Source: Spartobacteria bacterium (GTDB lineage Bacteria > Verrucomicrobiota > Verrucomicrobiia > Chthoniobacterales > Chthoniobacteraceae). Taken from it: DNA of 64,000 bases. The stretch covers positions 1 to 64,000 of the forward strand of contig JAJPJG010000057.1 in the NCBI GenBank assembly GCA_021324395.1, written 5' to 3'. Below the pieces are notes generated by a model. The model was not told where the DNA came from, made no database searches, and worked only from the letters and a program-made list of their open reading frames with translations. Shown here in pieces: positions 1 through 64,000 of this stretch. How positions within the stretch are numbered: the first letter of the stretch is position 1; the number at the start of each line of letters is the position of its first letter. Made by a program: the position numbers and the translations under genes.

Positions 1-758
1 CGGCGGAGTACCTGGCGACGGCGAAGCACGATATCGGCGCCGGCTATCGTCACCTCACCACCGGCGACACGGATGTAACCCCCAATTCGTGGGACCTCGC
101 GCTGCTTGCCGCGGGCGGCGTGCTCAATGCCGTGGATGCCGTAGCCTCCGGGCGCGTCCGCAATGCGTTCTGCGCGGTTCGCCCGCCGGGCCATCACGCC
201 ACGCCCACGCGCGGCATGGGCTTTTGCATCCTGAACAATATTGCCCTGGCGGCGCGGCATGCGCAGCGCCGGCACGGCGTCGAGCGCGTGCTGATCGTCG
301 ATTGGGACGTGCACCACGGCAACGGCACGCAGGACATTTTTTACGACGACGCCAGCGTGTTCTTTTTCAGCACGCATCAAGCGCCGTGGTATCCCGGCAC
401 CGGCGCACGCAGCGAAACCGGCACCGGCGCGGGCAAAGGCGCGACGCTCAATTGCCCGCTGCCCGCCGGCTCCGGTCGCTCTGAGATTTTCGCCGCATTT
501 GAAAACGAACTGCTGCCCGCCGCCGACGCGTTCCGGCCCGGGCTCGTGCTGATCTCCGCCGGGTTCGACTCGCATGCGCACGATCCGCTCGGAGGATTCC
601 GGCTCACCGATGAAGACTTCGCCGACCTGACGAAACTCGTCCTCAGCATTGCCGAAAAACACGCGCAGGGCCGCATCGTCTCCGTGCTGGAAGGCGGCTA
701 CAACCTGCACACGCTAGCCAGCGCCTCGGTCGCCCACGTGCGGGAGATGGCGCGCTGA
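1..758 (+). CDS. Histone deacetylase-family amidohydrolase, 5' end cut by the window
   Basis: The frame is open from base 3 with no start in the window, so the N-terminus is missing; about 251 codons remain. It shows the arginase/deacetylase-fold motifs in order: RPPGHH (tandem active-site His), DWDVHHGNGT (Zn-ligand Asp and His), SAGFDSH (second Zn-ligand Asp) and a C-terminal GGY with the catalytic Tyr. This is the class II HDAC / acetylpolyamine amidohydrolase / HdaH group of bacterial Zn-dependent deacetylases, which remove acetyl groups from acetyl-lysine-like amines or acetylated polyamines. The substrate cannot be told from sequence. No partner gene follows; a non-coding repeat region begins directly downstream. 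Confidence 0.93.
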   Translation, partial: AEYLATAKHDIGAGYRHLTTGDTDVTPNSWDLALLAAGGVLNAVDAVASGRVRNAFCAVRPPGHHATPTRGMGFCILNNIALAARHAQRRHGVERVLIVDWDVHHGNGTQDIFYDDASVFFFSTHQAPWYPGTGARSETGTGAGKGATLNCPLPAGSGRSEIFAAFENELLPAADAFRPGLVLISAGFDSHAHDPLGGFRLTDEDFADLTKLVLSIAEKHAQGRIVSVLEGGYNLHTLASASVAHVREMAR

Positions 759-808
759 ATTACATTGCACATCGGTTCCGAACCGCACGCGAAGTCGGCA
801 GCTCTTCC

Positions 809-837
809 GGTAGCGGCGGTCTATGACCGCCGACGGG
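809..837. repeat. REP-like palindrome, copy 1
   Basis: A GC-rich palindrome built on GGCGGTCTATGACCGCC lies between the deacetylase gene and the 21-bp array. The same core in the opposite orientation forms the right arm of a larger inverted repeat at 22561-22629, so this is a dispersed intergenic palindrome rather than a gene-specific terminator. No T-tract follows. Confidence 0.75.
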
Positions 838-857
838 GTGTGTGTCGATTCCGCCGC

Positions 858-1151
858 GCCGCATTTCCTCCAGAAAACGTCGCATTTCCTAAAGGAAATG
901 CGGCATCTCCTTTAGGAAATGCCGCGTTGTATCCATGCAATGCTTCATTGTATCGATGCAGCGTCACGTTGTATCCCTGCAATGCTCCATTGTATCGATG
1001 CAACGTCGTATTGTATCCATGCAATGCCTCAATGTATCGATGCAACGCTTCAATGTATCGATGCAGCGTCACATTGTATCCATGCAACGCTTCATTGTAT
1101 CGATGCAATGCGACGGAGTATCCCTGCAACGCCACGTCGTATCCCTGCAAA
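858..1151. repeat. Array 1: fourteen tandem units of exactly 21 bp
   Basis: Fourteen units of 21 bp run without a phase break. Three units (858-920) have a GCATTTCCT...AGGAAAT type sequence. Eleven units (921-1151) have the consensus TTGTATCnATGCA flanked by variable bases; cCATGCA and cGATGCA versions largely alternate. Most frames stay open across the array on both strands because 21 is a multiple of three and the consensus lacks stops. Differences between units fall at all three codon positions, so I do not call a protein. The region 759-1310 otherwise holds only the REP palindrome and the boundary sequence at 1281-1303. Confidence 0.9.
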
Positions 1152-1280
1152 ACCGCATCAAACCCACTCCTCCCTTGCCATCCCGCACCCGTCGAGGCGA
1201 AATTGCCGCCGATTTAGCCGAAAACGAGCCATGCAAACGCTACCCATTCCGGTATATGCGAAATCCACCGTTAATCAGCC

Positions 1281-1303
1281 TTTCGCCGAATTCAGAGTTA
1301 GGC
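1281..1303 (+). other. attC/attI-like boundary sequence before a cassette-like gene
   Basis: The segment ends in AATTCAGAGTTAGGC, holding the integron core GTTRRRY (GTTAGGC, 1297-1303). Its 23 bases are identical in reverse complement to the start of the element at 22400, and nearly so to 46198. In all three places the GTTAGGC end lies a few bases before the start codon of a small gene. An attC left partner (RYYYAAC) is not clear here; after the next gene, GCCTAAT at 1691-1697 is one base off. Confidence 0.55.
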
Positions 1304-1310
1304 GTCTCGA

Positions 1311-1682
1311 ATGAATAAGGCCATTACGACAGTTGCAACTGACGACGGACGCCCATACAGGCTTGTTCGTGTAGCGGTGCTTGCCGCGTTTATCTTCGGG
1401 GTTTTCTGGCTAGCTGTCGTGCTCTTGTTTCCGCCGCCCGACTTACAGCGCGCTCGTCAGCAGGCAGCTGACTTGCAGGCTGTCATTCACAAGCATCCAG
1501 AGTTGGCAGAGGTGCGAGTGGATTCACTCACCAACGGCAAGTTAGTTGTCTCCGCTCCAGATGAGCTATCCGCTCCAGCGAAGGCTACTCTTGAGCGCAC
1601 AGTCGCTCAACACGCACCACCCGGAACCGCGCCGGTTTCCTATATGCAGCGTCTTGACTCCGTTGACCCCAATTCCAAATGA
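1311..1682 (+). CDS. Small single-pass membrane protein of unknown function, cassette-like
   Basis: I do not recognise this 123-residue protein. One hydrophobic segment at about residues 20-42 (ending VVLLF) is followed by a soluble, alpha-helical-looking tail rich in Ala and Gln, so it is probably anchored with the tail outside the cytoplasm. The ATG starts 7 bp after the GTTAGGC boundary at 1297-1303, as in integron gene cassettes, and a degenerate GCCTAAT follows 8 bp after the stop. Base composition looks less GC-rich than the flanking genes. The cassette interpretation rests on the boundary sequence, not on the protein. Confidence 0.65.
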   Translation: MNKAITTVATDDGRPYRLVRVAVLAAFIFGVFWLAVVLLFPPPDLQRARQQAADLQAVIHKHPELAEVRVDSLTNGKLVVSAPDELSAPAKATLERTVAQHAPPGTAPVSYMQRLDSVDPNSK

Positions 1683-1835
1683 TCGTAACGCCTAATCCGT
1701 ATGGAAGATTGCAAGTGAGATGGTGAGCTAAGTTGGATTTTTTCCATTGATCCTCGATACCCTGTTCGGCCTGTTGCAAATCGTGCCGGACAGAAGAGTT
1801 CGCACTTTCGCGGCGATCGTGGTGTTGTGTTTCTC

Positions 1836-3137
1836 ATGAGAGCAGTCCCCCGCTTTTTCTGTCGCGCGTTCGCGGTCTTCACGGTGGTGGTCGCGGGTTT
1901 TTCCTTCGGTGCTTCGGCGGCGCAGCTTGCGTTTCCGTCGGCGGAGGGGTTTGGGGCGCTGGCGACGGGCGGACGCGGGGGCGAGGTTTACCATGTGACG
2001 AATCTCGATGACAGCGGGCCGGGGTCGTTTCGCGATGCGGTGAGCAAGGGGCGGCGCACGGTCGTGTTCGATGTCGGCGGCTACATCGAGCTCAAGAGCG
2101 CGGTGTCGGTGGCGAGCGACCTGAGCATTCTCGGCCAGAGCGCGCCGGGTGATGGCGTCGCGACGAAAAACTACGAGGTTTCCTTTTCCAAGGCGCACAA
2201 TGTGATCGTGCGCTTCGTCCGGTTCCGGCAGGGGCTGACGCCGAAGCAGGAGCACAAATACGCGGTGGGCGTGGGCGACGCGGAGAACATGATTTTCGAT
2301 CATGTCTCGATCGAGTTCGGGCGCTGGGATTGCATCGGGTTCAGCCGGTCGCACGACATTACGTTTCAAAACTGCATCGTTGGTCCCGGGATCGCGCCGC
2401 AGCGGTTCGGCTGCCTGTGCGAGAGCGACAACGTGACCTTTTCGCACAACCTCTGGATCAGCAACCAGAGCCGCAACCCGAAGTCGAAGGGCATCGTGCA
2501 GTATGTGAACAATGTGGTTTACAACTGGGGCGTGTGCGGTTACGTCGGCGGGCACTCGGGCGGCGACCATGCGGCGGAGCTGGTGGGGAACTATTTCATC
2601 GAGGGGCCGAGCTCGAGCGCGCATTTCGCGGGGGAGTTCAAGCCGACCGATCATCTTTTTCAAAAGGCGAACTTCATCGACATGAATCGCGACGGCACCC
2701 TGAACGGGAAGCTTGCGACGCCGGAGGATTTCGGGACTGGCGAAAATGCGCCGACGCTGGTGGGCGAGGATACGATCGCGCCGCCGGTGCCGGTGAAGCT
2801 CGACAGCGCGGAGGCGGCTTACCGGAAGGTCGTCGCCGGTGCGGGCTGTTCGCTGCGGCGCGATGCCGTGGACGCGCGACTCATCGCGGATCTCACGTCG
2901 CTCGGCAGGCAGGGCTCGACGATCAATGATCCCGCGGAGATGGGCGGTTTTGGCGAAATCAAAAGCGGTGCGCTTCCGGCGGGCAGCGCGAAGGACGGCA
3001 TTCCCGATGCGTGGAAACGCGCGCACGGTTTGAGCACGCTCGATCCGAACGTGGCGCGCGGCGATTACAACCACGACGGCTACACGAATCTGGAGAAGTA
3101 TCTCAACGAGCTCGCAGGCGATGCGCGGCTGAAATAG
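1836..3137 (+). CDS. Secreted polysaccharide lyase family 1-like (pectate lyase-like) protein
   Basis: The 433-residue protein starts at ATG 1836 (a GTG at 1827 is in frame). A signal peptide with a hydrophobic core and Ala-rich cleavage region is followed by a parallel beta-helix sequence. The opening FPSAEGFGALATGGRGG and the VTNLDDSGPGSFRDAV stretch are typical of PL1-like lyases that cleave pectate or related uronans by beta-elimination. The tail (DGIPDAWKRAHGL...DPNVARGDYNHDGYTNLEKYLN) resembles a short Ca-binding/dockerin-like repeat common at the C-terminus of secreted hydrolases in Planctomycetes and Verrucomicrobia. Exact substrate is unproven. Confidence 0.8.
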   Translation: MRAVPRFFCRAFAVFTVVVAGFSFGASAAQLAFPSAEGFGALATGGRGGEVYHVTNLDDSGPGSFRDAVSKGRRTVVFDVGGYIELKSAVSVASDLSILGQSAPGDGVATKNYEVSFSKAHNVIVRFVRFRQGLTPKQEHKYAVGVGDAENMIFDHVSIEFGRWDCIGFSRSHDITFQNCIVGPGIAPQRFGCLCESDNVTFSHNLWISNQSRNPKSKGIVQYVNNVVYNWGVCGYVGGHSGGDHAAELVGNYFIEGPSSSAHFAGEFKPTDHLFQKANFIDMNRDGTLNGKLATPEDFGTGENAPTLVGEDTIAPPVPVKLDSAEAAYRKVVAGAGCSLRRDAVDARLIADLTSLGRQGSTINDPAEMGGFGEIKSGALPAGSAKDGIPDAWKRAHGLSTLDPNVARGDYNHDGYTNLEKYLNELAGDARLK

Positions 3138-3141
3138 CGCG

Positions 3142-3771
3142 CTATTTGGGTTCGGGCATTTTCATGAGCTTGCCGACTGCGCCATTGCAGACGGCGCATT
3201 CCTCGAGATCGACGTAAGCGGGCGCGGCCTGCTCGACACCGAAATCTTTTCCGTGCTCGTGCTTTCGGAAACTCTCCAGCGCACGCATGCCGTCCTTTCG
3301 CTTCTGCTCGATCTGGTCGAGCAAGACGGTGCGCTCCTGCTCGGAGAAGTTCATCGCGTCGATGCGGCGAGCGACCCAGGAGCGGACGAGGCTGTTGATC
3401 GCGATGAGGCGCTGGTGCGGATCGTCGCTGTAAAGCTGCTCGCGCATGTCGGCAGGCAGACCGTGCCCGAAGGTGGATGCGGCGGATTTCAATCCATAAA
3501 AATGCGCCGGCCGCGCGCGATACGTCTCGAGCGCCCAGATGGTGGCGGTGCAAATCGGGCATGCGTAGATGAAATGAAAATAGCTCTGCTTTTCTTTTCT
3601 CATCAGGATTTGCGCGATGTCTTCGTTCGACACGCCGTCCTCATAGAGTCCTTGCAGCACGGCGTAAAAAATGAAGCGCGAGGTGTTGTCGAAATCGTTC
3701 GGCCCATCCGCGGCGCGCATTGCGGAAGTGCAAACGAGAGACGCGAAAAAAAATGCGGCGAGCGTTTTCAT
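3142..3771 (-). CDS. Secreted protein with two CxxC motifs, unknown function
   Basis: ATG 3771 gives 209 residues with a clear signal peptide (KTLAAFFFASLVC, then Ala-rich). The mature protein carries CPICTATIWALE near the middle and ECAVCNG near the C-terminus. The two CxxC pairs could bind a metal or form disulfides outside the cytoplasm. I do not recognise the family. It converges with the lyase gene, with 4 bp between the two stops, and has no obvious operon partner. An in-frame upstream ATG at 3798 would place extra residues ahead of a good signal peptide, so 3771 is preferred. Confidence 0.7.
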   Translation of the reverse strand: MKTLAAFFFASLVCTSAMRAADGPNDFDNTSRFIFYAVLQGLYEDGVSNEDIAQILMRKEKQSYFHFIYACPICTATIWALETYRARPAHFYGLKSAASTFGHGLPADMREQLYSDDPHQRLIAINSLVRSWVARRIDAMNFSEQERTVLLDQIEQKRKDGMRALESFRKHEHGKDFGVEQAAPAYVDLEECAVCNGAVGKLMKMPEPK

Positions 3772-3864
3772 GAAAGATTGAATCGCGCTGAATGCCACCG
3801 GTTGCGCAAGAAAAAAGAAGCGAAACAGATGCCGCGTGTTAAACGCGGGAGAGACGTGTCGGGT

Positions 3865-4797
3865 TTAACGCTGCGGAAAACGCACTTCGCATGTGCCGTC
3901 GAGCCGCTTCGAGATGTCGATCGGATCGCCGAGATCGACTTCGCGCGGGTCGACTTGATACGCCCAGACATTGAACAGCGCGAGCTGCGCCGCGCCGTAA
4001 ACCGTCGCAAACGCGCCGTCCACCGCGTCGAGTCCGCACGCGATTTTGATGCGGCCGATGCGCGGGACGTTGAAGCGCGCATCGAACGTGTGCCAGCGGT
4101 GGCCGATGTAGACCTGCATGTAAGCGTGGAAATCCATCGGCGTGCCGGGATCCTGGTAGCCGACGTCCGGCACGTAACCGGTCACGTAGCGTGCTGGAAT
4201 GTTAAACGTCCTGCAAAGCGCGATCGCCGCGTGCGCGAAGTCGCGGCAGACGCCGAAGCGCTGCGCGATGGTTTCCGATGCGGTGCGCGTCGGGTCGCCG
4301 GAGCCGAAGCGATATTCGACGTTCTTGTGAACCCAATCACAGATCGCCTGCACGCGCGGGAAGCCGTTCTCGATGTTGCCGAATTGTTGAAACGCGAAAT
4401 CGAGCAGCTTGTCGGAATCGCAGTAGCGGCTCGGAAGCGTGTAGCGGAGCAGGTTCGCAGGCAATTCGTGCACCGGCACCGGCTGGCCGGTCGCGCCTTT
4501 GTTCTCGTGAATCGACGGCACGGAAACGAATACATCGTGACGGATCATTGTGCGGCCTTGCGGCAGGTTGACGCGGTGCACGATGTTTCCGTGCATGTCC
4601 TCGTATTCGACCGACGAAAGGCGCGGATCGAAAACGAGCTGCTCTTTTTCGATGTATTGCGTCGTGTCGAGCCGCGGCGTGATCGCGAGAAAGATCGGCG
4701 TGGGCGCGGCGGTTTCGTAAACGAACTCGAGCCCGCAGCGGATCGTCAGGTCGAGCTCGACCGGCTCAGGTGTGAATGGTGCGTTGGCGTGGATCAT
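3865..4797 (-). CDS. Transglutaminase-like superfamily protein
   Basis: This 310-residue protein has an N-terminal beta-rich region and a C-terminal transglutaminase/protease-like core. The catalytic triad is visible: Cys184 in GVCRDFAH, His224 in MDFHAY and Asp239 in HTFDAR. No signal peptide is seen, so it is probably cytoplasmic. Such proteins act as transglutaminases, amidases or proteases; the reaction cannot be told here. It lies 90 bp upstream-facing from a class I glutamine amidotransferase on the same strand and 4 kb from a cluster with two more transglutaminases, which suggests related peptide or gamma-glutamyl chemistry (inference). Confidence 0.88.
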   Translation of the reverse strand: MIHANAPFTPEPVELDLTIRCGLEFVYETAAPTPIFLAITPRLDTTQYIEKEQLVFDPRLSSVEYEDMHGNIVHRVNLPQGRTMIRHDVFVSVPSIHENKGATGQPVPVHELPANLLRYTLPSRYCDSDKLLDFAFQQFGNIENGFPRVQAICDWVHKNVEYRFGSGDPTRTASETIAQRFGVCRDFAHAAIALCRTFNIPARYVTGYVPDVGYQDPGTPMDFHAYMQVYIGHRWHTFDARFNVPRIGRIKIACGLDAVDGAFATVYGAAQLALFNVWAYQVDPREVDLGDPIDISKRLDGTCEVRFPQR

Positions 4798-4887
4798 TCG
4801 GAAGGAGAATTCAGAATGATGAATGCAGAATTGCTGAACGACGCGCGCGGCGCGTTACCACATTCTTCATTCTGCATTCTTCATTCA

Positions 4888-5946
<1,059 letters not shown>

Positions 5947-5967
5947 TTTTTCCACATCCCGTAAATC

Positions 5968-6822
5968 TTGCACGACTACGTCCTGTCGTTGCTCCTCGGC
6001 ATTGTCGAGGGCGTCACTGAGTTTCTGCCCGTCAGCTCGACGGCGCACCTGCGCATCTGCGAGGCGCTGCTGAAGATCGATCTGCACGATGGTTTCTGGA
6101 AGATGTATTCCATCGTCATCCAGCTCGGCGCGATTCTCGCCGTGCCGCTTTTCTTCCGCGACCGCATCGCGAAATTCCTCTCGACCTTCCCGCGCGGCGA
6201 ACGCGGCGACCGCACCGCGCTCACCCATCCGCTCACACTCACGCTCATCGCGTTTGTCGTCACCGCCATCCCGGCGTTCCTGCTGAAAAAGAAAATCGGC
6301 GAAAACCTCGAGAGTATTTTCGTCATGGCGTGCGCGCTCCTCATCGGCGGCATCGTCATGTGGCTTGTCGATGGGCTCTGCAAAAACCCGCGCATCCAGC
6401 ACATGGAGGAAATGAAAATGCCGCACGCAATCTGGATCGGCGCGTGCCAGATTTTGTCCGCGGTTTTCCCCGGCACATCCCGCTCGATGTCCACCATCGC
6501 CGCTGGCGAACTCGCGGGAATGTCGCGCGCGTCGGCGCTGGAGTTTTCCTTTTTCCTCTCGATCCCGACGATGATCGTCGCAACCGGATTCGACCTGCTC
6601 AAAACCGTGATGCCGCACCACCACAACGCCGCCAGCATCGCGCCGGTCACCGTCAATCACCATGGCTGGATCGTTATCGGCATTGGCTTCATCGTCTCCT
6701 TCCTCGTCGCCTTCGCAGTCATCGCGTGGTTCATGCAATGGGTCCGCAAACACGGCTTCGCTCCGTTTGCGATCTACCGCATCCTGCTCGGCATCGCGCT
6801 GTTCGTTTTCTTCCTCCGCTAA
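5968..6822 (+). CDS. uppP: Undecaprenyl-diphosphatase (UppP/BacA)
   Basis: The 284-residue polytopic protein begins at TTG 5968. It has both family signatures: EGVTEFLPVSSTAHL near the N-terminus and the phosphatase-like FPGTSRSMSTIAAG in the second half, with seven or eight hydrophobic helices. UppP recycles the lipid carrier by converting undecaprenyl diphosphate to the monophosphate at the periplasmic face, for peptidoglycan and other envelope polymers. The stop codon is directly followed by the ATG of the next gene (6823), indicating co-translation. Confidence 0.95.
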   Translation: MHDYVLSLLLGIVEGVTEFLPVSSTAHLRICEALLKIDLHDGFWKMYSIVIQLGAILAVPLFFRDRIAKFLSTFPRGERGDRTALTHPLTLTLIAFVVTAIPAFLLKKKIGENLESIFVMACALLIGGIVMWLVDGLCKNPRIQHMEEMKMPHAIWIGACQILSAVFPGTSRSMSTIAAGELAGMSRASALEFSFFLSIPTMIVATGFDLLKTVMPHHHNAASIAPVTVNHHGWIVIGIGFIVSFLVAFAVIAWFMQWVRKHGFAPFAIYRILLGIALFVFFLR

Positions 6823-7362
6823 ATGCGACTCCTGCGGAAAATCCTCCTCTTCCTGCTCGTCGTCATCGCGGCCTTCGTCGTCGTGGTGCTGACGCGCCCG
6901 AACCAGTTCCACGTCTCGCGCACCATCACCATCGCCGCGCCGCCCGCCGTCATTTTTCCGCAGGTCAATGTGCTGCGCAATTGGGAGGCATGGTCGCCGT
7001 GGCAGAAGGTCGACCCGAACGCCACGATGACCTACTCCGGCCCGCCCGCAGGCGTCGGCGCGAGCTACGAGTGGTCCGGCAACAGCAAAGTCGGCGCAGG
7101 CCGCAACACCATCATCGACAGCCAGCCAAACGAGCTGGTGCGCTTCCGCCTCGAGTTCCTCAAGCCCATCCCCGGCACCAACATCACCGAGTTCAACTTT
7201 ATCCCCGAGGACGACCACACCACCGTCATCTGGAGCATGTTCGGTCCCACAAACTTTCTCACCAAGGCCATCGGCATCTTCGTGAACTGCGACAAAATCA
7301 TCGGCCCCGACTTCGAGAAAGGCCTTGCAAACCTCAAAGCCGTCGCCGAGGCGAAAAAGTAG
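6823..7362 (+). CDS. Membrane-anchored SRPBCC (START/Bet v1-like) domain protein
   Basis: This 179-residue protein has one N-terminal transmembrane segment (residues 5-24) followed by an SRPBCC/polyketide-cyclase-like fold, recognised by the pattern VSRTITIAAPPAVIF, NWEAWSPW and a C-terminal amphipathic helix ending FEKGLANLKA. Proteins of this group bind a hydrophobic ligand in an internal cavity; the ligand is unknown. It starts immediately after the uppP stop codon and is very likely translated from the same mRNA. Confidence 0.8.
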   Translation: MRLLRKILLFLLVVIAAFVVVVLTRPNQFHVSRTITIAAPPAVIFPQVNVLRNWEAWSPWQKVDPNATMTYSGPPAGVGASYEWSGNSKVGAGRNTIIDSQPNELVRFRLEFLKPIPGTNITEFNFIPEDDHTTVIWSMFGPTNFLTKAIGIFVNCDKIIGPDFEKGLANLKAVAEAKK

Positions 7363-7413
7363 CGCGCGAATCCATCGTATCGCGCACCGTGCGCGTTATC
7401 GATCCGCCGATTC

Positions 7414-7560
7414 CGCCACCGCCAGGACGGCACGCAAGCCCGCAATCGGCGGGAACACCGCCGAAATTCCCCGTGACGATCCGGGAACGCCGGCGCGCAC
7501 CGCTGAAACGCCCCCGCACATTTCAGAAATGCGAGCGCACAGCGCTGGTTCGATTCCTTG
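7414..7560. repeat. Array 2a: about seven tandem 21-bp units
   Basis: The units are in constant 21-bp phase (boundaries at 7435, 7456, 7477, 7498, 7519 and 7540). The consensus is CACCGCnGAAAnnCCnnCG, more degenerate than in array 1. On the minus strand one frame reads as heptads ending in a Gly/Ala-aliphatic pair. I see no gene here, and 7363-7930 is otherwise non-coding. Confidence 0.75.
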
Positions 7561-7570
7561 GATATTTCCT

Positions 7571-7595
7571 CGTGCCGAAACTCCATTTCGGCACG
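7571..7595. terminator. Perfect 10-bp hairpin between two repeat arrays
   Basis: CGTGCCGAAA and its exact complement TTTCGGCACG are separated by CTCCA. No T-run follows closely on either strand, so it may be an RNA-stabilising or weak termination hairpin downstream of uppP and the SRPBCC gene rather than a classical intrinsic terminator. Confidence 0.5.
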
Positions 7596-7642
7596 CGTCT
7601 GTCTGCGCAATTCCCCTGTCTGTCACTTTTTATACAGCGTCA

Positions 7643-7830
7643 GCGGCTGCTCGGGGTGTGCAGCGGCTCTTTGCACCAGTGCAACGGCTCCCCGCAGCTC
7701 TGCAGCGTCTCCGCGGACCCGTGCAACGGCTGCTCGCGCTCGTGCAATGGCTCCTTGCGCCTTTGCAGCGGCTTTTTGCCCCGGTGCAACCGCTTTTCAT
7801 GCCTGTGCAACGCCTTTTTGCCTTCCGGCA
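7643..7830. repeat. Array 2b: nine tandem units of 21 bp
   Basis: Units such as GCGGCTCTTTGCACCAGTGCA start at 7663, 7684, 7705, 7726, 7747, 7768, 7789 and 7810, with a 20-bp leading unit at 7643. The fixed part is (G/A)CGGCT...GTGCA. In the plus frame units read as P-V-Q-R-L-F-A-like heptads; in the minus frame they read as (A/P)-L-H-R-x-x-x, weakly echoing array 1. Changes fall at all codon positions. It lies upstream of the FKBP gene. Confidence 0.88.
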
Positions 7831-7930
7831 ATGACTGCCGGATGAGACGAAGCCATTTTCCGGGTCGCATGGCCCGGATCGCAGAGAAACAAAACAACAA
7901 AACACATTAGCAAAGGAGAAAAACCGAACC

Positions 7931-8098
7931 ATGGAGTTCTACCAACAAGTCCAAAACCGCACCGCCCAGACCGTGGCGGTGATCACTAAATACGCGCCGA
8001 CGCTGAAGATCGAAAAACCGGGCGCGGCTGCGGCATCTTTGAAATGGTGTTTGCGGTGCGCGAACCTTTCGCCTACAACCGCGCTTCCACATTTATGA
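7931..8098 (+). CDS. Short ORF (55 residues) overlapping the start of the FKBP gene
   Basis: This ORF begins MEFYQQVQNRTAQTVA and is preceded by a good ribosome-binding site (CAAAGGAGAAAAACCGAACC before the ATG). Its TGA overlaps the FKBP start codon as ATGA, so the two are translationally coupled if it is expressed. The first 35 residues look like a natural protein start; the last 20 (many Cys, Pro, Leu) look less so. It may be a leader ORF, or the remnant of a longer gene joined to the FKBP gene by a deletion. I do not recognise a family. Confidence 0.5.
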   Translation: MEFYQQVQNRTAQTVAVITKYAPTLKIEKPGAAAASLKWCLRCANLSPTTALPHL

Positions 8099-8823
8099 AA
8101 AACATTCTCCCGGTCGCGCTCGCGGCCTCATTCACCGTTCTCTCCCTGCATGCCGACGACACGCCGAAGGAGCAGAAAGACAAGGTCAGTTACTCGATCG
8201 GCATGAACATCGGCAGCAATTTCAAGCGCCAGGGTGTGGATGTGAATCCCGACATGCTCGTGAGCGGCATCAAAGATGCGCTCAACGGCGCGAAGCCGAA
8301 GCTGACCGATGACGACATGGAAGCAACAATGAAGGCATTTTCCGAAGACATGCGCGGCAAGATGCAGGCGAAGCAGCAGGAGCTCGCGACGAAAAACAAA
8401 TCGGCCGGCGAAGCCTATCTCGCGGACAACAAGAAGAAGGAAGGCTGGAAAACGACGCCCAGCGGATTGCAATACAAAGTGGTCAAGGAAGGCAAAGGCG
8501 ACAAGCCGAAGGCGACCGATACGGTCTCGACGAATTACGCTGGCCGGACGATCGACGGCAAGGAGTTCGACAGTTCATACAAGCGCAATGAGCCGGCGGA
8601 GTTCCCGGTCAATGGGGTGATCCCCGGCTGGACGGAAGCGCTCCAGTTGATGCCGGTCGGCTCGAAATGGGAGCTGGCGATCCCGGCCAATCTCGCCTAC
8701 GGCGAACAAGCGCCGCCGGAGATCGGGCCGAACTCGGTGCTGCTTTTCGATATCGAGTTGCTCGGCATTAAAAAAGGCGACGAGAAAAAAGACGCCGACA
8801 AGAAGCCGGACGAAAAGAAATAG
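8095..8823 (+). CDS. Secreted FKBP-type peptidyl-prolyl cis-trans isomerase (Mip/FkpA-like)
   Basis: ATG 8095 gives 242 residues: a signal peptide (1-20), an N-terminal FKBP_N dimerisation region (about 28-125, with VSYSIGMNIGSNFKRQG) and a C-terminal FKBP domain (about 130-230, with GLQYKVVKEGKG, GKEFDSSY, VIPGWTEALQLMPVGS and YGEQ). The Lys/Asp-rich tail is low complexity. It should assist folding of exported proteins in the periplasm by proline isomerisation. A longer in-frame ORF from 8044 lacks a signal sequence at its front. A hairpin followed by T5 ends the gene at 8828-8855. Confidence 0.93.
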   Translation: MKNILPVALAASFTVLSLHADDTPKEQKDKVSYSIGMNIGSNFKRQGVDVNPDMLVSGIKDALNGAKPKLTDDDMEATMKAFSEDMRGKMQAKQQELATKNKSAGEAYLADNKKKEGWKTTPSGLQYKVVKEGKGDKPKATDTVSTNYAGRTIDGKEFDSSYKRNEPAEFPVNGVIPGWTEALQLMPVGSKWELAIPANLAYGEQAPPEIGPNSVLLFDIELLGIKKGDEKKDADKKPDEKK

Positions 8824-8827
8824 TGGC

Positions 8828-8855
8828 CGCGCAATAAACTTGCGCGATAGTTTTT
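8828..8855 (+). terminator. Intrinsic terminator of the FKBP gene
   Basis: CGCGCAA and TTGCGCG form a 7-bp stem around TAAAC, followed after GATA-type bases by TTTTT (8851-8855). It sits between the FKBP stop codon and tRNA-Val. Confidence 0.65.
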
Positions 8856-8863
8856 CCGCACGC

Positions 8864-8935
8864 GGGCAGTTAGCTCAGCGGTAGAGCGGCACGTTTACAC
8901 CGTGTTGGTCGGGGGTTCGATCCCCTCACTGCCCA
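8864..8935 (+). tRNA. tRNA-Val(TAC)
   Basis: A complete 72-nt cloverleaf: acceptor GGGCAGT/ACTGCCC, D-arm GCTC...GAGC, anticodon stem with loop TTTACAC (anticodon TAC at loop positions 34-36, reading valine codons GTA/GTN), variable loop and the T-arm GGGGTTCGATCCCC. The discriminator base is A and no CCA is encoded. The convergent DUF2126 gene ends one base beyond the tRNA 3' end. Confidence 0.96.
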
Positions 8936-8936
8936 T

Positions 8937-10913
8937 TTACTCGATCCGGAGGTCGTAGGTCAGCAGTTCGGGCTTCAGCTTTTTGCACGCGGCGCCGCGC
9001 GGCGCGGTTTGGTCGCCCGGCTGAAACATGCGGCGATCCTGCTCGAGCTGATAGCGCCACGACTGTTTAACGCTGGTAATTTCCAGCCGCAGCGGCATGT
9101 GCGGCGCGATGCCGGGATGCAGTGACGGATAAAGCGCGGTGCGACGGTAACGAAGGCCCGCGCCAAATTGCGTGCGCGTGATTTTTTCCAGCGGCAGCTC
9201 GCGTCCGTGCACGAAGACGCGGTGCGCCTGCGCGAATTTTTTGTTGGCGAGAAATTCGAGACGTTCCATTGACGTATCGACGAAGCGGCTCGTCGTTCCG
9301 CCTTCGAGCGGCGTCTCGCAAAGCAGCGGCCAGCCTTCCAGCGCGCGGCGGACGATGAGTTGCGCGCTTTTGTTTTCGTATGCGAGCATTTGCGGAAAAC
9401 GCCAGTCCCAGATCTCGCGGAAAATCTCCGCGTCCAGCGCAAAACCGTCGCGGCTCAAATCGCGCAGCACTTCCTCGAAATCGCTCCATAACAAGGTCGG
9501 CAGGAAAAAGAAATCGTGAAGCCGGCTGCCGTGCTCGACGAGCGGCTGCGCGACATTTTTCTCAAACAACATCGCCGCGAGCGCCTGCCAGAGTGCGGCG
9601 ACGGCGGACATCCAGGACGCGCGCGGCATCGCCTCGACGGCGCGAAATTCGATCAGCCCGCGGCAACCGCCCTCCCAGCTCGCGTTCCAAAATTTGTCGA
9701 ACGAGATCTCGCTGCGGTGCGTGTTGCCCGAGCCGTCGGTGTGCAGGTGCCGAAGCGTTTCGCTGATGAGATGCCGCTGGTCGACGCCTGCCGGCTGGCT
9801 TTCCAGGAAGCGATACGCCATCTCGAGATCGTAAAGAGGACGCGCCGATTCGTCGGGCCGCGGCGCCTGCGAGGAAGGGCCGACGTAATCTCCAGTAAAA
9901 AGGTAGGATAAAGAGGGGTGCCGTTGCCAGTAGCGCAGGATCGCGGTGACCCAGCCCGGATGCGTGAAGAAGGCGTTTTCGTCCAGGCTCGGTCCTCCGA
10001 ACAGAACGTGATTACCGCCGCCGGTGCCGATCGTTTCGTCACCGCGCTGCTTGTAAGACCGCAGGCCGGCGGCGGTCGCGGATTCCTCCAGCGTCTGCAT
10101 CCAGCAGGCATATTCGTGCGCATCGCCGCAGGCCGGGAGATTGATCTCGAGCACGCCGGGATCGGGCGTGATTGAGAGCTTCGACCAGAGATTTCCATCA
10201 TCGCCGGGCACATAACCTTCAAAACGCACACCATCCGCTGCGTTAAAAAAGCGCAACAGCGCGCGGAATCCGTTTTGCAGCAGTGGCGGAAAAAATACGT
10301 GCAGTTTGTCGCCTTTTTTTTCCAGCGTTAACGCACGTTTCAGCGCAGTTTCCGGCAGCAAATTCAGCGGCAGACGCAAACCGGCCGAACCTTCCGCGTT
10401 GATCAAATCGATGCTTTTCCCGAGCGGCCATTTCTCGCTGCGCCAGCGCGTGCCATCGTGATCGAGCGGCAAAACCCAAATCTCCCGCTTCGGCTGCGCG
10501 AGATCGCGTGCGCGGATCCAGCAGTCGCGCACCTTCAGCGCGCGAACCAGCTCTCGCTTTAAATTCGCGATCGATTTCGGCGCGGCGCTTTGCGCGGAGA
10601 GCAGCGGCGAGCCGTCGCGATTCCACAAAAGATGCAGCGCCCACCGTGGATTGACTTCGCCCGGATACGCTTTGCCCGGAGAAAAAAACGCAACCGCACC
10701 AGGCAGCGCGCGAGCGATCAGCGCATCGGCGAATGCATATGCGTGATTCAGTTTCGTCGGGCCGACCGCCGTGATGCTCCATTCCGCGGCGGAGCAATCG
10801 GCCGGAACATAGCTCGGTTCGCCGCCCAGCGTGAGTTTAACACCGTGTTTGCGCAAAGTCGCCGACGCTTTTTTCGCCGCAGTCGCAACCGAATTGTTCG
10901 TCACTCGTCGCAT
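8937..10913 (-). CDS. DUF2126 family protein of a transglutaminase/ATP-grasp cluster
   Basis: ATG 10913 yields 658 residues and overlaps the stop of the preceding transglutaminase by 13 bp; a longer upstream frame (to 11102) is only the shadow of that gene. The protein is recognisable as the DUF2126 half of large transglutaminase-DUF2126 proteins: LTLGGEPSYV near the start, GEVNPRWALHLLWNRDG, then YSRGDETIGTGGGNHV-like and HPGWVTAILRYWQ segments, RHPSLSYLF, and EISFDKFWN. In many bacteria it is fused to a transglutaminase; here it is a separate downstream gene. Its reaction is not established; ligase or amidase roles have been suggested from gene neighbourhoods. Presumably cytoplasmic. Confidence 0.88.
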   Translation of the reverse strand: MRRVTNNSVATAAKKASATLRKHGVKLTLGGEPSYVPADCSAAEWSITAVGPTKLNHAYAFADALIARALPGAVAFFSPGKAYPGEVNPRWALHLLWNRDGSPLLSAQSAAPKSIANLKRELVRALKVRDCWIRARDLAQPKREIWVLPLDHDGTRWRSEKWPLGKSIDLINAEGSAGLRLPLNLLPETALKRALTLEKKGDKLHVFFPPLLQNGFRALLRFFNAADGVRFEGYVPGDDGNLWSKLSITPDPGVLEINLPACGDAHEYACWMQTLEESATAAGLRSYKQRGDETIGTGGGNHVLFGGPSLDENAFFTHPGWVTAILRYWQRHPSLSYLFTGDYVGPSSQAPRPDESARPLYDLEMAYRFLESQPAGVDQRHLISETLRHLHTDGSGNTHRSEISFDKFWNASWEGGCRGLIEFRAVEAMPRASWMSAVAALWQALAAMLFEKNVAQPLVEHGSRLHDFFFLPTLLWSDFEEVLRDLSRDGFALDAEIFREIWDWRFPQMLAYENKSAQLIVRRALEGWPLLCETPLEGGTTSRFVDTSMERLEFLANKKFAQAHRVFVHGRELPLEKITRTQFGAGLRYRRTALYPSLHPGIAPHMPLRLEITSVKQSWRYQLEQDRRMFQPGDQTAPRGAACKKLKPELLTYDLRIE

Positions 10914-11740
10914 TGGATTAATTCGAGATGCGCCGTCATTTTCGATTCGACGCGTGTCTTGTTGAAGTAGCTTCCGCTCACCGGCGCGATGTCGTCGGGC
11001 GTGAGTCCGACTGCGGCAGTAATGTGGTTGTGATTGCAAAAAATGCCGTTCGTCGGATCGATGCCGACCCAGCCCGCGCCGGGCAGGAATACTTCGACCC
11101 ACGCGTGCAGCGCGCCTTCCGCGCGTTTTTCCGCTTCGTCAAATTCGCACAAATAACCGCTCGCGAGCCGCGCCGCGACGCCTTCGCCGCGCAGCGTCTC
11201 GGCGAGCAAAACCGCGAAGTCGCGACAGGCAGCGACGCCAAGCGCGAGCGTTTCTGCGGACGAGCGGGGCGCGCCTTCCTCGCGACGTTCGTAACGAATG
11301 TTTTTGTAAATGGCCTCATTCAAATCGAGCAGCGCGTCGAGCGTCGGCTTCGGCTGCGATTTCCAAAACGGCAATTCGATGCGTGCCGCGTTGTCGAGAT
11401 ACGGCGAGAGCACGTGGCGCTCAGCGGGTTTGTAGGAAAACGGAAAATCCAGCGCATGCGTTGCGAGCAAAAATTGAAACGCATTTTTCTCGCGCAGCCG
11501 CAACGTCATTGTGAGTTCGGCATGCAAGTCCTGTCCGTGATCCGGGTAAAAACAACACGCGATCGGATTGTCGAAAATATCGCGCCGATACTGCACTGAT
11601 GCGTCTTCATTTGTAGTGAAGACGATTTTTTCCGCCGAGACGAAGTAATCCTGAATCGGGAACAACCGAAAAACATGTGGCGAAAAGCTGACGATGCTCT
11701 CGTAGTGGTAATTCGTGCAGTAGCGGACTTCGATTTTCAT
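10901..11740 (-). CDS. Transglutaminase-like protein with N-terminal transglutaminase-associated domain
   Basis: 279 residues. The N-terminal third is the beta-rich domain of bacterial transglutaminases (KIEVRYCTNYHYE). The C-terminal core has Cys172 in GVAACRDFA, His212 in LHAWVEV and Asp228 in GIDPTNG, so the triad is complete. The start overlaps the stop of the upstream paralogue as ATGA (11737-11740) and its own stop overlaps the DUF2126 start, so the three genes form a tightly coupled unit. Likely acts with DUF2126 and the ATP-grasp/alpha-E protein in peptide or protein modification (inference from context). Confidence 0.9.
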   Translation of the reverse strand: MKIEVRYCTNYHYESIVSFSPHVFRLFPIQDYFVSAEKIVFTTNEDASVQYRRDIFDNPIACCFYPDHGQDLHAELTMTLRLREKNAFQFLLATHALDFPFSYKPAERHVLSPYLDNAARIELPFWKSQPKPTLDALLDLNEAIYKNIRYERREEGAPRSSAETLALGVAACRDFAVLLAETLRGEGVAARLASGYLCEFDEAEKRAEGALHAWVEVFLPGAGWVGIDPTNGIFCNHNHITAAVGLTPDDIAPVSGSYFNKTRVESKMTAHLELIQCDE

Positions 11741-12609
11741 TTTTTTTCCGCCCGCCTTTTCATCACGACTTTTACGTCCATCTTTTGTCCGCCCGAACCT
11801 TTGAAAGTCCCGCGCAGCGGCGTCGCGTCGCGTGAATCGCGACCGAACGAGACGGTGACGTAACGCTCATTGACCCACTGCCGGTTCGTCGGATCGAGCG
11901 CGACCCAGACCATGCCGGGCACGAGCACTTCGATCCACGCGTGCGTCGCGACCGCGCCTTTGAGCGCCGCGTCGCCATTGCGCGGCGGATCGGTCTCGAT
12001 GTAGCCGCAGACGTAACGCGCGGGCAGTCCGGCCGTGCGCAGAATGCTCAGCGCGACATGCGCGAAATCCTGGCAAACGCCCTTGCGGTGTTTCCAAATT
12101 GCGGAAAGCGGCGTGGAGCTGTCGGTCGCGCCCTTGGTGTAATCGAAGCTGTCGTGGATCGCTTCGTTCAACCGGGGCAGCGCTTCGCCGAGCACGGCTT
12201 TCGCAGGCAAATATTTGCGCGCCCATTGCAGCGGATCATTGCCGACTTCGACAATGTCGGTGTGCTGGAGGTAGTCAAAAATGTCCGTTAACGCCGAGGT
12301 AAAAATCTGCCGCGCCTCGCCAACCGTCAGCTCCAGGCTTTTTTCCGGCAATGGGGTTTTGTGCGTTTGCACGACTAGCTCGTTCTTGAGGACGAGTTTT
12401 TGATGCCGATACGGCAGCGAAAAAAAGTCGACGACATTGCCGTAATGATCGGTGTAGCGCGACGTGTTCGTCTTCGGATCGATGGTCACCAAATGTTTGA
12501 CAACAGTTTGCGTCGGCAAATTCGGCGGCGTCAGGCGCGCCTCGCCGTAAGCTTCCGCCGCCGGATTTCCGTAGCGGTAATGCGTTGTGTGGGTGATTTC
12601 GAATTCCAT
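11737..12609 (-). CDS. Transglutaminase-like protein, second paralogue
   Basis: 290 residues with the same layout as its neighbour: an N-terminal beta domain beginning MEFEITHTTHYRYG, then a catalytic core with Cys179 in GVCQDFAH, His223 in THAWIEV and Asp239 in ALDPTNRQ. It is clearly diverged from the next paralogue, so the two probably have distinct roles. It lies 68 bp downstream of the ATP-grasp/alpha-E gene on the same strand and overlaps the next gene by 4 bp. Confidence 0.92.
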   Translation of the reverse strand: MEFEITHTTHYRYGNPAAEAYGEARLTPPNLPTQTVVKHLVTIDPKTNTSRYTDHYGNVVDFFSLPYRHQKLVLKNELVVQTHKTPLPEKSLELTVGEARQIFTSALTDIFDYLQHTDIVEVGNDPLQWARKYLPAKAVLGEALPRLNEAIHDSFDYTKGATDSSTPLSAIWKHRKGVCQDFAHVALSILRTAGLPARYVCGYIETDPPRNGDAALKGAVATHAWIEVLVPGMVWVALDPTNRQWVNERYVTVSFGRDSRDATPLRGTFKGSGGQKMDVKVVMKRRAEKK

Positions 12610-12677
12610 CGCGGCGCAATGAGCCGAAGCTCTTTACACGAAAGCACCCGCAATTGCACCTGCAATGGCGAGCTTCG

Positions 12678-15230
12678 CTAAATGCCTTTCAACTCCGGCT
12701 GCACCGCTTGCGCGATCGATGTTTGGTGGCTGAGAAATGCGTCGGAGATCGCGTTGTGGATACTCATCGTGCCGACGAGTAGTTCGCCGACCACGGATGC
12801 CACGCCATTTTTTTCGGCCGGCTCCGGCGCGTTTTGCGCGACCGGTGTCTCGTCGGCGGATTCGGCCAGAAACGCCTTCCAGTTCACACGCCGAATTCTG
12901 TGCATGAGCTCGTTGATCGCATTGAGCGCGAAATGCGTGCCCGCAGTCCTCTCGCTCGTGCTTTCGCGAAGAAGCGCGGAGCAGCGCATCAGGCAGCGCA
13001 TCACCGATCGCGGCGCGTGTTCATTTTGCCAGAGAAACTCGAGCATCGCCACCGGCTCGGCGCGCATTTGATAAACGCGGCGGAATGCGTCGCGCGTGCC
13101 GAGCAGACGCAGAAAAGCGGAGAGCTCGATCTCGCTGGCTTGTGTGAAACTTTTGCTGATCGAAAGCACCGAGTTCGTCGTGATGACCGCGCGTTCGAGC
13201 ATCTGGCCGATCTCGCAAAAGCGCCAGCCGTCGTCTGCGAGCATCGTGTTTGCGGCGACGGCGAAGAATTGCGGGATGAGCCGCGTGACCGTGTCGCTGA
13301 GCCGCCGCGCGATGCGCGCGCATTCGTCGTCGCTGATTTTCTCCTTGTAACGTGTGCGCTGAAATCGCGAGTGGAGATTCGAGAGCGTCGCCCATGCTTC
13401 CGGGCTCAAACATTCCTGCAGCGACTCGGCGTTCGTGATCGCGCGCGCGAATGTCGACACGACCGTGCCCGGCTCCGGCAGCAGCACGAGCCGGTAACGG
13501 TCGAGCCGGTTCGTGATGCTGCGCCGGCTTTCGCCCGCGCTTTTTTCGAGCGGCGGCAGCAGGCGATTCCACATCGGCCTGTAAAGTTTGCGCTCGGCGG
13601 AATTAAGCTCCTCGGTCTCGAGTGTCTCGATGACCTGGATCAAATACGCCTGATGATATGCGCGCTCGAGATAACGCCCGAGCCAGTAAAATGAATCGGC
13701 GACGCGACTCGTGACCTGCCGCGAAGCAACGTGCAGCTCGGTCGTGCTGCGCACGGAGCGGAGCGGCGGGTCGGGATTTTCGCCGAGCACCCAGGTGTCC
13801 TTGCTAATCCACGCGGCGCCGGGCTTATGGCTTAAAAAAACGCGCGTTAACGCTCCGGGAATCACGTCGAACGATTCGCCGCTGCGCAATCCGAACACGA
13901 TGTGATCCTGCGCGAGCTCGAGGTCTTTTGCATTTTGCGCGCGGACGCTGAGCGCGCCGAGGCCGGCGGGCTGCGCGATGAAACGGCTCGCCTGTTTGCG
14001 CACGAGTGCGAGATCCGTCACATCGCTGCCGGCGAGATCGTTGCTAAAAATGCGCCGGATGCAATACGCGTCCGGCTTTTCCAGAACCATCTCGAGCTGG
14101 TCGATGTCGCCGAGCCAATACGTCGGCACCGTCGGTAAAATGGGCTCTTCGCCGAGATAAAAGCGGATGATCTGCGATGCGAAACAAAGCAGGCTGCGAT
14201 CGTCCGCGAGTTCGCTGCCGATGCCATTGACGAGCGCGACCGTGCCTTTGCGCAGGCAGTGGACGAGCCCCGGCACGCCGACGCGGGAATCGCGGCGCAA
14301 CACGAGTTGATCGAGCCACGAGTCGGGCATGCGATTGTAAATCACGTCCACTTTTTTCAAGCCGTCGATCGTTTTGAGAAAAACCGAATCGTCGAGCACG
14401 AGCAGATCGCCGCCTTGCACGAGCGGGATGCCCATGCGCCGTGCGAGAAAGCTGTGTGCCGAATAAACCGGACTCTCCACGCCGGGCGAGAGCAGCACGA
14501 CCGATGGCTCGTCGTTTTTTTTGTTCGCGGTGCCGCGGAGCATCTCGATGATCGCGAGCGGCGCCTCGGCGACGGAGCGCACGGCGTTGTTTTGAAACAG
14601 CTCGGGGATCACGCGGGCGAGCGCGCGGCGGTTTTGCATCATGTAAGCAAGACCCGACGCGCGGCTGAAATAATGATGCTTCACCATCAACCGGCCGGTG
14701 CCATCGCGTGTCAAACAAGTGCCCGTCAGGTGCAAAAACGCGCCGCCCGGACGCGACAGGCCGGTAAGCGCATTTTGATAAAACGGGCTGCCGAGAATCG
14801 GCTGGATCGGCACCGTGCCGCTGCGAAGAATTTTGCGCGTGGTGTAAACATCCTGCAAAAACAATTCGAACGCACGGGTCCGCTGCTGCACGCCGGCGCT
14901 GATCGTGTTCCATTCGTCCGCGTCGAAAATGTGCGGCAGCAAATCGCATATCCACTGCTGTTGCGAATCGTGCGCGAACGACACACCCATCTCGCGCAGC
15001 GTCGCCTCCATCCGCTCGTCGAGCAGCCGCAGCTCCGCCGGTCGCAATTTTTTCAAATACTCCAGCAGCGGCGCATAGCAGGCGCGCGGCGCGCCGGTCG
15101 CATCGTAAATCTCGTGCCAGCGGCTGCCCCTTGCTTTTTTAGTTTCGCGCGGCGCGTCCATCAGATATTCCGCGTCAAAATCAAACGGCGGTGCAGCCGT
15201 GTTCGTGCGCAATGGCGTGATGTTTTTCAC
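12678..15230 (-). CDS. Circularly permuted ATP-grasp (DUF404/407) fused to alpha-E domain (DUF403)
   Basis: 850 residues from a GTG start. Residues about 60-500 form the circularly permuted ATP-grasp domain, with GVSFAHDSQQQWICDLLPHI, RAFELFLQDVY, GTGRLMVKHHYF and the VRAQNAKDLE end. From about 505 (SRVADSFYWLGRYLERA) it is an alpha-E domain to the C-terminus (MLEFLWQNEHAPRSV, then the final helix). The two modules are separate genes in many bacteria, so this is a natural fusion. CP-ATP-grasp proteins are predicted carboxylate-amine ligases using ATP. It leads the four-gene block with the two transglutaminases and DUF2126, so the block may make and process a peptide or peptide tag. Confidence 0.92.
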   Translation of the reverse strand: MKNITPLRTNTAAPPFDFDAEYLMDAPRETKKARGSRWHEIYDATGAPRACYAPLLEYLKKLRPAELRLLDERMEATLREMGVSFAHDSQQQWICDLLPHIFDADEWNTISAGVQQRTRAFELFLQDVYTTRKILRSGTVPIQPILGSPFYQNALTGLSRPGGAFLHLTGTCLTRDGTGRLMVKHHYFSRASGLAYMMQNRRALARVIPELFQNNAVRSVAEAPLAIIEMLRGTANKKNDEPSVVLLSPGVESPVYSAHSFLARRMGIPLVQGGDLLVLDDSVFLKTIDGLKKVDVIYNRMPDSWLDQLVLRRDSRVGVPGLVHCLRKGTVALVNGIGSELADDRSLLCFASQIIRFYLGEEPILPTVPTYWLGDIDQLEMVLEKPDAYCIRRIFSNDLAGSDVTDLALVRKQASRFIAQPAGLGALSVRAQNAKDLELAQDHIVFGLRSGESFDVIPGALTRVFLSHKPGAAWISKDTWVLGENPDPPLRSVRSTTELHVASRQVTSRVADSFYWLGRYLERAYHQAYLIQVIETLETEELNSAERKLYRPMWNRLLPPLEKSAGESRRSITNRLDRYRLVLLPEPGTVVSTFARAITNAESLQECLSPEAWATLSNLHSRFQRTRYKEKISDDECARIARRLSDTVTRLIPQFFAVAANTMLADDGWRFCEIGQMLERAVITTNSVLSISKSFTQASEIELSAFLRLLGTRDAFRRVYQMRAEPVAMLEFLWQNEHAPRSVMRCLMRCSALLRESTSERTAGTHFALNAINELMHRIRRVNWKAFLAESADETPVAQNAPEPAEKNGVASVVGELLVGTMSIHNAISDAFLSHQTSIAQAVQPELKGI

Positions 15231-15248
15231 CGGGTGAAAGCATGGCAG

Positions 15249-16064
15249 TCAGCTTCGATCAAGCTGACGGCATGCTGGAAAAATTGCAGCCCAAAAAGTG
15301 TTCTGTTTCAGCGCGGCGAGCAACGCACGCAAGGTGTCGGGGGAGTTTTGCGTGAAGACCATCACGGCGATTTTATCTTCGCTCCAGCTCACGGTCGCCC
15401 ATTCGCCGCGCTGCGCAAACTTCGGTTTGTAAAGCGGCGGCGCACCCGCAAGACCGGTGCGGTCGATCGTCACGAGATGCACGAGGCCGCCGTCGGGCAG
15501 ATGAAAACAAACGACGGAAATTTCCCGGTCATTCCACCAGACCGTTTTGCAGCCGAGCGAAGCCAGCGGTTGCAATTTTGCCGGCAGTGCGCCCGGAGCA
15601 GGCGCGCCGTGGGCGTGCAACCATGTTTTCAAATCTTCGACGCGCGGTGATTCGGCATCGAAATTCGTTTTGCCGGCGATCAGCTCGGAGACAGTTTCGA
15701 TCGCCTCGGTCTGCCAGCCGCAAAATTGTTCCGCGCGCTTTTGTTGAAGCCAGATTCCACCCGGGATCGCGACGAGCAAAAACACCGCCGCGGCGAGCAC
15801 CCGGCGCCGGAATACCGTGTTGCGGTCGCGTCTCCGGCTCACGCGCGCGCCGAGCAAAATGTCCGCGCGCAAACCGGCCGGCACTGCCCGGGACTGGATT
15901 TTTTTCCCGATGAGCGTGTCGGCGCGCAACTCTTGCTCGAACCATTTTTGCAACACCGGATCGCGCCGCACCTGCGCGAGCGCCTCGGCAAATTCGGCGC
16001 TCGCCGCGTCGCATCCGCCGGCCCGATACGCCTGGAGCAAAAATTTGGCTTCAGCGCTTGTCAT
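15249..16064 (-). CDS. Putative single-pass membrane anti-sigma factor
   Basis: 271 residues. The first 85 are soluble and charged; a transmembrane segment follows (VLAAAVFLLVAIPGGIWL, about 88-106); the remainder would be periplasmic and contains a Cys-bearing domain. The start overlaps the ECF sigma gene stop as ATGA, the usual layout of a sigma/anti-sigma pair. I infer anti-sigma function from position and topology; no zinc-binding HxxxCxxC motif is seen in the N-terminal part, so it is not a canonical ZAS protein. Confidence 0.7.
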   Translation of the reverse strand: MTSAEAKFLLQAYRAGGCDAASAEFAEALAQVRRDPVLQKWFEQELRADTLIGKKIQSRAVPAGLRADILLGARVSRRRDRNTVFRRRVLAAAVFLLVAIPGGIWLQQKRAEQFCGWQTEAIETVSELIAGKTNFDAESPRVEDLKTWLHAHGAPAPGALPAKLQPLASLGCKTVWWNDREISVVCFHLPDGGLVHLVTIDRTGLAGAPPLYKPKFAQRGEWATVSWSEDKIAVMVFTQNSPDTLRALLAALKQNTFWAAIFPACRQLDRS

Positions 16065-16600
16065 CGTGCATCCTCCGTTTCAGCCGGAGGCATCGGCAGG
16101 ATTTTCGAGTCGTCCACAGCGTCGAACAACAGGCGGCGCAACTGCGCCTTGCCGCGCGACAGCCGCGACATCACCGTGCCGGCCGGGATGCCGAGCACAT
16201 CGGCGATTTCGCGATACGAAAACTCCTCCAGATAAAAGAGAGTCAGCGGCACGCGAAATATTTCCTCGATTTGCGCGAGAGCTTCCCACACGGCAGCGCC
16301 GTCGAGCGCGTCGGCAACCGGCGCAGTTTCGGCGATGAAATCATCGGGTTCCCCGTCGAGATGAATGTGCGCATGGCGCGTGTTGTGGCGGTGGTTGCGG
16401 AGAAACTCGCGATACAAAGTGGTAAAAAGCCACGACTTCGCCTTCGATCCATCGCGAAGTTGATGGCCGCGCGAAGCCCAGAGATAGAATGTTTGCTGCG
16501 TGAGATCGGCGGCATCGACTTCCTTTTTCGCGAGGCTCAGCGCAAAGCGAAAGAGCGGCGCGTAGTGCGCGTCCACGAGTTGTCCGAAATCGTTGGTCAC
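16061..16600 (-). CDS. ECF-type RNA polymerase sigma factor
   Basis: 179 residues with region 2 (YAPLFRFALSLAKKEVDAADLTQQTFYLWA, roughly residues 12-45) and region 4 (FRVPLTLFYLEEFSYREIADVLGIPAGTVMSRLSRG, about 115-150). It overlaps the DoxX gene by 4 bp upstream and the anti-sigma gene by 4 bp downstream. Its place at the end of the bufferin operon suggests that it controls that operon in response to an envelope or metal signal; its target promoter is not visible by eye. Confidence 0.93.
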   Translation of the reverse strand: MTNDFGQLVDAHYAPLFRFALSLAKKEVDAADLTQQTFYLWASRGHQLRDGSKAKSWLFTTLYREFLRNHRHNTRHAHIHLDGEPDDFIAETAPVADALDGAAVWEALAQIEEIFRVPLTLFYLEEFSYREIADVLGIPAGTVMSRLSRGKAQLRRLLFDAVDDSKILPMPPAETEDAR

Positions 16601-17085
16601 ATCGCCGCTTTTTCAGGCCGCACAAATTTTTTCGCAAGCAAATGATCGATGGAAAAACGGCCCGGGCCGAATGCGATCACGAGCAGGACCGCGAACAAAA
16701 AGAGAAACTCGGTCGCCGTTACGAATTTGTCCGGCTCGCTGAAGATGCTCTTCACGGCGTCGAGGTCGGCGGTGAGATAAGCGACGGTGAGCGTGATCGC
16801 GAGCGGGATCGAGACCAGGCGCGAAGCCAGGCCGATGAGCAAAAATAATCCGCCAAAACATTCCACGCAGCCGACGAGAATCGCCTGCTGATGCGGAAAC
16901 GGAATGCCGAGACTTTGGAAAAATTCCGTCGGTCGCTGCAGGTTGGCGAGCTTGCCTTTGCCTGTAAGAAAAAATTGCCAGCCCCAGTAAAGCCGGATGG
17001 CGAGGAGGAGCGGCGATTGCAGTGAGTTGCCGGTCGTGATCAGCAGGCGATAGGCGGATTCGATGAAGTTTGTGAGTTTGTTCAT
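16597..17085 (-). CDS. DoxX family membrane protein of the bufferin operon
   Basis: ATG 17085 gives 162 residues with four hydrophobic helices. The DoxX features are LAIRLYWGWQFFLTGKGKL near the N-terminus and the GCVECFGGLFLLIGLASRL segment. It overlaps bufC upstream and the sigma gene downstream by 4 bp each, so translation is coupled. DoxX proteins are frequent last-step partners of bufB/bufC loci; their biochemical role there is not settled. Confidence 0.88.
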   Translation of the reverse strand: MNKLTNFIESAYRLLITTGNSLQSPLLLAIRLYWGWQFFLTGKGKLANLQRPTEFFQSLGIPFPHQQAILVGCVECFGGLFLLIGLASRLVSIPLAITLTVAYLTADLDAVKSIFSEPDKFVTATEFLFLFAVLLVIAFGPGRFSIDHLLAKKFVRPEKAAM

Positions 17086-18017
17086 GGGCGTTTGCGCGGT
17101 TTGCAAAACCAGCCGAGCGACGACCAGTTCTGGAACCAATCCTGAATTTGCGCGCCGATTTCCGGTGCGGTTTTTCTGGAAGAACGAAATGCGTTTTCAC
17201 ATGCCCGCCGCACCGTTTTACCGGCACGGATCGCGGTGAGAATCTCAAACGCTTCCGCAGCGAGCCGTTTGTAGTAAAGTGTGTTATCGCAACGGTGAAC
17301 CGCGACAAAAACCTTTTCGCGTTTCGGCAGCGACACTTTTTTCAAGCGCGCGGCTTTCGGCGCGGCATCCATTGCGTTGCTCGCCTCGGCACGGAGAGCG
17401 TCGCGTTTTTTGATGGCGATGGAAAAATCGTCCACGGGAAAATCGAGCGCGAGCAAGGTGAGATGAGGCTGCAAGCCGAGCCGCAGCTTGCCCGGAGGGC
17501 TGTCGAGCAAATCATCAGGCGTAACCGGCGGCAGCGCCGCGCCGTCGAAAGCCACGATTTGCGCCCACTCGAAACGCGCCATGTCGAGCGCGAGTTCACT
17601 GCGCGGTGCGGTCCAGCTCGAATCTTCACGCAGGAATTTTTCAAGCCGGCCGCCGAGATTGCGCAGCGTGAAAGATGCGGATGGAAACTGCGCCAGATAA
17701 GCCTTCGCGAGCTTTTCAAATTTCCGCCCGCCGAGCACCGCGCGCAGGCCGGGATAGTCGTCGTAAAAGCAATCGAGGATGCGGAACCAGTATTGGCGGT
17801 TATAAATCTCGAGTCGCTCGAATGAAGTGAGCCGATCGTTTGGCTTGATGAATTGCGCGGCGACCTCGGACATTTTGCGTCCGTCCATCCAGCGCTTTTG
17901 CATGCCGCTGCCGGCGGTGAGAGGGCGGAAAAGTGCGCTGCTCATCAGGCGCTGGAGCTCGCGCAATTGCGCTCGCGAACGGGCGTTACGCGGAGACTTT
18001 CGCGGTTTCGAGTTCAT
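17082..18017 (-). CDS. bufC: DUF2063 protein, BufC-type partner of the MNIO enzyme
   Basis: ATG 18017 gives 311 residues. The DUF2063 N-terminal helical domain is visible: FIKPNDRLTSFERLEIYNRQYWFRI, then LRAVLGGRKFEKLAKAYL and the LRNLGGRLEKFL segment. This domain binds the precursor peptide and supports the DUF692/MNIO enzyme in bufferin biosynthesis. It overlaps the end of bufB by 32 bp. The C-terminal part (about 210-311) has a winged-helix-like look, with KVFVAVHRCDNTLYYKRL. Confidence 0.87.
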   Translation of the reverse strand: MNSKPRKSPRNARSRAQLRELQRLMSSALFRPLTAGSGMQKRWMDGRKMSEVAAQFIKPNDRLTSFERLEIYNRQYWFRILDCFYDDYPGLRAVLGGRKFEKLAKAYLAQFPSASFTLRNLGGRLEKFLREDSSWTAPRSELALDMARFEWAQIVAFDGAALPPVTPDDLLDSPPGKLRLGLQPHLTLLALDFPVDDFSIAIKKRDALRAEASNAMDAAPKAARLKKVSLPKREKVFVAVHRCDNTLYYKRLAAEAFEILTAIRAGKTVRRACENAFRSSRKTAPEIGAQIQDWFQNWSSLGWFCKPRKRP

Positions 18018-18840
18018 GGACAAATTTGTTCGCCTTCAGCGCCTCGTTGTGGACTTCGTCAAACGATGGGATGCGGTCGTCCCACTCGAGCAGCGTCGCG
18101 GTTTTGCCGCAGAGTTTGATCGCGTGCGCATACATTTTCCACACTGGGTCGAGCACCGGATGATCGTGTGTATCGAGGATGTATTTTTTGAACTTTGAAT
18201 GGCCTGCGATGTGGATTTGCCCGACACGATGGTGCGGCACGTTATTTAAGTAATCGTAAGGATCAAAGCCGTGATTTTTCGACGAGACGTAGATGTTGTT
18301 TACGTCGAGCAAAATTCCGCAGTCGGCGAGCTCGGCGACCTCGCTCAAGAATTCCCACTCCGTCATTTCCGATGCGTGAAATTCCGCGTAGCTGCTCACG
18401 TTTTCCACGCAGACGGGCACCTCGACGAAATCGCGGACGAGGCGGATTTTTTCAGCGGTCACCTTTGCCGCCGCGAACGTGTAAGGCATCGGCAGCAAGT
18501 CGTGCGTGTAGCGTCCATCCACGCTGCCCCAGCAGAGGTGATCGCTGAGCCACGGTGTTTGCGTTCGTTTAACCAATGCTTTCAGCCGTTTGAGATGCTC
18601 GCGATCCGGCTTGTCGGCGTTGCCGAAATACATCGAGACGCCGTGCTGGACGACGCGGTATTGCTCGAGGATTTGGTCGAGCACTTCGAGCGGACGCCCG
18701 CCGTCGCACATGAAATTTTCCGAGATGATCTCGAACCAATCGACCACCGGCTTTTTCTCCAGGATATGCCGGTAATGCGGCACACGCAGGCCGATGCCGA
18801 TGCCGTAGTCGGTGTAGTTGTTGAAGGCGTTGGCGGGCAT
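17986..18840 (-). CDS. bufB: DUF692 (UPF0276) multinuclear non-heme iron oxidase, BufB-type
   Basis: ATG 18840 gives 284 residues of the TIM-barrel MNIO family (DUF692, as MbnB): GIGIGLRVPHYRHIL, WFEIISENFMCDGG, HGVSMYFGN, LSDHLCWGS, VCVENVSSY, LLDVNNIYVSSKNHG, IHIAGH and a late DHPV...ATLLEWDD. The His, Asp and Glu residues of these motifs hold the iron cluster. BufB enzymes convert Cys of the precursor into sulfur-containing heterocycles (thiooxazoles in studied bufferins). It follows the Cys-rich precursor gene, from which it is separated by a terminator-like hairpin. Confidence 0.93.
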   Translation of the reverse strand: MPANAFNNYTDYGIGIGLRVPHYRHILEKKPVVDWFEIISENFMCDGGRPLEVLDQILEQYRVVQHGVSMYFGNADKPDREHLKRLKALVKRTQTPWLSDHLCWGSVDGRYTHDLLPMPYTFAAAKVTAEKIRLVRDFVEVPVCVENVSSYAEFHASEMTEWEFLSEVAELADCGILLDVNNIYVSSKNHGFDPYDYLNNVPHHRVGQIHIAGHSKFKKYILDTHDHPVLDPVWKMYAHAIKLCGKTATLLEWDDRIPSFDEVHNEALKANKFVHELETAKVSA

Positions 18841-18847
18841 GGGAAAA

Positions 18848-18875
18848 CAGCCGGAGCCTCGCAAGGCCCCGGCTG
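18848..18875 (-). terminator. Terminator-like hairpin between bufA and bufB (attenuator)
   Basis: Reading the minus strand, CAGCCGG-GGCCT pairs with AGGCT-CCGGCTG around a short loop and is followed at once by TTTT (18847-18844). It lies between the precursor stop codon and the bufB start. Such a partial terminator would give more precursor mRNA than enzyme mRNA, as is common in RiPP operons. Confidence 0.7.
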
Positions 18876-18891
18876 TCAACGCTGTTTCGAA

Positions 18892-19194
18892 TCAATGCTC
18901 CATCGGCTTGCTCGTGTTGAAGCCGCCTTTGCCCTTGCACGAATTTTTGCCTTTGCAGCCATTGTCGCCCGATTTGCAGCCGCCCTGTCCTTTGCAGTCG
19001 TTTTTGCCCTTGCAGTCGTGTTTGCCTTTGCAGCCATCTTTTCCGCCGCAACTGCTCTTTTCATCCGCCATCTTTTGAATGGAGGTGCCTGCATCGGCCT
19101 TGGTGACTTTCGCTGCGTGCGCGCGGGCAGCGGTGCCGGTCATCAGGCCGGCGATTGCCGCGCTGGCAACGAGTGTTTTTGTGTATTTGGTCAT
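18892..19194 (-). CDS. bufA: Bufferin-type Cys-rich secreted precursor (BufA)
   Basis: ATG 19194, preceded by GGAGATCAC, gives 100 residues. A signal peptide (1-27: TLVASAAIAGLMTGTAARAHA) is followed by a short linker and a C-terminal region with seven Cys (49, 55, 61, 67, 73, 80, 86). Five are spaced every six residues in C-K-G-K-x-x repeats. This is the layout of bufferin precursors, RiPPs modified by BufB/BufC that chelate copper in the periplasm. First gene of a six-gene minus-strand operon reaching to 15249. Modification of particular Cys residues is inferred from the family. Confidence 0.88.
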   Translation of the reverse strand: MTKYTKTLVASAAIAGLMTGTAARAHAAKVTKADAGTSIQKMADEKSSCGGKDGCKGKHDCKGKNDCKGQGGCKSGDNGCKGKNSCKGKGGFNTSKPMEH

Positions 19195-19380
19195 GTGATC
19201 TCCGTTTTTTTGTTTATTCCAGCGCAGCCGGGCAGCGTCGTGCTGCAGGGACGCGCTGGTAGCAGTAAGAGCGTGCCTCACCGCGCATATTCCCGGCGAG
19301 GGCGAAATTTTTTCTGCGGTCGCGGTCATCAGGAAAAAATCGTGCGTGCGACTTCTCTTTCGTAATGCTAAATTCAACCC

Positions 19381-19805
19381 GCGAAAGACAGATGATCGCT
19401 CCGGAATTTATTTCGGAGAGGAAAGTCCGAACACCGCAAGGCAGCATGCCGCGTAAAACACGCGGGCGCTTCCGGCGCAAGCCGGTCGCGACGGAAAGTG
19501 TCACAGAAAATAAACCGCCGCGGCGCAAGCTGCGGCAAGGGTGAAAAGGCGGGGTAAAAGCCCACCGCCCGGCGCGCAAGCACCGGGGCACGACAAACCC
19601 CATGCGGTGCAAGACAAAACAGGGAGCGGCCCGCCTTGGCCGATGCTCCCGGGTAATAGTCGCCCCTGTCGCCGCTTCGGCGAGCGACGGGCGTGCCGGC
19701 CGTTAATATGCCTACGCTGGCGGGAGAAATCCCGGTTAGACAGGGACCGTGCCGGTGCGAGAGAAATGATCATCCATCGACAGAATTCGGCTTATCGTCT
19801 TTCGC
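19381..19805 (+). ncRNA. rnpB: RNase P RNA, bacterial type A
   Basis: The 5' GCGAAAGAC pairs with the 3' GTCTTTCGC (P1). Between them are the conserved GAGGAAAGTCCGAAC, the GACGGAAAGTGTCACAGAAA region, AAACCGCC, GGTGAAAAGGCGGGGTAA-type core, AACCCCATGCGGTGCAAGAC, the GGGTAATAGTCG and the late GACAGAATTCGGCTTATCG. Length about 425 nt. It is the ribozyme that removes tRNA 5' leaders. It is divergent from bufA with about 186 bp between, and is followed by a strong terminator. A 60-nt internal part is duplicated at 23157-23216. Confidence 0.95.
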
Positions 19806-19810
19806 CCCAT

Positions 19811-19849
19811 GGAGGCGCTTCCGCACGACGGGAGCGCCTCCGCTTTTTT
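19811..19849 (+). terminator. Intrinsic terminator of rnpB
   Basis: GGAGGCGCT pairs with AGCGCCTCC across a 13-nt loop, and after GC comes TTTTTT (19844-19849). Confidence 0.9.
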
Positions 19850-19892
19850 GCGAACGTGTCGAGGATCGACAACCAGAGGTGCGTCATTTGGC

Positions 19893-20219
19893 TCAAGCAT
19901 TGATAGCCAACGCGGCAATCTTGCCGCTCCTGAGGGTAAAGTTGTAATGGAGTTGAGCCGGACTTCCGGGAAAGTTGCCACTGACTTGGGCTGTCACGAT
20001 CGTTCCCCCCGCTGTCTGGGCGATGTCAGTGGGTTCCGCAATCGGTTTGTATTTCGCGATCGCTTCATCCATCCATCCTTTGATTGCTGCGCCGCGATAG
20101 TCCTGCTCCTCATCATTGACGAGCGCATCGTCGGTAAAGAGTTCATTGAAGCCATCTGTCTGTCCGGTGTTGTGTGCGTGGAAAAAGGCGGCGATGGTGG
20201 GCGGTAGTTCTATATTCAT
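19893..20219 (-). CDS. SnoaL/NTF2-like domain protein
   Basis: 108 residues of a small cone-shaped alpha+beta barrel: PPTIAAFFHAHNTGQTDGFNELFTDDALVNDE followed by RGAAIKGWMDE and a C-terminal beta stretch ending LHYNFTLRSGKIAALAI. SnoaL-like proteins are small hydrolases, isomerases or binding proteins; function is unknown here. The start lies 26 bp after the stop of the SDR gene on the same strand, so they are probably one transcript. The base composition is more even than in the surrounding genes. Confidence 0.85.
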   Translation of the reverse strand: MNIELPPTIAAFFHAHNTGQTDGFNELFTDDALVNDEEQDYRGAAIKGWMDEAIAKYKPIAEPTDIAQTAGGTIVTAQVSGNFPGSPAQLHYNFTLRSGKIAALAINA

Positions 20220-20245
20220 GATGTTCGCTTGATTGCTTTGGTTCG

Positions 20246-21040
20246 TTAGACTGTCGGAATGGTTCCGCCGTCGATGACAATTTCAGTGCCGGTGAGGTAG
20301 GGAGCGCGGTCGGATGCCAGGAAAGCAACAAGCTCGGCAACCTCTTCGGGACGGCCGGTGCGGCCAATGGGAATGCCTCCGAGTGAATCCATCAGCCCCT
20401 GTCTTGCCGTGTTGAAGTCTGTTCCTGCATTGGCAGCCAATCTCTCGATGAGTCCCGTGGCGGCTGTCGTCTCGATGAAACCGGGGGCCACCGCAATGAC
20501 CCGCACTCCCTTGGGTGCGACTTCGTTCGAGAGTCCTTTGCTATAGTTGGTCAGGGCCGCTTTAGCGGCTGCATACGCCAGGGTCGCATCATAGAGCGGA
20601 AGGAGGCGCTGGATCGACGAAATGTGGATGATGACACCCGACCTCTGCTCCAGCATCCTGGGCAGCAGTGCGCGATCCAGGCGGACAGCGGCAAACAAAT
20701 TCGCGTTGAAGGTCTGCTGCCAATCCTCGTCACGGAGGGCAAGCACGCCACCGCTCGGCGCAGACGAACCGCCCACATTGTTGACAAGGATGTCCACCCC
20801 GCCGAGACGGGAGAGAACCTCCTTCACAACCTTGTCCACACCGTCAGGCGTGCTGATATCGGATTGAATGAATAGCTCCGGCGACTGAAGCTCATCGGGC
20901 TTTGAGCGGGCGGTCGTCATCACCGTCGCGCCAGCCAGCCGCAAGCGCCTGACGATGGCTTCGCCCATTCCCTTTGTTCCGCCTGTAACCAGTGCTCTCC
21001 TGCCGGAAAGCTCGTTGGAATCATTTTGGATGGTTGTCAT
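20246..21040 (-). CDS. Short-chain dehydrogenase/reductase (SDR)
   Basis: 264 residues with the classical SDR features: nucleotide-binding TGGTKGMGEAI near the N-terminus, NNVGGSS, the catalytic Ser in HISSIQ, YxxxK as YAAAKAAL, and a C-terminal TGTEIVIDGG. It should oxidise or reduce a small alcohol or ketone with NAD(P)(H). It starts 39 bp downstream of the attC-like site at 21079-21137 and is followed by the SnoaL gene. The pair may have been acquired as cassette cargo, though I see no attC site after the SnoaL gene. Confidence 0.93.
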   Translation of the reverse strand: MTTIQNDSNELSGRRALVTGGTKGMGEAIVRRLRLAGATVMTTARSKPDELQSPELFIQSDISTPDGVDKVVKEVLSRLGGVDILVNNVGGSSAPSGGVLALRDEDWQQTFNANLFAAVRLDRALLPRMLEQRSGVIIHISSIQRLLPLYDATLAYAAAKAALTNYSKGLSNEVAPKGVRVIAVAPGFIETTAATGLIERLAANAGTDFNTARQGLMDSLGGIPIGRTGRPEEVAELVAFLASDRAPYLTGTEIVIDGGTIPTV

Positions 21041-21078
21041 GTATTTTGATCCTTGATGGTCACAGAGCGGGTAGAAAC

Positions 21079-21137
21079 GCCTAACGAGAACAGATCAACT
21101 ACAGGCGGAGCCTGTTAGCTGCATCGCATGGTTAGGC
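21079..21137 (-). other. attC-like integron recombination site 1
   Basis: On the minus strand GCCTAAC (R'') and GTTAGGC (R') bound 59 bp whose centre, AACAGGCTCCGCCTGTAG, folds into an imperfect hairpin. R'' and R' fit the RYYYAAC/GTTRRRY consensus. The stop codon TAA of the preceding gene (21132-21134) is formed by the GCCTAAC core itself, as is frequent in gene cassettes. Confidence 0.8.
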
Positions 21138-21611
21138 CGCAATTGCTTGCGCGTCCTCCTCAATCTTCGCAGCGGCATATCTGTTGAGCCAGGTAGTTCC
21201 ACCAAAAAGGAGCACCACAACAATGAAGTCGCCGACAAAGCTGGCAAACTGTCCCGGTGCGGTCGGGGCGAAGAACAAAAGCATTCCTGAGCAAACTGGC
21301 GCAAGATACCATAAAGGCACCAGTCGAAGCAGACGCGCCTGTGCCAAAAATGCCTCGTGCCAGAATGCCGAATCGGAAGCAGGATGTGTTCGCAGAAGCT
21401 TGTAACTGAGCGTGAATGCCCAAATGACTCCAGCGATGAAGCCCGATGCAATCAAGATGAGCAGACAGCCATAATACTTCGCGCTGCCTACGCTCAAGTG
21501 CTGCAAATAGTATGCGAAAGCTATAATGATGAGTAAGCAGGCGGCACTTTCACGGATGGCTCGGTGAATAGTGGCTTTAATGAGTTTTTGGATTATTTCG
21601 TTTTTGTTCAT
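21132..21611 (-). CDS. Four-helix membrane protein of unknown function in an integron-like cassette
   Basis: ATG 21611 gives 159 residues with about four transmembrane segments (CLLIIIAFAYYL, GCLLILIASGFIAGVIWAF, LAPVCSGMLLFF, FVGDFIVVVLLFGG). I recognise no family. Its frame extends upstream to 21653 inside the preceding attC-like site, which argues for the internal ATG. It lies exactly between two attC-like sites (21645-21697 upstream, 21079-21137 downstream), so it is a complete one-gene cassette. GC content looks lower than in chromosomal neighbours. Confidence 0.75.
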   Translation of the reverse strand: MNKNEIIQKLIKATIHRAIRESAACLLIIIAFAYYLQHLSVGSAKYYGCLLILIASGFIAGVIWAFTLSYKLLRTHPASDSAFWHEAFLAQARLLRLVPLWYLAPVCSGMLLFFAPTAPGQFASFVGDFIVVVLLFGGTTWLNRYAAAKIEEDAQAIAA

Positions 21612-21644
21612 GGTGTGTTTTTTTGGTGTTGGTGTGCTTTTGCG

Positions 21645-21697
21645 GCCTAACAAGACGAGCTACACGCGGAGCCTGTAGCTGCATTGCATGGTTAAGC
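21645..21697 (-). other. attC-like integron recombination site 2
   Basis: On the minus strand GCTTAAC and GTTAGGC bound 53 bp with the imperfect inner hairpin GCAGCTACAGGCTCCGCGTG. It starts one base after the TGA of the ankyrin-repeat gene. Confidence 0.8.
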
Positions 21698-21698
21698 G

Positions 21699-22388
21699 TC
21701 ATTGGTGAAATGTTCTGAGTCTGGATTCTAACATTGGGATGATAGCGCGTGAACTCTCGCGTAGTTCGTCGCTGGAATCCGCATTCTTGACGTTAGCGCG
21801 TGCGATGTCCAATGCGGTCTCGCCGCGATCTGTCTTGACTGTGGGATCGGCGCGCGTAGTCAAAAGATATTCAACAACAGCCGCTCGACCACGCGAAACA
21901 GCGGTTGTCAATGCAGTAAAGTCATAACGGTCATGGGCGTTGATGCGAGTGCCTCTGTGGGTCGCCAATGTCTTGACTGCTTCCAAGTGTCCATTGCAGG
22001 CAGCGTGTATCAAAGCCGTCCAACCGAAGTCACATTTAAGGTTGGGGTCGGCTCCATGTCGGAGGCAGGCGCGAATGATCTCAACGCTGTTCTTAGCGGC
22101 TGCGTTCATCAACGGTGTGTCGTTGTGGTTCCCACCGGCGAAGTTGACATCCGCGCCGTGCTCAATGAGAGCGAGAGCAGTATCTTGATGCCCTTCTAAA
22201 GTGGCATCGTATAATGCCTTGTTGACGGCCATCCTGCTGGGACTGCGCCGAAGAAGCGCCTCGACTGTCTTGGTGTCTCCGTCGTATGCCGCGAATTGTA
22301 GCTGGTCATCTGTGGGCTCGTCACCGAGTAGGGGTTCCGTGCGAATCAACAATGACGCCACGAAGATAAGACAGGCTACGCAGTGCAT
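21699..22388 (-). CDS. Secreted ankyrin-repeat protein, first gene of a cassette array
   Basis: 229 residues. A short N-terminal hydrophobic segment (VACLIFVASLL) suggests export. About five or six ankyrin repeats follow, for example AVNKALYDATLEGHQDTALALIEHGADVN-type, DTPLMNAAAKNSVEIIRACLRHGADPN-type and TALIHAACNGHLEAVKTL. Ankyrin repeats mediate protein-protein contact; no catalytic domain is present. The start codon is 12 bp after the GTTAGGC end of the boundary element (22400-22406) and the gene ends directly at an attC-like site. Confidence 0.85.
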   Translation of the reverse strand: MHCVACLIFVASLLIRTEPLLGDEPTDDQLQFAAYDGDTKTVEALLRRSPSRMAVNKALYDATLEGHQDTALALIEHGADVNFAGGNHNDTPLMNAAAKNSVEIIRACLRHGADPNLKCDFGWTALIHAACNGHLEAVKTLATHRGTRINAHDRYDFTALTTAVSRGRAAVVEYLLTTRADPTVKTDRGETALDIARANVKNADSSDELRESSRAIIPMLESRLRTFHQ

Positions 22389-22399
22389 GTGGGAATGAC

Positions 22400-22540
22400 G
22401 CCTAACTCTGAATTCGGCGAAATAGGGTTGCTTCTGAAAACGTGTAAATGGTTCGCATAAAATCGGCTCCCTCGTCGGTTTTCAGAGTAGCAATTCGAAT
22501 AACAAATGACCTCTCAGACAAGCCCAAACTGCTCTCGGGT
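22400..22540 (-). repeat. Conserved cassette-boundary element, copy 1
   Basis: About 138 bp nearly colinear with 46198-46333. It begins GCCTAACTCTGAATT on the plus strand, so on the minus strand it ends in GTTAGGC just before the ankyrin-repeat gene. Inside is an inverted repeat CTCTGAAAAC/GTTTTCAGAAG. In both copies it stands at the 5' end of a cassette series, the place an attI or a lost cassette's attC would take. Confidence 0.7.
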
Positions 22541-22560
22541 GAAAAGTGTTATGCGAAGCG

Positions 22561-22629
22561 CTGTAGCGGCGACCTAGTCGGGCCGGAGGTTATCTCCTCC
22601 TAGTCGGCGGTCATAGACCGCCGCTACAG
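22561..22629. repeat. REP-like inverted repeat, copy 2
   Basis: CTGTAGCGGCG (left) and CGCCGCTACAG (right) are exact complements bounding about 69 bp, with inner palindromes GGAGGTTATCTCCTCC and GGCGGTCATAGACCGCC. The latter is the core seen at 809-837. Confidence 0.85.
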
Positions 22630-22648
22630 GCGGGGCTTGGTGGTTGGC

Positions 22649-22760
22649 CTAGCCGTCGAAGGTGACCTCGATGACATCGGTCCAGACCTTGGTCGGGTCG
22701 CCGTCCCAGAAGCAGAGGCGGTAGCGGCGTTTTTGGGCTAGCCAGCTGTCTTCAAGGGGT
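22649..22760 (-). pseudogene. Possible C-terminal gene remnant
   Basis: On the minus strand a frame ending at the stop 22651-22649 reads ...EDSWLAQKRRYRLCFWDGD and PTKVWTDVIEVTFDG, which looks like natural protein rather than random translation. No start or upstream domain is visible; further upstream the frame runs into Pro-rich repeat sequence. It may be the last exon-like tail of a decayed gene. I do not recognise the family. Confidence 0.3.
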
Positions 22761-22894
22761 GGGTGTTTTAGTTGCGGGTATTCCGTGGCGGAGCATCCGC
22801 CAGGGAAAGGGGGGGTGCGGCTCCCGCTGAAAGGGGGGGTGAGCCGCTGAAAGCGGTTTTTTGGCTAAAAATGACCAGTTTTGCCGTTTTCCCG

Positions 22895-23126
22895 AGGTTT
22901 TCCGTGACGGAAAACCTCGGAGGTGTTCCGGAAAACCTTTCCGGTGCGACAGAAAACCTCGCCTCCATTGCGGAGAACCTTTCCTCCATTCCGGAGAACC
23001 TTGCCTCCGTCGCAGAATACCTGCGGGGGTGTGACAGAAAACCTTTCCTCCCAAGCGGAGAACCTCTCCTCCGGGCCGGAGAACCTCGCAGGTGGGACGG
23101 AGAACCTTTCCCGCGAAACGGAAAAC
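22895..23126. repeat. Array 3a: eleven units, ten of 21 bp and one of 22 bp
   Basis: The units follow CTTTCCTCCnnnnCGGAGAAC. All are 21 bp except the unit at 23021-23042, which has 22 and so would shift any reading frame. The plus frame before the 22-bp unit and a different plus frame after it both read T/P-E-N-L-S/A-type heptads, which shows that the DNA period rather than one protein frame is preserved. The region 22389-23498 is otherwise non-coding apart from the elements listed separately. Confidence 0.88.
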
Positions 23127-23156
23127 CCGGGCAAAATCGCACGGGGCGCAGCTTGC

Positions 23157-23216
23157 GGGGCACGAAAAACCCCATGCGGTGCAAGACAAAACAGGGAGCG
23201 GCCCGCCTTGGCCGAT
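23157..23216 (+). pseudogene. Duplicated 60-nt fragment of RNase P RNA
   Basis: These 60 bases match rnpB positions 19585-19644 with one difference (C to A at the tenth base), on the same strand. The copied part holds the conserved AACCCCATGCGGTGCAAGAC and the GGGAGCGGCCCGCC stem. The copy lacks P1, P4 and both ends, so it cannot be a functional RNase P RNA. It sits between arrays 3a and 3b. Confidence 0.92.
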
Positions 23217-23229
23217 CCAACTGCGAACG

Positions 23230-23292
23230 CTTGCGACGCCATTCTCCACGTCGCAAACCCGACCATCAACGCTTTCAGCGCCATTCTCGACG
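23230..23292. repeat. Array 3b: three 21-bp units after the rnpB fragment
   Basis: Three units begin at 23230, 23251 and 23272, each ending in ACG. The first and third share GCGACGCCATTCTC-like and GCGCCATTCTCGACG sequence. The 21 bases before (23209-23229) also end in ACG and overlap the end of the rnpB copy, so the phase may begin inside it. Confidence 0.65.
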
Positions 23293-23498
23293 TCCAAAAA
23301 CAGGGTAAATGGCTCTTTTTGACCAGTTGGAGGAGAAAAGTGCGGTAACCGTTTGCCGCAGCCTCGCTGCAGACTCGCCAGCCGTCTGCGTTTCTGTTTT
23401 GGTCACTGGATGCCTGCCCGAATTGCTTATGCCGGAGTGCAGATCGGTTTCCCCGTTTTCCATCTCCGGACGCAGAGAGCGCGATCCGTTTCACCGCG

Positions 23499-23930
23499 AT
23501 GAACGTCGAGGCTATCGATAAAATGGCACGGCTGGTGCCGACGATCAGCGCGCTGTTGACAGGCTTCTCTTTCTCGATGATCACGAGGTTGCTGTTTCAG
23601 GAGGGCAAGGAGCGGCTTACCACCGCGACTTTGATCAGTTTCCTCGCGTCCGGGGCGGCGATGCTGGTGGTGACTTTCAATTCGACCTATCTGCTCATCA
23701 CCATTGCGGTTTCCGGCGGGCATATCGGCCCGGCGGATTCAGCGGCGGGGATTGCCGAGGTGATCATTCACGTGACCAAATGGATATTCTACGGAGGAAT
23801 CGCATGCCTTTTCACCGGAGGCGCGTTACTCGGCTGGCTTCAATCGAAAGCCGTCGGCATTTTCGGCACCGTCATCATGACGGTCGCCGCATCCGCTATA
23901 CTGGTGACGATTTTGCTGCTCGGCGTGTAG
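23499..23930 (+). CDS. Four-helix inner-membrane protein, unknown function
   Basis: 143 residues from ATG 23499 with four hydrophobic helices: LVPTISALLTGFSFSMIT, LISFLASGAAMLVVTF, WIFYGGIACLFTGGALLGWL and VIMTVAASAILVTILLLGV. The conserved family is not recognised. It lies directly before the left copy of the aquaporin 3'-end repeat (23939-23993) and so outside the inserted MgtA module. Confidence 0.75.
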   Translation: MNVEAIDKMARLVPTISALLTGFSFSMITRLLFQEGKERLTTATLISFLASGAAMLVVTFNSTYLLITIAVSGGHIGPADSAAGIAEVIIHVTKWIFYGGIACLFTGGALLGWLQSKAVGIFGTVIMTVAASAILVTILLLGV

Positions 23931-23938
23931 CTAAACGC

Positions 23939-23993
23939 TCAGTCCTTTTTCAAAAGCACGTTGCTGTAGAGCAGGCCGGCGACGGCGCCGCCG
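23939..23993. repeat. Left direct repeat: copy of the last 55 bp of the aquaporin gene
   Basis: These 55 bases are identical to 27584-27638, which are the final 55 bp of the aquaporin coding sequence including its stop codon. The two copies bracket the mgtA-EIIA module (about 3.6 kb) as direct repeats. Confidence 0.95.
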
Positions 23994-24102
23994 CGTCGAG
24001 GCGACAGAGCCATCTCTCTCCTCGACTTTCATTCCCGCCGCTCGAATGATCTTTAAGACCGAACGTTTCTAGCGAAACCAGGCAACTCAAACAGAACTCT
24101 TC

Positions 24103-26769
24103 ATGTTTCGATTTCTTCCCTTTGGCAAACTTCATCCCGCCATTATCCGGAAGGCGGTCAAAGCGGCAGCCACGTCGATTTCGGAGCATGAGCAGAAGCT
24201 TCTGGACCTATGCACGCTTTCGGTGGAGGAAGCGCTGAGGAATGTCGGCGTGACTGAGAATGGCCTTTCGGACGAACAGGTTGAGACGGCACGAAAAGAA
24301 CACGGCAGCAATATTCTCAGTCACAGAAAAGAAGCCGGCTTCGGGATGGAGATCTTGCAGCGATGCCGCAATCCGCTGGTGATCCAGTTGCTCGTCATTT
24401 GTGTGGTCTCGCTGTTGATGGGCGACATCCGGTCGGCCATCGTCGTGGGAGGGATGGTGGTGTTGAGCGTGGGGCTGGCTTATGTGCAGGAGCATCGCTC
24501 CAGCAAGGCTGTCGATAAGCTCAACGAGATGGTGCAGACCGACTGCCTCGTGAAGCGCAACGGACAAGAGTGCGAGATTCCCGTTGCGGATATTGTTCCG
24601 GGAGACATTGTGATCCTACAAGCCGGGGCGCTGATTCCGGCAGACCTTCGACTCATTTGCGCGAAGGACTTCTTTGTGAGCCAGTCTTCCCTGACCGGCG
24701 AATCCATGCCGGTGGAAAAACACGCAGGCCCTTCGGAAGTCACCGGCCGCGGTGTGATCGAATTGCAGAATGCCTGTTTCCAAGGCAGCAATGTCTTAAG
24801 CGGCACGGCGCATGGTCTGGTTGTCAATACCGGCAGTAAGACTCATTTCGGGTTGATCGCCGAGAAGCTGGCGGGACAACGCGTGCAGACCAGCTTTGAT
24901 AAAGGGATTGCCGGCTTCACCTGGCTGATGATCCGGTTCATGGTGGTCATGGTCTCCATCGTTTTCTTAATCGTCGGCATCACCAAGCATAACTGGGCGG
25001 AAGCGCTTCTCTTCGGTCTCTCGGTGGCAGTGGGACTCACGCCGGAAATGCTGCCGATGATTGTCACGGTGAACCTTTCCAAAGGCGCCATCGCCATGTC
25101 GAAAAAGAAGGTCATCGTGAAGCGCTTGAACTCCATCCAGAACTTCGGCGCCATCGACATTCTCTGCACCGACAAGACCGGCACCCTGACGCAGGACCGG
25201 GTCATTCTCGAAAAGGCGGTGGATGTCACCAACCGCGATAGCGACGACGTATTGCGCTATGCCTACATGAATAGTTACTACCAGACCGGATTGCGCAACC
25301 TATTGGATCGTTCGGTTCTTTCGCACACCGACCTTGATGTCGAGCACGGCTGCAAGAAGGTGGATGAGATACCTTTCGATTTTCAGCGCAAACGGATGTC
25401 CGTGGCTGTGGATTATGAGGGCGACCATGTGCTGATCTGCAAGGGTGCGGTGGAAGACATCTACAATGCCTGCACGCATTACCAGATCGATGGTGAAATC
25501 CATTTGATGATTGATCTCATCAAGGATGACCTTCTTGAAGAGTATGAGGAGTTAAGCCGCGATGGTTATCGCGTGCTGGGAATCGCCTACCGGGAATTCC
25601 CGCAAACCAAGCAAGTGTTTTCAGTCACTGATGAAAGCGATTTGATTTTGCTCGGCTACATTGCGTTTCTCGATCCACCGAAGGGCTCTGCCGCCAAGGC
25701 AATCTCATCACTCAAGGAGATTGGTGTCGCGACAAAGATCCTCACCGGGGACAACGCACTTGTGACGCGGAAGATTTGCAAGGACGTAGGCCTGGGTGAG
25801 CAAGAGGTGATCACCGGCGACAAGCTTCTAGGTCTGGACGAAACGCAACTGGGCGATCTGGTGGAAAAGAACAATGTGTTCGCCCGTCTCTCTCCCTCGC
25901 AAAAGGAGAGTATCATCACCGTCTTGCAAAGGCGCGGCCATGTCATCGGTTACATGGGTGACGGCATTAACGACGCGCCTTCGATGCGCGCGGCGGACGT
26001 GGGCATTTCCGTTGATACGGCGGTCGATGTCGCAAAGGAATCCGCGGACATCATTCTTCTCGAGAAAAGCCTGCTCGTTCTCGAAGACGGCATCATCGAG
26101 GGCAGAAAGGTATTCGGCAACATCATCAAATACATTCGCATGGGTGCCAGCTCGAACTTTGGCAATATGTTCAGCGTGGTGGGCGGAAGTTACTTTCTGC
26201 CCTTCCTTCCGATGGCTCCGATTCAGGTCTTGCTCAACAACCTGCTCTACGATGCGTCTCAAGTCGGCATTCCGTCCGACCACGTCGATGAAGAATACCT
26301 TAAGACTCCGCGCAAATGGAACATCGCGAACATCCGTCGTTTTATGGTCTTCATCGGGCCGATGAGTTCCATCTTCGACTACGCAACCTTCTTTCTTATG
26401 CTCTACTTCTTTAAGTGCAAACTCTACTCGGATGCAGGCACGACGCCCCAGATGAAGACCTATTACGAGAATCTGTTTCACACGGGATGGTTTGTAGAGT
26501 CGATTCTTACCCAAACACTCATCGTCCATATTATCCGAACGAACCGGATTCCATTTCTGCAAAGCATCGCCAGCCCGTTCCTGCTGATGACCACCTTTGT
26601 CATCATGGCGACCGGCGCCGCGCTTCCATACCTTCCCTTTGGGGCTTACTTTGGCTTTGTCCCATTGCCCGCCAGTTTCTGGATATGGATCGCGGGCTTC
26701 CTGCTTTGCTATGCAGCACTAACCCACTCGGTGAAGGTCTGGTTCATCCGCAAATTTGGAATAGATTAA
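24103..26769 (+). CDS. mgtA: P-type ATPase, Mg2+-importing type (MgtA/MgtB)
   Basis: 888 residues, the usual length of P3B magnesium ATPases. Motifs in order: LTGES (about 197), the phosphorylated Asp357 in DKTGTLT, TGDNALVTR and the hinge GDGINDAP (about 619). The conserved SVAVGLTPEMLPMIVTVNLSKGA helix and a C-terminal six-helix part with NNLLYDASQ fix the MgtA assignment. It moves Mg2+ into the cytoplasm using ATP. The next gene starts 1 bp after its stop. GC content and codon use look more moderate than in the flanking genes, and the module lies between direct repeats, so recent acquisition is likely. Confidence 0.95.
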   Translation: MFRFLPFGKLHPAIIRKAVKAAATSISEHEQKLLDLCTLSVEEALRNVGVTENGLSDEQVETARKEHGSNILSHRKEAGFGMEILQRCRNPLVIQLLVICVVSLLMGDIRSAIVVGGMVVLSVGLAYVQEHRSSKAVDKLNEMVQTDCLVKRNGQECEIPVADIVPGDIVILQAGALIPADLRLICAKDFFVSQSSLTGESMPVEKHAGPSEVTGRGVIELQNACFQGSNVLSGTAHGLVVNTGSKTHFGLIAEKLAGQRVQTSFDKGIAGFTWLMIRFMVVMVSIVFLIVGITKHNWAEALLFGLSVAVGLTPEMLPMIVTVNLSKGAIAMSKKKVIVKRLNSIQNFGAIDILCTDKTGTLTQDRVILEKAVDVTNRDSDDVLRYAYMNSYYQTGLRNLLDRSVLSHTDLDVEHGCKKVDEIPFDFQRKRMSVAVDYEGDHVLICKGAVEDIYNACTHYQIDGEIHLMIDLIKDDLLEEYEELSRDGYRVLGIAYREFPQTKQVFSVTDESDLILLGYIAFLDPPKGSAAKAISSLKEIGVATKILTGDNALVTRKICKDVGLGEQEVITGDKLLGLDETQLGDLVEKNNVFARLSPSQKESIITVLQRRGHVIGYMGDGINDAPSMRAADVGISVDTAVDVAKESADIILLEKSLLVLEDGIIEGRKVFGNIIKYIRMGASSNFGNMFSVVGGSYFLPFLPMAPIQVLLNNLLYDASQVGIPSDHVDEEYLKTPRKWNIANIRRFMVFIGPMSSIFDYATFFLMLYFFKCKLYSDAGTTPQMKTYYENLFHTGWFVESILTQTLIVHIIRTNRIPFLQSIASPFLLMTTFVIMATGAALPYLPFGAYFGFVPLPASFWIWIAGFLLCYAALTHSVKVWFIRKFGID

Positions 26770-26770
26770 A

Positions 26771-27571
26771 ATGAAAAGCGTTCTTAATGCATTGCAAGAG
26801 GGCCGGTTGATCGAATTGCCGGACAATGACAAGAAAAGCGCGCTGGAATACCTTGCCGCGCTAATCGAGGCGGTGCCGGATATCGGGGTGGAAGGTGGGA
26901 TTACAGAGAGCGTGCTGGCACGGGAGCAAGCGCACAACACCGGAATCGGAAAAGGCTGGGCTTGTCCGCATGCCCGCATTTCTCGCAATGGTGAAGTGGT
27001 ATGCGCGGTGGGCTGGAGTCCCACTGGGATTGACTACGGCTCACCCGATAACGAGCCGGTGCATATCCTGGTTATGTATTTCATACCGGAGACCCAAAAG
27101 AATGCCTATCTCAAGGAGATTTCCCTACTGGCCAAGGCAATTAAGACGCAGCCCGCGTTGCAAGACCTTAAGTCTCTCAGTGACCTCAACGAAGTCCGGC
27201 ATAGGTTGCTCGATGCCATCACGGTGGCTTTGGAGGCGATGACCCCCGATGCGCGGGCGAGAATGATTCAGCTCGAAGTAAAGCATGCCACCGCCCAGGC
27301 GGCGGGACTTGGGTTGCCGGCCGAACTTGCCCGCTCCATTATTCCGCTCTCGGTCCTGACAATTCCCGGCTCCAAGCCGATCATCCTCTGTCAGGATCGT
27401 GATCTAGTGCATGCACTGGAATCACAAGATCAACTGGCTTCCCAGCTGGTCGAAAACGGGCGTGCTGAACACGAAGGGATTCAAGTGCTGCTCCGATCCT
27501 ATTCCAATTACCAGCCTGATCGAGTCCTCTACGATTGCCTGGCTTTCAGGCCGACCAGGAACACTTCTTAG
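26771..27571 (+). CDS. PTS EIIA (PtsN-type) domain protein coupled to mgtA
   Basis: 266 residues. Residues about 5-155 form a PTS EIIA type-2 domain with the phosphorylatable His67 in GWACPHARI. The remaining 110 residues resemble a shorter second domain (KPIILCQDRDLVHALES) of unknown nature. There are no EIIB/EIIC genes nearby, so the protein is probably regulatory, as PtsN is, for example sensing phosphate flow to adjust ion transport. The start codon follows the mgtA stop after one base, so the two are translated together. Confidence 0.85.
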   Translation: MKSVLNALQEGRLIELPDNDKKSALEYLAALIEAVPDIGVEGGITESVLAREQAHNTGIGKGWACPHARISRNGEVVCAVGWSPTGIDYGSPDNEPVHILVMYFIPETQKNAYLKEISLLAKAIKTQPALQDLKSLSDLNEVRHRLLDAITVALEAMTPDARARMIQLEVKHATAQAAGLGLPAELARSIIPLSVLTIPGSKPIILCQDRDLVHALESQDQLASQLVENGRAEHEGIQVLLRSYSNYQPDRVLYDCLAFRPTRNTS

Positions 27572-27583
27572 ACGCCGGGAGCA

Positions 27584-27638
27584 TCAGTCCTTTTTCAAAA
27601 GCACGTTGCTGTAGAGCAGGCCGGCGACGGCGCCGCCG
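27584..27638. repeat. Right direct repeat (inside the aquaporin 3' end)
   Basis: The partner of 23939-23993. It begins exactly at the stop codon of the aquaporin gene and extends 55 bp into the coding region. Confidence 0.95.
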
Positions 27639-28228
27639 AGCATCGGGCCGACCCAGTAGACGTAGTGGAACGGCCAGAAGTTTGCGGCGAGTGCGGGGCC
27701 GAAGACGCGGGCGGGGTTCATCGCCGCGCCGGTGAGCGGTCCGCCGAACAGGATGTCGAGCGTGACGGTGAGTCCGATGGCGAGGCCGCCGATTTTGGGT
27801 GCGCGCGGATCGACGGCGGTGCCGTAAACGACGAAGACGAGGAAGAAGGTGAGGATCGCTTCGACGACGATGCCCTGCGTCGGCGAGAGGTTCGTCAGCG
27901 CAGGCGTGCCGCCTTTCACGACGTCGTGTCCGAACAAACTGAGGCAAATGAGCGCGGCGGCGGTGGCGCCGGCGAGCTGGGCGATCCAGTAGCCGATCGC
28001 AGCACCGAACGACATTTTGCGGCCGAGCAGGACGCCGAGGGTGACGGCGGGGTTGAGTTGTCCGCCGGAGATGTGGCCTGTCGCGGAGACCATCACGGCG
28101 ATGGTGAGGCCGTGGGCAAAGGCGATGGCGAGCAGGCTGCCTTGCGCGACATTGATCGCGCCGATGCCGACAAAGATCAGCGCGAAGGTGCCGATGAATT
28201 CAGCGATGAGGGGACGAAGTTTTTCCAT
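27584..28228 (-). CDS. aqpZ: Aquaporin Z-type water channel (MIP family)
   Basis: 214 residues with six helices and both NPA loops: GQLNPAVTLG in the first half and AMNPARVFG in the second. The start region FIGTFALIFVGIGAINVAQG is typical of AqpZ. It conducts water, and possibly small neutral solutes, across the inner membrane. Its last 55 bp are repeated at 23939-23993. The gene itself is intact, so if the repeat arose by insertion of the mgtA module the target was restored. Confidence 0.93.
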   Translation of the reverse strand: MEKLRPLIAEFIGTFALIFVGIGAINVAQGSLLAIAFAHGLTIAVMVSATGHISGGQLNPAVTLGVLLGRKMSFGAAIGYWIAQLAGATAAALICLSLFGHDVVKGGTPALTNLSPTQGIVVEAILTFFLVFVVYGTAVDPRAPKIGGLAIGLTVTLDILFGGPLTGAAMNPARVFGPALAANFWPFHYVYWVGPMLGGAVAGLLYSNVLLKKD

Positions 28229-28265
28229 GGCGGCGGATTATGAGCCACGGCTGAGCAGTTGTGAA

Positions 28266-28286
28266 ACACGGATTTTCAATCCGTGT
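28266..28286. terminator. Perfect 9-bp hairpin between two minus-strand genes
   Basis: ACACGGATT, then TTC, then AATCCGTGT. No T-tract on the minus strand, so it may be a weak terminator of the UPF0173 gene or a short palindromic repeat. Confidence 0.4.
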
Positions 28287-28297
28287 CGGTCCCTTGG

Positions 28298-29014
28298 CTA
28301 AAGTTCGATGCTCTCGCCAATCCCGAGCGCCTGCGCTCGCAGGCCGCGCGCCTCGACTTTTTGCACGAACGCATTCGGGTCGGCTTTGATGAGGTCGAAG
28401 GTGTTGTAGTGAATCGGCACTGCGAGCCGGCATTTTAAAAACTCGGCGGCCATCGCGGCGTCGTCTGCGCCCATGGTGAAGTTGTCGCCGATGGGCAGGA
28501 ACGCGACGTCGATGTTATTCATCTCGCCGATGAGTTTCATCTCGAGCGTGAGCGCGGTATCGCCGGCGTGGTAGATCGTTTTTCCATCGGCGGTGATGAG
28601 CATGCCGGCGGGGTTGCCGAGATAAATGAAGTGGCCGTCGGTGAGCGGGACCGGCTTCACCGGTTCGCCGCCGGGTGCATAGCCGGCGCTGTGAAAGGCG
28701 ATGGTGAGCTTCACGCGGCCGAAGGGAAATTGAAACGCGCCGCCGAGTCCCATCCCGTGCGTCTTCACTTTTTTCTGCGCGAGGTAATCGGCGACTTCAT
28801 ACGAGCTGATGATCGTGGCGTCGTTGCGCTTTGCGATTTCCACCGCGTCGCCGACATGGTCGAAATGCCCGTGCGTCACCAGCACGAAGTCGCATTCGAC
28901 GTCGTCGGCTTTCACCTGCGCTTTGCCGTTTCCGGTGAGAAACGGATCGATGATGAGCTTGTGCGAGGAGGTTTCGACGAACACGCACGAGTGGCTGAGA
29001 TAGGTGAGTTTCAT
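28298..29014 (-). CDS. UPF0173 metal-dependent hydrolase (metallo-beta-lactamase fold)
   Basis: 238 residues. The start MKLTYLSHSCVFVE and the metal-binding HGHFDHVGDA, then HSAGYAPGGE, HAGDTALTLEM, IPIGDNFTMG and HYNTF are the full signature of the UPF0173 (YtkL-like) group, which carries the MBL fold with a His/Asp metal site. The natural substrate is not known. It is followed by a short spacer with inverted words (ATTGCAGATT and complement, 29028-29096) towards the upstream APC gene. Confidence 0.93.
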   Translation of the reverse strand: MKLTYLSHSCVFVETSSHKLIIDPFLTGNGKAQVKADDVECDFVLVTHGHFDHVGDAVEIAKRNDATIISSYEVADYLAQKKVKTHGMGLGGAFQFPFGRVKLTIAFHSAGYAPGGEPVKPVPLTDGHFIYLGNPAGMLITADGKTIYHAGDTALTLEMKLIGEMNNIDVAFLPIGDNFTMGADDAAMAAEFLKCRLAVPIHYNTFDLIKADPNAFVQKVEARGLRAQALGIGESIEL

Positions 29015-29099
29015 TGCAGATGGATGATTTCAGATTGCAGATTGTTTTCGCCGGCGCGTCTTTTCAATCCGCAATCCACAATCGAAAATCTGCAATGAC

Positions 29100-30983
29100 T
29101 CAGCCGTGAATGATGAGCTGGATGTCTTCCGGCAGGCCGGCGGCGACTTTCTCGACGACGTTGCCTTTTAAGAGCTTCGTCATCGACAAGCGGTGCGACG
29201 TGCCGAGCATCAGGTAGTCAACACCGAGCGTTGCGGCGAGATCGAGGATGGTCGTGGTGGGATCCTCGCTGACCGCGTAAACGGGGGCGACGGTGACTTC
29301 CTTTTCCTTCCCGATCTTCAACATCAGCGACATGATCGCGGCGGCTTCCGGGTCGTCCTGCCAGCGTCCACGTCCGCTGATCGCGGGGCCGCTCGGGAAA
29401 TAGACGGCGACTTCCTTCACGTAGAGCACGCAGAGCATCGCCTTGCGCAACTGCGCCTCCTCGAGCGCGAACCGCAGCACCGGCGTGATGCCGCGCGCGG
29501 CTACCATGATTTTCTCGCCTTCCTTCAACTCGCGGCGAAGGCCGGCGACTGTTTCCGGGTTGACGATCTGCGCGACTTCGCGCGTGACGGTGAGCGTGGT
29601 GAGGCCCTGGCGTTTTTGCGTGTAGGCGCGCAGACCGAGTCCGCCGAGGAGCACGCAGACGACGAAAAAGAGCGCGTCGTGTTTCGTGTGCGCGAGGGTG
29701 AATTCGACGGCGAAAAGAATGACGAACGTCATCCCGAACAACACGCGATCATACCACGTAAAACCGATGACGCGATTGAATGTGCACGAACCGAGATTCA
29801 CCGTCACCGCGCCGACCACACCGATGGCGTAAAGCCCGGCCAGCGACTCGAAATCCGCCGCCGCAAACAGCACGATGCTCGGCAACGCGACGGAGATGAT
29901 CAGTGGGATCAGCGGCACACCGTGGCTGTTGAGTTTCTTAAACTGCCGCGGCATCTCGCCGTCGCGCGCCATCATGAACAGCAATCCGATCATCGCGACG
30001 ATCGCGGTGTTTGCCGCGCTCAGCAGCAGCAGGAAAAAGACGATACCGACGACCCATCCGAAAAACTGCCCGAACCACGGCGCGACGGTCGCGGTGCCGA
30101 ATTGCTCGGCGATGAAACGCAGCATGTCCTCGCTGCGTTTATCGAGCGCGGCGGCGATATCGTCGCGGTTAAAAAGGTGCATCGTCTGCCCGAGCACTTT
30201 CGGCAGCGACAGCATCGCCCAGCCGAGCACCGCCGTGCCGCCGACGACTTCCAGCGCGACCGGCCAAATCGCCTTTGCCGCCTCGCGTCCGACCTTCGGG
30301 TTGTCGTTCGACGAGCCGGGATCGAGCTTCATCACGCCGGTGAGATTCGCGATGGCCTCCACGCCGCTTAGCGCGAGAATCGTCGAGACGAATTGCACCC
30401 AGAGTCTGCTCAGGCTTTCGTGACGAGGCTCGAGAAAGTGCGTCGTCAAATGCGGCACGCTGATGCCGATCAAAATCAAGACGACGATCACCGTCGGCGC
30501 GGCGAGCGCGACTGCGAGACTGCCGCTGTGCTTCGGGCCGAACCAGTTGATCCAGCCCATGAACATCAGCACGCCGACTGTCGTGATCGCGATATGATCT
30601 TTCGCAAATTTAATCCACACGATGTGCTCCGCGCCCGACGTGAGATAACTCAGCGCCGACCATCCGCTCAATGCAGCGGTGACCGTAAGATCCGCGACGA
30701 GCAACAGCGCGCCGACCACCGCGAGTAATCGTCCTTGCGAACGCGCCGCGGAATAAACGCCGCCACCGTCGGGAAAATAGGCGCAGATCACGCCGTAGTT
30801 GATGCCGACGAGTCCGGTCAGCGCGCACACCGCGAGGATGATCGGCAGCGAGGCAAACTGCGCGGCGACGAACGCGAGCCCGAGCACATAAGCCTTGCTC
30901 GTGCCCCAGTCGCCGTAAAGCAACGCCGCGGCGCGCGCCCAGCCGACATTGCGGGGACGATGTTCGCCGAGGCTTAATTCCAT
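29100..30983 (-). CDS. APC-superfamily permease with C-terminal UspA-like domain, paralogue 1
   Basis: 627 residues. The N-terminal 450 or so form a 12-helix amino acid-polyamine-organocation permease (LLYGDWGTSKAYVLGLAF, FPDGGGVYSAARS, ILALSGVEAIANLTGVMKLDPG). The C-terminal 160 residues form a universal-stress-protein-like cytoplasmic domain ending in VDYLMLGTSHRLSMTKLLKGNVVEKV, the G-x2-G-x9-GS-like pattern of ATP-binding UspA proteins. Substrate unknown; the Usp domain may sense nucleotides. It lies next to a paralogue with the same layout on the same strand. Confidence 0.9.
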   Translation of the reverse strand: MELSLGEHRPRNVGWARAAALLYGDWGTSKAYVLGLAFVAAQFASLPIILAVCALTGLVGINYGVICAYFPDGGGVYSAARSQGRLLAVVGALLLVADLTVTAALSGWSALSYLTSGAEHIVWIKFAKDHIAITTVGVLMFMGWINWFGPKHSGSLAVALAAPTVIVVLILIGISVPHLTTHFLEPRHESLSRLWVQFVSTILALSGVEAIANLTGVMKLDPGSSNDNPKVGREAAKAIWPVALEVVGGTAVLGWAMLSLPKVLGQTMHLFNRDDIAAALDKRSEDMLRFIAEQFGTATVAPWFGQFFGWVVGIVFFLLLLSAANTAIVAMIGLLFMMARDGEMPRQFKKLNSHGVPLIPLIISVALPSIVLFAAADFESLAGLYAIGVVGAVTVNLGSCTFNRVIGFTWYDRVLFGMTFVILFAVEFTLAHTKHDALFFVVCVLLGGLGLRAYTQKRQGLTTLTVTREVAQIVNPETVAGLRRELKEGEKIMVAARGITPVLRFALEEAQLRKAMLCVLYVKEVAVYFPSGPAISGRGRWQDDPEAAAIMSLMLKIGKEKEVTVAPVYAVSEDPTTTILDLAATLGVDYLMLGTSHRLSMTKLLKGNVVEKVAAGLPEDIQLIIHG

Positions 30984-31043
30984 GTGCGGGACATTTTCAA
31001 AACCCGCCGGTGATACGTGAGAATCGCTCTCGCGTCAATCGCG

Positions 31044-32888
31044 CTACGCGTAAACCAGCATGTGGATGTCCTCCGGCAGGATGTCGGACACCTTGCGGAT
31101 CAAATTTCCGCGCAGCATGTTCACCAGCGCGTTGCGTTGCGGCGCGCCGAGAATCAAACGCGACGCGCCGACCGTTGCGGCGATATCGACAATCGTATCT
31201 GCCGCGGATTCGCTCACCGCGTAGCACGGCAAAACAGTATGCCCGTCGGCTTTCTCCGCCGCGTATTCGAAAATGCGATACGCTTCCTCGTCCTGCTGCC
31301 ATTTGCGTTTGCGGTCATCGGCCGTGGTGATCGGCTGCTCGCGCACGAAGAGCAAGTAGAGCGGTCGATCCGTCTCGCGCGCTTCCTCGATGGCGAAGTC
31401 GAGCGTCCGCCCGATGCCGCGCACGGCAGCCAGCAGCGGCATTCCGGCCGCGACGTGCGTGCCGAAATTGATCGTCTGTTTCGCAGTCTCCACCGCGCGC
31501 TGCACGGCGGCAGTTGCGGCTTCGGCTGCGGAGCGACGCTGTTTGTGCTCGGCCAAAAGTCCGCGGGCGATCAATCCGGTCGCGAGAATCACGAGCGAAA
31601 ACATCCGCGCATTCGGCTTGTCGATGAACAGCGAAATCTCGATCGCCGCCATCACGAGAAACGTGCAGAACATCAATCCCCGCTCGCATTTTCCGAGACG
31701 CAGATGTTTGTCCGTCGAACTCGCGCCGAGGTTGGTCGCAATCGCACCTACGACGCCAACGGCGTAAAGATCGGCCAGCCCGGCCATGTCCTTCACCATG
31801 ATCACGAGCACTGCCGGAATGATCGTCGCCGCGATCACGCTCATGTTCGGAACACCGAATTTGTTCAGCTTTTGGAAAATCGGCGGCAGCTCGCCATCGC
31901 GCGACATCAGGAACGAGATCGCGATCAAATCGACGATTGCGGTGTTCACCGCCGAAAGAAGCAGAAAGCCAAACACGATGCTCACCGCCCACGCCGCGAT
32001 GTGGCCGGCGGTCGTGCCGAGCGCGCCGCCAATAAAAATCTGCCCGATGTAACGCAGCATGTAATCGCGCACGCCTTCAGCCGCCGGCAAACCGTGCGCC
32101 GCGATCGCATCGACGTCGTCTTTGTTCACCACGAGATTCGGCAGCGCGTGCATTGCGAGGCCGAGCAGCGCGGTGAAGCCGCACACCTCGATCATCGTCA
32201 CGATGATTGCCTTGTTCGCGGTTTTCGAGACGCACGGTTTTTCGTCCGTGCTGCCGGGATCGAGCTTCATCACGCCGGTCGAGTTCGCGATGGCTTCCAC
32301 CCCGGAAAGGGCGAGCACAATGCCGACAAAGCCATTCCAGTTTTTGAAAAATCCGCCGGTGAGCGGCTGCACCGCGTGCCATGCAGTGCCGATGTGCGGC
32401 AGGCAAAACATCCCGAGCACGAGCACGACGATCGCGGTCGGCACGGAGATCATGAATGCGAGGCCGCCGGTGTGTTTCGGGCCGAGAAGATTCAGCGCGC
32501 CGATGACGACGATCGCCCCCGCGGCGAAAATCTCCGGGTGATTGACCCCGAGATATTGAAACGCCGAGAGCGAGCTGATCGCCGCCGTCACGATGTAATC
32601 CGCGATAAGCAGAAACGCGCCGACGATGGAAATAATCTCCGAGCGATGCCGCACGCTTGCGTAAACGCCGCCGCCATCGGGGTAATGTTTGCAAATTGTC
32701 ATGTAATTCACGCCGACGAGCGCCGTGAGCAGGCACATCGCCGCGATGAGCCAAAACGACGAATAACCAGCGACGGCAAACGCGAGCCCGACGACATACG
32801 CCTTGCTCGTGCCCCAATCGCCATAAAGAATCGCCGCCGCGCGCGTCCAGTCGACGTTGCGCGGCCGCTTGGTTCCACTAGCTATCAT
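31044..32888 (-). CDS. APC-superfamily permease with C-terminal UspA-like domain, paralogue 2
   Basis: ATG 32888 gives 614 residues. It has the same architecture as the downstream paralogue: LYGDWGTSKAYVVGLAF, YPDGGGVYASVRHR, ALSGVEAIANSTGVMKLDPGS, then a Usp-like tail ending in ASRLILGAPQRNALVNMLRGNLIRKV and a final ILPEDIHMLVYA. The pair arose by tandem duplication and then diverged considerably. An upstream in-frame ATG at 32984 would add 32 residues without a helix, so the later start is preferred. The 60-bp gap to the next gene holds no terminator. Confidence 0.88.
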   Translation of the reverse strand: MIASGTKRPRNVDWTRAAAILYGDWGTSKAYVVGLAFAVAGYSSFWLIAAMCLLTALVGVNYMTICKHYPDGGGVYASVRHRSEIISIVGAFLLIADYIVTAAISSLSAFQYLGVNHPEIFAAGAIVVIGALNLLGPKHTGGLAFMISVPTAIVVLVLGMFCLPHIGTAWHAVQPLTGGFFKNWNGFVGIVLALSGVEAIANSTGVMKLDPGSTDEKPCVSKTANKAIIVTMIEVCGFTALLGLAMHALPNLVVNKDDVDAIAAHGLPAAEGVRDYMLRYIGQIFIGGALGTTAGHIAAWAVSIVFGFLLLSAVNTAIVDLIAISFLMSRDGELPPIFQKLNKFGVPNMSVIAATIIPAVLVIMVKDMAGLADLYAVGVVGAIATNLGASSTDKHLRLGKCERGLMFCTFLVMAAIEISLFIDKPNARMFSLVILATGLIARGLLAEHKQRRSAAEAATAAVQRAVETAKQTINFGTHVAAGMPLLAAVRGIGRTLDFAIEEARETDRPLYLLFVREQPITTADDRKRKWQQDEEAYRIFEYAAEKADGHTVLPCYAVSESAADTIVDIAATVGASRLILGAPQRNALVNMLRGNLIRKVSDILPEDIHMLVYA

Positions 32889-33257
32889 TTTTTTTACAAC
32901 TGCATGCGCCGCAAAGCTGCGGAATGCGGCGCGGGTTAACTCCGGCAAGAGGGGAGGGCAGTCGTTGGCGACTTCCCTTGCCAATTCACGTTGCTGACGA
33001 GGTTAGCTGTCGGGCTCGAGCGCATGAACTGCTCGCGACGCCGCAGGCGCCGTTTGCCCCGATCCGCGGTCTTTGAAACCGTGGAAAATATGGGTCCCCC
33101 GTTGGCCGCGAAACTCGCGCGGCCATTAAGCTGACAAAGAACTGGCGCTCGTTGTCTCCGATTCCGGCGAAAAGTCAAGCGTTCGTCCGCGCGCCGCGGG
33201 CTTCCGATATTCTCCCCGCCACAAAGCCATCCTCTCGCCCGTTGACGAACTCTTCAG
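32889..33257. other. Non-coding interval, nothing recognised
   Basis: This 369-bp divergent interval between the APC permease and the NlpC/P60 gene must hold the promoters of both. I see no hairpin with T-run, no repeat of the families described elsewhere and no convincing ORF. Confidence 0.5.
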
Positions 33258-34025
33258 GTGAGCTGCATCAGTTTGCGAATTTCCGCTATTTTCCTCGCGA
33301 TTTGCCTCGTTTCTCCTGCCGACGGCAAAACGAAGTCAAAAAAGAAGCACGCGAAGTCGTCGCCGACGCCATCGAAAGTCGAAAGCGCATCGCTCCCGCC
33401 CGAGCCGTTGCCTTCGCCGAAGCCGTCGGCCTCACCTTCGCCATCAGCGCCCGCGTTTGCGCCGAACGCGTCGCTCGATCCGGACGATCTCGCGGACTTT
33501 TCAAAACAACCGCCGCGCGTGCAAAAGTTGATCGCGTCCGCGCTGGAACTGACGAAGCAAAACCTGACCTACACCTACGGGTCGAACGATCCGGCAAACG
33601 GCGGGATGGATTGCTCGGGCTTTATCCACCATGTGCTGCGCAAAAACGGCTTTGAAGACGTGCCGCGCGACGCGAGCGGGCAATACGTCTGGGTGCGCAA
33701 GGCTGATAATTTCGAGGCCGTGCTAAGCCGGAAGAAGGAGAGTTTCGAGCTCGACCAGTTGCGGCCCGGCGACCTGCTATTCTGGACCGGCACTTACAGC
33801 GCGCAAAAAGATCCGCCGGTGACGCACACGATGATTTATCTCGGCACGGAAAAGCGGACCGGCAAACGCGTGATGGCCGGTTCCAGCGACGGGCGCAGTT
33901 ACGACGGCAAACCGCGCTGGGGCGTGAGTGTATTCGACTTTTCGCCGGCGACAAAGCCGGATGCGCAGCAGAATGCGCCGCGTTTCGTCGGCTACGCGAG
34001 CGTTCCCGGATTGCGCGAGGATTAG
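33258..34025 (+). CDS. Secreted NlpC/P60 family cell-wall peptidase
   Basis: 255 residues from GTG 33258 with an N-terminal signal sequence (ISAIFLAICLVSPADG). A low-complexity Lys/Pro/Ser linker (residues 25-70) is followed by the NlpC/P60 domain with catalytic Cys in GGMDCSGF and His in VTHTMIYLG. These papain-like enzymes cut the D-Glu-meso-DAP bond or related bonds in peptidoglycan stem peptides in the periplasm. No domain for wall binding is seen. Confidence 0.9.
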   Translation: MSCISLRISAIFLAICLVSPADGKTKSKKKHAKSSPTPSKVESASLPPEPLPSPKPSASPSPSAPAFAPNASLDPDDLADFSKQPPRVQKLIASALELTKQNLTYTYGSNDPANGGMDCSGFIHHVLRKNGFEDVPRDASGQYVWVRKADNFEAVLSRKKESFELDQLRPGDLLFWTGTYSAQKDPPVTHTMIYLGTEKRTGKRVMAGSSDGRSYDGKPRWGVSVFDFSPATKPDAQQNAPRFVGYASVPGLRED

Positions 34026-34026
34026 C

Positions 34027-34062
34027 CGCGCGTTTTTTTCCAAAAAAAATGGGAAACGCGCG
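34027..34062 (+). terminator. Hairpin after the NlpC/P60 gene
   Basis: CGCGCGTTT and AAACGCGCG are perfect complements, with TTTTCC...GGG inner pairing and an A-rich loop. There is no T-run after the stem, so termination strength is uncertain; it lies just 27 bp before argG. Confidence 0.5.
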
Positions 34063-34088
34063 ACGGAACGTGTATCACGTTGCGCCCT

Positions 34089-35381
34089 ATGAAAATTGTC
34101 GTCGCGTATTCCGGCGGACTTGATACGTCCGTGTTGCTGACCTGGCTGAAAGAGACTTATCAGGCTGAAATCATCGCGTTTTGCGCGGATGTCGGTCAGG
34201 AGGAGGAGTTGACCGGGCTCGACGCGAAGGCGCTGAACACCGGCGCGACCAAGTGCTACATCGACGACCTGCGCGAGGAGTTCGCGAGCGATTTCATTTT
34301 TCCGATGATCCAGGCCGGAGCGATTTACGAGGGGCAATATTTTCTCGGCACGAGCATCGCGCGTCCGCTCATCGCCAAGCGCATGGTCGAGATCGCGCGG
34401 GCGGAAAACGCGGACGCCGTCGCGCACGGTGCGACCGGCAAGGGCAACGACCAGGTGCGTTTCGAGCTGACTGCCGCCGCGCTCGCGCCGGAGCTGAAAG
34501 TGATCGCGCCGTGGCGCGAGGAGCGGTTTCGCGCGCAGTTTCCCGGACGCGCGGAGATGATCGCCTACGCCGAGAAAAACAACATCCCGGTCGCCGCGAG
34601 CGCGAAGAAGCCGTATTCGATGGACCGCAATCTTCTGCACATCAGCTTCGAGAGCGGCATCCTTGAGGACCCGTGGTTCGACGCGAGCGCGGAGAAAGTG
34701 CGCGACATGTATGTGCTCAGCGTTTCGCCCGAGGAAGCGCCGGACAAGGCGGAATACGTCGAGCTGGTTTTTGAAAAAGGCATCTGCACCGCGATTGGCT
34801 ATCACGAAATGGACGCGCTGCTCGCGGAGCTGAAGATCGAGGGTATTTCGTATAATAAAGAGAACCACGCGCGACTCTCGCCGTTGCAGGTGATGCGCGT
34901 GCTCAACAAACTTGGCGGACGTCACGGCGTCGGGCGCGTCGATCTGGTCGAGAACCGTTTCGTCGGCATGAAATCGCGCGGCGTTTACGAAACACCGGGC
35001 GGCGCGATTTTGCACTTCGCGCACCGGCAGGTGGAATCGCTCACGATGGATCGCGAGGTGATGCATCTGCGCGATTCGTTGATCCCGAAATACTCGACGC
35101 TGGTTTACAACGGCTTTTGGTTCGCGCCCGAGCGCGAGGCGTTACAGGCGTTCGTCACCGAGTCGCAGAAAAATGTGACCGGCGTGGTGCGCCTGAAATT
35201 ATACAAGGGAAACATCATCACCGCCGGCCGCAAATCGCCGCTGAGCCTCTACAATCCTCACATCGCGACGATGGAAGCCGACCCGACGCAAGCCTACAAC
35301 CAGAGCGACGCCACCGGTTTCATCGCGCTCAATGCGCTGCGGCTCAAAGTCGCCGCGCGCGTGCATGGCGAACAGCAGTAA
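34089..35381 (+). CDS. argG: Argininosuccinate synthase
   Basis: 430 residues from ATG 34089. The N-terminal PP-loop [15 protein letters not shown] binds [47 protein letters not shown] and the [18 protein letters not shown] region are all present. It condenses citrulline and aspartate to argininosuccinate in the cytoplasm, the penultimate step of arginine synthesis. The next gene begins 1 bp after its stop codon, so it may be co-transcribed. No other arg gene is adjacent. Confidence 0.97.
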
Positions 35382-35382
35382 A

Positions 35383-36180
35383 ATGGACAATACATTCGCC
35401 CGCGTCGTTCCGCAGCTCCACGTCCTGAACGTCAAGGAGGCGACGGAATTTTACCGGGACGTGCTCGGTTTTCGCATCGACTGGACGTGGGGCGAAAATG
35501 ATTACGGCTCCGTCTCGCGCAACCAGATCACGCTTTTTCTGAGCGCCGGGCCGGCTCCGGTCACGCCGATCACCTGTGTGTTAAACGTCGGCGAAGTGGA
35601 TGAATTGTGCGCGGAGTGGTTCGCGAAAGGCGCGACGATTTTGTCCGCGCCGAAAGACATGCCGTGGGGAACGCGCGAGTTCACGATGGCCGACAACAAC
35701 GGTCATCAGTTTCGCGTTTCACGATGGACCAACCCGCCGCGCCTCGAAAAACGCGACGCGGTCGATTTCAAGCTGGTGCAGCGATTGGCGACGGTCGACG
35801 AATACAAAAAAATCTCGGACGCAGTCGGCTGGCAGAGTTTCACCGATCTCGAATCGGTCGCCGCATCGCTGCCGAAATCGCTTTTCGGCGTTGTCGCCGA
35901 GATCGATGGCGAGTGCATCGGCATGGCACGCATTGGCGGAGACGGCGCGCTGTTTTACTACGTGATGGATGTCGCCGTGATGCCCGACTTGCAACGGCGC
36001 GGCATCGGCACCGCGCTCATGAACGCGCTGGTCGAGTTCATGCAAAGCCGCGCGCAAAAACATGCGCTGCCGATGCTTTTTACCGGTGCCGGTCGCTCGG
36101 ATTTTTACCGCCGCTTCGGCTTCGAAGGGCCGGAGACGTGGCTCTACGGCATGAGCGCGCGCCAGCTCACCAAAGGTTAG
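35383..36180 (+). CDS. Glyoxalase/bleomycin-resistance domain fused to a GNAT acetyltransferase
   Basis: ATG 35383 gives 265 residues. Residues 1-120 form a glyoxalase/VOC domain (QLHVLNVKEATEFYRDVLGF and a late NNGHQFRVSRW). Residues 125-265 form a GNAT acetyltransferase: VMDVAVMPDLQRRGIGTALMNALVEF holds the acetyl-CoA loop R-x-x-G-I-G. The fusion is uncommon; it could modify or sequester a toxic small molecule. It is likely co-translated with argG. Its stop codon overlaps that of the convergent transporter gene (TTAG at 36177-36180). Confidence 0.88.
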   Translation: MDNTFARVVPQLHVLNVKEATEFYRDVLGFRIDWTWGENDYGSVSRNQITLFLSAGPAPVTPITCVLNVGEVDELCAEWFAKGATILSAPKDMPWGTREFTMADNNGHQFRVSRWTNPPRLEKRDAVDFKLVQRLATVDEYKKISDAVGWQSFTDLESVAASLPKSLFGVVAEIDGECIGMARIGGDGALFYYVMDVAVMPDLQRRGIGTALMNALVEFMQSRAQKHALPMLFTGAGRSDFYRRFGFEGPETWLYGMSARQLTKG

Positions 36181-37502
36181 TGCGCTGATTTCTTCAAGCT
36201 CACGCGCCCGAGAATCGTCAGCATCAAGCAGCCGCCGACGACGCCGAACGGCGCCATGAAGTAGAAGAAATAGCCCCAGCTTTTATCGAGCAACATGCCG
36301 AGAAAATAACCGGCGAGGCTGCCGCCGAAGTATTGGAACGAATCGATCACGCCGGAAGCGAAGCCGGCCATTCTTGCGCCGCCGATGTCCATTGCTGCGG
36401 CGGTGCCGAGGATCGAATGCGTGGCGTTTGCCGTGAAGGAAATCAGCACAAGAAAGAAAATCGCGGCGTTGACGCTATGAAATTGCGCAGCGGAAAGGAT
36501 GATGATGGTTTCGAGAAAATAAAGTGCCGCCGCAACGGGCGCGCGCCGGCCTTTGAACAACGTGTCGGAAACGTAGCCGGAAATCAGCGAGCCGGCGGAA
36601 GCGACAAATGGAATCAAAAAGCCGAGCCATTGGAATTGCGTTGATTGATAATCGACATGATGCACTTCCTGCATGAAGCGCGGGAACCATTGGTCGACGC
36701 CCTGCCGCACCGAGCCGGTGCACGCGTAGGCAAACGCGATGATCCAGATGACCGGGTTGCTCGCGATGGTCTGGAAGACTTCCCAAATGCTTGCACGGAC
36801 TTCGTTCGCGCCGAGGTTTTCGTCGGGATTCACAGCGGGAAATTGCGCTTCCTCCGGTGTGTCCTTTACGAAAATCGCCATGCAGATCGCGGCAACCGTC
36901 GCGATGCACGCGGGAATCCAGAAGAGCCAGCGCCAGTGCAGTGGTGGCACGCGGATCATTCCCAAAAATAAAAAGCCCGAGAGCAAAGCCGGCCCGAGTG
37001 TGAAGATGCCGAACCGTCCGAGATTGATCATGAATCCGAAGATGCCGGCAAAACGCCCGCGCTCGGTGTGGCTAAACCACGCGGCGTTGACTTTCACCAT
37101 TCCCGGCGCGCCGAATGCCTGCATGTAACCGTCGATGCCGCGAATCAGCACGAAGAGCCAGAGCAATCCCCAGAACGACGCGACACCGAAAAGGAGGTTC
37201 ATCGTGACCGTGCCCGCCGCTCCGATCAGCATCGCCTTTTTTCCGCCGAGCTTGTCGGTGAGCAGGCCATTGATGATCTGGCCAAACGCGTAGGCGAGCA
37301 GCGCGGTCGTGATGATCGTTCCCATGTCCGCCTTGCTGAATCCGAACTCGCCGCTGATCGATTTGTTCGCGAGCGAGAGGTTGTAACGACACATGTAAAA
37401 CGATGTGTAGAGCAACCCGATGAAGCCCCAGTTCAGGCCGCGACGCGCGCGGAAGCCGGGCGGATATTCCGGCCGATGGCCGGTGGAGGGAAGATCGGAC
37501 AT
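36177..37502 (-). CDS. OPA-family MFS transporter (GlpT/UhpT-like)
   Basis: 441 residues with about 12 helices. The organophosphate:phosphate antiporter features are NWGFIGLLYTSFYMCRYNLSLANKSI near the start, the FQTIASNPVIWIIAFAYACTGSVRQGVDQWFPRF segment and ISGYVSDTLFKGRRAPV. These transporters exchange a sugar phosphate or glycerol-3-phosphate for inorganic phosphate. The exact substrate is not fixed by what I can see. It shares its stop-codon bases with the convergent GNAT gene. Confidence 0.9.
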   Translation of the reverse strand: MSDLPSTGHRPEYPPGFRARRGLNWGFIGLLYTSFYMCRYNLSLANKSISGEFGFSKADMGTIITTALLAYAFGQIINGLLTDKLGGKKAMLIGAAGTVTMNLLFGVASFWGLLWLFVLIRGIDGYMQAFGAPGMVKVNAAWFSHTERGRFAGIFGFMINLGRFGIFTLGPALLSGFLFLGMIRVPPLHWRWLFWIPACIATVAAICMAIFVKDTPEEAQFPAVNPDENLGANEVRASIWEVFQTIASNPVIWIIAFAYACTGSVRQGVDQWFPRFMQEVHHVDYQSTQFQWLGFLIPFVASAGSLISGYVSDTLFKGRRAPVAAALYFLETIIILSAAQFHSVNAAIFFLVLISFTANATHSILGTAAAMDIGGARMAGFASGVIDSFQYFGGSLAGYFLGMLLDKSWGYFFYFMAPFGVVGGCLMLTILGRVSLKKSAH

Positions 37503-37556
37503 GGCGCGATTCTGCTAAAGCATCGCGCCTTCTGTCGAGAATGCGCGCGTTTCGCG

Positions 37557-38306
37557 TCAGGCGAACTGCGCGAAGATTTTGTTTGCTTCCTCGAGCGTTT
37601 CCTTGCTGCCGATGTCGAACCACGTGCCTTTGACTTGATACGTGTGCACAGGCTTGAGTTGGTAGAGCCACTGGATGAACCGGCCGGGTTGATCCGGGTT
37701 GTTGCCCGCCGCGATGTAGGTGCTGAACATCGAGACGGTGTCTTTTGAAAAATAATAAAGCGCGATGCCGGTGACGGTGCTTTTCGGATGCTGCGATTTC
37801 TCCTCGAAATGCGTGACGACACCGTGTGCGTCGGTCTCGATGTTGTTGTATTTCTTGATCGCCTCGAGGTCGCCGACGTCGTAGGTGGCGATCATTGCCT
37901 GCGATTTTTTTGCCTCCTCGGCAAACTCGGCGAGCGGCTCGCTGAAAAGATTGTCGCCCGCGACCACGATCAAATCGGACTGCGCGAGATTTTCGCGGGT
38001 CACGACGAGATTGATGTCGCCGATCGCGCCGAGTTTGTCGCTGTCATTCGTCGAGCCGTCGTTGACGATTTTAAAATTCAGCTTCGGCTGGCGCTTCACA
38101 TATTCGTCAGCCCAATTCTGAAAATCGGCGGCGAATTTGTTATTCGTGACGACGTAAACTTTCTCGAGGTCGGGAATCGGCGCGAGATTGTCGAGCACCC
38201 ATTCGATCATCGGTTTGCCCGCGACTTCGAGCAGCGGTTTGGCTTTGTTGAGCGTGAGTGGATAAAGACGTGTGGCGTAGCCGGCGGCGAGGATGAGGAC
38301 GTTCAT
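37557..38306 (-). CDS. Sugar-phosphate nucleotidyltransferase
   Basis: ATG 38306 gives 249 residues. The start MNVLILAAGYATRLYPLT and KAKPLLEVAGKPMI is the nucleotide-binding signature of NTP_transferase enzymes, followed by NLAPIPDLEKVYVVTNNKF, VVAGDNLF and a C-terminal GTWFDIGSKETLEEAN. It should join a nucleoside triphosphate to a sugar-1-phosphate, like RmlA, GalU or bacterial mannose-1-phosphate guanylyltransferases. A longer upstream frame is spurious. The nearby OPA transporter could supply sugar phosphates (inference). Confidence 0.92.
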   Translation of the reverse strand: MNVLILAAGYATRLYPLTLNKAKPLLEVAGKPMIEWVLDNLAPIPDLEKVYVVTNNKFAADFQNWADEYVKRQPKLNFKIVNDGSTNDSDKLGAIGDINLVVTRENLAQSDLIVVAGDNLFSEPLAEFAEEAKKSQAMIATYDVGDLEAIKKYNNIETDAHGVVTHFEEKSQHPKSTVTGIALYYFSKDTVSMFSTYIAAGNNPDQPGRFIQWLYQLKPVHTYQVKGTWFDIGSKETLEEANKIFAQFA

Positions 38307-38495
38307 GGCGCGGAAAGATTTGTGGCAACGCGCCTGTGCGACAAGAAAAAAACAGCGCAATTTCCTTGGCGCGGATTCACGAGGCATCAGGGATTCCCCC
38401 AAATTCAGACCGGTGAAATCCCCGATGGGAATTGACTCGCCATTGGCTAAAGTTCGGCCAGCAGTGTTGCTGCTTTGCCCACAGGCCGATCGACT

Positions 38496-38708
38496 ATGGA
38501 ATCCCCAAATAACAACAACCATCACGCTTCCCCGACAATCGACGAAATCGCGCACTGCGCATATTTGATCTGGATAGACGAAGGCCGGCCCGAGGGCCGC
38601 GAGCGCGAGCATTGGTATCAGGCGGAAACGCAGTTGCACATGTGCCGTGCGCACGATGGCTGGATCGGCGAAACCGACCGCGCGGCGCATCACTCGATCG
38701 ACGAGTAG
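38496..38708 (+). CDS. DUF2934 family small protein
   Basis: 70 residues from ATG 38496. The pattern IDEIAHCAYLIWIDEGRPEGREREHWYQAE matches DUF2934 (I-A-x-x-A-Y-x-x-W-x-x-x-G-x-P-x-G-x-x-x-x-H-W-x-x-A-E). Members occur widely in soil Proteobacteria, Acidobacteria and Verrucomicrobia; function unknown. There is no clear operon partner; the next gene, cimA, starts 79 bp downstream on the same strand. Confidence 0.85.
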   Translation: MESPNNNNHHASPTIDEIAHCAYLIWIDEGRPEGREREHWYQAETQLHMCRAHDGWIGETDRAAHHSIDE

Positions 38709-38786
38709 CCGGCGGCGCTTGCATTCCCGCAGCGGGTCGCCCGCTTGCATTGGCTCACGCGTTCGCTTAAAAAAGACGTTCGCTTT

Positions 38787-40358
38787 ATGCAAAAAACGAA
38801 CGTCACCATCTACGACACGACCTTGCGCGATGGCACGCAGGGCACCGGCATCTCGTTTAGTGTCGTGGACAAGATTCGCGTGGCGGAAAAGCTCGACGCG
38901 TTCGGCGTGCATTACATCGAGGGAGGATTTCCCGGCTCGAATCCGAAGGACGCGGAGTTTTTCGTCGAGGCAAAAAAGCGGACGTGGAAACACGCGAAGC
39001 TCGCCGCATTCGGCGCGACCCGGCGCGGGAAATTGAAAGTCGAGGACGACCCGCAGGTGAAGCTGCTGCTCGATGCGGAGACGCCGGTCGTTTGCATCGT
39101 GGGCAAAACATGGCCGCTGCATGTGACGGAAGTTTTCCAGGTCTCGCTCGAGGAAAATGTCGCAATGATCGCCGACACGGTCGCTTTTTTAAAAAAACAC
39201 GGACGCGAAGTGATCTACGACGCCGAGCATTTTTTCGACAGCTTCAAGGACGACCGCGATTACTCGCTCCAGACCGTCATCGCCGCGCGTGACGCGGGCG
39301 CGGACTTGATCGTTTTGTGCGACACGAACGGCGGGACGCTGCCGAACGAGGTCGAGGAAATCACGCGCGATGTCATCGCGAAACTTGGCGCGCCGGTCGG
39401 CATCCACACGCACAACGACTCAGGCGTCGGCGTCGCGAACGCGCTCGCCGCGGTGCGCGCCGGCGCAGTGCAGGTGCAGGGCACGATCAACGGCTACGGC
39501 GAGCGGGTCGGCAACTGCAACCTCATCCCCGTGATGGCGAATTTGCAGATCAAGCTCGGCGTCGGCGTCGTGCGCGATTTAACGAAACTGCGCGAGCTCT
39601 CGCTGTTCGTCGATGAGCTCGCGAACGTGCCGCACGATATCCGCGCGCCGTTTGTCGGCTCCGCCGCATTCACACACAAAGGCGGGCAGCACGTTCACGC
39701 CGTGCAAAAACTCGCGCGCAGCTACGAGCACGTCGAGCCCGAGGTCGTCGGCAATCAGCGCGTGACGGTCGTTTCCGATTTGTCCGGACAGAGCAACATT
39801 TTGGTGAAGGCGAAAGAGCTCGGCTTCGATTTGCAAAAGGGCGCGCAGGAAGTCACCGAGATTTTAAAAGAGGTCAAGCGCCTCGAAAACGACGGCTACG
39901 AATTCGAGGCCGCCGAAGGCTCGCTCGCGCTGCTCATCCGCAAAATTTTGCAGCACCACAAACCGATGTGGGAGCTGGTTGAGTATCACACCACTTTCCG
40001 CCGTTCCGGCTCCGCGTCGTGCAATACCTGCGAGGCGACGGTGAAGCTGCGCGTCAATGGCGTGGACGAATATACCGTCGCAGAGGGCGACGGCCCGGTG
40101 AACGCGCTCGACGCCGCGCTGCGCAAGGCGCTTCTCCCGTTTTATCCGCAAATCGACACGATTCAGTTGCAGGATTACAAAGTGCGCATCATCGACGGCA
40201 AGAAAGGCACCGCCGCGCGCACCCGCGTGCTCATCGAATCCACCGATGGCCACACCACATGGGGCACCGTCGGCGTCTCCGATAACATCATCGAGGCAAG
40301 CTGGCTCGCGCTTGCCGACAGCATCGAATACAAGCTGCTTCGCGACGAGAAGAGTTAG
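38787..40358 (+). CDS. cimA: (R)-citramalate synthase, CimA-type
   Basis: 523 residues from ATG 38787. The N-terminal HMGL-like catalytic barrel has YDTTLRDGTQG, YIEGGFPGSNPKD, IHTHNDSGVGVANALAAV and GTINGYGERVGN; the C-terminal alpha-isopropylmalate-synthase regulatory (LeuA dimer) domain ends with GTVGVSDNIIEASWLALADS. The start GTQGTGISF and the GxxGxxP motif favour citramalate synthase over homocitrate or isopropylmalate synthase. It condenses pyruvate and acetyl-CoA to citramalate, giving a threonine-independent route to 2-oxobutyrate and isoleucine. Confidence 0.93.
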   Translation: MQKTNVTIYDTTLRDGTQGTGISFSVVDKIRVAEKLDAFGVHYIEGGFPGSNPKDAEFFVEAKKRTWKHAKLAAFGATRRGKLKVEDDPQVKLLLDAETPVVCIVGKTWPLHVTEVFQVSLEENVAMIADTVAFLKKHGREVIYDAEHFFDSFKDDRDYSLQTVIAARDAGADLIVLCDTNGGTLPNEVEEITRDVIAKLGAPVGIHTHNDSGVGVANALAAVRAGAVQVQGTINGYGERVGNCNLIPVMANLQIKLGVGVVRDLTKLRELSLFVDELANVPHDIRAPFVGSAAFTHKGGQHVHAVQKLARSYEHVEPEVVGNQRVTVVSDLSGQSNILVKAKELGFDLQKGAQEVTEILKEVKRLENDGYEFEAAEGSLALLIRKILQHHKPMWELVEYHTTFRRSGSASCNTCEATVKLRVNGVDEYTVAEGDGPVNALDAALRKALLPFYPQIDTIQLQDYKVRIIDGKKGTAARTRVLIESTDGHTTWGTVGVSDNIIEASWLALADSIEYKLLRDEKS

Positions 40359-40433
40359 CGTATCCGGTTTTAACCGACGGCTTGACCTTCCGGTGTGATT
40401 TGCCAAATCGCGACGCGTGCAATGCAAAAAGAT

Positions 40434-40465
40434 TTGACACGGGCAGACGAGAAGTGCATATACAC
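40434..40465 (+). promoter_or_regulatory. Promoter and operator-like site upstream of marR
   Basis: TTGACA (40434-40439) is followed after 17 bp by CATATA (40457-40462), within GTGCATATACAC (40454-40465). The exact reverse complement of that 12-mer occurs at 40958-40969 at the start of the SDR gene. This fits a MarR regulator binding both places. Confidence 0.6.
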
Positions 40466-40472
40466 ACAAACG

Positions 40473-40916
40473 ATGTCAAAAGAACTCGATATGTCGGCGG
40501 CGGAAAACTGTGTGTGCTTCAACCTGCGTTGGGTAACGCGGGCGGTGACGCAGTTTTTTGACGCGGAAATGCGGCGGCACGGAATCCGTCCTACGCAGGG
40601 TTCGATTTTGGTGTCATTAAATTCCAAGGAGAGTTGGAACATGGTCGAGTTAAGCGATTGGCTGGGGATGGATCGCACGACACTTGTGCGAAATCTCCAG
40701 CCGTTGCAGCGGGACGGTTTCGTGAAGGTGAGCGGAGGCGGACGCGGCAATCTTGTGGAACTCACAATTACGGCCAAAGGCCGAAAGCAGATCGAGAAAC
40801 TCACGCCGGCCTGGAAGTCCGCCCAAAGCGCCGTGGTCAAAACTCTCGGTGAAAAACGCTGGTCCGCCATTCTTTCCGATCTTGAAACGGCGGCGCTGGC
40901 TCTGAACAAAAACTAA
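40473..40916 (+). CDS. MarR-family transcriptional regulator
   Basis: ATG 40473 gives 147 residues; two upstream in-frame ATGs exist (40395, and others within), but the promoter-like TTGACA/CATATA at 40434-40462 makes 40473 the best choice. The winged helix is VELSDWLGMDRTTLVRNLQPLQRDGFVKVSGGGRGNLVELTITAKG. MarR proteins are dimers that release DNA on binding small aromatic or phenolic ligands or on oxidation. An operator-like 12-mer appears both here and at the SDR start, so it probably represses itself and the following operon. Confidence 0.9.
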   Translation: MSKELDMSAAENCVCFNLRWVTRAVTQFFDAEMRRHGIRPTQGSILVSLNSKESWNMVELSDWLGMDRTTLVRNLQPLQRDGFVKVSGGGRGNLVELTITAKGRKQIEKLTPAWKSAQSAVVKTLGEKRWSAILSDLETAALALNKN

Positions 40917-40957
40917 ATCCTGAATGCCCTCAAAGGCGAATAACTAAAAACTAAGTA

Positions 40958-40969
40958 GTGTATATGCAC
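40958..40969. promoter_or_regulatory. Operator-like 12-mer at the start of the SDR gene
   Basis: GTGTATATGCAC, the exact reverse complement of 40454-40465. It contains the presumed start codon ATG (40964). Bound regulator would block both RNA polymerase entry and translation start. Confidence 0.55.
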
Positions 40970-41779
40970 ACAACATTGAAAAATAAAACCACGTTGGTCA
41001 CGGGAGTCTCCTCCGGCATCGGCCGGGAAATTGCACAATTACTGGCGGCACGCGGCGCACGAGTGTTCGGCACGGCGCGCGATCCAAAATCCGCGAAGCC
41101 AATTCACGGAGTTGAAATCGTCCGTATGGACGTAACCGACGATGCCAGCGTGAACGAGGCGGTGCAAAGCATTGTAGGAAGGACCGGTCCGATTCAGCAC
41201 CTCGTCAACAACGCCGGTTACGCAACCTCCGGCGCATTGGAAGAGACAAGTATCGACGAGGCCAGGCAACAGTTTGAAACCAATTTTTTCGGCGTGTTGC
41301 GGGTCACAAGCGCAGTGCTGCCAGGGATGCGGCAGACGGGCCATGGTCGAATCGTCAATATCAGTTCCGTGGTGGGTTTTCTGCCCGCGCCGTATATGGG
41401 AATGTATGCTGCGAGCAAGCACGCAGTGGAGGGATACACCGAGACGTTGGATCATGAAGTCAGACGATTTGGGGTGCGCGCGATTTTAGTCCAACCGGCT
41501 TATACGAAGTCCAAAATCAATGGCAACAGCAGATCGGCGAAAGTTGCCCTTGAGGTTTATGCCACGGAACGGAAACGGTTAAACAACGTGGTCGAGGAGG
41601 GTGTCGAGCATGGTGATGATCCCTGCATTGTGGCCGAGGCAGTCTGGAAAGGGCTGACCGCGAAATCACCGCTGCTGCGTTATCCCGTCGGCAAGGGCGT
41701 TGCGCTAAGCCGGCTGCGCCGCTTCGTTCCTGCCGGCATGTTCGACCGGAGTCTTCGCAAACAATTTCAACTCGACTGA
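40964..41779 (+). CDS. Short-chain dehydrogenase/reductase (SDR) with MarR control
   Basis: 271 residues from ATG 40964 (a GTG at 40958 is in frame). SDR motifs: TGVSSGIG, NNAG, the Ser in NISSVVGF and YAASKHA. Second gene of a cassette MarR-SDR-FeS-oxidoreductase that looks like an inducible degradation or detoxification operon. The operator-like 12-mer covers the start codon. The next gene begins 5 bp after its stop. Confidence 0.93.
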   Translation: MHTTLKNKTTLVTGVSSGIGREIAQLLAARGARVFGTARDPKSAKPIHGVEIVRMDVTDDASVNEAVQSIVGRTGPIQHLVNNAGYATSGALEETSIDEARQQFETNFFGVLRVTSAVLPGMRQTGHGRIVNISSVVGFLPAPYMGMYAASKHAVEGYTETLDHEVRRFGVRAILVQPAYTKSKINGNSRSAKVALEVYATERKRLNNVVEEGVEHGDDPCIVAEAVWKGLTAKSPLLRYPVGKGVALSRLRRFVPAGMFDRSLRKQFQLD

Positions 41780-41783
41780 TTTC

Positions 41784-43124
41784 ATGAACACACCAATCAA
41801 AGAGCATCCCACGGTTGCAGCGCATCGGCACAAACCTGCCCCGGAAAAAATATCCCAGCCACTCGACGCCGCGTGGTTACGCCAGCTGTGTCTCGACGCG
41901 GGTGCGGATGACGTCGGTTTTGTGGAATTGGATCGTCCGGCGTTGGGGGAAGAGCGTGCGCATATTCAACGTGCTTTTCCCCACGCGCGCAGCGTTATCA
42001 GCATCGTGATGCGGATGAATCGCGACAACGTCCGCAGCCCGGCGCGTTCGATTGCCAACTCGGAATTTCATCACACCGGCGATGAGGTCAACGACGTGGC
42101 GCGGCGCATCACGGCGGCATTGGAGCGCGCCGGAATTCACGCGATGAATCCACCGATGGGATTTCCGATGGAAGCGGATCGCTGGGGCTTGGAGCGAATG
42201 TGGGTTGTGGCGCACAAGCCTATCGCGGTTGCGGCGGGGCTGGGTCACATGGGCATTCATCGCAACGTCATTCATCCGCGCTTCGGCAATTTCATTTTGC
42301 TCGGCACGATTCTCGTTGGCGCGGAGATCAGCGCGTATTCGCAGGAACTCGATTACAACCCGTGTCTCGAATGCAAGCTGTGCGTGGCCGCGTGTCCCGT
42401 CGGCGCAATCGGTGCGGACGGCGCGTTTAATTTCTCCGCGTGTTACACGCACAATTACCGCGAGTTCATGGGCGGATTTACCGATTGGGTCGAGACCATC
42501 GCCGACAGTAAAAACAAACTGGACTACCGCCGGCGCATCAAGGATTCCGAAACCGTTTCGATGTGGCAAAGCCTCGCCTTCGGAGCGAACTACAAAGCCG
42601 CGTATTGCATGGCGGTTTGCCCGGCAGGCGAAGACGTCATCGGACCGTATCTCGCATCGAAGAAAAATTTTGCGGACGACGTGATGCGTCCGTTGCAGGC
42701 GAAGGTTGAGCCGGTGTATGTCGTGCCTGGCTCAGATGCGGAGGCGCACGTGCAAAAACGTTATCCGCACAAAACGATCCGGCCGGTGCACGGCTTGTTG
42801 CGTCCGCGAAGCATCCCGAGCTTGCTGTTCGGAATGTCGCTTTCATTTCAGCGCCAAGCCGCGGGCAAGCTGGACGCCACTTATCACTTCGTTTTCACCG
42901 GCAACGAGCCAGCCGAGGCGACAGTAACGATTCGCGAAGGGAAAATCACGGTGGAGAACGGCCTGCTCGGCAAACAGAGCATCAAGATCGTCGCCGATTC
43001 GGAAACGTGGCTGGGATTTCTAGCCGGCGAGCGGAATCTTTTGTGGGCTTTGCTCACGAGCCGCATCCGCCTGCGGGGAAATCCGAAGTGGTTGCTGGCG
43101 TTCAAACGCTGCTTCCCGTCGTGA
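41784..43124 (+). CDS. 4Fe-4S reductive dehalogenase/QueG-like protein with SCP2-like C-terminal domain
   Basis: 446 residues. The N-terminal part (about 20-160) resembles QueG/reductive dehalogenase proteins (RHKPAPEKISQP, then AWLRQLCLDAGADDVGFVE); the centre has a ferredoxin-type Fe-S region with CLECKLCVAACP and YCMAVCP. The last 110 residues (about 335-446) look like an SCP2 sterol-binding fold, with the EPAEATVTIREGKITVENG stretch. An electron-transfer role on a hydrophobic ligand is plausible. It lacks a twin-arginine signal, so it is cytoplasmic, unlike true reductive dehalogenases. Position 3 in the MarR operon. Confidence 0.83.
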   Translation: MNTPIKEHPTVAAHRHKPAPEKISQPLDAAWLRQLCLDAGADDVGFVELDRPALGEERAHIQRAFPHARSVISIVMRMNRDNVRSPARSIANSEFHHTGDEVNDVARRITAALERAGIHAMNPPMGFPMEADRWGLERMWVVAHKPIAVAAGLGHMGIHRNVIHPRFGNFILLGTILVGAEISAYSQELDYNPCLECKLCVAACPVGAIGADGAFNFSACYTHNYREFMGGFTDWVETIADSKNKLDYRRRIKDSETVSMWQSLAFGANYKAAYCMAVCPAGEDVIGPYLASKKNFADDVMRPLQAKVEPVYVVPGSDAEAHVQKRYPHKTIRPVHGLLRPRSIPSLLFGMSLSFQRQAAGKLDATYHFVFTGNEPAEATVTIREGKITVENGLLGKQSIKIVADSETWLGFLAGERNLLWALLTSRIRLRGNPKWLLAFKRCFPS

Positions 43125-43152
43125 GGCTGCATAAAAACCTCAAACGAAAAAC

Positions 43153-44154
43153 ATGAGAGCACTGATCTTCAAACACTATGGCGGACTGGAGCAGGTCACG
43201 TTCGCTGATATTCCCCGGCCAGTGCCGAAGCCGGATGAAATTCTCGTTCAAGTTCACGCCGCTGGCTTGAATCCAATTGATACGATGATTCCGAAAGGAA
43301 CGTTTAAACCGATACTCCGGTTTCAATTGCCCGCCACATTGGGCAGCGATTTGGCGGGCGTCGTGGTGGACATAGGAAGTCGTGTGACCCGCTTCAAGCC
43401 GGGCGATGCGGTTTTCGCGAGCATCTTCGATCTCGGAACGGGTGCGCTCGCCGAATTTGCGGTCGTGCCTGAGAGTGCCGCTGCATTCAAACCAGCGAAT
43501 CTGGACTTCGTGCAAGCAGCCTCGATTCCGATGGTCGGACTTACTTCGTGGCAAGCGCTCAAAGAGCGCGCACGAATCACTCGCGGTCAGAAAGTTTTCA
43601 TTCCCGCCGGCTCTGGCGGGATAGGCACGTTTGCGATTCAACTCGCAAAACACCTCGGCGCAACAGTGGCAACGACCACCAGCACGGGGAATGTCGAACT
43701 GGTGCGGAGTCTCGGAGCGGACGAGGTGATTGATTACAAGAAACAGGAATTCGAGGAAGTGTTGCACGACTACGATGCCGTGCTCGGCACTGTCCGGGGC
43801 GATTCGCTGATGAAGGCGCTTCGGATTCTAAAGCCCAACAGCACCGTCGTCTCGCTCATCGGGCCGCCGGACGCCGCGTTTGCTCGCGCGCGAGGCATGA
43901 ATGTTTTCATGAAGTTCGTGTTCGGACTGCTGAGCCGAAAGATAATCCGCCGCGCGCAAAAATGCGGCGCTGAGTATTCATTTCTATTTGTGCATCCAGA
44001 CGGCCGCCAACTCGCCGAGATTGGCGAGCTTCTCAAGGCAGAGATCATCCGTCCGGTAATTGATAAGGTATTTCCGTTCGATCAGGCGAAGGAGGCGCTG
44101 GCGTATCTCGAAAAGGGTCGAGCCAAAGGCAAGGTCGTGGTGCAGATCAGATGA
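43153..44154 (+). CDS. Zinc-free medium-chain dehydrogenase/reductase (quinone oxidoreductase-like)
   Basis: 333 residues. Features of the NADPH:quinone oxidoreductase group: AGLNPIDTMI, the GSDLAGVVVDIG start of the GroES-like domain, then the Rossmann motif AGSGGIGTFAIQLAKHLGA and DEVIDYKKQEFEEV. No catalytic-zinc Cys/His pair is seen. It reduces small quinones or enones with NADPH. Last gene of the MarR operon, 28 bp after the Fe-S gene. Confidence 0.92.
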   Translation: MRALIFKHYGGLEQVTFADIPRPVPKPDEILVQVHAAGLNPIDTMIPKGTFKPILRFQLPATLGSDLAGVVVDIGSRVTRFKPGDAVFASIFDLGTGALAEFAVVPESAAAFKPANLDFVQAASIPMVGLTSWQALKERARITRGQKVFIPAGSGGIGTFAIQLAKHLGATVATTTSTGNVELVRSLGADEVIDYKKQEFEEVLHDYDAVLGTVRGDSLMKALRILKPNSTVVSLIGPPDAAFARARGMNVFMKFVFGLLSRKIIRRAQKCGAEYSFLFVHPDGRQLAEIGELLKAEIIRPVIDKVFPFDQAKEALAYLEKGRAKGKVVVQIR

Positions 44155-44324
44155 ACAAAACGATAAAGTCGCGAGGCTATTCGCCAAAGCGCTTTGTTCT
44201 TCGTCCAAGCCAGTTGGCTCCATGCGTGCTTTCTCGCTCTCCAGGTGATGGCAGATCACGGTTGGAAGCAACCGGCGATGCATGCGTGACCTTCATAGTT
44301 GGGTCTTAGGTGCCCTAGTCGAAA
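44155..44324. other. Non-coding interval next to the cassette array
   Basis: No convincing ORF. On the minus strand GACCCAACTATG and GGTTGCTTCCAACC at 44250-44315 could be the remnant of another attC site, but R' is missing. This region and the next small ORF together make up the 310 bp between the oxidoreductase gene and the first clear attC. Confidence 0.35.
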
Positions 44325-44447
44325 CTAAATAGCGTGGCATCCAAACAAGAGAAGAAGAAGTGCTATGGCAATAGCCAACTCACTCAGCCAGTCTGGAAGG
44401 CGCGGGCTATGGCTTTGCCGAATCCAGAAAAGAAAGCGGTGATTCAT
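44325..44447 (-). CDS. Small (40-residue) membrane peptide, cassette ORF
   Basis: Starts MNHRFLFWIRQ 17 bp after the attC-like site 44465-44523 and ends with a hydrophobic stretch LAIAIALLLLLFG. This spacing is what a cassette ORF would have. No ribosome-binding site is obvious and the family is unknown. May be non-coding. Confidence 0.35.
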   Translation of the reverse strand: MNHRFLFWIRQSHSPRLPDWLSELAIAIALLLLLFGCHAI

Positions 44448-44464
44448 GGAAACGTCTCTAAGTC

Positions 44465-44523
44465 GCCTAACGAGAATAAGCCCAGCTACAGGCTCCGCCT
44501 GTAGCTGCATCGCTTGGTTAGCC
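44465..44523 (-). other. attC-like integron recombination site 3
   Basis: On the minus strand GGCTAAC and GTTAGGC bound 59 bp; the centre CAGCTACAGGCGGAGCCTGTAG is nearly a perfect hairpin. The TAA stop of the next gene upstream (44518-44520) falls within the core. Confidence 0.85.
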
Positions 44524-44943
44524 TACTGTTTTTGTTCTAGCCAAAATTCGGATGGAAAAAGCAAGTAATAGCATAACTAAAACAAAAGTTATCCATGGAA
44601 TCGCGATCATTGATAAGCCAACGAATAACAATAGAAACCTATGCTTTCCAAAAACATCCTTGTATTCTGTTGCAGTAGTAATTTGCACAGCTTTGTCATT
44701 TAAAAGCGCTACCAGCAAAGGATCGTTGATGCTTCCGGTTTTTGAGTATGTATGAAATGATTGTTCTTTTCCGTTGATGGTGCCGAAACCCTGTATATCA
44801 GAATATTTGTTCAACGTCGCACTCTTGATGTGTCCTGCTTGAGCTTCTGTTACAAATTGTGAGTAGGTTAAATATATATCTGAAGCTCGCCCAGTTGAAA
44901 GAGTAGAGGTAATTAAGAAAGCGATCGTGAGTGCACGGTTCAT
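44518..44943 (-). CDS. Cassette protein resembling the extracytoplasmic domain of FtsH
   Basis: 141 residues: signal-like N-terminus (MNRALTIAFLITSTL), then a domain TYSQFVTEAQAGHIKSATL...INGKEQSFHTYS...NDPLLVALLNDKAVQI that resembles the FtsH_ext periplasmic domain, and two C-terminal hydrophobic helices (LLLFVGLSMIAIPWITFVL). FtsH itself (AAA and protease domains) is absent. It could be a decoy or adaptor for an FtsH-type protease, but that is inference. It lies between attC-like sites 3 and 4. Confidence 0.7.
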   Translation of the reverse strand: MNRALTIAFLITSTLSTGRASDIYLTYSQFVTEAQAGHIKSATLNKYSDIQGFGTINGKEQSFHTYSKTGSINDPLLVALLNDKAVQITTATEYKDVFGKHRFLLLFVGLSMIAIPWITFVLVMLLLAFSIRILARTKTVG

Positions 44944-44951
44944 AAAATATA

Positions 44952-45011
44952 GGCTAACGAAAACAAGATCAGCTACAGGCGGAGTCTGTTAGCTGCATCG
45001 CATGGTTAGCT
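44952..45011 (-). other. attC-like integron recombination site 4
   Basis: On the minus strand AGCTAAC and GTTAGCC bound 60 bp with the inner sequence AACAGACTCCGCCTGTAGC. It directly follows the frameshifted DUF2071 gene. Confidence 0.8.
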
Positions 45012-45738
45012 GTTAGTCCGGTGAACATATCGGCCTCTCCGTGCCACTGATGGCTAAGGTCGCGCATGACAAGGGCGTGGTCGAAGGTGACACTGCCAGC
45101 CGGAAACGCCGACTCGTCGGCGAAGAACGAAGACTCGACGTGCTCGACGGTGAGCGGACGCACCCGCCAGCCGTCGGTCTGAAGCCGAATGCCATCGAGA
45201 CGGCAGCAATCGCGGGTGACTGAGTAGCCAACGCTGCCGCCCTCGAAGTATGCGGACGACTCGGCCAGTGACTCGAAGCAAGAGGTGGCAACGCATCGCT
45301 CTCGTGGGCGCGAAGCTGAACGGTCATGAGGCCGTCGCGCGCACGAATAAACATGGAGATACTGGATCCGTCGTCGGTGACGGCGAAATCTGCCAGATGA
45401 TGCTCGCCCGGAAAGATGCGTCCGCCTGCGAAATGGTTGAGCCAGGAGCCGGTGTCGCGGCGCGGGATAAACACACCCTCGCGTGTTTCGCCGGAAGGTT
45501 CGTCCCACAGAACGGCAATACGATGAGCCGCGTTCTCGCTGGAGATACCGCAGAAGCGGGGAAGCCAACCGGGACGAATCTGCTCCAAGCGGATAAGACA
45601 GATGCCGGCGATTGCATAGCCACGCTGCAGCTTGGGGCGGAAAGGCCGTGGCAAAAAACGTCCCATAACCTCGGCATCCACCCGGAAGTTGACGAGCAAC
45701 CTGCGGCGGATCAGACCATTGATTACTGGAAGACGCAT
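44969..45738 (-). pseudogene. DUF2071 family gene split by one frameshift
   Basis: From ATG 45738 the first frame reads the N-terminal half of a DUF2071 (YqjF-like) protein (INGLIRRRLLVNFRVD, YAIAGICLIRLEQIRPGWLP, up to AHESDALP). Near 45281-45290 the family sequence continues in the next minus frame: ESSAYFEGGSVGYSVTR, RLDGIRLQTDGWRV, VESSFFADESAFPAGS, ALVMRDLSHQWH. That second frame stops at 44969 inside the attC-like site. A single-base indel separates the two halves, either a real mutation or a sequencing error. Function of DUF2071 is unknown. Confidence 0.8.
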
Positions 45739-45747
45739 GGCAGAAAT

Positions 45748-45807
45748 AGTTAGCGAGAACAAGATCAGCTAAAGGCGGAGTCTGTTAGCTGCATCGCATG
45801 GTTGGGG
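45748..45807 (-). other. Degenerate attC-like site 5
   Basis: Same internal sequence as site 4 (CGATGCAGCTAACAGACTCC), but the ends are altered: CCCCAAC on one side and CGCTAACT instead of CGTTAGGC on the other. It may no longer recombine. Confidence 0.65.
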
Positions 45808-45836
45808 GTATGATTGGAATATAGAATTGGTATCAC

Positions 45837-46181
45837 TTAAGGTTTTGGGGCAGTGTCGCTGATCTTACGGAAGTATCCTCTGGCACTAATGCTATAATCC
45901 TCTCCTGGATCGAATTCCATCCAGCTTACGTCGATAGAGCGATTTGGCTCTAATGCGACTGCTACGATGCGATTTACCGTTCCGTGCGTTTCGGGATTGA
46001 ATGCTCTAACCTTCACGTTGTGGAGGGTCTTATCAGAAGTGTTAGTAAGAGTCATAATCTCACCGCCACCGGGAACTAGACGATGAAGACGAATTGATAT
46101 TGGTGGCTGCTCCACTGACTCGATGATGACCAAGACGATAAAGCCAGCGGCGATAATCCAAATGAGGAGCTTCTTCTTCAT
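45837..46181 (-). CDS. Small single-pass membrane protein, first gene of the second cassette array
   Basis: 114 residues. An N-terminal helix (LLIWIIAAGFIVLVIIES) is followed by a beta-rich extracytoplasmic domain (GGGEIMTLTNTSDKTLHNVKV) that resembles an Ig-like or FxLYD-type fold. No family assigned. The start codon lies 16 bp after GTTAGGC of the boundary element (46198-46204) and the gene is followed 29 bp later by attC-like site 5. GC content looks lower than in chromosomal genes. Confidence 0.75.
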   Translation of the reverse strand: MKKKLLIWIIAAGFIVLVIIESVEQPPISIRLHRLVPGGGEIMTLTNTSDKTLHNVKVRAFNPETHGTVNRIVAVALEPNRSIDVSWMEFDPGEDYSISARGYFRKISDTAPKP

Positions 46182-46197
46182 GCGAAACGGCTCATAC

Positions 46198-46333
46198 GCC
46201 TAACTCTGAATTAGACGAAATGGGGTTGGCTCTGCAAAGGTGGAAATGGTTCGCACAAAATCGGCTCCCTTGTCGGTTTCAGAGAAGCAATTTGTATAAC
46301 AAATGAATTCTGAGGCAAGTCGAAACTCTCAGG
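46198..46333 (-). repeat. Conserved cassette-boundary element, copy 2
   Basis: Aligns with 22400-22540 over its whole length with scattered differences and small indels, for example shared AAATGGTTCGCA and AAAATCGGCTCCCT. It ends with GTTAGGC before a cassette gene, like copy 1. 46334-46474 holds short direct words (AATGACCAATGACC) and no gene. Confidence 0.7.
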
Positions 46334-46474
46334 GAATTGGCGAAGGAGCGAAGGACGAAAAGCGAATGACCAATGACCAAAGGTCCAATGACCAATAAGT
46401 AATGAGTAATGACCAATGATGAGACATGTCGCAGATATGCTCCACTGCGCGGCGCGAACGGGGAAACGGGTGGT

Positions 46475-46810
46475 TTGTCCGGTTTCCATACAGGCACTGG
46501 TCATTTCCCGCCAGTCAGGGGCGATTCCAGAGGTATGCTGGTCGATTCCAGCCATGTCACACTCGATTTCAGCGTTGTAACGGTCAATTCCAGCCATGTA
46601 AGAGCCGATTTCAGGGCTGCACTGGTCAATTCCAGCCATGTGCGCTCTCATTTCTGCGTTGTCACTCTCAATTCCAGAGGTGTCATTCTCAATTTCAGCA
46701 CTGTCACTCGCGATTCCAAGAGTGGCACCCTCAATTCCAAGAGTGTAAAAGTCGATTTCAAGACTGCGCGTTTGGGTTTCAGCGTTGTAAAAGTTGATTC
46801 CAACGTGTTT
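46475..46810. repeat. Array 4: sixteen tandem units of exactly 21 bp
   Basis: Sixteen units in strict phase from 46475 to 46810, consensus nnnnTCnATTCCAGnnnTGTn. Each unit contains an ATTCCAG or ATTTCAG centre. On the plus strand one frame reads Q/R-F-Q-x-C heptads, on the minus strand another reads G-I-D/E-x-x-x-A heptads and a third L-E-L-R-V-T heptads. Three open frames at once point to a DNA-level period. The 210 bp from 46811 to 47021 must hold the fucI promoter. Confidence 0.9.
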
Positions 46811-47021
46811 TGCGCCGCAAACAAATGAAGACACCGCCGCCCGCTGCTTGCCACAGCGTTTTGGGTGGGGACATTAGTTAAACAACGCGCGGAAAGGCAA
46901 TGTTTATTTTGAGGAAGTTGCACGGATCGCCTGCCTCATCCGTATGCGCGCTTTTTTACCCCCGTTACCAAAAAGAAAATTGCCGCCGCGTGCGGGCTGA
47001 AATAGAAGGGTCATCCCGTTT

Positions 47022-48799
<1,778 letters not shown>

Positions 48800-48809
<10 letters not shown>

Positions 48810-49255
48810 GTTTCGATCGAGCGGCCGGGCGATTTCTCGGGGGTGTCAATCGACATCAGCCGCTCGATCTGGGGCAACAAATCGCTGGTGAGTTTTAGTT
48901 TCGAGACGAAAGCGTCCGCGCCATGCGTGAGGCAGACTTCCATCGTGCCTTCGTCGTCGTGAACGCTCATGAGGACGATTGGGATATGGGGAAATCGCTG
49001 GCGGAGGATGACGGTGGCGGCGAGTCCGTTGAGGCGGGGCATTTGCAAATCCATCACGACGAGATCCGGCTGATGCCGCTCGACCTGCTCCACGCCATCT
49101 ACGCCGTCGCGGGCAATGCCGACGATTTCCACCAGCGGCTGCGTGGACAAAAACCGGCAGAGCGCGTGCAGGACGTCGGGCGAATCGTCAACGATGACGA
49201 TGCGGGCCGGCCCGTGGTGCGGCGCGGCAGGATGGCGTTTTAACACTTTGTTCAT
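48800..49255 (-). CDS. Single-domain response regulator (receiver only)
   Basis: ATG 49255 gives 151 residues. After a basic N-terminal extension comes a receiver domain: [14 protein letters not shown] (acidic pocket), [13 protein letters not shown] (phosphorylated Asp), VLMSVHDDE (Ser) and DAFVSKLKL (Lys). No output domain, so it may pass phosphate or signal by protein contact. The kinase partner is not certain. Confidence 0.88.
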
Positions 49256-49365
49256 TGCGCTTAAACAAAGCGGCATGCGTGCCTTCGGTGCGTTCGGGAA
49301 TTGCGTGAAATGCGTTGCGGAAACTACGTATCGGGGACGACCGCGTGGCGTCTTCTGACCGCTGC

Positions 49366-50007
49366 TTACGGCTCGATGATGCGATTGCGAATGGCGTAGC
49401 GGATCAGCTCGCTGAAGGACTTCAGGTCAAGCTTGTGCATGATCGCTGCGCGATGCGTCTCGACGGTGCGCACGCTGATGCCCAGTGCGGAGGCGGCTTC
49501 CTTACTGCTCTTGCCTTCACCGAGAAGCTGCACGACTTCGCGCTCGCGAGGGCTAAGCTTCGGACCTTTGCTTTTGCCGCCGCCTTGCAGATACCGCTCA
49601 AAGACAATCTCGGCCGCTTTTGTGCCGAAGAAAGGCTTGTGCTCGCACAAAGCTTTCAGCGCATTGACGAGTTGGTCGCCGGCTTCGGTCTTCAGGATAT
49701 AAGCGCGCGCGCCTGCATCGAAGACGTCGTGGACGAGCTGCTCGTCGTCGATTGCGGTAAGGATCGCGATTTCGACTTCCGGAAGCTCCTGCTTGATTTT
49801 GCGCGCGACGTCGAGGCCGTTGAGTTCGGGCATGCCGATATCCAGGACAACAATGTCCGGATGAAGTTGCTTCGCGAGGGATATTGCTTCGCGACCGTTG
49901 ATAGCTTCGCCGACGATTTCCCAGTTCTCTACACCTTCGAGCAATGCGCGCACGCCGGCACGAACGACCTGGTGATCGTCGGCTATTAAAATGCGAATCG
50001 GTTTCAT
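49366..50007 (-). CDS. NarL/FixJ-type response regulator
   Basis: 213 residues: receiver (ILIADDHQVVRAGVRALL; Asp in IVVLDIGMPELNG; Lys in AYILKTEA) and LuxR-type helix-turn-helix (LSPREREVVQLLGEGKSSKEAASALGISVRTVETHRAAIM). Its start overlaps the stop of the upstream hybrid kinase by 4 bp, so this is the probable transcriptional output of that kinase. The DNA target is unknown. Confidence 0.95.
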   Translation of the reverse strand: MKPIRILIADDHQVVRAGVRALLEGVENWEIVGEAINGREAISLAKQLHPDIVVLDIGMPELNGLDVARKIKQELPEVEIAILTAIDDEQLVHDVFDAGARAYILKTEAGDQLVNALKALCEHKPFFGTKAAEIVFERYLQGGGKSKGPKLSPREREVVQLLGEGKSSKEAASALGISVRTVETHRAAIMHKLDLKSFSELIRYAIRNRIIEP

Positions 50008-52478
50008 TGAGATGCTGACTGCTTTGCCTTGGGGTTCTGATGTAATACCCGATCCAGCGCTTTAATCAACGTATCGCTCGTATAAGGTTTCGCGAGAATC
50101 GCATTGACGCGCAATGACCTTAATTCTGCAATCCGGCCTTTTTCCTCCTGTCCTGTCGATGCGATGACTCTTAGCTCCGGGGTGATCTTCTTGATCGCAC
50201 GAATCAGCGCAATCCCGTCGATGATGGGCATCATGGTATCCGTAAGCAAAAGCCGGATGGAATCGCGCTTGTCAGCATAAAGCGCGAGAGCTTCGGCACC
50301 ATCGGCTGCATCGAGGATATTGTAGTTATGCGCTTCGAGAATGGTTTTCGCGACGGTGCGAATGCTCGCTTCATCATCGACCACTAGAATCCACTCGCCA
50401 TTTCCGTTCGGCAGTTCGTCTTCGGGAGTTTCAGGCTTAATCTCGGCGCTGGGCGTAGCGGGGAGATAGACTTGAAAGGTAGTTCCCTCGCCCATGTGGC
50501 TATCGACATGCAGGAAACCTTCATGGCTCTTCACAATGCCCAGGACTGTGGAAAGACCTAGCCCGGTTCCTTTGCCCACCTCTTTTGTGGTAAAGAAAGG
50601 ATCGAATATCTTATCGACAATCTCTCTTGGAATACCTGTGCCCGTATCTTTTATTTCAATGACTACATAAGAGCCGGGTTTTGCATCGTGGATCATGCTC
50701 GCAAAGTTCACGTCGAGCTGTGTATTCCTCGCTGCCACACGCAAAACGCCTCCGTGCGGCATTGCATCGCGCGCATTGATGCATAGGTTCAGCATGATCT
50801 GGTGGAGCTGTGTTGCGTCACCTACAACCGGCCAAAGATGCGAGGAGACGGAAGACTCGATACGGATCGTCTTGGGAAAGGTTTCGCTCATGATCTTGAC
50901 CATCTCGTTAATAAGATGGTCAGGCTGGAGTAACACTCGCTCGCCATCGACTCCGCGGCCAAAGGTTAGCACTTGCTTCACGATATCGGCACCGCGTCGT
51001 GCGGCTGTTTCAATTGTGGAAACGATCGTGTCAAGACTTTGCGGTGGCAGCTTCTTCCGTAGCAATGGCGCGGACATCAGGATAGGCGCAAGGATGTTAT
51101 TTAAGTCATGCGCCACGCCACTCGCCAGCGTCCCGATGCTTTCCAGCCTTTGCGCGCGGAGCAACTGCGATTCAAGGCTCTTCCTCGTCGTGATATCTTC
51201 CATGATGGAAACATAGTGTGTGATGACACCTTCGGAATTTCTTACCGCGGATATCGCGGCGAAGACCCAGTATTGCTCTCCGTTCTTTTTTCGATTGTGC
51301 AATTCCCCGCGCCAAATCTCGCCTGAGGTTATCGTCTGCCATAGCTTTCGGTAAGTATCCGCCGAGGCTTCCCCCGATTTGAAGATGCGTGGGTTCTTGC
51401 CGACCACCTCTTCAAGTGTATAGCCGGTAACCTCGACCAGCTTGGGATTCACATATTCTATCTCGCCGTTAGTGTTGGTCGTCAGAATCAATACCGGGCT
51501 CTGCTCGACAACCAAGGAGAGCTTGCACAATTCTTCGTATCTACTGGCATTTTCGTAAGCGATTGCGATCTGCGCTGCGAGCATGCGTGCTATGTGCTCG
51601 TCGTCCAGGTCAAAAGGCTGCCTGTCGGTCTTGTTCGCCAGGCTTAGCACGCCATAGAGGTGTGTCGCGGTGACGATGGGAACTCCGAGATAGGAATCGA
51701 TGACTACTGACTGGGGAAGGAATTGTTTTACCTCCGGGTCGGCATTAGTAAGTTCGTTCACGCGCACAGGTCTGCGCTCCGCGAAGACTTTGCCTGGCAG
51801 ACCTTGCAGCGGAAGAAAGTCTGGAATCATCGAGCTATCAAGACCGCTGACCGCATTGTGCTGCGAGCGATCGTGAAAGCCCAGCCATGCATACTCAGCA
51901 GCAGCAATCTCTCGCGCAGCGCGGCAACACTCCTTCGCCAGTCGCTGCGGCTCATGTTCCTGCGCGAGTTGCTGTGAGATTTCGACGAGCATGGAAAGGC
52001 GCTGATTGATTTTCTCGAGGTCAGATACCTCATGTGAAAGGCGATCGGTCATTAGCCGCAGATGCTCCTGACTAAAGCTCTCCGGGGGCGTCTGCGGCAA
52101 TGGCTCTTCTTCATCCGATAAGACTGCCTCGACCATATTCAGGATCGCTTCGGGCTCCGCTGGTTTACGCAAAAAATAACGAACGCCGCATGCCTTGGCG
52201 AGCGCATGCGCGGGTGCATCGTGATAACTCGCCGAGTAGAACATGATGCGGATGGATGCTGTGTTTGGATCGTTGCGCAACTGCCGCACAAACTCATAAC
52301 CATCCATCCTCGGCATCAACACGTCGGTGATAACCATGTCGGGACGGTTATTGCGCGCAAGCTCGAGAGCTTCCATTCCATTCTGCGCCTCGATGACTTG
52401 ATGTCCTTTATGACTTAACAAAGTCAAAAGCAAATCGCGATGCGCAGGTCTGTCGTCAACCACAAGAATCGCAGCCAC
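50004..52478 (-). CDS. Hybrid sensor histidine kinase (REC-GAF-PAS-HisKA-HATPase-REC)
   Basis: 824 residues from GTG 52478. Domains in order: receiver (1-120; ILVVDDRPAH, MVITDVLMPRMDG), GAF (about 165-310), PAS (about 320-435; VGKNPRIFKSG), HisKA with His457 in GVAHDLNNILAP, HATPase_c (about 550-665; CINARDAMP, GTGLGLSTVLGI) and a C-terminal receiver (690-810; ILVVDDEASIR, LLTDTMMPIIDG). No transmembrane helix is seen, so it is a soluble sensor. It shares one base with the stop of the upstream receiver gene and overlaps the downstream regulator by 4 bp. Confidence 0.95.
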   Translation of the reverse strand: MAAILVVDDRPAHRDLLLTLLSHKGHQVIEAQNGMEALELARNNRPDMVITDVLMPRMDGYEFVRQLRNDPNTASIRIMFYSASYHDAPAHALAKACGVRYFLRKPAEPEAILNMVEAVLSDEEEPLPQTPPESFSQEHLRLMTDRLSHEVSDLEKINQRLSMLVEISQQLAQEHEPQRLAKECCRAAREIAAAEYAWLGFHDRSQHNAVSGLDSSMIPDFLPLQGLPGKVFAERRPVRVNELTNADPEVKQFLPQSVVIDSYLGVPIVTATHLYGVLSLANKTDRQPFDLDDEHIARMLAAQIAIAYENASRYEELCKLSLVVEQSPVLILTTNTNGEIEYVNPKLVEVTGYTLEEVVGKNPRIFKSGEASADTYRKLWQTITSGEIWRGELHNRKKNGEQYWVFAAISAVRNSEGVITHYVSIMEDITTRKSLESQLLRAQRLESIGTLASGVAHDLNNILAPILMSAPLLRKKLPPQSLDTIVSTIETAARRGADIVKQVLTFGRGVDGERVLLQPDHLINEMVKIMSETFPKTIRIESSVSSHLWPVVGDATQLHQIMLNLCINARDAMPHGGVLRVAARNTQLDVNFASMIHDAKPGSYVVIEIKDTGTGIPREIVDKIFDPFFTTKEVGKGTGLGLSTVLGIVKSHEGFLHVDSHMGEGTTFQVYLPATPSAEIKPETPEDELPNGNGEWILVVDDEASIRTVAKTILEAHNYNILDAADGAEALALYADKRDSIRLLLTDTMMPIIDGIALIRAIKKITPELRVIASTGQEEKGRIAELRSLRVNAILAKPYTSDTLIKALDRVLHQNPKAKQSASQ

Positions 52479-52855
52479 TATTTAGCCTCCATTTTGCAAA
52501 TTGCTTCTACTTCGTGGACGAACGACTCAGGTTCGATAGGTTTCGGGATATAGCCATCAAAGCCCGCGCTCAATGCACGCTCGCGGTCTCCCGCCATTGC
52601 AAAAGCCGTCACTGCGATAGCAGGGATATGGCTAAGGAATGGATCTTTCTTTAGCTGCGCGGCTAACTCGTAGCCATTCAGCTTTGGTAGCTGGATGTCG
52701 GAGATAATTGCATCCGGCGGATCGCGTCGCGCTTCGTCGAGGCCTTGCTCACCATCACGGGCGACTACTGTTTTGTGTCCGAATGCTTTTAAAAGATAAG
52801 TCATAAGCTCAAGGTTCGCGGCGTTGTCTTCAATCACCAGAATACGGAGTGGCAT
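52478..52855 (-). CDS. CheY-like response regulator receiver
   Basis: 125 residues: RILVIEDNAANLELM, DAIISDIQLPKLNGYELA with the phosphorylated Asp, IPAIAVTAFAM and GYIPKPIEP with the conserved Lys. It lies between two sensor kinases on the same strand and is almost certainly co-transcribed with them: its stop overlaps the next start, and its own start is 2 bp after the previous stop. It is probably a phosphorelay intermediate. Confidence 0.95.
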   Translation of the reverse strand: MPLRILVIEDNAANLELMTYLLKAFGHKTVVARDGEQGLDEARRDPPDAIISDIQLPKLNGYELAAQLKKDPFLSHIPAIAVTAFAMAGDRERALSAGFDGYIPKPIEPESFVHEVEAICKMEAK

Positions 52856-52857
52856 CG

Positions 52858-54396
52858 CTACTTTTCTACAAGGGTAAGAGTAAAGGTGCTGCCTTGTCCG
52901 GGAGCGCTGATGAAAGTGATTTGTCCATTTAAGAGCGCAGCCAGCTTTTGACTTAGGTGCAGGCCTAGTCCGGAGCCTTCTTCGTGTGCGGTGGTGGGTG
53001 AGGCAGTCGCCTGCTCAAATGCTTGAAATAGCTTCGCCTGCTCTGTTTCGGGTATGCCTATGCCGGTATCTTGGACGCTAAATTCAGTAAGCCTCGCACC
53101 TTTGGCTCCTCGCTGTTTGCAGCTTACGCTGACGCTTCCTTTTTCGGTAAACTTAATTGCGTTGCCGCATAGGTTCAGAAGGATTTGACTTAGCGCTCTG
53201 CGGTCTGTGCGCACGATAGCTTCGCCGGGTGGAAGCTTTACTTCAAAAGCAATTGCTTTGTTTTGAGCCAGCGCCCGGAGTGAAGAGGCTACTTCGTTAA
53301 CCACTTCCTGACATATCACGGGCTCGATGGTTAGCTGATATTTTCCCGACTCGACTTTTGCCAGGTCGAGCAGTTCGTTAATAAGCGAAACCAAATGACG
53401 GCCGCTGGTTTGAATGATCCTGAGCTGCTTTTCCTGCTCGGGAGTTAACGGCCCGGCCAGCTTCATAAGCAGTGTGCCGGTAAAGCCGATGATCGCATTG
53501 AGCGGTGTGCGTAACTCATGACTCATCGCAGCTAGAAAGCGGTCCTTTGCGAGATTCGCGTCTTCCAGCTCGAGATTCTTTTCGGAGAGCGCCTGCTCGA
53601 TTTGTTTGCGTGCCGTGACGTCGCGGATTGAAGCCGAGGTTAGTTTTCCTTCCTCGGTTTCGAGCGGACTAAGACTTATCTCGACGGAAAATTCGGTGCC
53701 ATTCTTGCGCAGTGCACAGAGATCTGAATTTGAATCCATCCCGCGCGTTTTCGAATGCGCGGTAAAATGATTCCGCAGCCCGGTGTGATTTTCGCGGAAT
53801 CGATGCGGGATCAGCGCTTCGACATTGCATCCGAGAAGTTCCTCGCGCGAATAGCCGAATAGTCTCTCGGTCTGCGAATTGATGAGCACGATTTTGCCTT
53901 TATCGTCCACGATAACCATCGCGTCCGGCGCGGACTCGAGCAGGTCGCGAAATTTGCGTTCGCTTTTTTTATGCTCGGCGATTTCCGATTGCAGCGCATC
54001 ATTGAGCCTCTTCCAATCGCTCGCGCACGGCAGCGCCGCAGCTTGCGGCGCGAGCTTTACCAAAAGCAGCGCGGTTCCCAATGAAGTCAGCGCGGTGACC
54101 GCCTTGACGCTGCCGGAGAGCCAGTAATCGGCGTGCCAGATATTCCAAACTTCGAGCAAATGCGTGGTGCCGCAGGCCATGATGAAAACGGCGAAGCAGA
54201 CAAACATCCAATTGAACTCAATGCCGCTCCGTTTGCGGACGAAATAGATCAGCGTGATCGGAATCGAATAATACGCCAGCGTGATCAGCGAATCGGAAAT
54301 CGCATGCAGCGCGATCAGGTTTTTCGCCCAAAAATAGCAATGGCCATGAGGCATGAAGGGCGCGCTCGCAAGCGACGCAATGAGGGGAAATAACAT
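52858..54396 (-). CDS. Membrane sensor histidine kinase with ethylene-receptor-like N-terminus
   Basis: ATG 54396 gives 512 residues (TTG 54432 is also in frame). Three transmembrane helices at the start match the ethylene-binding domain of plant ETR1 and cyanobacterial homologues: ISDSLITLAYYSIPI with Asp35, and MACGTTHLLEVW with Cys75 and His79. The spacing (Asp to Cys 40 residues, Cys to His 4) equals that of the Cu(I)-binding Asp25/Cys65/His69 of ETR1. PAS (about 150-260), HisKA with His293 in MSHELRTPL and HATPase_c follow. It likely senses ethylene or copper in the membrane and transmits to the adjacent receiver genes. Confidence 0.9.
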   Translation of the reverse strand: MLFPLIASLASAPFMPHGHCYFWAKNLIALHAISDSLITLAYYSIPITLIYFVRKRSGIEFNWMFVCFAVFIMACGTTHLLEVWNIWHADYWLSGSVKAVTALTSLGTALLLVKLAPQAAALPCASDWKRLNDALQSEIAEHKKSERKFRDLLESAPDAMVIVDDKGKIVLINSQTERLFGYSREELLGCNVEALIPHRFRENHTGLRNHFTAHSKTRGMDSNSDLCALRKNGTEFSVEISLSPLETEEGKLTSASIRDVTARKQIEQALSEKNLELEDANLAKDRFLAAMSHELRTPLNAIIGFTGTLLMKLAGPLTPEQEKQLRIIQTSGRHLVSLINELLDLAKVESGKYQLTIEPVICQEVVNEVASSLRALAQNKAIAFEVKLPPGEAIVRTDRRALSQILLNLCGNAIKFTEKGSVSVSCKQRGAKGARLTEFSVQDTGIGIPETEQAKLFQAFEQATASPTTAHEEGSGLGLHLSQKLAALLNGQITFISAPGQGSTFTLTLVEK

Positions 54397-54493
54397 GAGC
54401 GGAACAGACCCAGCTAATGTAAACGGCTGCAATAATGCGCGCTACGACTTTAATTACCTACTCATTTTACCTTAGGTGAAAATACGTAGGTGA

Positions 54494-55144
54494 TCATCTC
54501 GCGATGTGATTGCGAATCGCGTAACGGATCAAATCTTTGGTCGTATGCAGCTGCAGTTTCCGCATGACGCTGGCGCGATGGGTATCGACGGTCTTGATAC
54601 TCAAACCCATCTTTTCTGCGATCTCCTTTGAGAGCGCGCCTTTGACGATAAGCTGCACAACTTCGATTTCGCGCGGGGTGAGTTCCAGCGCGAGGTTATT
54701 TGCCTTTTTGTCGCGCACATGCACCTTGGCCAGGTCAGACACACTCTCTGGAATATACATTTTGCGCTCGGCGATCGTCTCGACGGCTTCCAGGAGCAGG
54801 CTGGCGGTGTCACTTTTCAAAATGCAACCGCGCGCCCCGGCCTCGAACACTTCGGATAAAATCGGTTCGATATCGCACATCGTGAGAATGAGAACTTCAA
54901 TCGCGGGATGATCTTTGCGAATGCGGCGCGTCGCCTCGATGCCGTTCATTATCGGCATTTGGATGTCCATGATGATGATGTCGGGCAAATGCTCGCGCGC
55001 GAGATCCACCGCGTCACTGCCGTTCGTCGCTTCGGCGCAAATGTTCCAATGCGATCGCGCGGCCAGCAGACTGCGCAGACCTTGCCGCACCATTGTGTGG
55101 TCGTCGGCGAGCAGGAGTTTGAGCGGCTTACTGCTACGTTTCAT
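54494..55144 (-). CDS. NarL/FixJ-type response regulator, second copy
   Basis: 216 residues: receiver (LLLADDHTMVRQGLRSLLA, IIIMDIQMPIMNGIEA) and LuxR-type HTH (LTPREIEVVQLIVKGALSKEIAEKMGLSIKTVDTHRASVM). It overlaps the stop of the upstream kinase by 11 bp, so the pair is translationally coupled. It is clearly related to the regulator at 49366-50007, including the shared C-terminal RYAIRN motif. Confidence 0.95.
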   Translation of the reverse strand: MKRSSKPLKLLLADDHTMVRQGLRSLLAARSHWNICAEATNGSDAVDLAREHLPDIIIMDIQMPIMNGIEATRRIRKDHPAIEVLILTMCDIEPILSEVFEAGARGCILKSDTASLLLEAVETIAERKMYIPESVSDLAKVHVRDKKANNLALELTPREIEVVQLIVKGALSKEIAEKMGLSIKTVDTHRASVMRKLQLHTTKDLIRYAIRNHIAR

Positions 55145-56981
55145 CCAACGGAATAAATGCCTTCACAACGGTCCCCGGCGACCTTTCCTCGATTTTCAAA
55201 TGACCGCCGAGCTGCTTCAAGCGGCCGCTCATCCCGGCGATGCCGATGCCGAGGGAAACAATCTCATCGTCAGTGGAAATCGGTTTATTAAGCCCGACTC
55301 CATCATCTTCAATCTTCAGCTCAACACCTTCCCGGGTGCGGGAAAGCGTCACACTCGCCGTCGCGGTGTGCGCGTGGCGGTGGATATTTCCGAGACTTTC
55401 CTGCACCACTCGGAACAGCGCCGTTTCAATTTCGTCCGCCAAACGTTCCATGTCATACGATGCATCGTAGCGAACGCTGATGCCGCTCCGCTGCGCAAAA
55501 CCGTCGATGTATTGGCGCAATGTTTTCGCGAGGCCGAATGTTTCGAGCAGCGGAGGATGCAGCAGGTGCGAGATCGTGCGAATCTCACGGCCGCATTGGT
55601 TGATGATGTCAATGCTGTCTGCGAGCAGTTTCTCGGCTTTCGCATCACGACCGGATATCCACATCCCGAGCTGGCCAAGGTTCATGCAAACAGCCGCGAG
55701 CGCTTGCGCCGTCGAGTCGTGCAGCTCGCGCGCGATGCGCCGGTGTTCCTCGTCCTGCACTTGCAGCAGCCGCCCGGACAAATTGTGCAGCGCTTCCTCG
55801 GCGCGCTTGCGTTCAGTAATGTCCACGCCGACTCCGCAAATCAAAAGAACGCGACCTTCGTCATCGAAAACCGGAAACTTGCTGACGAGGCAAAACACCG
55901 TTTTATCGCCTTTCGAATATGTCTCGAGCGTCTGAACCTGAGCGCGTGTAGCGAGCGCTCTTTCATCATTTGCCACCAGAGGCGCCGCGATGTCGTCGGG
56001 CCAGAGCTGCTCATCCGTGCGTCCGAACCAGTCGCACGAATCGTTAAACATCAGTTCGTTCCAATATTTGTTCAAATAAAGATAACGCCGATTGATGTCC
56101 TTCATCCACGCAAAGCCCGGCATGTAATCCATGAATGCCATGAGCTGCTGCTCGCTCTCACGCAATGTGTTTTCGGCCTGCTTACGCTCCGTGATGTCCT
56201 GCATGACGGCCATATGCGTGTCAGGCAGGATATTCGCGACCGCGCGATATTCGACGAAACGCGTCGAGGCGTCCTTGCACACGACTTCGCACTCACCACT
56301 TTGACGCGCACCGGCGATGAATTTTCGCCACGCTTCGTGCACCGCCTCGCGATGTGATGCGGGCGTCAGATCCCATACCGTGAGCCGCAGAAGCTCATCG
56401 TGCGTGTAGCCGAGCAGGTTGCAGCCGGCGGGATTTGCATCGACGCAGCGCCCGTTGTTATCAGCGAAAAAAATCGCGTCGAGTGCGTTGTCGAATAATG
56501 CTCGCAAGCGCCGCTCCTGCTCCGAAACTTTGTCCAAAAGCACACGCTTGTGCTCACGCTCATACTCCTCGACCGCAAAACTCGCGGGCTTTGATGTGCC
56601 GGCCGCGGCCAACGCGCTTTCTATCGCGCTGAGAATTTCTTGCGGCGTCGCCGGCCGCACCAGCACTTGTAAAACGCCGCCCAGTTTCGCGACCGACTCG
56701 ACCTGCTCGCGCCGATAAGCACCCGTAAAAATAATCACCGGCGTCGCTGCGAACTCCGCATCACTGCGCAGCTCGCGCACAAAATCGTATCCATCCATCA
56801 CCGGCATGAGAATGTCGGTAATCGCGAGATCAGGGCGCTCGGCACGCAAAACGTCGAGCGCATCGGCGCCATTCGACGCCTCCACCACATGATATCCCGC
56901 CGCGGAAATGAGGCGCCGAAGCAGTTCACGGCTCAATTCCTCATCATCAACGACAAGAACTTTGATGGGGTCACTAACCAT
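55134..56981 (-). CDS. NarX/DegS-type sensor kinase with receiver and PAS domains
   Basis: ATG 56981 gives 615 residues: receiver (KVLVVDDEELSRELL, LAITDILMPVMDGYDF), two PAS domains (about 165-285 and 290-405), and a HisKA_3/HATPase_c core with His421 in RIARELHDSTAQAL and GIGIAGMSGRLKQLGG. The HisKA_3 type usually pairs with NarL-type regulators, here the gene at 54494-55144, which it overlaps. No membrane helices, so a cytoplasmic sensor. Confidence 0.94.
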   Translation of the reverse strand: MVSDPIKVLVVDDEELSRELLRRLISAAGYHVVEASNGADALDVLRAERPDLAITDILMPVMDGYDFVRELRSDAEFAATPVIIFTGAYRREQVESVAKLGGVLQVLVRPATPQEILSAIESALAAAGTSKPASFAVEEYEREHKRVLLDKVSEQERRLRALFDNALDAIFFADNNGRCVDANPAGCNLLGYTHDELLRLTVWDLTPASHREAVHEAWRKFIAGARQSGECEVVCKDASTRFVEYRAVANILPDTHMAVMQDITERKQAENTLRESEQQLMAFMDYMPGFAWMKDINRRYLYLNKYWNELMFNDSCDWFGRTDEQLWPDDIAAPLVANDERALATRAQVQTLETYSKGDKTVFCLVSKFPVFDDEGRVLLICGVGVDITERKRAEEALHNLSGRLLQVQDEEHRRIARELHDSTAQALAAVCMNLGQLGMWISGRDAKAEKLLADSIDIINQCGREIRTISHLLHPPLLETFGLAKTLRQYIDGFAQRSGISVRYDASYDMERLADEIETALFRVVQESLGNIHRHAHTATASVTLSRTREGVELKIEDDGVGLNKPISTDDEIVSLGIGIAGMSGRLKQLGGHLKIEERSPGTVVKAFIPLDET

Positions 56982-57056
56982 CTCGTGCGCAATTATTAGC
57001 GAAATTTGCGACGAACGCAAATTCTGACTTCAAAAAATTAGTGCTAGTCCTTTTCC

Positions 57057-57995
57057 TTAGAAATACGCGCGAAACTTTTCCACGTTGGCCTCGATCCGCT
57101 CGCGCAAAGCAATTGTCGCATCCGCAGGCGCACTCGTCTCGCGCGCGACTGCAACGCAGAGTTTCACGAAATTTTCCAGATCACTCACCGACACAAACTC
57201 GCTCGCGATTTTTTGCTCCGGACCGCAGTTGTGATAATTGCCGAGCGCGATGCAGAGCGCGGCGCTCGTGTAGCCGTAGAGCTGATACGCGGTCGCTTCG
57301 CACGTGCCGCCGGACATGAGGCAGCGTTGCACTGCGATTTCGTTTTTCACCGCGATGTTCGTCAAAGCAGCTGTCGCAGCTGAATCAAATATCGATGTGC
57401 GATCACCGACGCGCACAATCGGCCCATCCCCCATTCGCGCCGGCGGTCGCTCGGCGCTGGTTTCGAGCGAAATGATCGTGAGCGTTTTGGACAGCCGCGC
57501 GGCTTGCGCGAGTTTGATCGCACCGACAAAACCGACTTCCTCCGCGCGCGTAAAAATTCCGGCGCATGCGCATTCGGTGTTCGCTTCTTCCAACCACTGA
57601 AACATTGCAAGAATCGTGACGCAGCCAATCAAATCGTCGCACGCACGCGAATGAATTTGCCCGTCGCGCAGTTCAAATGGCGGCAAATCCCACATCGCAA
57701 AATCGCCGAAATTTTTCGTCTGCGGCTCGCGCAGATATTCCGGCGGAACGCTGCCGAGAAAATGCCCGGCGACCCAGCCGGGATGATCCATGTGCGCGGC
57801 AAACGCGTAACGCGCCTCCGCATTTCCGCGACGATAATGCGCGATAATGTTTCCGAAATCGTCGCGCTCCGCGGTGACATGCGGACACTGCGCAAGTTGC
57901 GCGAGAATTTCGGCAGCGACACGTTCCTCGTGAAATGGCGCGGTTGGCTGCTCGAGCACGGTGCGAGTGAGCGAAAGGAGTTTTTGATTTTCCAT
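57057..57995 (-). CDS. M42-family metallopeptidase / aminopeptidase
   Basis: ATG 57995 gives 312 residues. M42/M20-type metal-site motifs are seen: AHMDHPGWV (His, Asp), SRACDDLIGC (bridging Asp), TRAEEVGFVGA (Glu-Glu base and ligand), SLETS (Asp/Glu ligand region) and a late NYHNCG (His ligand). It probably is a cytoplasmic aminopeptidase that forms large oligomers; substrate class is unproven. It is divergent from the acyltransferase gene with 25 bp between starts, so the two promoters overlap. Confidence 0.87.
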   Translation of the reverse strand: MENQKLLSLTRTVLEQPTAPFHEERVAAEILAQLAQCPHVTAERDDFGNIIAHYRRGNAEARYAFAAHMDHPGWVAGHFLGSVPPEYLREPQTKNFGDFAMWDLPPFELRDGQIHSRACDDLIGCVTILAMFQWLEEANTECACAGIFTRAEEVGFVGAIKLAQAARLSKTLTIISLETSAERPPARMGDGPIVRVGDRTSIFDSAATAALTNIAVKNEIAVQRCLMSGGTCEATAYQLYGYTSAALCIALGNYHNCGPEQKIASEFVSVSDLENFVKLCVAVARETSAPADATIALRERIEANVEKFRAYF

Positions 57996-58020
57996 CACGC
58001 GCTGTTTTACTACGCCGCAC

Positions 58021-58986
58021 ATGCTTGCGTGGAAAAAATTCCGCCATCGTCTCGAATGGTTCGGCTGCGACCTGCTCGCGCGCGCCGTGCCGCGCCTGCC
58101 GCGCAGCGCGTGCGTGGCAATTGCAAACGCGCTCGGTGCCATCGCGTTTTTTTTCGATGCGCGCGGGCGCGAAGTGGCGCTGGCGAATCTCGAGGCGGCA
58201 TTCGGAAATCGTTACACTGAAAAGGAGCGCGAGCGGATCGCGCGGGCTTCGTTTCGCAATTTCGCGCGGACGATGATCGACTTGTTTTGGTCCCCGCGAC
58301 TGCGGATGGAGAACCACAAAAAATATCTCACGCTCGAGGGCGCCGAGATTTTACAAAAGCTGAAGGCGGAAGGCCGCGGCGCCATCATCATGTGTGTCCA
58401 CCAGGATAATTTCGAGTGGGCGAGCCTCGCGTGCGGGTTTCATGGATTTCCAACAATGATCGTTGCGGAGAATTTCAAAAACCCGCTCCTCGGGCCGATT
58501 TTCAACCGGCTGCGCGAAGTCTCAGGACACCAGATCATCGCGCAGGAAAACTCAATGTTTCGTTTGCTTAAACAAGTGAAACGAGGCGGCTTTGCGGGGA
58601 TGCTGGTCGATCTCAATCTAAAGCCGACACAGGCTGCGGTCGTCATCGAGACGTTTGCGATGAAAACGTGCGTGACAATGCTGCACGCCGTGCTCGCGAA
58701 ACGCGGCGGCGCGGCGCTGGTGCCGCTCGACAGCCGGCCGTTTCCCGACGGCACGTGCCGCGCGATCTTGCATCCGCCGATCGAAATTTCCGAAAACGCA
58801 TCGCTGCAGGAAATCGCGCAAAAGTGCTGGGATTATTTCGAGCCGTGGGTGCGTGAAGATCCCGAATCGTGGATGTGGGCGTATAAGCATTGGCGCTACG
58901 AGCCCGCCGATGCGACGCGACCGTATCCGTTTTACGCGAATGTGTCCTCGAAGTTTGAAAAATTGCGCGCGCAGATGAAATCGTAG
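58021..58986 (+). CDS. Lipid A acyltransferase (LpxL/HtrB-like)
   Basis: 321 residues with an N-terminal hydrophobic region and the LPLAT motifs: HQDNFEWAS (His127 and Glu132 of the H-x4-D/E catalytic dyad), the IVAENFKNPLLGPIFNRLREVSG stretch and a late LVPLDSRPFPDGT. This family transfers a secondary acyl chain to Kdo2-lipid A or similar lipids at the inner membrane, supporting an outer membrane with LPS. Confidence 0.9.
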   Translation: MLAWKKFRHRLEWFGCDLLARAVPRLPRSACVAIANALGAIAFFFDARGREVALANLEAAFGNRYTEKERERIARASFRNFARTMIDLFWSPRLRMENHKKYLTLEGAEILQKLKAEGRGAIIMCVHQDNFEWASLACGFHGFPTMIVAENFKNPLLGPIFNRLREVSGHQIIAQENSMFRLLKQVKRGGFAGMLVDLNLKPTQAAVVIETFAMKTCVTMLHAVLAKRGGAALVPLDSRPFPDGTCRAILHPPIEISENASLQEIAQKCWDYFEPWVREDPESWMWAYKHWRYEPADATRPYPFYANVSSKFEKLRAQMKS

Positions 58987-59031
58987 CGGTTGACAAAGCG
59001 GACGCGATGCGCTTTGTGCAGGGTGCAATTT

Positions 59032-59673
59032 ATGAAACGACTTCTGCCATTTCTCCTCGTCGTGCTCAGCGTCGCGTTTCTCGCGGGCTGCGCGACTACC
59101 CCGCTCGGCAAACCTTATCACGTCACCGCCTACAAACCGCATAATCCAGGCGCGGTGCGCGTGAAAGTTTCGACGTCCACGCAGCACATTTACGTGATGG
59201 AAGGCGACCGCTGCCTGATGGCGGTGCAAGGCTGCGTCGGTGAAAATGGCGCGACACCACTCGGGCATTTTAGTGTGATCAACAAGATTCGCAGCAAACG
59301 CTCCGGCACATTTGGTTTTACAAGCAGCGGACAGCCCGCCGACGCGCACAAAGGCCAGTCGGTCGCGGTCGGTTATCCGATGGGTTTCTGGGTCGAATTC
59401 GCGCCGGCGTATGGCTTTCACGAAGGCTTCGTCTGGTCCATCCCGCGCACCCACGGCTGTATTCGTTTGCACAAGGAAGCAGCGGCGCGTTTGTTTGCGC
59501 TGACGAAAATCGGCACGCCAGTGGACATCGCGACGACACAGCCGGAGGACGCGACCGTGGGCAAATCGGTGCAGAGACTTGATCAACGAAACGATCCCGA
59601 TCCGCCTGCTTCGACGCTGATGTCCGAGCATTATTTCCAGGATCCGCCCGGCCAGCTCTTGATCGAGCAATAA
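59032..59673 (+). CDS. L,D-transpeptidase (YkuD) lipoprotein
   Basis: ATG 59032 gives 213 residues. A lipoprotein signal ends with lipobox LAGC (Cys about 20). The YkuD catalytic motif is RTHGCIRLHK (His and Cys); the domain opens VRVKVSTSTQHIYVMEG. L,D-transpeptidases make 3-3 crosslinks in peptidoglycan or attach lipoproteins to it in the periplasm. The stop overlaps the ispH start (TAATG), an arrangement for co-translation. Confidence 0.92.
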   Translation: MKRLLPFLLVVLSVAFLAGCATTPLGKPYHVTAYKPHNPGAVRVKVSTSTQHIYVMEGDRCLMAVQGCVGENGATPLGHFSVINKIRSKRSGTFGFTSSGQPADAHKGQSVAVGYPMGFWVEFAPAYGFHEGFVWSIPRTHGCIRLHKEAAARLFALTKIGTPVDIATTQPEDATVGKSVQRLDQRNDPDPPASTLMSEHYFQDPPGQLLIEQ

Positions 59674-60902
59674 TGAGCACGCCTGCTCCCAGTGCCGCGC
59701 CTGCGAAGCGCGTGAATTTGCGCACGCCCGACGTGATGGCCGCGGTGCAGGCGCAGGTCGAATCGCATTATCGCAGCGAGATCGTCGAGAAGCTACGCGC
59801 CAGCGGCGGCACGCTTACGCGCGAAGGCGTGACGGTGAAGCTCGCGAAGCAATTCGGCTTTTGCTACGGCGTCGAGCGCGCGATCGACCTCGCTTACGCA
59901 GCGGCAAAAGTTTTTCCCGATCGCCGCCTTTTCATCCTCGGCGAAATCATTCACAACCCCGAGGTCAACGAGCAAATTCGCGCGCTCGGAATCAAAAATC
60001 TGATCGGCAAAAATAAGGAAGCGGAGGTCGACGATCTCACGCCCGAGGACGTGGTGATCGTGCCGGCGTTCGGCACCGACGTGACGACGCTCGCGCGCAT
60101 CAAGGATCGCGGCTGCCAGATCGTCGACACGACATGCGGCGACGTGATGAGCGTCTGGAAACGCGTGAGGCAAAACGCGAGCGACGATGTGACTTCGATC
60201 ATCCACGGAAAGGCCGAGCACGAGGAAACCAAGGCAACCGCGAGCCGGGCGATTGTCAGCGGCAAAGGGCATTATCTTATTGTGTTAACGCTCGCTGATA
60301 CAGACTACGTTTGTGGCTACATTCGTAATGGTGGCGATAAGCAGGCGTTTTTGGATAAATTCAAGGGCGCCTACAGCCCCGGCTTTGATCCCGATGTGCA
60401 TCTCCGGCGTGTCGGCGTCGCGAACCAAACAACGATGATGCGCGGCGAAACCGAGGAAGTTCAACGCCGCATCGAAGCGGCGATCAAAGACCGCGATGGC
60501 GATCAAGGTGTTAAGCAAAGCTTCCGCTTTTTCGACACCATCTGCGGCGCAACGCAGGAACGTCAGGACGCGCTCCGCGACATGTTTAACGAATCGATGA
60601 ACCTGCTCATCGTCGTCGGCGGTTACAACAGCTCGAACACGTCGCATCTCGCCGAGATGGGCGAGGAAAAATTGCCAACGTATTTTATCCGCAACGCCAG
60701 CCGCCTGCAGTCGCGTGAAAAAATTACGCACTACGATTTGCACCAAAAACGCGAAATCGAAACGGCGAACTGGCTGCCGCAACGTCCGCTCACCATCGGC
60801 ATCACCGCCGGCGCGAGCTGCCCGAACAACCTGATCGAAGATACGATCATCCGTCTTTTCGAGTTGCACGGAGTCCCGCGCGAACAACTCCTCGCGAACT
60901 AG
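59673..60902 (+). CDS. ispH: 4-hydroxy-3-methylbut-2-enyl diphosphate reductase, long type
   Basis: 409 residues. The three Cys that bind the [4Fe-4S] cluster are Cys64 (GFCYGVERA), Cys155 (DTTCGDV) and Cys383 (ASCPNN). The His of HGKAEHEE and SNTSHLAE binding residues are present. It makes IPP and DMAPP in the last step of the MEP pathway. At 409 residues it is longer than the 310-330 residues of E. coli-type IspH and resembles the long form of cyanobacteria and plants, which has an N-terminal extension. It converges with the LpxH-like gene, overlapping it by 4 bp. Confidence 0.95.
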   Translation: MSTPAPSAAPAKRVNLRTPDVMAAVQAQVESHYRSEIVEKLRASGGTLTREGVTVKLAKQFGFCYGVERAIDLAYAAAKVFPDRRLFILGEIIHNPEVNEQIRALGIKNLIGKNKEAEVDDLTPEDVVIVPAFGTDVTTLARIKDRGCQIVDTTCGDVMSVWKRVRQNASDDVTSIIHGKAEHEETKATASRAIVSGKGHYLIVLTLADTDYVCGYIRNGGDKQAFLDKFKGAYSPGFDPDVHLRRVGVANQTTMMRGETEEVQRRIEAAIKDRDGDQGVKQSFRFFDTICGATQERQDALRDMFNESMNLLIVVGGYNSSNTSHLAEMGEEKLPTYFIRNASRLQSREKITHYDLHQKREIETANWLPQRPLTIGITAGASCPNNLIEDTIIRLFELHGVPREQLLAN

Positions 60903-61678
60903 CGATTCGCGAGTTCGAGTTCCGGCAATGGCTCGACGATTTCCGGCTCGGCGACAAAGTTGGTAATCAACTCGATATTGCCGCGGTGATCCTCGATCAG
61001 CGCCGAGCAGCTCTCGACCCAATCACCGGAATTGAAATATTCGATGTTGTCGATGCGGCGGATGCCAGGCGAGTGGATGTGGCCACAAATGACGCCGCTC
61101 ACGGAAAAGTCGCGCGCGTAACGTGCGATCGCTTCCTCGAATTTTCCGATAAATGAGACGGCGTCTTTCACGCGCTTTTTGACGTAGGCGCTGAGCGACC
61201 AATAGCCGAGTCCAAAGATTTTGCGCAAAGCGTTAACAGGGGTGTTTAGCCGCAAAAGCAATTGATAACCAACGTCGCCAACGAACGCGAGCCACTTGAT
61301 GTTCTGCACGACTGTGTCCAGCTCGTGGCCGTGCATCACGAAAAGCCGGCGTCCGTCCGCCGTGACGTGTATCGCATTTTGCCGGATTTCGATATTCCCG
61401 TAAGTCCCGAAAAAGCTGGTGACGAATTCGTCGTGGTTGCCCGGAATGTAAATCACGCGCGTGCCTTTGCGCGCTTTGCGCAGGATTTTTTGGATCACGT
61501 CATTGTGCGCCTGCGGCCAGTAAATGCCGCGGCGAAGCTGCCAGACGTCGATCAAATCGCCGACGACATAGAGCTGCTCGACGTCGTAATCGCGTAAAAA
61601 TCGGAGCATCGCCTCGGCCTGACTTCCTTTGGTGCCGAGGTGCAGGTCGGAAATCCACGCGGCGCGGTAGGTTTTCAT
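60899..61678 (-). CDS. LpxH-type calcineurin-like phosphoesterase
   Basis: 259 residues. Metallophosphoesterase motifs: ISDLHLGT, VVGDLIDVWQLRR, PGNHDEF, VMHGHELD and GHIHSPGIRRID. The combination matches UDP-2,3-diacylglucosamine diphosphatase (LpxH) family enzymes, which cleave UDP-diacylglucosamine in lipid A synthesis. Some members act on other nucleotides, so the assignment is probable rather than certain; the nearby LpxL gene supports it. Confidence 0.85.
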   Translation of the reverse strand: MKTYRAAWISDLHLGTKGSQAEAMLRFLRDYDVEQLYVVGDLIDVWQLRRGIYWPQAHNDVIQKILRKARKGTRVIYIPGNHDEFVTSFFGTYGNIEIRQNAIHVTADGRRLFVMHGHELDTVVQNIKWLAFVGDVGYQLLLRLNTPVNALRKIFGLGYWSLSAYVKKRVKDAVSFIGKFEEAIARYARDFSVSGVICGHIHSPGIRRIDNIEYFNSGDWVESCSALIEDHRGNIELITNFVAEPEIVEPLPELELANR

Positions 61679-61799
61679 GCGCCTTCATTGCCGCCACTAC
61701 ACACCGTTGTCAAACTTCTAACCCCTTTATGTGCAAAATGTCACACAATCGTAACATAATCGCCGCTAAACCCGCAAAATAAGCCATCAGCATCCGCGC

Positions 61800-61952
61800 A
61801 TGAACATTGCTCTGGGAAAGGCGCAGCAACCGAAAATCACCATGCGTAAACGGAAAAAATCAATCCGCCAGATTCTGCGCGAAGCTTATCGCGCGCACTG
61901 TCGCGACAAAACCACGCGAATCGCGGTGAAACGCTGCCTCGGCTGCCGGTGA
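61800..61952 (+). CDS. Short basic ORF (50 residues) with C-terminal CxxC
   Basis: Starts MNIALGKAQQPKITMRKRKK and ends KRCLGCR; about a third of the residues are Arg or Lys. A shorter form from ATG 61842 would also carry the basic and CxxC parts. No convincing ribosome-binding site. It might be a small nucleic-acid-binding protein or a chance ORF. It lies in the 393-bp gap between the LpxH-like gene and the receiver gene; TGTCACACAA occurs twice in that gap (61738-61747 and 61979-61988 region). Confidence 0.3.
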   Translation: MNIALGKAQQPKITMRKRKKSIRQILREAYRAHCRDKTTRIAVKRCLGCR

Positions 61953-62071
61953 ATAACTTGTGAACACATTGCCACATGTTTGTCACACAAACTCGCATTC
62001 CGTAATTTTACGGAGAGAAACTCAGTAGTCTCCGCTGCGGCCATCGCACGCGGTTTGCTCCTACAAAGGTT

Positions 62072-62464
62072 ATGCGGAAGACTCGCATTTTGATAGTTGA
62101 CGACGATCCAAACCTCTCGCGGCTGGCTGGCATGGTTTTGGAGCGAACGAACCTGTATGAAATCCGGATTGAAAACCAATCGACGTGCGCGATGGCGACT
62201 GCGCGTCAGTTTCGGCCGGAAATCGTTTTACTCGACGTCGATATGCCGGTGAAAAGCGGCGGCGACATCGCGCGTGAGCTGCGCGGCGACGCGGAGCTTT
62301 TTCAGACGCCGATCATTTTTCTCACTGCACTTGTCTCCAAAAATGAAGCGGGTCAGCGCGAACTGGTGAGCGGCGGCTCGCGATTTTTGGCAAAACCGGT
62401 GGAGCCGTCCGTTTTAATCGAATGCGTCGGGAAGCTGGCGCGCGAAATGATCGCAGCTGGATAG
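62072..62464 (+). CDS. Response regulator receiver, single domain
   Basis: 130 residues: RILIVDDDPNLSRL, IVLLDVDMPVKSGGD with the phosphorylated Asp, IIFLTALVS and RFLAKPVEP with the conserved Lys. It is co-directional with the hybrid kinase that starts 46 bp downstream, so they probably form one phosphorelay. Confidence 0.93.
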   Translation: MRKTRILIVDDDPNLSRLAGMVLERTNLYEIRIENQSTCAMATARQFRPEIVLLDVDMPVKSGGDIARELRGDAELFQTPIIFLTALVSKNEAGQRELVSGGSRFLAKPVEPSVLIECVGKLAREMIAAG

Positions 62465-62509
62465 GCGACCGGGATTGCTCATGCAAATGCGGAAACCAAC
62501 AGCATTGTC

Positions 62510-64000
62510 ATGACGGAGATTTCGCTCAAACAAGCACACATCCTTATCGTCGACGACGAGGTCGGGAACACGTGTCTGATGACGAATGTGCTCAACCGGC
62601 TCGGCTTCACGAATGTTAAAAGCCTGACCGATCCGACGCTGGTTTTTCGAAGCATCGAGAGCTTTCAGCCCGATCTACTGCTGCTTGATTTGAACATGCC
62701 GCGCATCAATGGCTTTCAAGTCATGGAGCAGCTTCGCAAACAGATTCCTGCCGAGGACGCATTTCCGATCCTTGTTTTGAGCGGCGACGCCACGATGATT
62801 AACAAGCGGAAAGCGCTCGCTTCCGGCGCGACGGACATTCTTTCGAAGCCGTTCGATCCTTCGGAAATCATGGTGCGCATTCGCAATCTGCTATCGGCGC
62901 GTTTTCTTCACATTGAAATCCAGGAGCAAAATCAAATGCTGGAACAGCGTGTCGCGGAGCGCACCGTCGCACTGGAAGAAGCGCTGGCCGATTTGAAATC
63001 CGCACAGCGCCAGATGCTGCAGCAGGAGCGGCTGCATGCGTTTGCGCAGATGGCCGGCGGCGTGGTGCACGACTTCAGCAACGCGCTCATGTCGGTTATC
63101 GGCTACAGCGACATTCTCATCCAGAATCCGGCGATGCTCGACGACAAGGAAACGGTAACCGAGTTTCTGCGCACGATGAACACAGCCGGCCGTGATGCAT
63201 CGCAAGTCATCAGCCGATTGCGCGATTTTTACCGGCCGCGCGATGAAGGCGATTTATTCGAGCCAACTGATCTCAACGAAATCGTGGAGCAAGTCATTCC
63301 GCTCACGCAGCCGAGATGGAAAGATCTCGCGCTCGAACAAGGTCGCACGATCGAGCTTGCGATCGATTTGAAAAAGGTTCCGCCGATCAATGGCAATCCC
63401 GCGGAGATGCGCGAGGTGCTGACGAATTTAATTTTGAATTCCGTCGATGCGATGCCGAACGGCGGAAAAATCACACTCCGCACGCAAAGGCGGGCCAGAC
63501 ACATTGTCATCGAAGTCGCCGACACCGGCTGCGGCATGAGCGCGGAAGTGCGCGCGCGCTGTCTGGATCCATTCTTTTCCACAAAAGGGGACAAAGGCAC
63601 CGGACTCGGTCTTTCCATGGTGCATGGCATCGTTAAACGACATGATGGCACGCTGGAAATCGATACCCAGCCGGGCCACGGCACGACGTTCCGCATGATC
63701 TTTCCGAGCCTCGTGCCGACGATTGAAGTCGAAGCAAACCGGCACGTGAAATGCGATCGCGCGTTGCGCGTGCTCGTTGTCGATAACGAGGAAGTCTCGC
63801 GCAACGTGCTCGCGAAATATCTCACCGCCGTCGGGCACGAAGTTGCGCTCGCGGAAAGCGGCGAACAGGCGCTCGAGATTTTGCAGACGCACGAATTCGA
63901 TTTGCTCGTGACCGACCAGGGCATGCCGGGAATGAGCGGCGTTCAACTCGCAGAGCATGTCCACGAAAAACTGCCCGATCAGCCGGTGATCCTCGTCAGC
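62510..64000 (+). CDS. Hybrid sensor kinase / response regulator, cut by the window end
   Basis: From ATG 62510 the frame stays open to the end of the window (497 codons), so the C-terminus is missing. Order: receiver (HILIVDDEVGNTCLM, LLLLDLNMPRINGFQ), a coiled coil (EIQEQNQMLEQRVAERTVAL), HisKA with the His in GGVVHDFSNALMSVIGY, HATPase_c (NLILNSVDAMPNGG, GTGLGLSMVHGI) and a second receiver (VLVVDNEEVSRNVL, LLVTDQGMPGMSG). No membrane helices. Likely partner of the small receiver upstream. Confidence 0.92.
   Translation, partial: MTEISLKQAHILIVDDEVGNTCLMTNVLNRLGFTNVKSLTDPTLVFRSIESFQPDLLLLDLNMPRINGFQVMEQLRKQIPAEDAFPILVLSGDATMINKRKALASGATDILSKPFDPSEIMVRIRNLLSARFLHIEIQEQNQMLEQRVAERTVALEEALADLKSAQRQMLQQERLHAFAQMAGGVVHDFSNALMSVIGYSDILIQNPAMLDDKETVTEFLRTMNTAGRDASQVISRLRDFYRPRDEGDLFEPTDLNEIVEQVIPLTQPRWKDLALEQGRTIELAIDLKKVPPINGNPAEMREVLTNLILNSVDAMPNGGKITLRTQRRARHIVIEVADTGCGMSAEVRARCLDPFFSTKGDKGTGLGLSMVHGIVKRHDGTLEIDTQPGHGTTFRMIFPSLVPTIEVEANRHVKCDRALRVLVVDNEEVSRNVLAKYLTAVGHEVALAESGEQALEILQTHEFDLLVTDQGMPGMSGVQLAEHVHEKLPDQPVILVS

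Follow-up and report, generated by a model that had tools for sequence, protein, structure and literature searches.

Tandem arrays of the window

The window, the 64,000-nucleotide stretch of Spartobacteria bacterium DNA analysed here, carries six tandem arrays (858-1151, 7414-7560, 7643-7830, 22895-23126, 23230-23292 and 46475-46810) for which the sequence-only reading had claimed a common 21-bp period. All six are real by their lag match against shuffles of the same bases, and all are intergenic according to gene calls from a simple hexamer scorer. Four are strong at lag 21 and are detected by TRF, with matches of 0.71 (858-1151; z 17.5), 0.61 (7643-7830; z 9.8), 0.57 (22895-23126; z 10.7) and 0.56 (46475-46810; z 12.7). 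The other two are weak at 21 bp and stronger at 42 bp, array 7414-7560 giving 0.44 at lag 21 (z 4.2) and 0.52 at lag 42 (z 5.6), and array 23230-23292 giving 0.43 (z 2.4) and 0.81 (z 5.9) respectively. Boundaries in true register are listed in Table 1, together with neighbouring features. One unit of 22 bp and one of 20 bp had also been described; the former is the single long step within array 3a, while the latter was not found in the window arrays.

Table 1. Arrays and neighbouring features in the window.
Feature	Position	Strand	Description
Palindrome	807-834		CGGCGGTCATAGACCGCCGCTAC
Array 1	860-1153	.	14 units of 21 bp: 3 units GCATTTCC..GGAAATGC, then 11 units TTGTATCSATGCAAYG; one register common to both unit types
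t2 element	1166-1310	+	~140 bp, ends TTCAGAGTTAGGC; adjoins array 1 and is duplicated with it in L014
Array 2a	7414-7539	.	6 degenerate units; signal at 42 bp > 21
Array 2b	7651-7839	.	9 units, GTGCAACGGCTCCTTGCAC
RNase P RNA gene	19380-19810
Cassette cluster	21078-21698		Small; attC type as at L181, without integrase
t2 element	22396-22534	-	356 bp from array 3a; heads a cassette cluster
Palindrome	22605-22630		CGGCGGTCATAGACCGCCGCTAC
Gene 3' end copy	22649-22743		Duplicates the 3' end of L181:2876-3574 (96% copy); situated between t2 and array 3a
Array 3a	22904-23135	.	11 units, GGAGAACCTTNCCTCC; single 22-bp step at 23009-23031
RNase P RNA piece	23138-23216		Duplicates 80 nt of the RNase P RNA gene (91% copy); separates arrays 3a and 3b
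Array 3b	23230-23292	.	~1.5 copies of a 42-mer; weak 21-bp signal
c-di-AMP riboswitch	32977-33142	-
Cassette cluster	44464-45808		Small; attC type as at L181, without integrase
t2 element	46194-46330	-	153 bp from array 4; array and t2 also adjacent in L018; heads a cassette cluster
7-bp repeats	46365-46419		TCATTGG/TCATTAG; between array 4 and t2
Array 4	46490-46804	.	15 units; alternating, 42-bp higher order

A genome-wide period

The observation proved larger than first noted, the 21-bp period extending throughout the genome. In the draft assembly to which the window belongs (G000; 3.68 Mb in 58 contigs, 91.5% complete; 1.417 Mb read), 34 of the 42 intergenic tandem arrays of at least 100 bp have a period of 21, 42 or 63 bp (hereafter 21-type), or roughly 25 arrays per Mb. 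The period is not universal, since three arrays of ~41 bp and two of ~22/43 bp exist among the 42, the remaining three having other periods. Periods other than the 21-type lie mostly within genes, and only one of the 11 arrays called as coding has period 21. The array at L206:12148, in the alanyl-tRNA synthetase gene (alaS), is truly coding; the gene call at L201:3732 is doubtful and that array may be intergenic. Autocorrelation of the intergenic DNA peaked at lags 21, 42 and 63 (z 9.3, 8.0 and 7.2 respectively), the next lag reaching z 1.9, and lag 21 was still the highest (z 3.8) once spacers with detected arrays had been removed. At the same threshold, 1.41 Mb of sequence from a first-order Markov null yielded no array. 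Other periods are therefore less frequent in the intergenic DNA of this genome.

The spacers that hold arrays (17 tandem, 13 divergent and 5 convergent) resemble other spacers, and a promoter or terminator role was rejected in view of this lack of orientation bias.

Among relatives, 0.2 Mb of G011 (genus g6) contains four 21-type arrays; no intergenic one was found in the samples of G001, G002, G004-G010 and G013 (0.02-0.11 Mb each), a result for the sampled loci. Lags 21 and 42 are the top two, weakly, in G005 and G011. Loci linked to fucI in other taxa (1.34 Mb) contained no strong intergenic 21-bp array, and a few marginal signals at 21/42/63. Both G000 and G011 bear arrays, built from different units, in the spacer 3' of an APH-like gene; two further array loci checked in G011 had none, so that sites are shared at two of the four loci tested. 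For the neighbour of array L192 no clear orthologue was found in the six genomes tried. The open-access literature yielded nothing on 21-bp repeats in Verrucomicrobia or on intergenic tandem repeats of Opitutaceae.

Unit structure

A typical unit has half-sites of 4-6 bases on either side of a ~6-8-base loop, together with a few spacer bases, and is repeated ~6-20 times with a mean identity between units of 0.57. Tested against column permutations, 14 of the 32 arrays individually showed significant dyad symmetry (p < 0.05; Fisher 5e-11), the consensus stem pairing 5.0 rather than 4.2 of 6 positions, and each strand folded at lower energy than after column permutation (mean z about -2.3 on one and -2.2 on the other). 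Two different unit sequences alternate in some arrays, their dyads falling in the same columns (L187, read by eye). The arrays have no unit or half-site sequence in common, most being unrelated by blastn and the rest related only in pairs. Covariation of the dyad pairs was absent overall (p 0.63), compensating changes being confined to a few arrays (window 815, L194, L196 and L206:4595). This weakens the RNA structure proposed earlier; dyads that are conserved but show no compensation are better matched by half-sites for a protein than by stems in an RNA.

Column variability showed no codon phase (combined p 0.56, 32 arrays), and five of the 32 arrays are closed in all six frames. Open frames are in slight excess over column-permuted arrays (2.06 versus 1.37 of 6, p 0.001), possibly owing to avoidance of TA. 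We thus found no selection in any one reading frame, and the hydrophobic-(Q/R)-R peptide motif once offered as a possible sign of common origin loses its support in the absence of codon phase. The sequence-only reading had held a DNA-level function to be at least as likely as a heptad-repeat protein; since other periods are rarer and no frame shows selection, the DNA-level feature is favoured and the heptad protein is not. Bending in its simple A-tract form, also suggested there, was rejected for lack of a significant excess at 10.5 bp, the A/T-rich half-sites being ~8 and ~13 bp apart. Their spacing accounts for a raised 7-bp harmonic of A/T content; nucleotide match at lag 7 is not raised, and descent of the 21-bp unit from a heptad was rejected.

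Spacing within the arrays changes far less often than sequence. Parsimony gave 8 spacing changes against 1934 substitutions, whereas neighbouring duplicated non-array DNA gave 13 gaps per 150 substitutions (Fisher 3e-10), so that helical phase is kept and spacing changes are ~20 times rarer relative to substitutions, a deficit that is partly ascertainment because array detection favours a constant period. As five of the 13 control gaps also come from one pair containing 7-bp repeats, the deficit is suggestive rather than proof of selection. Unit number is unchanged between collinear copies 2% and 14% divergent; between the collinear arrays L150 and L190, conserved columns show no clear reduction in substitutions (0.128 versus 0.162).

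Copying between loci and neighbouring elements

Whole arrays have been copied between loci. The arrays at L008:5600-5927 and L181:3603-3930 share 98.2% identity across 328 bp; their ends are sharp and their flanks unrelated, and no target duplication is common to both, a 7-bp AGCTGGA flanking L008 only. Arrays L150 and L190 are 86% identical. Unit sequences had been described as unrelated, which holds within the window but not beyond it: contig C15 carries a copy of array 1 at 85% (L014:3214-3593), which includes ~140 bp of flank, and contig C41 a relative of array 4 (L018:2117-2564). Neither RAYT (PF01797), present in most relatives, nor reverse transcriptase (PF00078) had a match in the 91.5% complete draft of G000.

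The palindrome of Table 1 is dispersed near several arrays (also L150:9862 and L141:12876), and the 7-bp repeats recur at L018:2586-2746, between the relative of array 4 and its t2 element. An integron integrase (TIGR02249, 485 bits) is encoded at G000:C27:21613-22599 (L181:1613-2599), with a cassette array whose attC is GCCTAACGAGAACAAGATCAGCTGCAGGCGGAGCCTGTTAGCTGCATCGCATGGTTAGGC. The gene L181:2876-3574 has an array just upstream.

An array within alaS

The in-frame array in alaS comprises 10 units (L206:12182-12391) and occupies a loop that in most relatives is 18 residues long. In G011 the same loop carries a 103-residue insert with 42-bp repeats, and in G013, from another family, an insert of 95 residues whose 42-bp signal is fainter. 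The inserts of the three genomes differ in sequence; those of G011 and G013 may be related, as they have a common tail. In G006 (L263) this loop holds an in-frame insert of 113 residues that matches the O6-methylguanine-DNA methyltransferase DNA-binding domain (PF01035, E 1e-12).

Comparison with known repeats

REP/BIME elements are short intergenic palindromes in many copies, like the 21-bp arrays, but they have one common sequence and accompany RAYT, whereas array sequence varies by locus in a draft genome without a RAYT match. Plasmid iterons, direct repeats of ~20 bp that are helix-phased for protein binding, similarly keep helical phase; they lie at replication origins and have one common sequence, whereas the arrays are scattered over the chromosome and vary. 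The arrays differ from CRISPRs, whose near-identical repeats alternate with unique spacers, in being contiguous 21-bp units without separate spacers, and from DGRs and other repeats driven by reverse transcriptase in the lack of a PF00078 match in the draft. MITEs have terminal inverted repeats and target-site duplications; the L008/L181 copies have sharp ends, with no duplication present in both. Rickettsia palindromic elements (RPEs) are palindromic, dispersed and found in frame inside genes (PMC10969869), as is the alaS array; RPEs, however, form families of ~150 bp with a conserved peptide, and the arrays are tandem dyads with neither common sequence nor codon phase. PARCELs likewise repeat in tandem and show dyad symmetry, and shuffling inside genomes has been proposed for them (PMC2996958), but they are coding, with 75-bp repeats, 25 residues per unit and an amphipathic protein motif, in contrast to mostly non-coding 21-bp units without codon phase. 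Fixed-period short repeats at many, largely intergenic loci are also seen in the TAACTGA heptanucleotide repeats of Beggiatoaceae (PMC4679880) and the Geobacter H4 elements (PMC2700814); there each family has one 7-mer, and lag 7 is not raised in the 21-bp arrays. Because the arrays do not fit REP, RPE or PARCEL as these are defined by sequence, we regard them as a variant form of interspersed palindromic repeats.

Interpretation

The data suggest that the arrays form one genome-wide intergenic repeat class in which the spacing of dyads at 21 bp, and not their sequence, is constant. Our preferred explanation, held tentatively and at somewhat less than even chances, is that dyads dispersed over the genome, in phase at every second helical turn, provide a platform for a putative dimeric DNA-binding protein. 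With ~6-20 dyads on one face of the helix, such a protein, nucleoid-associated or regulatory, would occupy them side by side, and selection on binding would maintain the phase and let half-site sequences drift apart between loci. This agrees with the dominance of 21/42/63 among arrays and intergenic lags, the significant dyads without codon-phase signal, the scarcity of spacing changes (their partial ascertainment apart) and the alternating units of L187, whose dyads keep their columns. It sits less well with the lack of a common half-site, which a single sequence-specific protein would not lead one to expect, or with the ~41- and ~22/43-bp arrays, the absence of bias to promoters or terminators, the array inside an essential coding gene (alaS) and the substitution rates of L150/L190. 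A still less certain proposal is a repeat class defined by spacing only, with locus-specific sequences and phase kept by selection, serving as a scattered scaffold for a putative DNA-binding protein.

A selfish or neutral palindromic satellite, which we hold a little less likely than the platform, would spread as whole arrays by duplicative transposition or recombination and then decay, the 21 bp being set by the making process (a putative enzyme copying a hairpin of ~17 nt together with a spacer) and not by host function. The sharp-ended L008/L181 copies and the other related pairs (L150/L190, window/L014 and window 46490/L018), the patchy distribution, the lack of orientation bias and the insertion into the alaS loop favour a selfish element; the missing RAYT and reverse transcriptase matches, the want of a clear target duplication and the deficit of length changes speak against it. 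A DNA-level role is favoured by phase being kept while sequence is free. The two are not exclusive; we rank the phased protein platform slightly ahead. Transcription of the arrays as rows of RNA hairpins, acting in stability, termination or protein capture, would explain the low folding energies and the few compensating changes, but is improbable given that covariation is absent overall, folding is equal on the two strands, there is no 3'-end preference and all three of the window's Rfam matches fall outside the arrays. Hypermutable VNTRs arising by replication slippage, with unconstrained unit length, would account for the 42- and 63-bp higher-order similarity as past duplication of two or three units; slippage does not explain a single genome-wide period, nor do the constant unit numbers of collinear copies suit it, and we consider it very unlikely. 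Heptad-repeat proteins, 21 bp being seven codons, could draw on the in-frame alaS array and the slight open-frame excess, yet the want of codon phase, the arrays closed in six frames and the existence of 22- and 41-bp arrays leave them with hardly any likelihood. Lowest of all we place an origin as integron by-products, either ORF-less cassettes or landing sites: a t2 element lies 0-360 bp from three of the four window loci, two of these elements head attC-bearing cassette clusters and an integrase is present in G000, but most arrays have no attC-like site nearby and G011 has arrays without an integrase above the family cut-off.

Bacterial interspersed repeats known so far are recognised by sequence, and a family defined mainly by period would escape sequence-based repeat finders. 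Such a family would imply that phase is read by a protein bound to the chromosome, or else that copying is measured out in steps of 21 bp. The alaS loop, with different inserts of 21/42-bp period in three lineages, makes this question testable by comparison of strains.
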